34,985 nucleotides of DNA from an uncultured Prevotellaceae bacterium. Lineage in GTDB: Bacteria > Bacteroidota > Bacteroidia > Bacteroidales > Muribaculaceae. Under the pieces are notes generated by a model. It had not been told where the DNA came from. It did not search any database and was given only the letters and a program-made list of their open reading frames with translations. Every line of letters begins with the position of its first letter. Position 1 is the first letter of the stretch. The DNA is taken from positions 1 to 34,985 of the forward strand of contig CAMVPC010000029.1 in the NCBI GenBank assembly GCA_947169265.1, given 5' to 3'. Below are positions 1 to 34,985 of the stretch, in pieces. The position numbers and the translations under genes are program-made.

Positions 1-100
1 GCTACACTATATTCGTGAAACGACAGACTCACCAACCGGAAATATCCGCTGACCCCTGATAACGAACCCCATTGGGGGGGCTTGCTAGTCTCTTTCAGTA

Positions 101-144
101 AAATTATAAAAAGGATTCCAAATTTGGAACCCTTTTTATAATTT
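101..144. terminator. Near-perfect palindrome at the 3' end of tRNA-Ser, likely terminator
   Basis: The 44 bp read as an inverted repeat around position 122.5. Outer arms AAATTATAAAAAGG (101-114) and CCTTTTTATAATTT (131-144) are exact complements, and the core TTCCAAATTTGGAA (116-129) is itself a perfect palindrome. Only the pair 115/130 mismatches. It touches the last base of the encoded CCA of the minus-strand tRNA. On that strand the run of T in the distal arm would suit a rho-independent terminator that also sets the 3' end for processing. It is symmetric, so it could also stop transcription entering from the left. Positions 1-100 hold no gene I can support; a short C4/G7 hairpin (about 67-80) is visible there. 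Confidence 0.65.
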
Positions 145-231
145 GGCGGAGAGAGAGGGATTCGAACCCCCGGTGCCTCTCGGCACGCCGGTTTTCAAGA
201 CCGGTGTAATCGACCACTCTACCATCTCTCC
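144..231 (-). tRNA. tRNA-Ser (anticodon UGA)
   Basis: Read on the minus strand, the acceptor stem GGAGAGA (231-225) pairs with TCTCTCC near the 3' end. A discriminator G and an encoded CCA ending at 144 follow. The anticodon arm is CCGGT-CTTGAAA-ACCGG, which puts TGA at positions 34-36 and predicts reading of UCA codons. A long variable arm (GTGCCGAGAGGCAC region) marks a class II tRNA, as expected for serine. The T arm GGTTCGAATCC is canonical. It has its own promoter upstream and a palindromic structure immediately downstream, so it appears to be a single-gene unit. Confidence 0.96.
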
Positions 232-260
232 ATGAGGTTGCTTCGTGTCGAAAGCGGGTG

Positions 261-292
261 CAAAATTACGAATAATCTTGCTACCGCACAAA
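261..292 (-). promoter_or_regulatory. Bacteroidota-type promoter of tRNA-Ser
   Basis: On the plus strand CAAAATTA (261-268) and CAAA (289-292) are separated by exactly 20 bp. Read on the minus strand this is TTTG-N20-TAATTTTG, a full match to the Bacteroidota housekeeping sigma consensus. Transcription would start near 254, about 20 bp before the tRNA 5' end. Confidence 0.75.
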
Positions 293-335
293 TTTTTGCG
301 CTGTTTTTCAATTTTTTCTTATCCGAGTAGCCTCG

Positions 336-983
336 TCAGGAAAGGACTCGCAGAGAGTGTATGGCGGCAAGGGGGTCGTCGGCTTTGAAGACATAGTTGC
401 CGGCGACGAGTACTTGTGCGCCTGCTTGGGCGAGTTGCGCTCCGGTTTCGGCGTTAACGCCTCCGTCGACTTCGATGACGGCCTTCGAGCCGGTTTCGTT
501 GATGAGGCTCACGAGCTGCCTTACCTTATTTAATGTATTTGGGATGAAACGTTGTCCTCCGAAGCCCGGGTTCACGCTCATGAGCAGGACGAGTTCCACC
601 TGTGCGACAATGTCGCGCAGCAGGGCCACAGGAGTGGCCGGGTTGATGGTTACGCCCGCTTTCATGCCGGCGTCGTGGATTTGCTGGACGACCCGGTCGA
701 GGTGCGGGCACACTTCGTAGTGTACGTTCATGATTGTGGCGCCGCAGTCGCGCACTTGACTTACAAACTTTTGCGGCTCTACAATCATGAGGTGCACGTC
801 GAGCGGTTTCTCGCACAGTTGTTGCACATATTTGATAACCGGGAAGCCGAACGAGATGTTGGGGACGAAGACACCGTCCATGACATCGAGGTGAAGCATT
901 TGTGCCTCGCTACGGTTAATCATGTCGAGGTCACGGGCCAGGTTGCCAAAGTCGGCGCTGAGTAGTGAGGGTGATACTATCAT
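336..983 (-). CDS. rpe: Ribulose-phosphate 3-epimerase
   Basis: This 215-residue protein should interconvert D-ribulose 5-phosphate and D-xylulose 5-phosphate in the cytosolic pentose phosphate pathway. The sequence shows the TIM-barrel family signatures. An N-terminal MIVSPSLLSADF strand is followed by the metal/catalytic motif HLDVMDGVFVPN (H31, D33, D36). Further on are the VHYE histidine motif, the phosphate-loop region VNPGFGGQRF, and VEVDGGVN near residue 172 carrying the second catalytic aspartate. The length is normal for the family. Its ATG overlaps the stop of the upstream DedA gene by four bases (ATGA), so it is the last gene of a translationally coupled three-gene operon. That operon is metabolically mixed, so the grouping probably reflects expression rather than pathway. 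Confidence 0.96.
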   Translation of the reverse strand: MIVSPSLLSADFGNLARDLDMINRSEAQMLHLDVMDGVFVPNISFGFPVIKYVQQLCEKPLDVHLMIVEPQKFVSQVRDCGATIMNVHYEVCPHLDRVVQQIHDAGMKAGVTINPATPVALLRDIVAQVELVLLMSVNPGFGGQRFIPNTLNKVRQLVSLINETGSKAVIEVDGGVNAETGAQLAQAGAQVLVAGNYVFKADDPLAAIHSLRVLS

Positions 984-1723
984 TGTTGTTCAGTGTTAGG
1001 TTGACGCGACGGTTTCTTTTTAAATGCCTGGTAAGCGAGGTACAGGACGATGAGCACCAGGAGCCCCCCGCCGGCGAGCGTGAGGTAATGGTTGTTGCGC
1101 TCAATGGCCTCGAAGAGTTGCTCTTGGGGATATTTTGTGCTCAGCCACCAGCCCAGGGCCGCCAGCACGGCGTTCCAGATGCCTGCACCAAGGACGGTGA
1201 ACAGCGAGAATTTGGCGAAATTCATGCGCGCCAGCCCGGCGGGGATTGAGATGAGCTGGCGTATGGCTGGAATGAGGCGTCCCAGGAAGGTAGAGATGGC
1301 ACCGTGGCGGTCGAAGTAATCTTCGGCGCGTTGCACCTTGTCGCGGTCGATGAGGCAGATGTGGCCCAGACGGCTGTCGGCAAAACCGTAGACGATGGGC
1401 CTGCCAAGCCACATCGACAGCAGGTAGTTGACAGTGGCGCCTATCCAGGCTCCCACCGTGGCCACGAGCACGATGGCAAAGACATTGAGGTCGCCATTGC
1501 GCAGCGCGAAATAGGCCGCTGGCGGCACCACGACTTCGCTGGGAAAGGGGATGAACGAACTTTCGATGGCCATCAGCAGCAAGATGATACTATAAGACAT
1601 GTGGTCCTTATACCACTCGAAAATTGTCTTGGCGTCGAAGTCGCGGATGAAGTAGATAACGGCAGCCAGCAAGGCCAGCAGCACTACTGAAATGATGACA
1701 AGTTGCAGAGTATCCTTTTTCAT
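980..1723 (-). CDS. DedA-family membrane protein (VTT domain)
   Basis: This 247-residue integral membrane protein belongs to the DedA/SNARE-associated (VTT) family. Members take part in membrane-lipid recycling (flipping of undecaprenyl phosphate or phospholipids) and proton-motive-force homeostasis. Visible are an N-terminal TM helix (residues about 7-26) and the re-entrant loop motif ESSFIPFPSEVV with its conserved acidic residues. The FLGRLIPAIRQLISIPAG motif follows, with the family's essential arginines, and then C-terminal TM helices near 175-195 and 212-232. The tail is Lys/Arg/Gln-rich and cytosolic. The gene overlaps its neighbours by four bases at both ends. Family assignment is secure; which DedA subgroup, and therefore which lipid substrate, cannot be told from sequence alone. 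Confidence 0.9.
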   Translation of the reverse strand: MKKDTLQLVIISVVLLALLAAVIYFIRDFDAKTIFEWYKDHMSYSIILLLMAIESSFIPFPSEVVVPPAAYFALRNGDLNVFAIVLVATVGAWIGATVNYLLSMWLGRPIVYGFADSRLGHICLIDRDKVQRAEDYFDRHGAISTFLGRLIPAIRQLISIPAGLARMNFAKFSLFTVLGAGIWNAVLAALGWWLSTKYPQEQLFEAIERNNHYLTLAGGGLLVLIVLYLAYQAFKKKPSRQPNTEQQ

Positions 1724-2346
1724 GGCCGCAAAGTTAATGATTTTCGGTCAATTTCAAGCCCCAGCGAGGCAAACATTTGCGCATAGGCGGCCGCTTTTTT
1801 CTCGAGTGCCAGTGGGTAGGCTCGTGATGAGGAAGGCATGCGGTAGTGCCGAAAACGGTGGCTTCCCAGCACGCAATGGTTCACGCCACCGGTGGGCTGG
1901 ACACTTGCGCCCGCGAGCGCGGCCACCACCGCCGTAGCCTTTTCGCCGGCCGTCACCACGGCCCCGATGGTGGGGTGCACGTCGAGCATTGCCTCGAGGT
2001 CGATAGTCTCCACAATGTCGAGAAACTTGTCGCTGGCGTTGTCTTTGAGCCGACGCACGGCCATCGCAGTGTCCCACAGGGCGATACCCTTGTCGTCGAG
2101 CAGCCGCTTGATGGCGTCGAGGTCGAACCGCTTCGACGCCGACAGCCAAAGTGCGTCGCGGTCGCCCAAGAAGACGAGCGCCATGATGCGCCACATGTCG
2201 TTGATGCGATTGGGGTAATAAAAATCCATCGCCCATCGTTCGCGCTTGGGCGGGAAAGTGCCCAGCATGAGCACGCGCGGGCAAGGAGGGACATAAGGTC
2301 GCCAAGGGTGACGTTCAACCGGCGGGAGAGTTTGTTTTGTTTCCAT
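1720..2346 (-). CDS. Uracil-DNA glycosylase superfamily protein
   Basis: This 208-residue protein resembles the mismatch-specific branch of the UDG superfamily, which excises damaged or deaminated bases from DNA. Motif 1 is seen as MLGTFPPKRERWAMDFYYPN (about residues 27-46). The second motif appears as RMPSSSRAYP near residue 168, corresponding to the LPSxSP-type loop of this fold. The substrate base cannot be predicted. The ATG at 2346 is chosen because the family-type opening HPWRPYVPP comes shortly after it. A promoter-like element ends only about 6 bp upstream of this codon, so the mRNA may be leaderless or nearly so. It is the first gene of the operon with dedA and rpe. Confidence 0.82.
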   Translation of the reverse strand: METKQTLPPVERHPWRPYVPPCPRVLMLGTFPPKRERWAMDFYYPNRINDMWRIMALVFLGDRDALWLSASKRFDLDAIKRLLDDKGIALWDTAMAVRRLKDNASDKFLDIVETIDLEAMLDVHPTIGAVVTAGEKATAVVAALAGASVQPTGGVNHCVLGSHRFRHYRMPSSSRAYPLALEKKAAAYAQMFASLGLEIDRKSLTLRP

Positions 2347-2351
2347 GTGTG

Positions 2352-2383
2352 CAAATATCGCTTAAAATTTGTTTATGGGCAAA
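2352..2383 (-). promoter_or_regulatory. Candidate promoter of the UDG-dedA-rpe operon
   Basis: On the plus strand CAAATATC (2352-2359) and CAAA (2380-2383) are 20 bp apart. Read on the minus strand this gives TTTG-N20-GATATTTG, one mismatch from TTTG-N20-TAnnTTTG. The predicted start site would lie at or next to the UDG start codon at 2346. It interleaves with the divergent promoter of the export lipoprotein. Confidence 0.5.
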
Positions 2384-2399
2384 TAGTTTTGTACTTTTG
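2368..2399 (+). promoter_or_regulatory. Promoter of the polysaccharide export lipoprotein
   Basis: TTTG (2368-2371), a 20-bp spacer and TACTTTTG (2392-2399) match the Bacteroidota consensus. The expected start near 2405 gives a leader of roughly 30 nt before the ATG at 2437. The element shares DNA with the divergent promoter, so the two directions may compete. Confidence 0.75.
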
Positions 2400-2436
2400 T
2401 GGCACGAAAATAAACCAATCACTCAATAATTCATCG

Positions 2437-3261
2437 ATGAAAACCATTAATCAACTACTCTTGCTGGCCCTCACGGCATTGCTGATGGCCAGTTGCGGCT
2501 CGACGAAGGACGTTCCTTACCTGATCGATGCCAACCAATTGCCCAAAGAAGTGCTGCAAGCCGCCTCGCGCGCCACCGACCCGGTCATCATGCCGGGCGA
2601 CATGCTCCAAATCACTGTCACCGGCCGCAATCCCGAGTCGGTGCAGCCGTTCAACAAAATCAGTTACATTTCTAACTTGTCGAGCAATGGTAGCGCCCTG
2701 ACCAACAGTAATGCCGGCAACGCCCCTATGTACTATTATCTGGTGGACGACAACGGCAACATCGAATTCCCGATGCTGGGCCAGTTGCACATTGGCGGCA
2801 TGACCAAAGCGGCAGTCGAGGAGAGCATCGCCTCGCAAATCCATCCCAAGTTTCTCACCGAGAAGCCCGGTGTGGAGGTACGCATCCAGAATTTCACGGT
2901 CTCAATCCTGGGTGAGGTAAAATCGCCCGGCACCGTCACGGCGCAAAACGGACGCCTTACCGTGCTTGAGGCCATCGCGCGCGCCGGCGACTTGAACATC
3001 AAGGGCCGTCGCGACAACATCATGCTCATCCGCACCAACGCCGACGGCAGCCGCAGCGTGAACACTATCAACCTCAACGACAAGAACCTGCTGGTGTCGC
3101 CGCTCTACAACCTGCAACAAAACGACGTGATTTATGTGGAACCCAACGCATCGGCCGCACGCTCGTCGTGGAGCATTCCACCGGGTCTGTCGCTGGGAAT
3201 GTCGAGTGTGGGCACCCTCATTTCGATAGCCACCTTCATCGTCACGCTCACCAAGCTTTAA
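2437..3261 (+). CDS. Polysaccharide export outer-membrane lipoprotein (Wza-type)
   Basis: This 274-residue lipoprotein of the Wza/polysaccharide biosynthesis-export family forms the outer-membrane/periplasmic conduit for exopolysaccharide or capsule. The open frame extends far upstream, but ATG 2437 is the start: it follows the promoter and opens a clear lipoprotein signal peptide with lipobox LMASC, giving lipidated Cys20. The Poly_export domain runs from about residue 45 to 155 (VIMPGDMLQITVTGRNP, then GNIEFPMLGQLHIGG). A SLBB domain follows (about 160-210: VSILGEVKSPGTV, LEAIARAGDLNIKGRRDNI). A hydrophobic helix closes the protein. No Wzc-type partner or glycosyltransferase is adjacent, which is unusual for the family. 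Confidence 0.92.
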   Translation: MKTINQLLLLALTALLMASCGSTKDVPYLIDANQLPKEVLQAASRATDPVIMPGDMLQITVTGRNPESVQPFNKISYISNLSSNGSALTNSNAGNAPMYYYLVDDNGNIEFPMLGQLHIGGMTKAAVEESIASQIHPKFLTEKPGVEVRIQNFTVSILGEVKSPGTVTAQNGRLTVLEAIARAGDLNIKGRRDNIMLIRTNADGSRSVNTINLNDKNLLVSPLYNLQQNDVIYVEPNASAARSSWSIPPGLSLGMSSVGTLISIATFIVTLTKL

Positions 3262-3319
3262 GGTTGTTAAACCCCCACCACCCTTTTGAGTCAAAAGAAG
3301 GAAAAAAAGAGGCAAAACG

Positions 3320-3349
3320 TTGCAAATTGAAAAAATATGCTTAAATTTG
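3320..3349 (+). promoter_or_regulatory. Promoter of the OmpA-family lipoprotein
   Basis: TAAATTTG (3342-3349) is a full match to the -7 element TAnnTTTG. The upstream partner is an imperfect GTTG (3319-3322), 19 bp away. Transcription would start near 3356, leaving a leader of about 80 nt that contains two notable structures. Confidence 0.6.
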
Positions 3350-3360
3350 CCCTTTGAAAC

Positions 3361-3421
3361 CTCCTTTTCAAGGAGAAAAGAGAGAAAATATTCTTAATTC
3401 ATGTTTTATTAATTAATAAAA
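3361..3421 (+). promoter_or_regulatory. Structured 5' leader of the OmpA-family mRNA
   Basis: A stem-loop CTCCTT-ttc-AAGGAG (3361-3375) would lie at or within a few bases of the predicted 5' end. An 18-bp perfect AT palindrome, TTTTATTAATTAATAAAA (3404-3421), lies 14 nt before the start codon. A 5'-terminal hairpin and an AU-rich segment before the start recall stabilising leaders of abundant outer-membrane-protein mRNAs. That role is an inference. Confidence 0.4.
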
Positions 3422-3435
3422 TCGTTTTACTAACT

Positions 3436-4125
3436 ATGAAGAAATTTTTAGCATCATTGGTAGCTGTGGCTATCTTGTTCTCGTTCAGCGGTTGCGGTTC
3501 GTTGACCGACACCCAGAAGGGTACCCTCTTCGGCACGGGCGGCGGCGCAGCCCTCGGTGCCGGTATCGGCGCTCTCATCGGTAAGGGCAAGGGTGCTGCC
3601 ATTGGCGGCGCAGTAGGTGCTATCGCCGGCGGTGTTGCCGGAACGCTCATTGGCAAGCACATGCAAAAGAAGAAAGAGGAGATGGCCGCCATCCAGGGCG
3701 CATCGGTGTCGACCGTGACCGACGTCAACGGCTACACGGCCCTCAAGGTCGCCTTTGACAGCGACATCCTGTTCGCTACCGGCAAGTATGACCTGAACGC
3801 GGCGTCGAAGAACTCGCTCAGCCAGTTTGCCACCCAGCTGATCAACGACCCGAACACCGACGTTCAAATCTATGGCCACACCGACAACACCGGTAGCCGC
3901 GCCACCAACGAGAAGTTGTCGCTCAACCGCGCCAACGCCGTTCGCAACTACTTGAACAATTGCGGTGTTCCCACGTCGCGCATCACCACCCAGGGTCTGG
4001 CCTACGACTATCCCGTTGCCGACAACAGCACGGCAGCCGGCCGCGCCCAGAACCGCCGCGTGGAGGTTTACATCAGCGCTAACGAGCAGATGATTCAAGA
4101 TGCCCAAAACGGCACGCTGAAGTAA
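3436..4125 (+). CDS. Glycine-zipper / OmpA-family lipoprotein
   Basis: This 229-residue protein has a lipoprotein signal peptide with lipobox FSGC (lipidated Cys20). A glycine-zipper segment follows (about residues 33-73, alternating G and small residues, with GKGKGAAIGGAVGAIAGG). The C-terminal OmpA-like peptidoglycan-binding domain (about 95-222) begins FDSDILFATGKYDLN and carries IYGHTDNTGS and the NRRVEVYI ending. Such proteins tether the outer membrane to peptidoglycan. In the domain core, the Asp of HTD and the Arg of AQNRRVE are the usual diaminopimelate-contacting residues. It has its own promoter and a terminator behind it, so it is probably a single-gene unit. The length is normal for the YiaD/glycine-zipper type. 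Confidence 0.93.
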   Translation: MKKFLASLVAVAILFSFSGCGSLTDTQKGTLFGTGGGAALGAGIGALIGKGKGAAIGGAVGAIAGGVAGTLIGKHMQKKKEEMAAIQGASVSTVTDVNGYTALKVAFDSDILFATGKYDLNAASKNSLSQFATQLINDPNTDVQIYGHTDNTGSRATNEKLSLNRANAVRNYLNNCGVPTSRITTQGLAYDYPVADNSTAAGRAQNRRVEVYISANEQMIQDAQNGTLK

Positions 4126-4156
4126 CACAGGGCTTTTAAGCCTTTAACCACACTCA

Positions 4157-4203
4157 CAACGGCCGGTCCCCATCACCACCTTGATGGCCGGCCGTTGATT
4201 TTT
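4157..4203 (+). terminator. Rho-independent terminator after the OmpA-family gene
   Basis: CAACGGCCGG (4157-4166) pairs perfectly with CCGGCCGTTG (4188-4197). An inner CATCA/TGATG helix extends the stem, and ATTTTT follows. The strong GC stem plus T tract fits an intrinsic terminator. Confidence 0.85.
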
Positions 4204-4250
4204 CCAATACACTAACATTCCACTATTCTCCCTATTTCCCTATTCGCGTC

Positions 4251-5423
4251 ATGAAAATCAAATCGTTCATCCTGCCGGTCATCGTGCTGGTTGCCGTTGC
4301 CACCGCACTACCGTCAACAGTGCGCGCCCAGGATTTCACGAGCCTCGACACGCTCGTTTTCCACGATGCCCTCAAGTTCAGGCTCATCAACAAGGGCTTT
4401 GACAATTCGCTCACACCTTACACACGCATTCCCGCCTACCTCAAAGACAGCGTGAGGCCCGACCTGTGGGAACGCGCCAAGTGCTCGAGCGGCATGGCGG
4501 TGCGTTTCGCCACCAATTCGCGCGCCGTGGCTGTGCGCTACAACCTGCTCACCAACATGCACATGGCGCACATGGCCGACACCGGCATCAAGGGTACCGA
4601 CCTCTACATCCTCGACGACAACGGGCGCTGGACATTCGTCAACTGTAACCGTCCGCGCAAAGACTCCATCCAGCAAAAGGTGTATGTCGACAAACTCGAT
4701 GGCAAGACGCACGAATTCATGATATACCTGCCACTCTACGACGGCGTGAACTGGATGCAGATAGGCGTCGACAGCACGGCTGTCATCACCCTACCCCAAG
4801 TAGATAACCCGCGGCGCGACCACCGTTTCGTGTTCTACGGCACGAGCATCCTGCAAGGCGGCTGCGCCACGCGCACCGGCATGGTGGCCACGAGCATCCT
4901 GCAACGCGACCTCAACGTGGAGTGCGTCAACATCGGCATCAGCGGCGAGGGAAAGATGGACTACTGCATGGCGCGCGCCATGGCCACCATTCCCGATGTG
5001 GACGCTTTCATCATCGACCCCATCCCCAACTGCACCAAGATGATGTGCGACACGCTCACCTACGATTTCATCAACATCCTGCGGCAGGCACGTCCCGATG
5101 TTCCCATCTTTATGGTGGAAGGCCAGTCCTACAGTTACGAGAACTATAACTCATTCTATAACACCTATCTTAAGGAGAAAAACTTCGAGTTTCACAAGAA
5201 CTACCTCAAGCTGCGCGCCGACAATCAGCGCAACCTCTATTACATCGACCGCGACAACCTATGGGGCCCCGACAATGAGGGCACTGTCGACGGCATCCAC
5301 CTCACCGACATAGGTTTCTACTTCTACGCCCAAAAACTCAAGCCCTACCTGCAAGCCATCCTCGACGGCACCCCCGTGCCCTTCCAAGACAAGGTGAACC
5401 GCCCTTATCCGCCGGTACAATGA
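4251..5423 (+). CDS. Secreted SGNH/GDSL-type esterase
   Basis: This 390-residue protein has an N-terminal signal peptide (about 1-26, ending VRAQ). An N-terminal beta-sandwich-like region (about 30-180) is of the SGNH_hydro_N type seen in Bacteroidota acylhydrolases. The C-terminal SGNH hydrolase domain carries the block I nucleophile FYGTSILQGG (Ser199), a block II-like glycine in NIGISGEG, a DPIPNC segment at the block III position, and DGIHLTDIGF with the Asp347/His350 dyad. The combination predicts periplasmic or surface removal of acyl groups, for example from glycans. The exact substrate is unknown. Its stop overlaps the start of the next gene (ATGA), so the two are translationally coupled, although this product is exported and the next is cytosolic. 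Confidence 0.87.
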   Translation: MKIKSFILPVIVLVAVATALPSTVRAQDFTSLDTLVFHDALKFRLINKGFDNSLTPYTRIPAYLKDSVRPDLWERAKCSSGMAVRFATNSRAVAVRYNLLTNMHMAHMADTGIKGTDLYILDDNGRWTFVNCNRPRKDSIQQKVYVDKLDGKTHEFMIYLPLYDGVNWMQIGVDSTAVITLPQVDNPRRDHRFVFYGTSILQGGCATRTGMVATSILQRDLNVECVNIGISGEGKMDYCMARAMATIPDVDAFIIDPIPNCTKMMCDTLTYDFINILRQARPDVPIFMVEGQSYSYENYNSFYNTYLKEKNFEFHKNYLKLRADNQRNLYYIDRDNLWGPDNEGTVDGIHLTDIGFYFYAQKLKPYLQAILDGTPVPFQDKVNRPYPPVQ

Positions 5424-6058
5424 GCCGCAGCAAAGGATATATCGAGGAACTTATCGCGCAGGGCGAGCACGAGCATCAAGATTTCAAACACCAAATCAGC
5501 GACGCCAAGAAAATAGCCCGAAGCATCAGCGCTTTCGCCAACCACAGCGGCGGCCACCTGCTCGTGGGCGTGAAAGACAACGGGCGCATTGCCGGTGTGA
5601 GCAGCGACGAGGAGGCCTACATGGTGGAACAGGCCGCCACGATGTACTGCAAGCCGCCGCAATCGTTGCAATGGCGCGTCTACCGCGTTGAAGGCAAAAA
5701 CGTTCTCAAAGTCGACATCGCTGAGGCGACCGAAAAACCCGTCCTCGCCCCCGACGAGCACGGCCAGTGGCGCGCCTACTTCCGCGTCAACGACGAGAAC
5801 ATCCTTGCCAGTGCCACCCACGTCAAGGTAATGAACAGCCAACGCGAGGAGGAACCGGCCGAAATCGTCTTCACCGAGAGCGAGCACCTGCTGCTCGACT
5901 ACCTCGCCACGCACGGCGGCATCACCTTGAGCGGTTACGCGCGTTTGGCCCACATCTCGCGCGAGGCCGCGCAGCGCAGCGTCGTGGACCTGTGCCAGAT
6001 GAACGTGCTTCGCCTCACCTACCACAACAACCAGTGCCTCATCGTCGCCGCCGACTGA
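5420..6058 (+). CDS. AlbA_2 (Schlafen-type) putative nucleotide-binding protein with HTH domain
   Basis: This 212-residue cytosolic protein has no signal or TM segment. Residues about 15-130 fit the AlbA_2/divergent AAA-4 domain: a conserved HEHQDFKHQISD start, ISAFANHSGGHLLVGVKDNGRIAGV, and a later YFRVNDENILAS segment. Residues about 150-212 look like a winged helix (a DYLATHGGITLSGYARLAHISREAAQ helix-turn-helix). The family occurs widely as putative transcriptional regulators or nucleic-acid-binding proteins, and its biochemistry is poorly defined. It overlaps the esterase gene by four bases. It could regulate that gene's pathway, but nothing in the sequence proves a target. Confidence 0.78.
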   Translation: MSRSKGYIEELIAQGEHEHQDFKHQISDAKKIARSISAFANHSGGHLLVGVKDNGRIAGVSSDEEAYMVEQAATMYCKPPQSLQWRVYRVEGKNVLKVDIAEATEKPVLAPDEHGQWRAYFRVNDENILASATHVKVMNSQREEEPAEIVFTESEHLLLDYLATHGGITLSGYARLAHISREAAQRSVVDLCQMNVLRLTYHNNQCLIVAAD

Positions 6059-6116
6059 CGCATCGACCTTTCCCTAAACGCCATTAACCGCATTTTTTCC
6101 ACAAAATGGGTTGAGG

Positions 6117-6148
6117 TTTGGGGATTTGGGTAAGTTTTTGTAATTTTG
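6117..6148 (+). promoter_or_regulatory. Promoter of lepA
   Basis: TTTG (6117-6120), a 20-bp spacer and TAATTTTG (6141-6148) match the Bacteroidota consensus exactly. A possible TTG start at 6146 falls inside the -7 element and so cannot be in the transcript. This fixes the ATG at 6173 as the start, with a leader of about 20 nt. Confidence 0.8.
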
Positions 6149-6172
6149 CGGATTGAAATTGACAACGACAAA

Positions 6173-7960
6173 ATGAAGACGATAAGGAACTTTTGCATTA
6201 TAGCGCATATCGACCACGGGAAAAGTACCCTGGCCGACCGACTGCTCGAATATACCAAAACCGTGGGCACCAAGGAGATGCAAAATCAAGTGCTCGACGA
6301 CATGGACCTCGAGCGCGAGCGCGGAATCACCATCAAAAGCCACGCCATCCAGATGAACTACCAGCACGGAGGCGAGAGCTTCACGTTGAACCTCATCGAC
6401 ACGCCGGGACACGTCGACTTCTCTTACGAGGTGTCGCGCTCGATCGCTGCCTGCGAGGGCGCGTTGCTTGTAGTCGACGCCACGCAGGGCGTGCAGGCAC
6501 AGACCATATCGAACCTCTATATGGCCATCGACAACGGCCTGGAAATCATTCCCGTCATCAACAAAATAGACATGGATAGCGCCCACCCCGATGAGGTGGA
6601 GGACGAAATCGTCGACTTGCTGGGCTGTGACCCAAGCGAGATTCTGCGCGTGAGCGCGCGCACCGGCGAGGGCGTACCAGCTGTGCTCGAGGCTATTGTG
6701 GAACGCATCCCGGCTCCCGAAGGCGACCCCGAGGCGCCATTGCAGGCCCTCATCTTCGACTCGGTGTTCAACCCCTTCCGGGGCATCATCGTCTATTTCA
6801 AGATAAAAAACGGCACCATCCACAAGGGCGACCTGGTGAAATTTGTCAATACCGGCAAGGAATATGACGCCGACGAGGTGGGCGTGCTCAAACTCTCGAT
6901 GCAACCCGAGAAGACGCTGAGTGCCGGCAACGTGGGCTACATCATCAGCGGCATCAAGACGAGTGCCGAGGTGCGTGTGGGCGACACCATCACCCATGTG
7001 GAACGCCCCTGCGACAAGGCCATCGCCGGTTTCCAGGAAGTGAAGCCCATGGTGTTTGCCGGCGTCTACCCCATTGAGCCCGAGGAATTTGAGAACCTGC
7101 GTGCCTCACTCGAAAAGCTTCAGCTCAACGATGCCGCCCTCACGTTCACTCCCGAGTCGAGCGTGGCACTGGGCTTCGGTTTCCGCTGCGGTTTCTTGGG
7201 CCTGCTCCACATGGAAATCGTGCAGGAGCGCCTCAGCCGCGAGTTCAACATGGAAGTGATTACCACCGTGCCCAACGTGTCCTACAAAGTATGGGACAAG
7301 AAAGACAACATGATTGAGGTGCATAACCCGGCCGGATTGCCCGACCAGACACTCATCGAGCGCATTGAGGAGCCATATATCCGCGCCTCGATTATCACGC
7401 AGTCCACGTTCATGGGACCCATCATCACGTTGTGTCTGGGCAAGCGCGGCGAGCTTGTCAAGCAGGAGTACATCAGCGGCAACCGCATGGAGCTCACTTT
7501 CGACATTCCGCTGGGCGAAATCGTCATCGACTTCTACGACAAGCTCAAGTCCATCTCGAAGGGCTATGCCTCGTTTGACTACTATATCCACGACTACCGC
7601 GACAGCAAACTCATCAAGCTCGACATCCTGCTCAACGGACAACCTGTCGATGCCCTGAGTTCGCTCACCCATGTCGACAACGCCGTGACGCTGGGACGTC
7701 GCATGTGCGAGAAATTAAAGGAACTCATTCCGCGCCAGCAGTACGACATCGCCGTGCAGGCCGCCATCGGCGCCAAAATAGTGGCGCGCGAGACCATCAA
7801 GCAGGTGCGCAAGGACGTCACCGCCAAGTGCTACGGCGGCGACGTGAGCCGCAAGCGCAAGCTCCTCGAGAAGCAAAAGGCGGGCAAGAAACGCATGAAA
7901 CAAATTGGCACTGTGCAAGTGCCCCAAAAGGCGTTCCTTGCCGTGCTCAAGCTCGACTGA
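6173..7960 (+). CDS. lepA: Elongation factor 4 (back-translocating GTPase)
   Basis: This 595-residue translational GTPase, also called EF4, acts on the ribosome during elongation and initiation. Visible are the P loop AHIDHGKST (residues 11-19), switch I with [12 protein letters not shown], switch II DTPGHVD, and NKIDM for guanine recognition. Domain II is followed by domain III/V segments typical of the EF-G-like core. The LepA-specific C-terminal domain contains [25 protein letters not shown], and the protein ends [13 protein letters not shown]. The length is exactly that of the family. The start at 6173 is supported by the promoter position and by alignment of the [16 protein letters not shown] opening. 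Confidence 0.98.
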
Positions 7961-7987
7961 TGAGCGGTGAGCCTACAACACGCAACT

Positions 7988-8779
7988 ATGAGAAAGATTG
8001 ACACCGCCGACGAGCTGCGAAGGGTGCAAATGGACATCCTCGATGCCGTGGCGCGCTACTGCGACAGCCAGGGCATTGTGTATTCGCTCTCGAGCGGCAC
8101 CCTGCTGGGCGCCGTGAGGCACGGCGGCTACATTCCCTGGGACGATGACATCGACCTGTACATGCCTCGCGAGAGCTACGACCGCTTCGTGAGCGGTTTC
8201 CACGACGAAAACGGCACCTACGCTGTGCTCAAGCCCGGCGACGACAAGCGCTACTATTACACCTTTGCCAAGGTCGTCGACACACGCACCACGCTCGTCG
8301 AGGACGAAGTAGCCGGTTTCGAGATAGGCATCTACCTCGACATTTTCCCCATCGACGGCGTGCCCCAAGACGAGGCGGCGCGCGAACGCCTTTTCAAGCG
8401 CAAGAAACTGCTCCACAAGATTCGCCGATGCAAGGTGGCGCGTTCCAATCCGCTCCACTCCACCCTCGCCTATTGGTGCTACCGCTTGCTGCCCGTGAGC
8501 GTCAAAGCCATTGAGCGACGCATCGACCGACTCGTGCGCGCCAACCCCTCCAGCCCACTCATGTGCAACCTCACCGAGGCCGGCCCGTCATGCCCCAGCG
8601 CCGCCTTCCCGGCCGCCTGCTTCGCCTCAACGGTCGACCTCGCCTTTGAGGGAAAAGCTTACAAGGCCATGACAGGTTACCGGCAATACCTTGAGCTCAC
8701 TTATGGTGACTACATGACCCTCCCTCCCGAGGACCAGCGAGTGCGCCACCACTTCACCGCCTACTGGAACGAGCTTTAA
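7988..8779 (+). CDS. LicD-family phosphotransferase
   Basis: This 263-residue protein has the LicD nucleotidyltransferase-fold signature: SGTLLGAVRHGGYIPWDDDI (residues 36-55), then DLYMPRESYDRF. Family members transfer phosphocholine or other phosphoalcohols from a CDP-activated donor to cell-surface glycans. WDDDID (51-56) supplies the metal-binding aspartates. A GTG at 7967 would add seven residues, but ATG 7988 (MRKIDTADELRRVQ) matches the usual family opening. It lies 27 bp after lepA and is probably co-transcribed with it. No glycan cluster surrounds it. The only candidate maker of a CDP donor in this window is the LicC-like fusion gene about 8.4 kb downstream. A terminator follows. Confidence 0.9.
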   Translation: MRKIDTADELRRVQMDILDAVARYCDSQGIVYSLSSGTLLGAVRHGGYIPWDDDIDLYMPRESYDRFVSGFHDENGTYAVLKPGDDKRYYYTFAKVVDTRTTLVEDEVAGFEIGIYLDIFPIDGVPQDEAARERLFKRKKLLHKIRRCKVARSNPLHSTLAYWCYRLLPVSVKAIERRIDRLVRANPSSPLMCNLTEAGPSCPSAAFPAACFASTVDLAFEGKAYKAMTGYRQYLELTYGDYMTLPPEDQRVRHHFTAYWNEL

Positions 8780-8790
8780 AGCGCCACCTT

Positions 8791-8825
8791 ACCATTGAGC
8801 CGACATCGGTTCAATGGTTGTTTTT
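8791..8825 (+). terminator. Rho-independent terminator after the LicD gene
   Basis: ACCATTGAGCCGA (8791-8803) pairs with TCGGTTCAATGGT (8806-8818) with a single G-U. TGTTTTTA follows. The T tract is only on the plus strand, so it serves the rightward transcript. It also lies between the converging licD-like and rodA genes. Confidence 0.85.
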
Positions 8826-10296
8826 ACCAGTTGCCGTAATCGGCGCGCGAGGCGTCGATGCGTAACAGAATGAAAAGCAGGAAAGTGAATCCCCACAGCG
8901 ACGAGCCGCCATAACTAAAGAACGGCAACGGGATGCCGATGACCGGACATAGTCCTATCACCATGCCCACATTGACGGCCAGGTGGAAGATGAGTATTGA
9001 GGCCACACAATAGGCATACACGCGCCCGAAGGCCGTGTGCTGCCGCTCGGCAATGTGCATGACACGCAGGATGAGGGCCAGGAAGAGCCCCAGCACCACG
9101 ACACAACCAATGAAGCCCTCTTCCTCGCCGATGGTACAAAAGATAAAGTCGGTGTGCTGCTCGGGTACGAATTTGAGCTTAGTTTGGGTGCCATTAAGAA
9201 AACCATTGCCCATAATGCCGCCTGAGCCGATGGCAATCTTGGCCTGGTTCACGTTATAGCCGGTGAACTTGGGGTCGTCGACGATGCCCAAGGTAACCTT
9301 GATGCGCTTCTGCTGGTGGTCCTGCAGCACATTGTTGAACGCGTAGTTGACACTGAACATAAACACAATGCTCGCCAGGGCCCAAATAACCGTAGTGAGC
9401 ACCTTGCGCAAGTCGTCGTGGAACATGGCGATGAGCAGGTAGATGACCGAGGCGCCTATCGTCAGCCCGAAGAAGAGGTAACCGTTAACATTCACGCCCA
9501 ACGCTATCAATCCCCATGCCAGCAGCCCACACCCGAGGTACCCCAACAGCACGTTGCGCCCCAGGATAAACGAGCGGCAATAGAACAGGAGCATGGCCAC
9601 AATGAGGGCCATGATGATAATGAACACAATGAATATACCCAGCTCGATGCCCATGATAGCGGTGGCGGCAAACTTGAGCACAAGCACAAAATAGACGATG
9701 GCGCACAAGGCGGCAAAGAGCACGAAACCGCTCATTCCCTCGCGATAAAGCACAAAAATGAGCGACGTGTAGACCAACGCCGATCCTGTCTCACGCTCAA
9801 GGATGATACACAAAATGGGCAACAAGATGATTGTACCCGCGATGGCATAGCTCTTGAAGTCCTTGAGCTGGAAGCCGTAAGTGCTGAACAATTTGGCCAA
9901 CGCCAGCGCCGTCGCGGTCTTGGCAAACTCGGCCGGCTGCATGCTCACCGGGCCAAAGGTGAGCCACGAACGGGAACCCTTGATGTCGGGCGCCACAAAG
10001 GCCGTGATTATCAGCAACAATATCATTGCGGCATAGATGGGATAGGCGTAAGCCTCGTAGAGTCGCCGATCGATGAGCAGCAAGCTGAATCCAATCACAA
10101 ACGAGAGGCCAATCCACAAGAACTGCTTGCCCGAGAACTCATCGAGGCTAAACATACTGCTCGACCGCTCGTAGTTGTAGGTGGCGGCGTAGATGCTCAC
10201 GGCGCCGGCAATCACAAGGATGGCATAGAGTACCACCGTGAGCCAGTCGACTTGCCTGAGCAAGGATTTATTCTCATTGTCATTCCTTAGTTCCAT
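8824..10296 (-). CDS. rodA: Rod-shape SEDS peptidoglycan glycosyltransferase
   Basis: This 490-residue polytopic protein of the FtsW/RodA/SpoVE family polymerises lipid II into glycan strands for cell elongation, together with PBP2. The open frame continues 37 codons upstream, but ATG 10296 (MELRNDNENKSLLRQVDWLTVVLY) is the right start. The extra residues are Pro/Ala/Arg-rich and lie within the mrdA coding sequence. Visible are multiple TM helices, the family motif GSRSWLTFGPVSMQPAEFAK (about residues 113-132), and near the C-terminus the PVIGIPLPFFSYGGSSLWG signature. A QAKIAIGSGGIMGNGFLNGTQ loop lies in the extracytoplasmic region, as expected. The start overlaps the end of mrdA by 17 bp, so the two are coupled. 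Confidence 0.95.
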   Translation of the reverse strand: MELRNDNENKSLLRQVDWLTVVLYAILVIAGAVSIYAATYNYERSSSMFSLDEFSGKQFLWIGLSFVIGFSLLLIDRRLYEAYAYPIYAAMILLLIITAFVAPDIKGSRSWLTFGPVSMQPAEFAKTATALALAKLFSTYGFQLKDFKSYAIAGTIILLPILCIILERETGSALVYTSLIFVLYREGMSGFVLFAALCAIVYFVLVLKFAATAIMGIELGIFIVFIIIMALIVAMLLFYCRSFILGRNVLLGYLGCGLLAWGLIALGVNVNGYLFFGLTIGASVIYLLIAMFHDDLRKVLTTVIWALASIVFMFSVNYAFNNVLQDHQQKRIKVTLGIVDDPKFTGYNVNQAKIAIGSGGIMGNGFLNGTQTKLKFVPEQHTDFIFCTIGEEEGFIGCVVVLGLFLALILRVMHIAERQHTAFGRVYAYCVASILIFHLAVNVGMVIGLCPVIGIPLPFFSYGGSSLWGFTFLLFILLRIDASRADYGNW

Positions 10297-12283
10297 GGCC
10301 GGTTTGTATTTGAGGATTGGGAACAGTAGCGGCCTCGCCGCGGGGTGCCGCGGGAGCAGTGGCGCCGGGCGTGCCGCCGGCGGGTTTCGTGGCGGCATTG
10401 CCGCCACGCGAAATCTCGGTGGTGGGCATGGTCGAACTTCGCGTCATCGTCCAGGTGGCGGCCATAGCATTGGCGCGCGACTGGAGTCCGGGCGAGTCGC
10501 CGTTGAGGTAACGCTCAATCATTAAAGCGCCGATGGGGACACCGAACGAGGCGCCAAAGCCGGCGTTCTCGACAAAGACGCAAATGGCGATTTTGGGGTC
10601 GTTCATGGGTGCAAAACCCATGAAAACCGAGTGGTCCTTGCCGTGGGGGTTCTGGGCGGTTCCCGTTTTGCCACACACTTCCAGCCCCGGGATATTGGCC
10701 TTGCGGCAAGTGCCGCCGGTAACAGCCATGCGCATACCCTCAACGATAGGCCTATAATAAGAGGTATCGACCATCGTATAGTGGCGTTCGGTGAAACGCT
10801 TGAGAATACCTTCGCCCACGATCTCTTTCACCACGTGGGGCGTGTAGAAGTAGCCGCGGTTGGCGATTGTGGCGCTCAAGTTGGCGATTTGGAGCGGCGT
10901 GGCGAGGATTTCGCCCTGCCCGATGGAGATAGAAATAATCGAGAGCGCGCTCCACTGGTCTTTACCGCGCATTTTGTCGTAATAGTTCACGTTAGGGATG
11001 AACCCGCGGCTTTCGCCCGGCAAGTCAATGTCGAGACGGTAGCCGTAACCCATCGACACCATGTAGCGTTTCCATAGGTCGAAGGCTTGGGCCGTCGAGC
11101 CATATTTGCTCTTGTTGTCGAGCATGCGCTTGAGGCCCCAGCAAAAATAGGCGTTACACGACGTTTGCAGCGCCGGCTTGAGCGCTATGGGCGAGCCGTG
11201 ACCGTGGCAACCCACTTTCATGCCGCCAAAGTGGAAACCGCGAGCGCACGGGAAGGTGGTGCTCAGGTCCACGACACCTTCCTGCAGGAAGATGAGGCCC
11301 TGCGTTGGCTTGAAGGTGGATCCGGGCGGATAAGCGGCCTGGATGGAGCGGTCAAAGAGCGGCTTGTTCTTGTCGGTGCTCAGCAGGGCGTAGTTCTTGC
11401 CGCGCTCCTTGCCCACGAGCAACGCCGGGTCGTAGTTGGGACTGGTGACCAGCGCGAGCACCTCGCCCGTCTTGGGCTCGATGGCGACGATAGCCCCGAT
11501 TTTGTGTTCCATGAGATGCTCGCCAAACTGCTGCAGCTCAATGTCGATGCTCAGTTTGAGGTCGTTGCCTGCGATAGGGGCCACGTCCATGGCGCCGTCT
11601 TTGTAGCGTCCCTTGATTTTTCCCACGGCGTCGCGAAAAAGGATTTCCTTTCCCTTGCGTCCGCGCAGCCACCGCTCGTAGCTTTTCTCCACACCCAAGT
11701 CGCCGGTATAGTCGCCCGGTGCGTAGTATCCCGCCGAATCGCGTTCCAAGTCGCGGTCGTTGACCTCGCGTATATTACCCAGGATATTGGCTCCCACATG
11801 GTAGTTATATTGCCTGATGATGCGTTGCACGATGTAAAAGCCGGGATATTTGTAGAGCTTTTCCTGGATGCGCCCGTAGTCGTCGGGCGTGAGGTGCTGC
11901 ATGAGCGTCTGCTGGGTGTAGAGCGAGTAGTTGCGGTTAGTGCGCTTATCGTTGAGTTTGGTCCACTTGTCGTCAAATTCCCGGCGACTCATGCGCAACG
12001 TGGCGCACAGGTCCACCGTGTCGAACGGCTCAACGTCCATGGGCACAAAAACCAGGTCATAGACCGGCTCGTTGTAAACCACGAGGCTGTCGTTGCGGTC
12101 GTAAATTTGGCCGCGCGACGGGTAGGACGAGCGGTAGAGCAAGGCGTTGTTTTGCGCGCTGTCTTTATATTGCGCGTCGGCCACCTGCAGGTTGAAAAGC
12201 CTGAAGACATAGATGGCCACAATGACGACAATGAAGCCGCCAATGACATACTTGCGTTTCTCTAAGTTATAGTCTTTCCTCAC
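10280..12283 (-). CDS. mrdA: Penicillin-binding protein 2, elongasome transpeptidase
   Basis: This 667-residue class B PBP cross-links peptidoglycan in the elongation complex with RodA. It has a short cytosolic start and one TM helix (about 11-30). The PBP dimer/pedestal domain comes next, then the transpeptidase domain. That domain has AYPPGSTFKPTQ with nucleophile Ser322 and Lys325, the SCN triad Ser-X-Asn (QTSCNAYF), and CGKTGTAQNPHG as the KTG box. The start is GTG at 12283 (RKDYNLEKRKYVIGGF follows), overlapping mreD by 17 bp. The C-terminus carries a low-complexity Ala/Pro/Gly-rich tail of about 60 residues beyond the catalytic domain, of unknown function. This tail overlaps the rodA start. 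Confidence 0.95.
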   Translation of the reverse strand: MRKDYNLEKRKYVIGGFIVVIVAIYVFRLFNLQVADAQYKDSAQNNALLYRSSYPSRGQIYDRNDSLVVYNEPVYDLVFVPMDVEPFDTVDLCATLRMSRREFDDKWTKLNDKRTNRNYSLYTQQTLMQHLTPDDYGRIQEKLYKYPGFYIVQRIIRQYNYHVGANILGNIREVNDRDLERDSAGYYAPGDYTGDLGVEKSYERWLRGRKGKEILFRDAVGKIKGRYKDGAMDVAPIAGNDLKLSIDIELQQFGEHLMEHKIGAIVAIEPKTGEVLALVTSPNYDPALLVGKERGKNYALLSTDKNKPLFDRSIQAAYPPGSTFKPTQGLIFLQEGVVDLSTTFPCARGFHFGGMKVGCHGHGSPIALKPALQTSCNAYFCWGLKRMLDNKSKYGSTAQAFDLWKRYMVSMGYGYRLDIDLPGESRGFIPNVNYYDKMRGKDQWSALSIISISIGQGEILATPLQIANLSATIANRGYFYTPHVVKEIVGEGILKRFTERHYTMVDTSYYRPIVEGMRMAVTGGTCRKANIPGLEVCGKTGTAQNPHGKDHSVFMGFAPMNDPKIAICVFVENAGFGASFGVPIGALMIERYLNGDSPGLQSRANAMAATWTMTRSSTMPTTEISRGGNAATKPAGGTPGATAPAAPRGEAATVPNPQIQTGHGTKE

Positions 12284-12788
12284 TTTTGCGACTTAATAGT
12301 GAATCGGTGGCCATGAGCAATAGCATTGACAGCGCGCTGCTCGCGCCAATGCGGAGCAACGTCAACGGCAAGTCGCGAAGCGTGAACGCCTGAATCAGGA
12401 AGAGCATTGTGCAATAAGCGAGGGTGAGCGTGGCCATGTATTTGAAATAGGCGCCCACGCCCATCGTGTCGCTGCCGGGCAACGGGTTGGTCTGGTCGTC
12501 GTCCTCACGCACCACATAGAGGTAAAACACCGGGCGCCGCATCACCGCCAGCAACGTGCACGAGAGCGCGTTCATGCCGGCCGTGTTGCTGAAAGTGTCC
12601 ACCGCAAGCCCCATGAAGAAAGCGATGGTGATGACCCAGCTGGTGTGCAGGTTGATGGGCAACCGCAGCAACAGGTAGATAAAAACAATGGGCATGGCAA
12701 CGTTCCACAAGGCGATTTTACTGCCTATGAGCTGTACCAGCAGCAGTGCTATCGCGAGCAGGACGAAGTGAATTACTGTTTTTGCCAT
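12267..12788 (-). CDS. mreD: Rod shape-determining protein MreD
   Basis: This 173-residue hydrophobic protein lies between mreC and mrdA, the canonical place of MreD. It has about five predicted TM helices, beginning with IHFVLLAIALLLVQLIG and including PIVFIYLLLRLPI and ALSMLLLMATD. The motif WVITIAFFMGLAVDTFSNTAGMNAL matches the conserved MreD segment with an intramembrane aspartate. MreD links MreC to the membrane elongation complex. The length and divergence are usual for Bacteroidota MreD proteins, which are hard to find by similarity alone, so gene order is part of the evidence. Confidence 0.9.
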   Translation of the reverse strand: MAKTVIHFVLLAIALLLVQLIGSKIALWNVAMPIVFIYLLLRLPINLHTSWVITIAFFMGLAVDTFSNTAGMNALSCTLLAVMRRPVFYLYVVREDDDQTNPLPGSDTMGVGAYFKYMATLTLAYCTMLFLIQAFTLRDLPLTLLRIGASSALSMLLLMATDSLLSRKSEERL

Positions 12789-12817
12789 GACGTTTATTTA
12801 TCGTTTAACTATCGTTG

Positions 12818-13678
12818 TTATCGGTCAAGCGGGGTTTCGATGTGGTCCTCGCGGCGCACGCTGTCGAGCTCGGCACGCGACCTATTGTCAATCACCCTAA
12901 CCATGTCGAGCCGCGAGAAATCGGTCGAGAGTTTCACGCGCAACGACGTGAAGTTGTCGCTCGCATTCTGCTCTTTGCCTTCGACGATGCCCACCACGAC
13001 ACCCTCAGGGAAAATCGAGGAATATCCACTCGTGATGACAGTGTCGCCCTTGTGATACTCGCCGTGCTTGGGCAGTTCCTGCAGCAGGGCATGGCGCACG
13101 CTTTTACCGTCCCATGTCATCGTACCGGGATAGTCGCTGCCCTTGATTTTGCACGAGAGTTTCATCTCGGGGTTGAGCATCGAGATGACGCGCGAGGCGT
13201 GCGGCCCCACTACACCCACAATGCCCACCACGCCGTTGTGGCTCACGACACCGGTTTGCGGCTTGATGCCGTCGCTGCTGCCACGGTTGATGGTGATATA
13301 GTTGTAAGGCTCGCTCACGCTGTTGCTTATCACGCGTGCCATGACATAGTCAAATTGACTCAACACCTGAGCTGAAGCCAGCGTACTGTCGGGCAGCTTT
13401 GTCATGAGGTCGGCCAGGCGTGCGCGTGTCGCGATAAGCTCCATCTCGAGCTGGGCGTTGCGGGCCTCAAGCTCGTCGTTTGTCTCACGCAAGTGAAAGT
13501 AACCGGTCACGTTGCTATACCCCTCGAGCAGGGTAGCCGTGACGCTATTGGCGCTGGTGAGATAAACGCTTTGCTGGTAGGGGTTACGCTTGAACAACAG
13601 CCAGCAGCTCGCAATCACAAAGAAAGTGAAAACGAACCACGCGCTGTGTTTGATGAGAAAGTTGAGCAGGTTGTTCAT
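12818..13678 (-). CDS. mreC: Rod shape-determining protein MreC
   Basis: This 286-residue protein has one N-terminal TM helix (about 12-28). A coiled-coil stretch follows (about 65-100: LRETNDELEARNAQLEMEL). The periplasmic double beta-barrel MreC domain (about 110-270) includes ITINRGSSDGIKPQTGVVS, GVVGIVGVVGPHASRVISML and the GDTVITSGYSSIFPEGVVVG signature. MreC scaffolds PBP2 activation outside the membrane. It is the second gene of the shape operon, 50 bp after mreB and 29 bp before mreD. The C-terminal acidic/basic tail after residue 265 is not conserved and is probably unstructured. Confidence 0.95.
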   Translation of the reverse strand: MNNLLNFLIKHSAWFVFTFFVIASCWLLFKRNPYQQSVYLTSANSVTATLLEGYSNVTGYFHLRETNDELEARNAQLEMELIATRARLADLMTKLPDSTLASAQVLSQFDYVMARVISNSVSEPYNYITINRGSSDGIKPQTGVVSHNGVVGIVGVVGPHASRVISMLNPEMKLSCKIKGSDYPGTMTWDGKSVRHALLQELPKHGEYHKGDTVITSGYSSIFPEGVVVGIVEGKEQNASDNFTSLRVKLSTDFSRLDMVRVIDNRSRAELDSVRREDHIETPLDR

Positions 13679-13728
13679 CGCTTTTTGCCCTTCTTTTTCA
13701 ACGGCGCCACGCCCCTCTCGGGCGGGTG

Positions 13729-14748
13729 TTAACGCTTAAGGAACTTAAAGCGCTTGATGTTTTTCAGTGCCACTCCCGTTCCCTTGGCCACGGCGTGAAG
13801 CGGGTCTTCGGCCACGTGGAACTGGATGCCGATCTTGTCGGTGAGGCGCTTGTCGAGACCACGCAGCAAAGCGCCGCCACCGGCAAGGTAGACGCCGTTC
13901 TTGACAATGTCGGCATAGAGCTCGGGAGGAGTCTGCTCAAGGGCGCTGAGCACAGCGGCCTCGATTTTGCTTATCGACTTCTCGATGCTGTGGCAAATCT
14001 CCTGGTAGCTCACGGGCACTTCCATGGGGAGGGCCGTCATTTGGTTGGGACCGTGAACGACATAGTCCTCGGGCGGCTCGTCGAGCTCGGTAAGGGCGCT
14101 ACCCACGTTAATTTTGATGAGCTCGGCGGTGCGCTCGCCCACCTTGACGTTGTGCACGCGGCGCATGTGCTCCTGAATATCCTCGGTGAGGTCGTCGCCA
14201 GCGATGCGGATGCTTTTGTTGCTCACGATACCGCCCAGCGAAATAACGGCAATCTCGGTGGTTCCGCCACCTATGTCAACAATCATGTTGCCCTCAGGCG
14301 CCAGCACGTCGAGGCCGATACCCAGGGCGGCCGCCATGGGTTCGTAAATCATGTACACGTCGCGGCCGCCGGCGTGCTCGCTCGAGTCGCGCACGGCGCG
14401 AATCTCGACCTCGGTCGAGCCCGAGGGTATACACACCACCATGCGCAACGAGGGCGAGAACCAGTGGTTCTTTTGGCTCACTTTCTTGATCATGCCGCGA
14501 ATCATGAGCTCGGCGGCGTTGAAGTCGGCGATGACACCGTCGCGCAACGGGCGCACGGTCTTGATGCCTTCGTGCACCTTACCGCGCATCTCTCGTGCAG
14601 TTTCTCCCACGGCGATAAGTCGTCCGGTTTTGGTGTCGAGTGCCACAACGCTCGGCTCGTCAATCACTATCTTGTCGTTGTGGATAATGATAGTGTTGGC
14701 TGTTCCCAGGTCAACAGCTATTTCTTGGGTGAATGAGAAAAGTCCCAT
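13729..14748 (-). CDS. mreB: Actin-like rod shape-determining protein MreB
   Basis: This 339-residue bacterial actin forms membrane-bound filaments that orient peptidoglycan synthesis. It has the phosphate 1 loop AVDLGTANTII (residues 11-21), the phosphate 2 loop IVDIGGGTTEIAVISLGG, and the adenosine motif VYLAGGGALLRGLDKRL. The start MGLFSFTQEIA has the amphipathic N-terminal segment used for membrane binding. The length is typical. It is the first gene of mreB-mreC-mreD-mrdA-rodA, with the promoter about 75 bp upstream. Confidence 0.98.
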   Translation of the reverse strand: MGLFSFTQEIAVDLGTANTIIIHNDKIVIDEPSVVALDTKTGRLIAVGETAREMRGKVHEGIKTVRPLRDGVIADFNAAELMIRGMIKKVSQKNHWFSPSLRMVVCIPSGSTEVEIRAVRDSSEHAGGRDVYMIYEPMAAALGIGLDVLAPEGNMIVDIGGGTTEIAVISLGGIVSNKSIRIAGDDLTEDIQEHMRRVHNVKVGERTAELIKINVGSALTELDEPPEDYVVHGPNQMTALPMEVPVSYQEICHSIEKSISKIEAAVLSALEQTPPELYADIVKNGVYLAGGGALLRGLDKRLTDKIGIQFHVAEDPLHAVAKGTGVALKNIKRFKFLKR

Positions 14749-14822
14749 AGTCAGTTATTTCTTTTATTAAATTACTATCATTTTTAATGGGCCCCTGGTA
14801 CCGGACCAAGGGTTTTAGCCTG

Positions 14823-14855
14823 CAAAATTATTAAAAAATGCTCACTTGTGACACA
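14823..14855 (-). promoter_or_regulatory. mreB: Candidate promoter of the mre operon
   Basis: CAAAATTA (14823-14830) on the plus strand is a full -7 element on the minus strand (TAATTTTG). An imperfect CACA (TGTG on the minus strand) lies 21 bp further on at 14852-14855. The start would be near 14816, giving a leader of roughly 70 nt. Confidence 0.55.
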
Positions 14856-15078
14856 ATTTCGACAATTAATATTAAATCTTTTTTTGTTTTTAACATATCG
14901 ACCTGCGGAGAGGGCTTGCTCATCAATCCGCAAAACGCGCACGCGGCAAATGTCAAAACCCCGCCCGCACGGGTGGCGGTCGTCACAGGTCGGGCGGCAA
15001 CAAGCTGAAAATAGGGCTAAAAACGCGATTGTTGAAAAAATGTGTCGAAAACTTAGACGCTGTATCGTGAAAAATGAC

Positions 15079-15086
15079 TACTTTTG
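15079..15086 (+). promoter_or_regulatory. Candidate -7 element of the ptb-buk operon
   Basis: TACTTTTG matches TAnnTTTG exactly and lies 41 bp before the ptb ATG. No good TTTG element is seen at the expected 19-21 bp upstream distance. The promoter may therefore depend on an activator, or may be weak. Confidence 0.45.
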
Positions 15087-15126
15087 TGGTGCCAACTAAA
15101 TTAATTACCCAAAAAACTAATTTTTA

Positions 15127-16044
15127 ATGAAAACTGACAAACGATTGGAAATGCTTGTCGAAAGGGCTCGCGCCGGACGCCGCCTCAAGGTGGCCGTGGC
15201 ATGGCCTGCCGACAAATCGACGCTTAACGCCGTGGCTCAAGCCGTCGACAACGGCATTATCGACGCCATCATGATTGGATGCGCCGACAAGGTAAAGGAA
15301 ACAATGCAAAAAGCTATCGAGGACGGACGCGTGACCCTGCTCGACGTCGAATCGCCCGCCGAGGCCGCCCAAAAGGCTGTAGAGGTCGTGCGCCAAGGCG
15401 ACGCCCAGCTGCTCATGAAGGGCCTGGTGAGCACCGATGTGGTGCTGCGCGCCGTGCTCAACAAGGAAACCGGCCTTCTCGACCCGGGCAATGTGCTTAC
15501 CCACATCAGCATCGGCGACATCCCCACCTATAACAAACTGCTGTGCTTCGGCGACGTGGCCGTGATGCCCAGCCCCAACCTGACGCAACGCGAGGCGCAG
15601 CTGCGCTACATGCTCGACATGTGCCGCTCACTGGGCATCGAGGAGCCGCGCGTGTCGCTCGTACACTGCAGCGAGCACGTGGACGCACGCCACTTCCCGT
15701 GCACTGTCGACTATGTGGAGCTCGTCAAGCGCGCTAAGGAAGGTGAATTCGGGCCCTGCATCGTCGATGGTCCGCTCGACGTGAAAACGTCGTGCTGCCT
15801 CGAGGCCGCCGTCACCAAGGGCATCGACTCGCCCCTGCAAGGCCAGGCCGACGCGCTCATCTTCCCCGAGATTGAGAGCGGCAACTCGTTCTACAAGACG
15901 GTGACCCTCTTTGCCGGCGCCACCATCGCCTGTGTGGTGCTGGGCGCCCGCGTGCCCCTCGTGGTATCGTCGCGCGGCGATGACGAGATGACAAAATATT
16001 ACAGTATCGCGGCCGCTTGCTGCGCGGCAAAGAAAGGAGCGTGA
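15127..16044 (+). CDS. ptb: Phosphate butyryltransferase
   Basis: This 305-residue member of the phosphate acetyl/butyryltransferase family transfers an acyl group from acyl-CoA to phosphate. Visible features are KVAVAWPADKSTLNAV near the start, LLMKGLVSTDVVLRAVLNKETG, and the C-terminal segment LIFPEIESGNSFYKTVTLFAGA. VPLVVSSRGDDEMTKYYSIAAAC closes the protein. The length of about 300 residues and the immediate buk neighbour favour butyryl/branched-chain acyl specificity over phosphotransacetylase. With butyrate kinase it gives ATP from butyryl-, isobutyryl- or isovaleryl-CoA. The ATG follows an AT-rich leader. buk starts 8 bp after the stop, so the two genes form one operon. Confidence 0.92.
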   Translation: MKTDKRLEMLVERARAGRRLKVAVAWPADKSTLNAVAQAVDNGIIDAIMIGCADKVKETMQKAIEDGRVTLLDVESPAEAAQKAVEVVRQGDAQLLMKGLVSTDVVLRAVLNKETGLLDPGNVLTHISIGDIPTYNKLLCFGDVAVMPSPNLTQREAQLRYMLDMCRSLGIEEPRVSLVHCSEHVDARHFPCTVDYVELVKRAKEGEFGPCIVDGPLDVKTSCCLEAAVTKGIDSPLQGQADALIFPEIESGNSFYKTVTLFAGATIACVVLGARVPLVVSSRGDDEMTKYYSIAAACCAAKKGA

Positions 16045-16052
16045 GGAAGACT

Positions 16053-17114
16053 ATGCGAGTATTAGTAATCAACCCCGGCTCCACTTCGACCAAAATCGCC
16101 GTTTTCGACGACGAGAAAGCACTGTTTGTTCACAACATCCACCACGAGCCCGAAGACCTCGCCAAGTTTGACGGTGTGCTCGCGCAACGCCAGTGGCGCA
16201 AGCAAATCGTGCTCAGCGAGCTCGAGAATCGTGGCATTCCCGCCAAGTTCGACGCTGTGGTGGGTCGCGGCGGCCTCACCAAGCCCATCGAGGGCGGCGT
16301 GTATGCCGTGAACGACGCCATGCTCCACGACATGGAGCTGGTGCAGCAGCACCATGCCAGCGACCTGGGTTGCCTCATCGCTCACGAGATTGCCGCGATG
16401 AACCCCGGCACGCCCAGCTTTGTGGCCGACCCTGTCACCGTCGACGAACTTAATGACTATGCCCGCATTAGCGGCACGCCGTTGCTGCCCCGCGTGAGCA
16501 TTTGGCACGCCCTCAACCAGCGCGCCACGGCCCGCCGCTATGCCAAGGAGGCCGGCCGCAGCTACGAGGACCTGAACCTTATCGTGTGCCACCTGGGTGG
16601 CGGCATTTCGGTGGCGGCCCACGACCACGGCCGCGCCGTCGATGTCAACAACGCCCTCAACGGCGAGGGTCCCTTCTCGCCCGAACGCGCAGGCACCCTG
16701 CCCGCCGCCGCGCTGGTGAACCTGTGCTTCAGCGGCAAGTACACCAAGCAAGAGTTGCTCGCCATCATGGCCGGCAAGGGCGGCTTGAGCGCTCACCTGA
16801 ACACCAACAACGCGCTGGAGGTGGAACATGCCATCGAAGCCGGCGACGCACATGCCAAGCTAGTGTTCGACGCCATGATTTACCATGTGGCCAAGAGCAT
16901 CGCCGCCCAGGGCGCCGTGCTCTGCGGCAAGGTCGACGCCATCCTGCTCACCGGCGGCATTGCCCATTCGCGTTACTTGGTGGAAGAAATCAAACGTCGA
17001 GTGGGATACCTCGCGCCCATCCACGTCTATCCCGGCGAGGACGAGATGGAGGCGCTGGCACTCAACGCGCTGGCCGTGCTGCGCGGCGAGCGTGAAGCCA
17101 AAGAATACAAGTAA
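16053..17114 (+). CDS. buk: Butyrate kinase
   Basis: This 353-residue acetokinase-family (ASKHA fold) enzyme converts butyryl phosphate plus ADP to butyrate plus ATP. It opens MRVLVINPGSTSTKIAVFDDE, the phosphate 1 motif. It contains VGRGGLTKPIEGGVYAVN, the adenosine/phosphate 2 region LIVCHLGGGISVAAHDHGRAVDVNNAL, and the C-terminal ILLTGGIAHSRYLVEEIKRR. The frame is open 12 codons further upstream, but ATG 16053 matches the family start and is preceded by purine-rich GGAGC and GAGGAAGA. The length fits butyrate kinase, not acetate kinase (about 400). A strong terminator lies 19 bp after the stop. Confidence 0.95.
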   Translation: MRVLVINPGSTSTKIAVFDDEKALFVHNIHHEPEDLAKFDGVLAQRQWRKQIVLSELENRGIPAKFDAVVGRGGLTKPIEGGVYAVNDAMLHDMELVQQHHASDLGCLIAHEIAAMNPGTPSFVADPVTVDELNDYARISGTPLLPRVSIWHALNQRATARRYAKEAGRSYEDLNLIVCHLGGGISVAAHDHGRAVDVNNALNGEGPFSPERAGTLPAAALVNLCFSGKYTKQELLAIMAGKGGLSAHLNTNNALEVEHAIEAGDAHAKLVFDAMIYHVAKSIAAQGAVLCGKVDAILLTGGIAHSRYLVEEIKRRVGYLAPIHVYPGEDEMEALALNALAVLRGEREAKEYK

Positions 17115-17132
17115 TACAACTCTTTAAGAACA

Positions 17133-17167
17133 AGTCCCTAAGGTCCTGCGCCTTAGGGACTTTATAA
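17133..17167 (+). terminator. Rho-independent terminator after buk
   Basis: AGTCCCTAAGG (17133-17143) and CCTTAGGGACT (17151-17161) form an 11-bp perfect stem with a 7-nt loop, followed by TTATAATT. It separates the ptb-buk operon from the following fusion gene, whose own promoter is not obvious. Confidence 0.88.
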
Positions 17168-17199
17168 TTAAACGACAAAACCATCAACACCGAGAGACT

Positions 17200-19011
17200 A
17201 TGCAAGCTATCATCTTAGCGGCCGGAATGGGACGCCGACTGGGCGAGTACACCCGCGATAACACCAAGTGCATGGTGCCCGTCAATGGCGTGCGCCTCAT
17301 TGACCGTCTGCTGCGGCAGCTGGCCCGTCTTGACCTCAAGCGGGTGGTGATGGTGGTGGGTTACAAGGGGCAAGAGCTTATCGATTACATCGGCGACCGT
17401 TACCGCGACCGCCTCACGATAGAGTTTGCCCATAACCCGGTCTACGACAAGACCAACAACATCTATTCGCTGTCGATTGTCAAGGAACAACTGCAGGCCG
17501 ACGACACGTTGCTCATCGAGAGCGACTTGATTTTCGACGACAGGATGTTCGACATGATTTTGGGGGATCCCTACCCCAACCTGGCGCTGGTGGCGAAATA
17601 CGAGACGTGGATGGACGGCACCATGGTGCGCATCGACGGCGACCACAACATCGTCAATTTTGTGCCCAAGAAAGCGTTCAACTACGACGAAGTCGACACC
17701 TATTATAAAACGGTCAACATCTACAAGTTCAGCCGGCAGTTCAGCCAACAGGTGTACGTGCCCTTCCTCGACGCTTACTGTAAGGTGATGGGCAACAACG
17801 AGTACTACGAGCAGGTGTTGCGCGTCATCACCCTGCTTGACAAGACCGACCTCAAGGCCTTACCCATAGGCAACGAGCGATGGTACGAAATCGACGACGT
17901 GCAGGACCTCGACATCGCCGAGAACATCTTTGCCGGGGAACATGAGCGCTTGGGCAAGTACAGCAAGCGCTACGGCGGTTACTGGCGCTTCCCCAAGATG
18001 CTCGATTTTTGTTATCTCGTGAACCCGTTCTTCCCGCCCAAGCGCATGAAAGATGAGCTGCGGGCCAACTTCGACGTACTGCTCACCGAGTACCCCTCGG
18101 GCATGCGGGTCAACTCGTTGCTCGCCGGCAAGTATTTCGGCATCAGGCAGGAATTTGTCGCTGTGGGGAATGGCGCCGCCGAGCTCATCAAGAGCCTTGT
18201 GGAAGCCCTTGAGGGCAAGTTGGGCGTGGTGTTTCCCACCTTTGAGGAATATCCTAACCGCCTCGACCGCAACCGCCTCGTGCCCTTCACCCCGCAGGGT
18301 GACGACTTGCGCTATGGCATCGATGACCTCAAGCGATTCTTCGCCGACAAGGAACTGGACACGTTGCTGCTCGTCAACCCCGACAACCCTTCGGGCAACT
18401 TCATCCCGAGGAACGACGTCCTGACGCTGGCGGCTTGGTGCCGCGAGCGCGGCGTGAGGCTTGTGGTTGACGAGTCGTTCGTCGACTTCACCGATGACTA
18501 TGCTTCCAATTCGCTGCTCGTCAACGACACCCTGCTTGAGCACCCTAACATGGTGGTAATGAAAAGCATCAGCAAGAGCTACGGCGTGCCCGGCTTGCGG
18601 CTGGGCGTGATGGCCGGCAGCGACACCGCGCTCATCGCCGCCGTCAAGAAGGACGTGGCGATATGGAACATCAACTCGTTCGCCGAGTTTTATATGCAGA
18701 TTTTCAACAAATACGAGCACATCTACAAGGTGGCCTGCGCCAAGTTCCTCGATGAGCGACGACGCTTCGAGGCACAGCTGGCGCGCGTGCCCTTCTTGCG
18801 CGTCATTCCTTCGCAGGCCAACTACTTCCTGTGTGAGGTCACGGGCCGCTTCACCGCCGCTTCGCTCACCGAGACACTGCTCAACCGTCACAACATTCTC
18901 ATCAAGGACTGCTCCACCAAGACAGGGCTTGAAAGAAAGAATTACGTGCGCATCGCAATCCGCAACCGCGACGACAACGACGCGCTCATCAATGTGCTGA
19001 AACAACTATGA
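17200..19011 (+). CDS. Fusion: LicC-like cytidylyltransferase + CobD-like PLP decarboxylase/aminotransferase
   Basis: This 603-residue protein has two enzymes in one chain. Residues 1 to about 245 are a sugar-nucleotide/LicC-type nucleotidyltransferase: MQAIILAAGMGRRLGEYTRD, KCMVPVNG, KTNNIYSLSIVKEQL, IESDLIFDD, and WYEIDDVQDLDIAE, which closely parallels LicC of pneumococcus. Residues about 255-603 are a fold-type I PLP enzyme most like CobD (threonine-phosphate decarboxylase). Motifs are YGGYWRFPKMLDFCYLVNPF, LLVNPDNPSGN, VVDESFVDF, SISKSYGVPGLRLGVM (predicted PLP lysine K459), RVIPSQANYFLCEV and LERKNYVRIAIRNRDDND. I infer that it decarboxylates an amino-acid O-phosphate (for example phosphoserine) and makes the CDP derivative of the product. 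HisC-type transamination is the main alternative. The stop overlaps the next start (ATGA). Confidence 0.85.
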   Translation: MQAIILAAGMGRRLGEYTRDNTKCMVPVNGVRLIDRLLRQLARLDLKRVVMVVGYKGQELIDYIGDRYRDRLTIEFAHNPVYDKTNNIYSLSIVKEQLQADDTLLIESDLIFDDRMFDMILGDPYPNLALVAKYETWMDGTMVRIDGDHNIVNFVPKKAFNYDEVDTYYKTVNIYKFSRQFSQQVYVPFLDAYCKVMGNNEYYEQVLRVITLLDKTDLKALPIGNERWYEIDDVQDLDIAENIFAGEHERLGKYSKRYGGYWRFPKMLDFCYLVNPFFPPKRMKDELRANFDVLLTEYPSGMRVNSLLAGKYFGIRQEFVAVGNGAAELIKSLVEALEGKLGVVFPTFEEYPNRLDRNRLVPFTPQGDDLRYGIDDLKRFFADKELDTLLLVNPDNPSGNFIPRNDVLTLAAWCRERGVRLVVDESFVDFTDDYASNSLLVNDTLLEHPNMVVMKSISKSYGVPGLRLGVMAGSDTALIAAVKKDVAIWNINSFAEFYMQIFNKYEHIYKVACAKFLDERRRFEAQLARVPFLRVIPSQANYFLCEVTGRFTAASLTETLLNRHNILIKDCSTKTGLERKNYVRIAIRNRDDNDALINVLKQL

Positions 19012-20027
19012 CACGAATCTGCATCTGTGGCGGGGGCTCGCTGGGACACACTGTGGCCGGCTATGTGGGCGCGAAACCCGATTTTGAGGTGAGTCTGCTC
19101 ACGCGTCATCCCGAGTTGTGGGGCTCCACAATCGACGTTATCGACCCGTCGGGCAAGCACTTCGCCGGGCGGTTGCGTCGTGTCACCGGCGATGCCGCCG
19201 AAGTGATTCCCGGCAGCGACATCGTGCTGCTGTGCTTACCGGGCTTCGCCATCGAGTCCACACTGCGCGCCATTAGCCCCTACCTCAAGCCCACGACCAT
19301 GGTGGGCACAGTCGTATCGAGCACCGGTTTCTTTTTCATGGCGCGCGACACGCTCGACCACTCGATTCCCCTTTTCGGCTTCCAGCGTGTTCCTTTCATC
19401 GCGCGCACTGTGGAATATGGCCGCAAAGCCTGTCTCAAAGGATACAAGACGGGGCTTAATGTGGCTTTTGAGCACGCTACCGAAGCGCAAAAACGGCACT
19501 GCCGCGCTGTGCTCGAGAAGATGCTGGACCTTCCCGTCACATTGCTGGGAAGCCATTACGAAGTGAGCCTAACCAACAGCAATCCGTTGCTGCACACATC
19601 GCGCATCTACACTCTGTGGCGCGACTGGCGCCCGGGCATCAACTTCGACTGCTGCCCCGAGTTTTACAGCGACTGGACGCTCGAGGCCTCGCAATATTAT
19701 ATCGCGATGGACAACGAGTTCCAAACCTTGCTCAAGCGACTGCCGGTGACTCCCGGAGCCATTCCCCGCGTGCTTGATTACTACGAAAGTACCGACGCCG
19801 CCTCGCTCACACGCAAGTTGGCCTCAATACCCGCTTTCAAAGGCATACCGGCTCCCATGACACGCGACGCACAAGGGCGATACGCCCCCGACCTTCACAG
19901 CCGCTACTTCACCGAAGACTTCCCCTTCGGCCTGCACTTCATCGTGAAAGTGGCGCGAGAAACAAATTTCCCCGCTCCCATCATGGCCCAAGTCTACAAC
20001 TGGGGAATGCATTTGATACAGCCTTGA
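19008..20027 (+). CDS. Opine-dehydrogenase-like NAD(P)-binding oxidoreductase
   Basis: This 339-residue protein has an N-terminal Rossmann fold with MTRICICGGGSLGHTVAGYV (GxGxxG at residues 8-13). An extended segment follows (GSDIVLLCLPGFAIESTL). The C-terminal helical domain is of the octopine/nopaline dehydrogenase type, with TNSNPLLHTSRIYTLWRDW, whose His196 is at the expected catalytic position, and DNEFQTLLKRL. Opine dehydrogenases reductively join an amine to a 2-oxo acid. It is coupled to the fusion gene by a four-base overlap, so both should work on the same molecule. A ketopantoate-reductase-like enzyme is the main alternative, but the NP-x2-H motif favours the opine type. Substrates are unknown. 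Confidence 0.8.
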   Translation: MTRICICGGGSLGHTVAGYVGAKPDFEVSLLTRHPELWGSTIDVIDPSGKHFAGRLRRVTGDAAEVIPGSDIVLLCLPGFAIESTLRAISPYLKPTTMVGTVVSSTGFFFMARDTLDHSIPLFGFQRVPFIARTVEYGRKACLKGYKTGLNVAFEHATEAQKRHCRAVLEKMLDLPVTLLGSHYEVSLTNSNPLLHTSRIYTLWRDWRPGINFDCCPEFYSDWTLEASQYYIAMDNEFQTLLKRLPVTPGAIPRVLDYYESTDAASLTRKLASIPAFKGIPAPMTRDAQGRYAPDLHSRYFTEDFPFGLHFIVKVARETNFPAPIMAQVYNWGMHLIQP

Positions 20028-20063
20028 AAAAGCGCAAATTGTGAATAAATTGTGACACGAATA

Positions 20064-20095
20064 TTTGCTCACACGCAAATTAATGTCTACCTTTG
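20064..20095 (+). promoter_or_regulatory. Promoter of the P-loop/CYTH gene
   Basis: TTTG (20064-20067), a 20-bp spacer and TACCTTTG (20088-20095) match the consensus exactly. Repeated short words (GCAAATT at two places, TTGTGACA and TTTGTGACA) surround it, but I cannot assign them to a regulator. Confidence 0.75.
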
Positions 20096-20167
20096 TCGTT
20101 TGTGACAAAGAAATGATTATTTTCTTCGCGTTGCGACCACAACGTCACGCTACATTTTAAATAAGGA

Positions 20168-21259
20168 ATGAACAACAACATCACCAAGATTGTCCTCACC
20201 GGCGGGCCCTGTGCCGGAAAAACTACCGCACTTGTAAAGATTATCGAACACTTCTCGAGTCTCGGTTTTCAAGTGTTTACCCTACCCGAGATTCCCACGC
20301 TTTTCAGCCAGGCCGGCGTGAATTACCTCACCGACAACAAATCGCTCTTCTATCACGCCGAGAAAGCTACCCTCAAGCTGCAGCTCGAGATGGAAGACCA
20401 CTTCGCCGCCATGGCCGCCGAGTGTACCAAGCCGGTGCTCATCGTATGTGACCGCGGCACCATGGACATCTCGGCCTATCTGGGTGTCGACACCTGGCAA
20501 GCCATCATGAGCGAGAACGACACTAACACCGTCAAGCTTCGCGACTCGCGCTACGACGCTGTTCTTCACCTCGTCACCGCAGCCAATGGCGCCGAACGGT
20601 TCTACACCACCTCGAACAACAAGGCTCGCACCGAGGGCATCGAGCAGGCCTGCGCCCTCGACAAGAAACTCATCGATGCCTGGACGGGACACCCCCACCT
20701 GCGCATCATCGACAATAGCGAAATTTTCGAGAACAAGCTAAACAACGTCATCAAGGAGATTTCTAACGTGCTCGGTCTGCCCGGCACATCGTCGGCCGAC
20801 GGGCAACGGAAATATGTCGTCGAAGTCACCGGCGAAATACCCGGCGGTATTGAGAGCGAAATCACGCAAACCTACCTGCTGAGCGAGCCCGACGCCGAGG
20901 TGCGTCTGCGCAAGCGCGGCATCAACGGCGACTACGTGTATTTCCACACCATCAAGAAAACCGTGGGCGACCTGGAGCAAATCGAGACCGAACGACGCAT
21001 CACCCCGCGCCAGTATGTGGCCTTGCTCGCACAGGCCGACCCCAATCGCCAGCCCATCCACAAGACACGCAAAAACTTCGTGTGGGAGAAGCAATATTTC
21101 GAGCTCGACACCTACGACCGCCCCGGCAAGGGACTCAACATTCTCGAGATTGAGGGCTCGCCCGACCCCGACCAAATCAAGTTCCCGCCCTTCTTGCGCG
21201 TCGTCAAGGACATTACAGGCGACACCGACTACTACAACTACAATCTCGCACTGAAGTAG
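20168..21259 (+). CDS. P-loop ATP/GTP-binding domain fused to CYTH-like domain
   Basis: This 363-residue protein has a Walker A motif GGPCAGKTT at residues 12-20 in an AAA_28-type NTPase/kinase domain (about 1-200). VLIVCDRGTMDIS is the Walker B-like segment, and LRIIDNSEIFENKLNNVI closes the domain. Residues about 215-355 resemble a CYTH/triphosphate tunnel domain: YVVEVTGEIPGG, EVRLRKRGINGDYVYFHTIKK, IETERRITPRQYVALL, FVWEKQYFELDTYDRPGKGL and LNILEIEGSPD. The layout recalls eukaryotic TTD14 and plant TTM1/TTM2 proteins, which also join a P-loop kinase-like domain to CYTH. It probably binds a nucleotide or polyphosphate-like ligand; the reaction is not known. It has its own promoter and a strong terminator, so it is monocistronic. 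Confidence 0.82.
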   Translation: MNNNITKIVLTGGPCAGKTTALVKIIEHFSSLGFQVFTLPEIPTLFSQAGVNYLTDNKSLFYHAEKATLKLQLEMEDHFAAMAAECTKPVLIVCDRGTMDISAYLGVDTWQAIMSENDTNTVKLRDSRYDAVLHLVTAANGAERFYTTSNNKARTEGIEQACALDKKLIDAWTGHPHLRIIDNSEIFENKLNNVIKEISNVLGLPGTSSADGQRKYVVEVTGEIPGGIESEITQTYLLSEPDAEVRLRKRGINGDYVYFHTIKKTVGDLEQIETERRITPRQYVALLAQADPNRQPIHKTRKNFVWEKQYFELDTYDRPGKGLNILEIEGSPDPDQIKFPPFLRVVKDITGDTDYYNYNLALK

Positions 21260-21301
21260 TTGCGAGTTTTGAGCCTCGAACTTTGAGCTATGCACACCTG
21301 T

Positions 21302-21341
21302 ACTATTCGGCGCGATAATGTCGCGCCGAATAGTGTTTTTT
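21302..21341 (+). terminator. Rho-independent terminator after the P-loop/CYTH gene
   Basis: ACTATTCGGCGCGA (21302-21315) and TCGCGCCGAATAGT (21321-21334) form a 14-bp perfect stem with a 5-nt loop, followed by GTTTTTTATG. It is one of the clearest terminators in the window. Confidence 0.92.
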
Positions 21342-21343
21342 AT

Positions 21344-21400
21344 GTAAAATTTACGCAAAAAATTTGGTGGTTTCAAAAAACCGCCTTATCTTTGCGTCAA
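21344..21400 (+). promoter_or_regulatory. NUDIX-gene promoter with flanking inverted repeat (candidate operator)
   Basis: The promoter is TTTG (21363-21366), a 20-bp spacer and TATCTTTG (21387-21394). It is framed by ACGCAAA (21353-21359) and its exact complement TTTGCGT (21391-21397). The second copy overlaps the -7 box. Just upstream lies the palindrome GTAAAATTTAC (21344-21354). This arrangement suits autoregulation by the encoded NUDIX/winged-helix protein; that link is inferred. Confidence 0.55.
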
Positions 21401-21430
21401 AATTACACAACACTTAAAAAACATAGATAC

Positions 21431-22123
21431 ATGGAAGAATTGAAGTATCATTACAAGTACCCGCACCCGAGCGTGACTACCGACTGCGTCATCTTCGGGT
21501 TTGACGGCACAAAATTGAACGTGTTGCTCGTGGAGCGAGGCGTGGAGCCTTACAAAGGACGCTGGGCGTTTCCCGGCGGTTTCCTGCGAATGGACGAGAG
21601 CGCCGAGGAAGGCGCGCGACGCGAGTTGCGCGAGGAGACAGGTCTCGAGACCGCCTATATCAAGCAATTCCATACCTTTTCGGATCCCGAGCGTGACCCG
21701 CGCGAACGCGTCATCACCATCGCCTACTACGCGCTGGTGCGACAGCGACATGTGCAGGGAGGCGACGACGCGGCCCGCGCCGCGTGGTTCGCGCTCGATG
21801 AAGTGCCGGCACTCGCTTTTGACCACGACTTGATACTGCGCACGGCCCTGAACGCCCTGCGCCACCAGATACACTTCGAGCCGGTGGGCTTTGAGCTGTT
21901 ACCCGAGAAATTCACCATCAAGGAATTACAGCACCTTTACGAAGCCATCCTCGACGTGAAATTCGACCGCCGCAACTTTTACAAAAAAATGCTTCACTAC
22001 GAGCTCATCACCCAAGTGCCCGAAGCGTCGCGCGAGGAAGCGCACCGCGAAACGTTCCTGTTCAAGTTCAACAAAGAAAAATACGACGAACTTAAGCAAA
22101 AAGGATTTAAACTGGAATTTTAA
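21431..22123 (+). CDS. NUDIX hydrolase / NrtR-type transcriptional regulator
   Basis: This 230-residue protein has a NUDIX domain at about 15-150. An intact NUDIX box runs from G50 to L72 (E56, then REL-x-EE-x-GL at 64-72). A C-terminal winged-helix-like region (about 155-225) contains FTIKELQHLYEAILDVKFDRRNFYKKML, typical of NrtR-family regulators that sense ADP-ribose or NAD-related ligands. Bacteroidota also use NrtR relatives as sugar-catabolism regulators. The full box suggests that hydrolase activity is retained, unlike many NrtR proteins. The ATG at 21431 follows the promoter by about 36 bp; the longer open frame upstream lies in the promoter and terminator. It is 20 bp ahead of an ADP-ribosylglycohydrolase gene, which points to an ADP-ribose-linked ligand. 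Confidence 0.88.
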   Translation: MEELKYHYKYPHPSVTTDCVIFGFDGTKLNVLLVERGVEPYKGRWAFPGGFLRMDESAEEGARRELREETGLETAYIKQFHTFSDPERDPRERVITIAYYALVRQRHVQGGDDAARAAWFALDEVPALAFDHDLILRTALNALRHQIHFEPVGFELLPEKFTIKELQHLYEAILDVKFDRRNFYKKMLHYELITQVPEASREEAHRETFLFKFNKEKYDELKQKGFKLEF

Positions 22124-22143
22124 CTGTTAATATCAACAAAACT

Positions 22144-23748
22144 ATGGACCGAAACAAACAAGAACAAGACGTGAGAGTGAAAGACCACATTCGCGGCTGC
22201 CTCATGGCCGGAGCCGCCGGCGACGCGTTGGGTTATCCCGTGGAATTCATGAGCCGTGAGGCCATCCTGGCCCACTATGGCCCCGAAGGCATCACGCGCC
22301 TCGAAACACGCGACGGCAAAGCCCTCGTTAGCGATGACACACAAATGACCCTCTTCACCGCCAACGGCATCCTCATGGGCATCACGCGGGGCGCGATGCG
22401 CGGTGTGGGCGGCAATCCCGAGGGCTATGTGCAATATGCCTATCTCGACTGGTACTACACCCAAACGGGTCGCAAACACCGTTGGTTCGAGCACGGCTTC
22501 ACATGGCTGCGCAACCTACCCGAACTGGCTCACCGCCGCGCCCCCGGCAACACGTGCCTGAGCGCTTGCGACAGCCTGCTCAACCACCGCGACGTGGAGA
22601 ACGACAGCAAGGGCTGCGGCGGCATCATGCGCGTGGCACCCATGGGCCTGCTCACCGCGAGCTACGACATAAAGGACACATCTATCAGCAACGCCGCCAC
22701 GGCTTGGGCCGGTGCCGAGATTGCGCGCTGCACCCACAAGCATCCGCTCGGTTTCTTGCCGGCGGCCCTGCTCACTCATGTGGTACACAGGTTGGCGTTA
22801 CTGTCCACCGAAGATGGCATAGCCCAATTCACCAACCTCGTCACCGGAGCCACCGAACTACTGAAAGACATCTATCAAGGCGAGTTTGACCGTGACAAGC
22901 AATACCTCACCGCGCTCACCGCGCGAGCCCTCGAGCTGGCCTCCTCACGACTCAACGACCACGAGGCCATCGCGCGACTGGGCCAGGGCTGGACGGGCGA
23001 AGAGGCGTGGGCCATCGCCGTCTACTGCGTGGCCCGCCATCTCCACGAGCCGGAACAGGCCGTAATCGCCGCCGTGAACCATGACGGCGACAGCGACAGC
23101 ACCGGCGCTATCGCCGGCAACATCGTGGGTGTCCTCTACGGTCTGGAAGCCCTCGAAAGGCGCCACTTCTTGTGCCCGGCAGGCCGCAACCTGACCGACA
23201 CCTTGGAACTCGCCGACATCATATTGGCGCTGGCCGATGACATCTCGACAGGGTGCATCGTGAGCGAATACGCTCCCAACGACACGCCCGAGCAACAGCA
23301 GTGGTTGGCACGTTACGTCTATATGAAGCCCGCCGGCATCCACAAAGAACCCGCGTATCGCCGACCTTTTGTGCCCGGCAAAATCACCTCGCTCAAGCCC
23401 AACGAGATTTTCGTCTTCGGCAGCAACCTCGCCGGCAGCCACGGTGGCGGCGCGGCCTTAGCCGCGTGGAAACGCTTTGGCGCCATCATGGGCCAGGGCG
23501 TGGGTCTGCAGGGCCAAAGCTACGCTATCCCCACGATGCAAGGCGGTGTAGAGACCATCAAGCCTTACACCGATGAGTTCATCGCCTTTGCCGCCTCCCA
23601 CCCCGAGCTCACGTTCCTGGTGACACGCATTGGCTGCGGCATCGCCGGTTTCAGCGACAGCGACATCGCGCCACTGTTCCGCGAAGCCCTTCCCCTGAGC
23701 AACGTACTACTGCCGCGCTCGTTCGTCGAAGTCCTCAACGCCCTTTAA
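22144..23748 (+). CDS. ADP-ribosylglycohydrolase fused to A1S_2505-like domain
   Basis: This 534-residue protein has two parts. Residues about 10-355 are an ARH/DraG-type ADP-ribosylglycohydrolase: GCLMAGAAGDALGYPVEFMS, metal site SDDTQM (63-68), GCGGIMRVAPMGL, and the second metal/ribose motif NHDGDSDSTGAIAGNI (about 312-327). Residues about 405-534 match a domain seen alone in phages and bacteria as A1S_2505-type: NEIFVFGSNLAGSHGGGAAL, AIMGQGVGLQGQSYAIPT, and HPELTFLVTRIGCGIAGFSD. That domain's glycine-rich pattern resembles macro domains, which bind ADP-ribose, but this relation is my inference. The predicted role is removal or processing of ADP-ribose groups in the cytosol. It is co-transcribed with the NUDIX regulator 20 bp upstream. 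Confidence 0.87.
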   Translation: MDRNKQEQDVRVKDHIRGCLMAGAAGDALGYPVEFMSREAILAHYGPEGITRLETRDGKALVSDDTQMTLFTANGILMGITRGAMRGVGGNPEGYVQYAYLDWYYTQTGRKHRWFEHGFTWLRNLPELAHRRAPGNTCLSACDSLLNHRDVENDSKGCGGIMRVAPMGLLTASYDIKDTSISNAATAWAGAEIARCTHKHPLGFLPAALLTHVVHRLALLSTEDGIAQFTNLVTGATELLKDIYQGEFDRDKQYLTALTARALELASSRLNDHEAIARLGQGWTGEEAWAIAVYCVARHLHEPEQAVIAAVNHDGDSDSTGAIAGNIVGVLYGLEALERRHFLCPAGRNLTDTLELADIILALADDISTGCIVSEYAPNDTPEQQQWLARYVYMKPAGIHKEPAYRRPFVPGKITSLKPNEIFVFGSNLAGSHGGGAALAAWKRFGAIMGQGVGLQGQSYAIPTMQGGVETIKPYTDEFIAFAASHPELTFLVTRIGCGIAGFSDSDIAPLFREALPLSNVLLPRSFVEVLNAL

Positions 23749-23841
23749 CCCTGAAGTCTCGACCTGCCCTGCTTTACAAGATGAACGCACCCCGGCGATG
23801 TGGTAGCCGAGCGTTAATAAATATTAAAATTTGCGCTATAA

Positions 23842-23873
23842 TTTGGTTTATAACGTAAACCATAATATCTTTG
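23842..23873 (+). promoter_or_regulatory. Promoter with internal palindromic operator
   Basis: TTTG (23842-23845), a 20-bp spacer and TATCTTTG (23866-23873) fit the consensus exactly. The spacer is almost filled by GGTTTA-n5-TAAACC (23845-23861), a perfect interrupted palindrome. A repressor bound there would block the polymerase directly. The operon encodes a winged-helix protein, the obvious candidate. Confidence 0.75.
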
Positions 23874-23883
23874 CACCGAAAAT

Positions 23884-23914
23884 AGAGCGGTAAGCGCGCG
23901 TGCCGCTCTTTTTC
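23884..23914 (+). terminator. Terminator-like hairpin in the 5' leader (possible attenuator)
   Basis: AGAGCGGTA (23884-23892) pairs with TGCCGCTCT (23901-23909) with one G-U. A run of five T follows at once (23909-23913). The hairpin lies just after the predicted start site (about 23880) and 45 bp before the first gene. It may stop early transcription or stabilise the 5' end. No leader peptide or riboswitch class was recognised. Confidence 0.45.
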
Positions 23915-23958
23915 GGAGAAATTCAGTTTATGTTTTAAACCACTTTATTGATTTGAAA

Positions 23959-24585
23959 ATGGAAGAGAAAAGAATCACCGAGCGCGAGAGCCTCGAAATC
24001 ATCACTTCGATGATTGCCCGCACCAAAGAACGCTATGTGGGCGACGGTAACATTTTGCTTATGTGGGGATATGTCACGGTGGCTGTGGCAGTCTTGGTAT
24101 GGATTATGCTGGTGGTGACCCGCAATCCGGCATGGAACTGGCTTTGGTTCCTCAACGGTATTATCGGTGGCATTGCCACCCCCATCATGGCTCGCAAGCA
24201 AGATGTGAGTTTCGGCGTTAAGAGTTATTCCGACAAAGTGACGTCGCACATCTGGTCAACTGTAGGAATCACGGCCATAGTCGCCACGTTGTGCTGCTTG
24301 GCATTTCAGCTCGTGCTGCATATCTGCTGTTGGCGCACGATGTTGGTATTTGCCCTTGTAATCGTCCCGTTTGCTGAGGTGGCGCAAGGCATTGTGGTGA
24401 AAGAGACATCGCTCATCGCAGGTGGTGCCGTGGGTTTGTGTGCAGGCATCATCACCATTTGTAGCATTGTCGGCGGAGTGCCGCTGAACGTCAACTGGTT
24501 CATGCCAATGTTCATCATCGCTTTCATCTGCATGATGATTGTTCCAGGCCACATCATCAACCGTAAAAACAAGGCACAGCGATGA
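23959..24585 (+). CDS. Six-TM membrane protein of unknown function
   Basis: This 208-residue protein starts with a charged cytosolic segment (MEEKRITERESLEIITSMIARTKERYVGDGN). About six hydrophobic helices follow, including WGYVTVAVAVLVWIMLVV, WLWFLNGIIGGIATPIM, VGITAIVATLCCLAFQLV, MLVFALVIVPFAEVAQGIV, GGAVGLCAGIITICSIVG and MFIIAFICMMIVPGHII. The opening resembles proteins paired with small winged-helix regulators in Bacteroidota, but I do not recognise a named family. ATG 23959 is preferred to a TTG six bases upstream. It overlaps the next gene by four bases. The coupling to a DNA-binding protein suggests that it senses a signal or is the regulated output. Confidence 0.75.
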   Translation: MEEKRITERESLEIITSMIARTKERYVGDGNILLMWGYVTVAVAVLVWIMLVVTRNPAWNWLWFLNGIIGGIATPIMARKQDVSFGVKSYSDKVTSHIWSTVGITAIVATLCCLAFQLVLHICCWRTMLVFALVIVPFAEVAQGIVVKETSLIAGGAVGLCAGIITICSIVGGVPLNVNWFMPMFIIAFICMMIVPGHIINRKNKAQR

Positions 24586-24866
24586 AAGAATTGAATCCAT
24601 TGCTGCACTCTCAGCTGCGACTTGCGGTGATGTCAATTCTGATGAATGTTGAGGAAGCCGACTTCGTTTATCTCAAAGAGAAAACCGAGTCCACCGCAGG
24701 AAATCTGAGTGTGCAAATCGACAAACTGACCACTGCCGGTTACATCACGGCAGAGAAAGGCTTTGTCGGAAAAAAGACACGAACCGTGTGCCGCATCACC
24801 GAGCAGGGGAGGACAGCATTTGAGGAATACGTTGAAGCGCTGAAAGACTACCTGAACCTGCAATAG
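24582..24866 (+). CDS. Winged-helix transcriptional regulator (MarR-like, HTH_34 type)
   Basis: This 94-residue one-domain DNA-binding protein has LRLAVMSILMNVEEADFVYL as helices 1-2. The recognition region STAGNLSVQIDKLTTAGYIT follows, then a beta wing with EKGFVGKKTRTVCRITEQGR. C-terminal helices suited to dimerisation close it (FEEYVEALKDYL). The length and motif match the small PadR/MarR-like HTH_34 family. It is coupled to the six-TM gene by a four-base overlap, and a palindrome sits in the promoter of the operon. Autorepression is therefore likely. Confidence 0.88.
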   Translation: MKELNPLLHSQLRLAVMSILMNVEEADFVYLKEKTESTAGNLSVQIDKLTTAGYITAEKGFVGKKTRTVCRITEQGRTAFEEYVEALKDYLNLQ

Positions 24867-24880
24867 CGGAATAAATCAAA

Positions 24881-24906
24881 CAAAAGCCCACCATGGTGGG
24901 CTTTTG
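24881..24906. terminator. Bidirectional terminator between converging genes
   Basis: A 26-bp perfect palindrome has CAAAAGCCCACC as its left arm and its complement as the right arm, with a central ATGG-type turn. With A and T runs on both sides, it can end the HTH operon on the plus strand and the orphan frame on the minus strand. Confidence 0.85.
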
Positions 24907-24925
24907 TTTGTAAAATCGATAGAGA

Positions 24926-25321
24926 TTACATAATGGTGTCATCAAGTTTGACCAGCGAAGTCTTTTCAGTATAGTCAGGATAATTGGAGCTATAATCAAA
25001 ATTATTAGACTGGTACATATAATTGTCGTGACCATCGCTTTGCGCAGGAACTGGCGCATTTGTTGCGCCGTCAAGATAGACATACGAACCATGCAGGACA
25101 ATCGTCTCAAGCTCTTCAGCACGGCGCGGGGCATTGTTGCCAGTGCCGCCACCAGTTGTCTCTTGACGCTTGTTTATTGTCTTGGCGGTTGGCTGTGCAT
25201 TGTCATTCGACGCGTCATAACTCACACCGTTGATAAAGTAGACCGGGCCATTGAGGGCGACTTCCTGCTTGTTCTCACGGGCAATATAGGTCTGCAACTC
25301 ATTGTTGAGCATACGTGGCAT
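24926..25321 (-). CDS. Orphan hypothetical frame, possibly the 3' remnant of a larger gene
   Basis: From the first ATG (25321) the product has 131 residues, with no signal peptide or known domain. The C-terminal part is Asn/Asp/Tyr/Ser-rich (YMYQSNNFDYSSNYPDYTEK), and the DNA is poorer in GC than its neighbours. The same frame stays open upstream to about 25447, past the cotH stop and without an ATG, GTG or TTG. It would encode a sensible stretch ending GQYYIICPNREPD just before the methionine. That suggests a gene that has lost its 5' end, perhaps when cotH was placed there. Alternatively it is a real short protein. No function is assigned. Confidence 0.4.
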   Translation of the reverse strand: MPRMLNNELQTYIARENKQEVALNGPVYFINGVSYDASNDNAQPTAKTINKRQETTGGGTGNNAPRRAEELETIVLHGSYVYLDGATNAPVPAQSDGHDNYMYQSNNFDYSSNYPDYTEKTSLVKLDDTIM

Positions 25322-25431
25322 GTCTGGCTCACGATTGGGGCAGATGATATAGTACTGTCCAGCCTGGATGGCTATCTCATCGTCACGGCCTGGCCGGAGT
25401 GCGTTTATTCTTTGAACGATAAATCGGGCGT

Positions 25432-26919
25432 TTACTCGTCGGCCAACAACAGGTTATACAGTGCGGTGACATCGCCGCCATTCACCACGCCGTCGCCGTT
25501 CACATCGCCGACGGCGTCGCTTTGTCCCTCGGTGTCGAAGAGGATAGAATAGAGAGCCGTCACGTCGCCGCCGTTGACCACGCCATCGATGTTGACGTCG
25601 CCCCACGGCGTTTCCATGAGTCGGTTCATCTCCTCGATTTCGCGTGTGTACCACTCGGCGACGATGGCCACCTCATCGGCCACATCGGGCAAGAGCGACA
25701 CGGGGTTGTTGTTCCACTTACCCACCTCGCGCTGCCAAGCTCCCGACGCAGTCATCTGCGCGGCGTAGGCGTCCATCTTATCGACAAGATTCTTGTGGCT
25801 GAACGTGGTGTTGCGCAGCTGCGCCCAGCGATGACGGAAGGCTTGCTGGAAGTCGAGCGTCTCGTCGTAGAGATACAGTTTCCTGTAGAGCGACACCGCC
25901 GACAAGAAACGCCACTCGGTGAGTTTGTTGAGCCAATAACCGTCGTAGCGGTTGCCCATCGAGGCGTCAAGGTCCCACGGGGTGACCACATAGTGCTTGT
26001 CCTTGGTAATGTCAACCGCACTCAAGTAACTGTTTTTCATCGAGTTGTCGCTAATTCGGAAAGCCATCACAAACACCATGTAATCGATAAGGTTATCGCG
26101 GTAGAAAACATCCTCGTACACCTGGGTAAGGCGTTCCACCGGCAACCGGCACGTGTCAATCACGTCCATGAGCGGTTGCCACGTGGCCAGCGAGGGATAG
26201 TCTTCGGGCACCTTCAGTTCCCAGCCATTCCAGGCAATGGTATCGACAGGCGCGGCATCGTAACTCTCAAAATAACTGGCCTGGCTGTGCTTCTCGCACT
26301 TGTATTGCAGGCCGCGCACCGTCACGTTGCCCTCATCGTCGACTTTGGCTTTCTTCAGGCCCAGCAACTTGCGGTCAATCTTGTCGGTGAGGCAATAGAG
26401 GCCTTGATAAGCGCCGTTGAAATACAATTCCACGAAGTGTCCCAGCGTGCCGTTACGGCGGTCGTAGTCGGTCTCCCACGGCGTGCGGTTAGTCTCGTTC
26501 CACAGGTCGAAAAGGACGCGGTTGCGCATTCTCAGGCGGTCGCAGGCCATGGCGTCGAGTATCCAACTGTCCTCGTTGCGTATGCCCAGCATGTTCACGT
26601 CAAGGCCGTTCCCCTCGCTATCGACAGTCTTTACCGCCAGCGACTTCTTCGCGTAGTAGAGCGACGACTCGCCACGCCAGCGCATGCGGCAATCAAACGA
26701 GCACATCACCTCGCCCGTGGTACGCGCCAGCGGGTCGGCCACATCGATGTGTCCGTCTATATAGTTCTCCTTGGACATTTGGGCCACGTTGATGGTGAGA
26801 TTGATCTGCGGCAGCGACTCCTCGGTGAGATTGGCGCACGCGCGCTCAAAATCGGTCTCGGCATGAATCGCCACCCATGCCGTCAACGCGGCAATGATTG
26901 AAAGACAAATATGTTTCAT
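25432..26919 (-). CDS. Secreted CotH-kinase-family protein with dockerin repeats
   Basis: This 495-residue protein has a signal peptide (MKHICLSIIAALTAWVAIHA). The CotH kinase domain (about 50-400) contains RWRGESSLYYAKKSLAVK, GTLGHFVELYFNGAYQGLYC, YRDNLIDYMVFVMAFRISDN with SMKNSYLS, and VTPWDLDASMGN. CotH of spore formers phosphorylates coat proteins; DN-x2-KN and WDLD fit its Mg/ATP-binding acidic residues. The C-terminus (439-495) holds two dockerin-type calcium repeats, GDVNIDGVVNGGDVTALYSI and GDVNGDGVVNGGDVTALYNL. Dockerins bind cohesins, but none is in the window. It lies 21 bp after its paralogue in one operon. It lacks the sorting tail of that paralogue. Confidence 0.88.
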   Translation of the reverse strand: MKHICLSIIAALTAWVAIHAETDFERACANLTEESLPQINLTINVAQMSKENYIDGHIDVADPLARTTGEVMCSFDCRMRWRGESSLYYAKKSLAVKTVDSEGNGLDVNMLGIRNEDSWILDAMACDRLRMRNRVLFDLWNETNRTPWETDYDRRNGTLGHFVELYFNGAYQGLYCLTDKIDRKLLGLKKAKVDDEGNVTVRGLQYKCEKHSQASYFESYDAAPVDTIAWNGWELKVPEDYPSLATWQPLMDVIDTCRLPVERLTQVYEDVFYRDNLIDYMVFVMAFRISDNSMKNSYLSAVDITKDKHYVVTPWDLDASMGNRYDGYWLNKLTEWRFLSAVSLYRKLYLYDETLDFQQAFRHRWAQLRNTTFSHKNLVDKMDAYAAQMTASGAWQREVGKWNNNPVSLLPDVADEVAIVAEWYTREIEEMNRLMETPWGDVNIDGVVNGGDVTALYSILFDTEGQSDAVGDVNGDGVVNGGDVTALYNLLLADE

Positions 26920-26940
26920 AATTCTATTGGTTATCGTGTT

Positions 26941-28665
26941 TTACTTTTTAATTTTTTGTCCGTCGCCGGTAAGATAGATACCGCGACCCAACGCGTTGAA
27001 ATCGGTACCCACATAGCGGCCGCCAAGGTCGTAGTAGCGCGTCACTCCCTGCGGCACGGCCACCTCGTCGACACCGGTTTTCACACCGAAGGTGGCGTCG
27101 ATTGTCACAGGTGCCGCCGGCATGACAAAGGAGTAAGTGTTGCCGTCAATCATATCGCATGCCACAGGCGCCTTGACGCGACCGGCAGGAGCGATATAAG
27201 GCTTGCCGTCGTCGATGGTGAGCGAGACCAACCGATAGCCCTTATCGGGCACAATAGTGAGCGTGACGATATCGCCTTCGGCTCCCACTTCTCTGTCGGC
27301 AGTGACCACGCCGTGCTCAAAAGCCGGTATCGTGATAGCCAGGTTGTCCCATGGCGTGACGAGCATTTCGTTCATCCGCACAATGTTACGGCCATACCAC
27401 TCACTCACGATGGCCACCTCGTCGCGCACGTCGTCGAGCATGGGCACCGGGTCGTTGTTCCATTTGGCGCGTTCACGCTCCCACGCGCCCGAACCCATCA
27501 ACCGTCCGGCGTAAGTGTGCAGTTTCGCCTCAAGATTCTCGTGCGAGAAGGTGGTGAGCCGCAATTCGCGCCAACGGTCCTTGAAGGCTTGCTTGAAGTC
27601 GGGGTCGAAATAATACAATTTGTAATAAAGCAGCACGGCATAGAGGAACTTCATGTCGGTGACTTCGTCCTCCCGGTTTCCTTCCCAAGTATTGCCCATC
27701 GACGAGTCGAGGTCCCATGGCGTGATGATAAAACGCTTGTCCTTAGTGATATCGGGCACGCTGAGATAAGTATTTTTCAGCGAATTGTCGGTAAGACGAA
27801 ACGCGAGCACAAACAGCATGTAATCAATCAGGTTGTCACGATAAAAGAAATCTTGATAACGCTCCTTGAGCCGCGCCGGCTCGAGGTAGCGGCACGTGTC
27901 GATGATGTCCATGAGGGGTTGCCATGTGGCCAACGACGGATAATCCTCGGGCAATTTCAGTTCCCAGCTGTTCCATTCGGTGGTGTCGACGGGCGCTTCG
28001 GCGTTGTAACTGTTCAAATAGCTTGCCCTCGAATGGTCCACACACTTATACATAAGTCCGCGCACGGTTACGTTGCCCAGCGTGTCGACTTTGGCTTTCT
28101 TCAAGTCCAGCAGCTTACGGTCAATCTTGTCGGTGAGGCAATAGAGTCCCTGATAGTCACCGTTGAAATACACTTCCACAAAGTGACCCAGCGTGCCGTT
28201 GCGGCGGTTGTAGTCGGTTTCCCAGGGCGTGCCCGGCAGTTCGTTCCACAGGTCGAACAGCACGCGGTTGCGCATCCTCATGCGGTCGATGGCCATGGCG
28301 TCGAGAATCCAGTTTTCTTTTTCTCGAATCCCCAGCATATTCACGTCGCGCTCCTCACCCAGGCTGTCGACAATCTTCACGGCAATCGACTTCTTGTTGT
28401 ATTTGAGCGAGGTTGCGCCACGCCAGTGCAGGCGGCAGTCGAACGAGGCCAGCGTGTCGCCGGTGGTGCGGCACTGCGGGTCGGCGATGTCGATGCGTCC
28501 GGCGATAGGCACTTCTTTGGTCATCGAGTCGACGTCAAGCGTGAGGTTGACCTGCGGCAGCGACACCCCGGTGAGATTGGCGCACGCGCGCTCAAAATCG
28601 GTCTCGGCACTCGCCGCCAGCATCGTCATCGCGAGAGCCAGCGTCCATATAATTCTTTTAATCAT
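26941..28665 (-). CDS. Secreted CotH-kinase-family protein with T9SS-like tail
   Basis: This 574-residue paralogue of the downstream protein has a signal peptide (about 1-20, ending ASAE). Its CotH domain (about 50-410) has GTLGHFVEVYFNGDYQGLYC, YRDNLIDYMLFVLAFRLTDN with SLKNTYLS, and ITPWDLDSSMGN. A beta-rich repeat region follows (about 440-530: VTLTIVPDKGYRLVSLTIDD, YSFVMPAAPVTIDATFGV). The tail YYDLGGRYVG...GRGIYLTGDGQKIKK resembles a type IX sorting domain. A kinase-like activity on surface or secreted proteins is possible but untested in this phylum. The two genes share identical 41-bp stretches at 28569-28609 and 26823-26863, indicating a fairly recent duplication or conversion. Confidence 0.87.
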   Translation of the reverse strand: MIKRIIWTLALAMTMLAASAETDFERACANLTGVSLPQVNLTLDVDSMTKEVPIAGRIDIADPQCRTTGDTLASFDCRLHWRGATSLKYNKKSIAVKIVDSLGEERDVNMLGIREKENWILDAMAIDRMRMRNRVLFDLWNELPGTPWETDYNRRNGTLGHFVEVYFNGDYQGLYCLTDKIDRKLLDLKKAKVDTLGNVTVRGLMYKCVDHSRASYLNSYNAEAPVDTTEWNSWELKLPEDYPSLATWQPLMDIIDTCRYLEPARLKERYQDFFYRDNLIDYMLFVLAFRLTDNSLKNTYLSVPDITKDKRFIITPWDLDSSMGNTWEGNREDEVTDMKFLYAVLLYYKLYYFDPDFKQAFKDRWRELRLTTFSHENLEAKLHTYAGRLMGSGAWERERAKWNNDPVPMLDDVRDEVAIVSEWYGRNIVRMNEMLVTPWDNLAITIPAFEHGVVTADREVGAEGDIVTLTIVPDKGYRLVSLTIDDGKPYIAPAGRVKAPVACDMIDGNTYSFVMPAAPVTIDATFGVKTGVDEVAVPQGVTRYYDLGGRYVGTDFNALGRGIYLTGDGQKIKK

Positions 28666-28694
28666 CTTTTATCTATGTGCTATTTATTTTGCCG

Positions 28695-28726
28695 CAAAGA
28701 TAGCATTTCTCCTGATAATAAACAAA
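28695..28726 (-). promoter_or_regulatory. Promoter of the tandem cotH operon
   Basis: CAAAGATA (28695-28702) and CAAA (28723-28726) on the plus strand are exactly 20 bp apart. On the minus strand this is TTTG-N20-TATCTTTG, a full consensus match. The start would be near 28688, about 22 nt before the ATG at 28665. Confidence 0.78.
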
Positions 28727-28747
28727 TTTCAACTGAGAACAGAAGTG

Positions 28748-28780
28748 AAAAGGCGGCACCTCAAATGGGCGCCGCCTTTT
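28748..28780 (-). terminator. Rho-independent terminator of the giant secreted protein gene
   Basis: AAAAGGCGGC (28748-28757) and GCCGCCTTTT (28771-28780) form a 10-bp perfect stem with a 13-nt loop and flanking A/T runs. It lies 24 bp after the stop of the 1509-residue gene and before the cotH promoter. Confidence 0.85.
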
Positions 28781-28803
28781 ATATTAGAAGTATCTAAACG
28801 TGT

Positions 28804-31800
28804 TTAGAAGCGTACCTTGGTCGAAGTACCATCGGTGAAGCGGATGATATACACACCCTTCTCAGGATTCTTCACCTGCTGGCCATTGACATTGTAGATA
28901 CCCTGGACTTCCTTGCCATTGAGCATCTTAATAGCCTGCAATCCTGTGGCAATCGAAGCCGCTTTGGCATCAATCTGGATGTTCTCAAATGCCAGGTCAT
29001 CGTCGATAGCCACGCGTGCGGGAGCATCGCTGGGCGCATCCCAAGCCTCCTTCAACGACACGACGCCGGTAATCTTTTGCTGCTTGCCATTCTCAATCGA
29101 GCCAATCATGTTGTCGGTGGTCATACCGATGTGCAAGCCATGACCCGAGCTGAATGCGCAAAGTTCACTGGTTTCGGCGTTGTAGTAACCCACAAAGTCG
29201 GCCACTTCGTTCGACTTGAGTTCGGTGAGAGCCGTGCGGTGGATTTCGCCCAGATTGAGCGTCTTGGTAACCACATTGACGATGGCCTCACTCACCTCAT
29301 AAGTTACGTAAGTAATTACGGGATTCAAGTCAAGGCCGCTGATGACACCCACCATGTTGCCAATAACTTCACCCTCGGCAGCGTCGATGCCCGGCGCAAC
29401 CTTGAGCCAGTTGCCAAGGCCGTCGGAAACGATGGCATAGTTGCTGTTGCTCACCATCACCTTCATGTCACTGGTGATGAGCACCAAGCCTTCTTCGCCT
29501 TCAAGAGCCTCAGCGAGCGTACATCCATCAGGAACCACTTCGAAGGTCGCGCTTACGGTAACCGAATTCATGGGCATCTCGAAGGTGTAAATGCCTTCGC
29601 CCGTCTTATTAAAGCTCACGGTAGTATCGACGACAGCCTCTACCACATTCAGGCTCGTGAGCACATATCCTTCTTCGGGTGTCACAGTGAGGGTGACGAT
29701 TTGGTCATCGGTATTGAAAGCCAAATAAGACTTGTCGGCCGTCACAATGCCGTTCGCTACCGAATCGATGACGACGGCGCGTGCTGCAACGATGGTCTTA
29801 TTGTTGATGTTATCAACAGTGGCGAGCGTGGAAGTGCCTTCGAGGACGAAAACACTGTTGATGCCCAACTTTTCGACGGTATATTGACCTTGTGCTTTGA
29901 TGCGGTCGGTAGGATTGCTCCATCTCAATTCAATAGTATCAGAGGGTTCAGAAGGATATGCGTAGTGTGCAGCTCCGATTGCTACGTTGTAGTTCTCGCC
30001 GGAGATTGCCGTGACATCACCACCAGTGATGCGAATAGTGCCACTTCTTCCTCCACGAGCATTAACGGAGTTCTCGTCAGCTCCACCGCCGATTCCTGGC
30101 GAATTGAAACCACCCTTCGCAACGACGGTTCCGCCGCTGATATTTACTTCCATCGCAGGCCATCCACCTGATCCGCCAATTCCAGCGCCACCATAATTGC
30201 CCTGCTGTCCCGTGGCATTGACAGTACCGCCAGTAATGAAGATACGTCCACCCGTTCCATTACATCCGGCGCCAATACCCGCCGACGAAGCTCCACCAGT
30301 AGCATCGACCATACCACCATGGATGTAAATTTGACTTCTTCGACTTCCACCGCCTGTATCGTAACCAGAGCCTATACCGGCTGCAGTGGCACCCTTCGTA
30401 GTGATGTGACCGCCATTGATGGTGATGATACCGTGGTTACCATTTCTTTCACCACCGATACCGGCGCTTGCGCTTTGCGCGTAATCCACCAGTAATTGTC
30501 CCATCTGTTCGCCCTCGCTCTGTGCATAGATAGTGAGTGAATTGGGTGTGTCGGCATCCTGCACTGTGATACCTTTTCTGGGGTTGTAAGTCGCACCGTC
30601 CATAAGAATCAGATGTACGTCGCCGGTGACGGTGACGCGCTTATCGTCGAATTTCACGTTGCCCTTTGCCACATACCAGCCATCGGTGAGCTCGGTCACG
30701 TCCCGCATTAACAGCTGATAGTTTTCGCAGACGTCAGGAACCATTTGGTTGGTCACACTGTCATAACTAAGGAATGGGACGGAACCCAGGATTTCAAATG
30801 GAAGGTCGTGAGTGCCGCCGTAGTTGCCAATACCGTTTATGGTCACAGTATATTCTCCCGGCTCGATACAGCCTTCGCTGTAGGTGAGTTCATAGTCAAC
30901 GCCTTCAACGAGGGTGTAAGCAGTACTGTAATCAATTTTGTGGGTGACTGTAGGCTTGGGGTGTACCTCCTCGCCGGTGTGACCCCATTGTGGGTTGATA
31001 GTGAAAGTATAGCCGTCGGCGCTAAGGTCACGGGGCAAAATGTTGAAATGTCCAACCAAAGTGCCCGTGTAAGGACCGCTACCCGTGAGAATTACTGTAG
31101 CTTCGCCGGCATTGATATTGTTTTCGTAAGCGACCTGATAGTTGACAGCGTAGGAAAGAGTGTTTCCGTCAACTGTCACCACAAGCGATGCAGTCTGTGC
31201 TTTTCCGGTGTAGGTCTTGTCAGGTATGGAGTCGATTACACCTGTGGAGATGTCAATCAGGCTGTCGATATGTTCGCCGGTGACAACCACGGGACCGGTG
31301 AAATCTCTCAATCTTTGTTCTCCTGTCATCGTGTAGGGAGCGCTCAGTGTGCCAGTATTGACGTTGTACTTGAAGAACAACTTATCCTCTGGCAGGTCGT
31401 AGTTGAACGTAAACGTTGCGGGCGATGCATAGTAGTCAACGTTCTTGTAAGTTTTGGAGGGAGTGCCGTCGCTGATGGTCACGCGCTCGCCGGCGGTGAC
31501 GGTAGCCACCAGTTTCATGTTCGAACTGTTGGTGTTATACCCCATCGACTTGGCGTAGTAACAATTTGTCGGCTTTGGGACGGCGCAGTAGGTGTAGCCC
31601 TTCCATGACATATCGACATCAATATCACCTGGAACGAAGAAGCAGTCGACAAAGAAGCAATTATTGTTGGAATAGGATTGTTTCCCGATGAAACCACTCC
31701 ACTCATTTGTGTTAGGACCATACATGTTGCCATCAAACACGCAGTTGGTGAAAGTAATGCCATGGGCGTCGCCCACTTTGCCCAAGAAACCGCCATGGTC

Positions 31801-33333
31801 GCCGTGGCCATTATAGGTACCGTTCATCGTGGCACTCACAACGCAGTTGGTGATGTTGTTGTCTGAGCCTGCCGTCGTGCCAATGAGACCGCCGGTGTAC
31901 TGTGCCGAGGTGTTGATGGTACCGGCAACAGTGAGGTCGGTGATCGTGGCACCATTTATCGAGCAGAACAAGCTCTTTGCATTCTCGGTGATGTTCAAGT
32001 CCAGCGTGATGGTGTGTCCCTGTCCATCGAAAGTACCATCGAATGTTGTTTCCATCATGTAGGTCACCGGATCAGTGATGTCGGCTGTGAGCTTGGCGGT
32101 GGCATTGCTCGGAGCAATGCCCTCGCTAATCATGATGGTGAATATCCGCCAATCGAAGGCGCTGCCGATGAGATATGCGCCACTCTCGTCGGTGGGAAGA
32201 GCCTTCTCCACCATGTGGGCATAGAGGGTCAGGTTATCGGTGATGGGTGTGCTGAAGTCGAAGGGCTCGGTGGCACCATCCTCAAACCATCCGAGGAACA
32301 GCCATCCATCCACATTTGGCGCTTCGGGTTCCACCACTAAATGGTTCTCTGAGATAATTTGACGGTCATATTCATTGCCGTTCAACATAAACGACACCCT
32401 GTATTTGTTGATGAACAACGGTGCGAGAGTGATGCCATTGAGATTATCACTGGCAGTCACCTCCTCTCCGGTATCGGCATTCTTAAATGGGGCGTTCATA
32501 GTGACATCCGCCTTGACCTGCGACATATAGATGCGGTCGTCCATTGAGCTCCAGTTGAGAATCAACGTGGCATTGGATTTGCAGTGCGAATACGCATAAC
32601 CTGGCCCCACAGCGGACCCCCAACTTGTAGCAGCGAGATGCACCACGCCACCATTGATGGTGAGCGTTCCGCCATTACTGCCTTTGTAAAACTTGTTACT
32701 TGTCATATTATAATACCCACCGCCACCGATAGCACTACCGCCGCCGTAATATGGGCTACCTGGATTGTTGGTGGTCACGGTCACGGTTCCGCCATTGATT
32801 GTTACGTCACCGCCATCGCCACAGCTCATTCCACTGCCGCCGCCACCGATGCCGGCAGCATATTCGCCAGGAGCGATGTTAAGCACGCCGCCGTTAATCA
32901 CGAGTTTGCCGCACGATTGTTGTGCGCTACCTCCGATGCCCGCATGGAATTCGTAGGCATTTTCCGACGTTGCCGTCAAAGCACCCGTACCGCCGCTCTG
33001 GCAGTAGATGTCCAGCTCGTTGCCTAACTCGAGGGTGATACCCTTGTGCACTGTCAGCGTAGCGCCGTCGGTCAAGATAAGGTGTACGGTACCGTAAACC
33101 GTAACACACGTGTCGGCAAAGGTCACATCGCTGCTTACCACATACCAGCCGTTGCTCCAATCGATGACCTGATTGGTCACCGTGGTGTAGCTGCCAGCCG
33201 CAAGAGTCTGCGGCTCACCGAACCGGTCAAGATAAGTCACATTTTGCGCTTGCACCGCCACAGGCACAAACACTGCCGCCATCATCGCCAATAGCAATGA
33301 CGGCAACCATGATTTGAGTCTTGATTTTACCAT
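28804..33333 (-). CDS. Giant multidomain secreted protein with T9SS-like sorting tail
   Basis: This 1509-residue protein has a signal peptide (about 1-29, ending VQAQ). In order it shows a Gly-rich beta-helix-like module with AGIGG/INGG repeats (about 30-260) and a Listeria-Bacteroides repeat (about 310-375, WLFLGWFEDGATEPFDFSTP). Next is a GLUG-like segment (about 395-560, TFDGTFDGQGHTITLDLNI and repeats of GGLIG/GGFLG), then MBG/Ig-like domains (about 690-880, DKTYTGKAQTASLVVTVDG). A second copy of the first module follows (about 880-1170), then a beta repeat and an OB-like region. The tail GIYNVNGQQVKNPEKGVYII looks like a type A T9SS signal. It is probably a surface or released adhesin-like protein. 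Ligands are unknown. Confidence 0.85.
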   Translation of the reverse strand: MVKSRLKSWLPSLLLAMMAAVFVPVAVQAQNVTYLDRFGEPQTLAAGSYTTVTNQVIDWSNGWYVVSSDVTFADTCVTVYGTVHLILTDGATLTVHKGITLELGNELDIYCQSGGTGALTATSENAYEFHAGIGGSAQQSCGKLVINGGVLNIAPGEYAAGIGGGGSGMSCGDGGDVTINGGTVTVTTNNPGSPYYGGGSAIGGGGYYNMTSNKFYKGSNGGTLTINGGVVHLAATSWGSAVGPGYAYSHCKSNATLILNWSSMDDRIYMSQVKADVTMNAPFKNADTGEEVTASDNLNGITLAPLFINKYRVSFMLNGNEYDRQIISENHLVVEPEAPNVDGWLFLGWFEDGATEPFDFSTPITDNLTLYAHMVEKALPTDESGAYLIGSAFDWRIFTIMISEGIAPSNATAKLTADITDPVTYMMETTFDGTFDGQGHTITLDLNITENAKSLFCSINGATITDLTVAGTINTSAQYTGGLIGTTAGSDNNITNCVVSATMNGTYNGHGDHGGFLGKVGDAHGITFTNCVFDGNMYGPNTNEWSGFIGKQSYSNNNCFFVDCFFVPGDIDVDMSWKGYTYCAVPKPTNCYYAKSMGYNTNSSNMKLVATVTAGERVTISDGTPSKTYKNVDYYASPATFTFNYDLPEDKLFFKYNVNTGTLSAPYTMTGEQRLRDFTGPVVVTGEHIDSLIDISTGVIDSIPDKTYTGKAQTASLVVTVDGNTLSYAVNYQVAYENNINAGEATVILTGSGPYTGTLVGHFNILPRDLSADGYTFTINPQWGHTGEEVHPKPTVTHKIDYSTAYTLVEGVDYELTYSEGCIEPGEYTVTINGIGNYGGTHDLPFEILGSVPFLSYDSVTNQMVPDVCENYQLLMRDVTELTDGWYVAKGNVKFDDKRVTVTGDVHLILMDGATYNPRKGITVQDADTPNSLTIYAQSEGEQMGQLLVDYAQSASAGIGGERNGNHGIITINGGHITTKGATAAGIGSGYDTGGGSRRSQIYIHGGMVDATGGASSAGIGAGCNGTGGRIFITGGTVNATGQQGNYGGAGIGGSGGWPAMEVNISGGTVVAKGGFNSPGIGGGADENSVNARGGRSGTIRITGGDVTAISGENYNVAIGAAHYAYPSEPSDTIELRWSNPTDRIKAQGQYTVEKLGINSVFVLEGTSTLATVDNINNKTIVAARAVVIDSVANGIVTADKSYLAFNTDDQIVTLTVTPEEGYVLTSLNVVEAVVDTTVSFNKTGEGIYTFEMPMNSVTVSATFEVVPDGCTLAEALEGEEGLVLITSDMKVMVSNSNYAIVSDGLGNWLKVAPGIDAAEGEVIGNMVGVISGLDLNPVITYVTYEVSEAIVNVVTKTLNLGEIHRTALTELKSNEVADFVGYYNAETSELCAFSSGHGLHIGMTTDNMIGSIENGKQQKITGVVSLKEAWDAPSDAPARVAIDDDLAFENIQIDAKAASIATGLQAIKMLNGKEVQGIYNVNGQQVKNPEKGVYIIRFTDGTSTKVRF

Positions 33334-33367
33334 AAGTGAAATGTTTAGATGAATAAATAATAATGAA

Positions 33368-33547
33368 TTATGATTGTCTCTTTTCGGCTCTCACGGCTTC
33401 ATCGTTTTTGTCGTTGCGCGGCATCGAGGACCACCCGAAATCGTCGTCATGACGCCGCATGTAGCGCGTGGCCTTAAACAGAAAACAGAAAAGGCACACG
33501 GCACACAATGCCATAAAAACGAAAAATATGATTTGAGAAGCCGCCAT
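33368..33547 (-). CDS. Small single-span membrane protein
   Basis: Starting at ATG 33547 the product has 59 residues. One TM helix (about 4-25, IIFFVFMALCAVCLFCFLFK) is followed by a charged, mainly basic cytosolic tail (ATRYMRRHDDDFGWSSMPRNDK...). A GTG at 33574 would add nine residues, but it coincides with the candidate -7 promoter element (33574-33581), so the shorter start is preferred. Its stop is 34 bp before the start of the giant secreted protein, so the two are probably co-transcribed. The size and single helix suit an accessory of secretion or signalling; no family is recognised. Confidence 0.55.
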   Translation of the reverse strand: MAASQIIFFVFMALCAVCLFCFLFKATRYMRRHDDDFGWSSMPRNDKNDEAVRAEKRQS

Positions 33548-33573
33548 ACACTTACGAAATATAATTTTCGACA

Positions 33574-33581
33574 CAAACTTA
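33574..33581 (-). promoter_or_regulatory. Candidate -7 element for the small membrane protein / giant protein operon
   Basis: CAAACTTA on the plus strand is TAAGTTTG on the minus strand, a match to TAnnTTTG. No CAAA is seen 19-21 bp further upstream. A promoter lacking its -33 box usually needs an activator, which fits the repeated sites just upstream. Confidence 0.45.
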
Positions 33582-33598
33582 CATTAGATTCATAACAA

Positions 33599-33656
33599 TT
33601 TCTTTCCTCTCGCCGTAAATACATCCAGAGGAAAGAAAAATACATTCAGAGGAAAG
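33599..33656. repeat. 18-bp direct repeat with 21-bp period plus inverted copy (candidate activator sites)
   Basis: AATACATCCAGAGGAAAG (33618-33635) recurs as AATACATTCAGAGGAAAG (33639-33656), 17 of 18 identical and exactly 21 bp apart. An inverted partner TTTCTTTCCTCT (33599-33610) is the exact complement of AGAGGAAAGAAA (33627-33638). Two direct half-sites spaced two helical turns apart are a usual pattern for AraC-type (and LytTR-type) dimers. They lie upstream of the candidate promoter at 33574 and about 110 bp from the end of an AraC-type gene. The rest of the 33548-33763 gap holds no gene I can support. Confidence 0.7.
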
Positions 33657-33763
33657 GGGAAATACCCCCCACGCACAAAGAAATATCACGGCTACTGCGG
33701 TAGTCATGGCACTTAGTATGTCACCGTGCCGTTCAGGGGGATAATCACCGCATGGCAGGGCTA

Positions 33764-34864
33764 TCAGTGGCGTCGATAGTGCGAGGGCGGTTGTTTGCCT
33801 TGCTGCTTGAAGGCCTTTGTCATTGAAGAAGGCGACGAGAAACCACACTGATCGGCTATGACGAGGAGTTTCTCGTCGGGGTGCTCATAAATGAGGCTGA
33901 TGGCGTGGCGCACGCGGTGCTGGCAAATCATGTCGTAGAACGACTGGTATCCGCTGCGGCGAATTACCTCGGCAAGGTAGTTGGCGTTAATGCCAAGGCG
34001 TTGCATGAACGTGTCAACCGTGATATGGCTCTCAGTGAAAATATGCTCTTGGGTGAGCAAGTCATCGAGTTGGCGGCGCAACTCAACGCAGCGCGCATCA
34101 TTAAGCCTGAAACCATTATCACCCTGCATCTGCGCCATGATTTCCTCCTCGTGGGGCGTGAAGGCTTTTTTCCACGGATTGAGCGTGAAGAGGATAAACC
34201 ACACATTGGTCAGGGTGAAGAGGATGTCACGGCAGGCCTTGACAATGGGGTCGTTGGCATAGAAGTTGACTACCACAATCACAAACACTATTGTGGGAAT
34301 CCACTGGATGTAGCGCGCAAGGCGCACCGGAAAGTCGTCGCTGTCGGCATAAGAAGCCTCATTGACCTGGCGTATCGTGTGACCGATGCGCTGCGCCATG
34401 TGCACAAGCCACCACAGCAAGACGACAATCACCATGGTAATAATCACAAACGCCCACTTTCGGTATCCCTCGGGAAGCGACACCACATGGAACACTTGCA
34501 GCAACAAAGGCGGCAGAATGGCCACCAACGGCAGATACCGCAGGTAGAACTTGAGCGTGCGTTTCGCCGCGGGAAAGAAATAATCCTCGCACATGGCAAG
34601 CATCTGGGGCGAATAGAACAGCACCGCGAAGGTATTGGCATAGAACAAAGCATCGGCATCACCCACATGCAACAGATAAGGCAACTCCATTATCTGTATC
34701 ACATATAGCGCACACACCGCCTTGTAAGCAGGGAACAAACGCTCAAAATCATCGCCATAGGCTTTCGGGCGATGGAACCGCTTGAGCAGCCATCCATAGA
34801 GACTCGTAAGAATAAAAGCCAGATTGGCGCTGTAAAGCAGCATGTATGTGAAGTTGCCTTGCAT
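33764..34864 (-). CDS. Membrane-anchored AraC-family transcriptional regulator
   Basis: This 366-residue protein has an N-terminal part of about seven hydrophobic helices (about 5-235), including LLYSANLAFILTSLYGWLL, LPLVAILPPLLLQVFHVV, FVIITMVIVVLLWWLV and WIPTIVFVIVVVNFYAN. A linker with NPWKKAFTPHEEEIMAQM follows. The C-terminal AraC DNA-binding domain (about 277-366) shows two helix-turn-helices: MQRLGINANYLAEVIRRSGY and IADQCGFSSPSSMTKAFKQQ. Such proteins couple an outside or membrane signal directly to gene expression. Direct repeats with a 21-bp period lie just downstream, ahead of the next operon, its likely target. The ATG at 34864 lies close to the window edge; the promoter region is partly present. 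Confidence 0.88.
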   Translation of the reverse strand: MQGNFTYMLLYSANLAFILTSLYGWLLKRFHRPKAYGDDFERLFPAYKAVCALYVIQIMELPYLLHVGDADALFYANTFAVLFYSPQMLAMCEDYFFPAAKRTLKFYLRYLPLVAILPPLLLQVFHVVSLPEGYRKWAFVIITMVIVVLLWWLVHMAQRIGHTIRQVNEASYADSDDFPVRLARYIQWIPTIVFVIVVVNFYANDPIVKACRDILFTLTNVWFILFTLNPWKKAFTPHEEEIMAQMQGDNGFRLNDARCVELRRQLDDLLTQEHIFTESHITVDTFMQRLGINANYLAEVIRRSGYQSFYDMICQHRVRHAISLIYEHPDEKLLVIADQCGFSSPSSMTKAFKQQGKQPPSHYRRH

Positions 34865-34930
34865 CGTTTAATGGATAACGCTCATGAAAGTTAGCTTGTT
34901 TGCCAAGTTATCGATATGCGAATTTTCCTA

Positions 34931-34938
34931 CAAATTTA
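34931..34938 (-). promoter_or_regulatory. Candidate -7 element of the AraC-type regulator
   Basis: CAAATTTA on the plus strand is TAAATTTG on the minus strand, a full -7 match 67 bp upstream of the start codon. A clear -33 partner is not seen at 19-21 bp; a CCAG lies 22 bp away. Positions 34865-34985 hold no other feature I can support. Confidence 0.4.
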
Positions 34939-34985
34939 GATAAAAATCGGGATATATAAGCCAGTCGATATAAAAAAGTGGAGCA

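What the first reader, a model, noticed from the sequence alone, without database searches (positions are those of the whole stretch)
17200..20027. Possible new pathway: LicC-CobD fusion plus opine dehydrogenase making a CDP-activated N-carboxyalkyl aminoalcohol phosphate
One chain joins a LicC-like cytidylyltransferase to a PLP domain whose motifs follow CobD closely (K459 in SISKSYGVPGLRLG, the RVIPSQANYFL segment, the C-terminal VRIAIRNR segment). The next gene overlaps by four bases and is opine-dehydrogenase-like. CobD decarboxylates threonine phosphate, and a CobD relative in Sulfurospirillum is known to act on serine phosphate. A coherent scheme would be: serine phosphate to phosphoethanolamine, reductive joining to pyruvate or another 2-oxo acid, then activation with CTP. 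A LicD-type enzyme (one lies at 7988-8779) could put the product on a glycan. N-(1-carboxyethyl)ethanolamine phosphate is a known O-antigen substituent in Proteus, so the chemistry exists. The enzymes proposed here for it are my inference.
Basis: partly seen in the sequence, partly recalled or inferred. Interest (0 to 1): 0.78.

Follow-up and report, generated by a model that had tools for sequence, protein, structure and literature searches.

The report
Enzyme set for amino-alcohol glycan tags
A gut-type bacterium carries a joined set of enzymes that most likely turns an amino acid phosphate into an activated carboxylated amino-alcohol tag for its surface sugars, with one enzyme slot that relatives keep swapping between two unrelated reductases.

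Summary
In detail: 17200-19011 encodes one chain, a LicC-like cytidylyltransferase joined to a CobD/SMUL_1544-type PLP domain, and an octopine-dehydrogenase-type gene overlaps it by four bases. The pair is a conserved unit. Of 86 distinct, mostly near, loci, 59 have this dehydrogenase beside (50) or fused to (9) the chain, 23 have an unrelated OCD/mu-crystallin reductase there, 4 neither. In two pairs of clusters, 88-94% identical in DNA on both sides, only this gene is exchanged. Elsewhere the dehydrogenase is fused to LicD. Loci end in LicD, a CDP-glycerol-transferase-like protein or a CDP-alcohol phosphatidyltransferase. The window's LicD is 54-60% identical to many partner LicDs. Gene content speaks against phosphonate and B12 readings. 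Best scheme: serine phosphate to ethanolamine phosphate, reductive joining to a 2-oxo acid, CTP activation, transfer to a glycan. Substrates and the order of the middle steps are inferred; nothing was assayed. In an evenly drawn set, 7 of 13 loci have a reductase, so that step is optional.

The parts
17200..19011 (+). 603-aa fusion: cytidylyltransferase + PLP enzyme
   Evidence: ORF; Pfam; AlphaFold model mean pLDDT 93.8
17200..17943 (+). N-terminal LicC-like cytidylyltransferase domain (LAAGxGxRLxxxTxxxxKC; K23, D109, E230, D232)
   Evidence: PF12804; LicC 1jyk and PntC 6pd1 matches; K23 and D109 in 122 of 122, E230 and D232 in 121 of 122 related domain copies, near-copies included
17956..19008 (+). 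C-terminal PLP domain, SMUL_1544/CobD superfamily, PLP lysine K459
19008..20027 (+). opine (octopine-type) dehydrogenase, H196/R299/D304 aligned with octopine DH H212/R324/D329
7988..8779 (+). LicD-family transferase, probable terminal enzyme for the same donor
   Evidence: PF04991; 54-60% identical to LicD genes next to the fusion/reductase pair in a set of relatives

Best explanation
The fusion and its neighbour make a CDP-activated, N-carboxyalkylated amino-alcohol phosphate for surface tailoring. Likely course: (1) the PLP domain decarboxylates O-phospho-L-serine to ethanolamine phosphate (or the CMP-bound form, as FrbH may do with its phosphonate); (2) the opine dehydrogenase reduces the imine formed by this primary amine and a 2-oxo acid, most likely pyruvate, giving N-(1-carboxyethyl)ethanolamine phosphate; (3) the cytidylyltransferase domain joins it to CMP, before or after step 2; (4) LicD (7988-8779) moves the phosphoalkyl group onto a glycan. 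That PLP chemistry precedes reduction follows from its need for a primary amine. The linkage of the enzymes is shown; all substrates are inferred.
For: CTase-PLP-ODH single chains of 943-953 aa at 9 distinct loci and ODH-LicD single chains at 6 fetched loci, two of them near-copies (Pfam-checked for L070). An imine-type reductase lies beside or in the chain at 82 of 86 distinct loci. In 38 genomes (37 of the genus plus G054), OCD PF02423 over its cut-off occurs in 9 of 19 fusion genomes, each time beside the fusion, and in 0 of 19 without. ODH or OCD at the locus occurs in 18 of 19 fusion genomes; 1 of the 19 others has any Octopine_DH (Fisher p 2e-8). L102/L115 and L094/L097 are clean OCD/ODH exchanges. 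Nearest transferase within 4 kb: LicD 59, TagB/TagF-like 16, none 11 of 86. The PLP domain groups with SMUL_1544 apart from CobD and HisC, support 99/96, and shares its C-Y-L motif where CobD has S-A-N. Cj1436 makes ethanolamine phosphate from serine phosphate (passage of PMC11800397). FrbH joins CTP activation and decarboxylation (passage of PMC8007912). LicD-type Mf1 uses CDP-ethanolamine (abstract and passages of PMC11982090). R-Cet-EtnP exists on Proteus O-antigen (passage of PMC9630907).
Confidence: 0.6

Rival explanations
1. The PLP domain is a transaminase, like Cj1437, making serinol phosphate from dihydroxyacetone phosphate; the rest of the scheme (CTP activation, N-carboxyalkylation, transfer) is as above, giving an N-carboxyalkyl serinol phosphate.
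Against: Sequence and tree put the domain with the decarboxylase SMUL_1544, away from HisC; TIGR01140 (CobD) scores 195.8 against 136.8 for HisC TIGR01141.
Confidence: 0.12
2. The chain makes plain CDP-ethanolamine (or CDP-aminopropanol) and the dehydrogenase serves another step, such as a free opine or a sugar.
For: 9 of 9 unfused relatives fetched carry a third gene of one cluster, a CDP-alcohol phosphatidyltransferase in the 2 tested, with no ODH or OCD match in the fetched stretch. L098, L111 and L112 go straight from fusion to LicD.
Against: ODH is fused to the chain itself in some loci and to LicD in others. OCD, whose known reactions overlap with ODH mainly in imine reduction (recalled), takes exactly its slot.
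Confidence: 0.15
3. A PntC-AEPT-like phosphonate pathway (CMP-aminoethylphosphonate).
For: Treponema PntC-AEPT 6pd1 has the same gross layout and matches the N-domain (E 5.6e-9; passages of PMC6697681).
Against: PEP mutase TIGR02320 occurs in 3 of 38 genomes, none of the 19 with the fusion (as an association not significant, p 0.23). The PLP part matches Aminotran_1_2, not a class V model.
Confidence: 0.03
4. The PLP domain is the CobD of cobamide synthesis.
Against: Below the equivalog cut-off (195.8 of 290.55). 13 of 19 fusion genomes, the window's included, lack CbiB PF03186. In the five CbiB neighbourhoods fetched, a separate CobD of another clade lies beside CbiB.
Confidence: 0.02

Closest known systems
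FrbH (FR-900098 biosynthesis, Streptomyces)
   Same: CTP-dependent activation and PLP decarboxylation of a phosphorus-bearing amino acid in one enzyme (passages of PMC8007912 and PMC6697681).
   Different: Phosphonate antibiotic pathway with amino-phosphonobutyrate; here no PEP mutase was found, and partners are opine-type reductases and LicD.
Treponema denticola PntC-AEPT (6pd1/6pd2)
   Same: LicC-like cytidylyltransferase fused to a PLP enzyme; surface tailoring.
   Different: Class V transaminase and PEP mutase dependence; neither is met here.
Lic-1 pathway (LicC/LicD)
   Same: LicC-like activation and LicD-type transfer of a CDP-alcohol.
   Different: The alcohol phosphate would be made from an amino acid phosphate by a fused PLP domain and then N-alkylated, not from imported choline.
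SMUL_1544 and Cj1436
   Same: SMUL_1544: same PLP clade. Cj1436: serine phosphate to ethanolamine phosphate for a capsule (sequence not compared).
   Different: Stand-alone enzymes for norcobamide or for an amide-linked ethanolamine; no CTP step known to me.
Octopine / CENDH opine dehydrogenases
   Same: Fold and catalytic His/Asp/Arg positions.
   Different: The amine would be a (CDP-)amino-alcohol phosphate, not an amino acid.
Proteus O-antigen R-Cet-EtnP
   Same: The proposed substituent itself, N-[(R)-1-carboxyethyl]ethanolamine phosphate.
   Different: Its enzymes are not named in the passages I read; I did not search Proteus genomes.

Membership tests
CobD threonine-phosphate decarboxylase (TIGR01140) | score above the equivalog cut-off | tested here: not met
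   195.8 bits, cut-off 290.55
CobD threonine-phosphate decarboxylase (TIGR01140) | cobamide gene context (CbiB in genome) | tested here: not met
   13 of 19 fusion genomes incl. G000 lack PF03186; 6 have it
SMUL_1544-type serine-phosphate decarboxylase | groups with SMUL_1544 apart from CobD and HisC | tested here: met
   branch support 99/96, 50 rows, midpoint root; long branches flagged
SMUL_1544-type serine-phosphate decarboxylase | active-site residues of the family | tested here: inconclusive
   K459, N396, R467, R584 and the C-Y-L motif kept; K569 in place of Arg
SMUL_1544-type serine-phosphate decarboxylase | serine phosphate decarboxylation | not testable with these tools
   needs assay
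LicC-like cytidylyltransferase (PF12804) | NTP_transf_3 domain and signature lysine | tested here: met
   42.9 bits, cut-off 27; K23 in 122 of 122 domain copies
LicC-like cytidylyltransferase (PF12804) | CTP and amino-alcohol phosphate as substrates | not testable with these tools
   needs assay
Opine dehydrogenase (PF02317) | Octopine_DH domain, catalytic His and Asp | tested here: met
   101.9 bits; H196 and D304 invariant in 37 of 37 aligned, aligned with H212 and D329 of octopine DH (roles recalled)
Opine dehydrogenase (PF02317) | reductive condensation of amine and 2-oxo acid | not testable with these tools
   needs assay
PntC-AEPT phosphonate tailoring | PEP mutase in the genome | tested here: not met
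   0 of 19 fusion genomes
PntC-AEPT phosphonate tailoring | class V aminotransferase domain | tested here: not met
   Aminotran_1_2 only
Lic-1 pathway | LicD-family transferase | tested here: met
   7988-8779, 142.5 bits
Lic-1 pathway | choline kinase LicA and choline uptake | not tested
   not searched
FrbH | homology of both domains to FrbH | not tested
   no FrbH sequence was at hand

The most novel reading that the evidence does not exclude
The reductase slot is a chemical switch for surface diversity: octopine-type dehydrogenase and mu-crystallin-type reductase load the same CDP-amino-alcohol with carboxyalkyl groups of opposite handedness or from different 2-oxo acids, and exchange of that single gene changes the surface epitope in otherwise unchanged clusters.
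Probability: 0.35. Interest if true: 0.85.

Novelty: new variant of a known kind. Interest (0 to 1): 0.74.

Why it matters
It would give enzymes for a class of surface substituent, N-carboxyalkyl amino-alcohol phosphates, whose synthesis was not described in the papers and passages I saw. It would also add a serine-phosphate route to CDP-amines in Bacteroidales, an abundant gut and rumen order, and point to a swappable gene that may diversify surface epitopes. Each step can be tested with a few purified proteins; the 943-953 aa natural chain would test three steps in one tube.

Tried and rejected
Phosphonate reading: rejected on PEP mutase absence and PLP class; the co-absence alone is not significant (p 0.23). 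B12 reading: rejected. Protein O-glycan as acceptor: in L025 the flippase scores 654.2 against NF058658 O-glycosylation flippase, below its cut-off of 720, and passages on Bacteroidota O-glycans showed no matching substituent; left open. The first neighbour tally gave 8 loci without a reductase; the six-frame recount gave 4, since my ORF caller had missed genes (for example in G022). The profiles for the recount were built from loci of this genus and G054, so very divergent reductases could be missed. Five locus pairs were compared; two are clean single-gene exchanges, the other three also differ elsewhere (see full report). Literature: ten searches of the CC-licensed PMC set listed no paper that by title or abstract start describes this gene set; only passages of ten papers were opened, subscription papers are not held, and the SMUL_1544 paper was not held. 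The pdb_via look tested only the PLP part of the fusion.

Full report

IT IS ONE FUNCTIONAL UNIT. With the window and 17 relatives this makes 98 loci; 12 near-copies were dropped, leaving 86. Six-frame profile searches gave: Octopine_DH within 1.5 kb at 50 and in the same chain at 9; an OCD/mu-crystallin protein at 19 on the same strand and 4 on the other; neither at 4 (L087, which ends at its contig end, and L098, L111, L112). OCD is assigned to PF02423 for L021 (84.8 bits, cut-off 24) and for 9 genomes. These 80 are the nearest relatives, so the share is biased upward. In 393 evenly drawn genomes of the order, 13 have both domains together with most of their length (12 full chains, one interrupted, G692; the fragment in G796 was left out). 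A reductase match lies beside them in 7 of the 13, the window's own among them, and not in G530, G579, G621, G712, G719 and G793. In 395 evenly drawn genomes of the phylum only one further full-length relative (G203, 32% identity) passed E 1e-40.

FUSIONS. The frame runs on through the dehydrogenase to 946-953 aa in three loci; counting all, 12 fetched loci, 9 after near-copies are dropped, carry a chain of 943-953 aa. At six loci (L070, L074, L076, L077, L079, L104; L076 and L077 near-copies) the dehydrogenase is instead one chain with LicD; L070 was checked with Pfam (Octopine_DH 117 bits, LicD 136.6 bits). All four activities are thus linked by natural chains.

A SWAPPED SLOT. On a tree of 97 fusion proteins (FastTree) the OCD label needs at least 18 gains or losses, 15 forced by well-supported branches. 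I compared five locus pairs. L102 and L115 are 93.5% identical in DNA over 3.9 kb up to the end of the fusion gene and 90.5% over 9 kb from the next gene on, but one has OCD and the other ODH between. L094 and L097 show the same with 88.3% (2 kb, from the edge of the L094 stretch) and 94.5% (9 kb). L046/L050 (81%) exchange a fused ODH for an OCD on the other strand; window/L021 (81% up to the end of the fusion) and L103/L117 (79%) also differ beyond the slot. In 38 genomes (37 of the genus and G054), OCD over its cut-off occurs in 9, each beside the fusion, and in none of the 19 without it. Either reductase is at the locus in 18 of 19 fusion genomes; in the last (G013) the fusion runs off the contig and a partial, sub-threshold OCD match lies on another. 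Octopine_DH also occurs away from the fusion in G000, G020, G024 and G009, and 4-5 kb from it in G010, which has OCD beside the fusion; of the 19 genomes without the fusion only G009 has one (Fisher p 2e-8). The chemistry that two unrelated families share here is most simply reduction of an imine between an amine and a 2-oxo acid (family knowledge, recalled). Frequent exchange also fits a switch between two related products; that is inference.

THE CDP STEP. Three unrelated kinds of CDP-alcohol-using transferase accompany the chain. Within 4 kb the nearest is LicD at 59, a TagB/TagF-like protein at 16 and none at 11 of 86 loci, the window among the 11. The TagB/TagF-like protein scores 28.5 bits for Glyphos_transf in L115 (cut-off 22.1) but 19.4, below cut-off, in L032. 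In L167 a CDP-alcohol phosphatidyltransferase follows fusion and ODH (41.1 bits). Distant unfused cytidylyltransferase and PLP pairs (32-34% identity in the PLP part, L153-L161) have a third gene of one cluster in 9 of 9; the 2 members tested are CDP-alcohol phosphatidyltransferases. A 32%-identical fusion in a genome that shares only the phylum (G203, L120) is followed by LicD (50.1 bits). The window's LicD is 75.6% identical to that of the partly syntenic relative L021 and 54-60% identical to LicD genes near the pair in L023, L024, L039, L042, L043, L052, L066, L080, L084, L086, L088, L103, L106 and some others; the rest of the 30 rows printed are 32-51% identical. LicD-type Mf1 transfers phosphoethanolamine from CDP-ethanolamine (abstract and passages of PMC11982090).

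THE AMINE STEP. In a tree of 50 PLP domains, the 26 fusion, 9 unfused and 5 of 6 stand-alone relatives group with SMUL_1544, apart from Salmonella CobD, five CobD genes beside CbiB in this genus, one stand-alone relative (L166), 3ftb and HisC (support 99/96, midpoint root; long branches are flagged, L120 among them, so placements inside are unsure). Where CobD has S30-A31-N32, SMUL_1544 has C-Y-L, and each of these letters is kept in 23 or 24 of 26 fusions; K459, N396, R467 and R584 are kept in 25 or 26 of 26; at the position of CobD R323 the fusions have Lys in 19, Ser in 4, Arg in 2 and Glu in 1 of 26. SMUL_1544 as serine phosphate decarboxylase is recalled; its paper was not held. Cj1436 doing this reaction, and Cj1437 making serinol phosphate, I read in passages of PMC11800397. 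Stand-alone relatives sit with a glutamine-synthetase-like gene, a C26 peptidase and an HAD hydrolase (L162) or an HAD hydrolase (L121), a setting that fits amino-alcohol phosphate chemistry (inference).

THE REDUCTION STEP. H196, R299 and D304 of the window protein align with H212, R324 and D329 of octopine dehydrogenase (roles recalled) and are invariant in the 37 aligned sequences. Octopine-type enzymes make the (R) centre (recalled), which matches N-[(R)-1-carboxyethyl]ethanolamine phosphate on Proteus O-antigen (passage of PMC9630907).

AGAINST OTHER READINGS. PEP mutase occurs in 3 of 38 genomes, none with the fusion. CbiB is missing in 13 of 19 fusion genomes. FrbH is the nearest architectural precedent (passages), so the order CTP first, decarboxylation second, is possible here too.

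WHAT IS SHOWN AND WHAT IS NOT. Shown: domain make-up, conservation, fusions, exchanges, company with CDP-alcohol transferases. Inferred: every substrate, the order of steps 2 and 3, the acceptor. In the window's own genome, the role of LicD rests on its similarity to partner LicDs, not on adjacency.

Noticed in passing
G000:C16 (L123:4916-12105): A second Octopine_DH of the same genome (134.3 bits) lies in a polysaccharide cluster with a UDP-hexose dehydrogenase, glycosyltransferase, sugar transferase, ATP-grasp protein and a 615-aa protein without Pfam match; an amide-linked opine amino acid on a uronic acid would fit (inference).
   Followed up: partly
L162:8233-12373, also L163 and L122: Stand-alone PLP relatives sit with a glutamine-synthetase-like gene, a C26 peptidase and an HAD hydrolase, perhaps a gamma-glutamyl-ethanolamine type pathway (only L162 members Pfam-checked; others by cluster).
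   Followed up: partly
L153-L161: Unfused cytidylyltransferase and PLP genes followed by a gene of one cluster, a CDP-alcohol phosphatidyltransferase in the 2 of 9 checked: a possible route to a phosphatidyl-amine lipid from an amino acid phosphate.
   Followed up: partly
window 22144-23748: ADP-ribosylglycohydrolase joined to an A1S_2505-type phage non-structural domain (145.6 bits, cut-off 45).
   Followed up: no
window 15127-17114: Phosphate butyryltransferase-like and butyrate kinase genes directly upstream of the fusion, ending 85 bases before it; same gene order in L021.
   Followed up: no
window 25432-26919: CotH kinase protein with a C-terminal dockerin type I domain.
   Followed up: no
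window 28804-33333: 1509-aa protein with Listeria-Bacteroides repeat and beta-helix segments, a likely surface protein.
   Followed up: no
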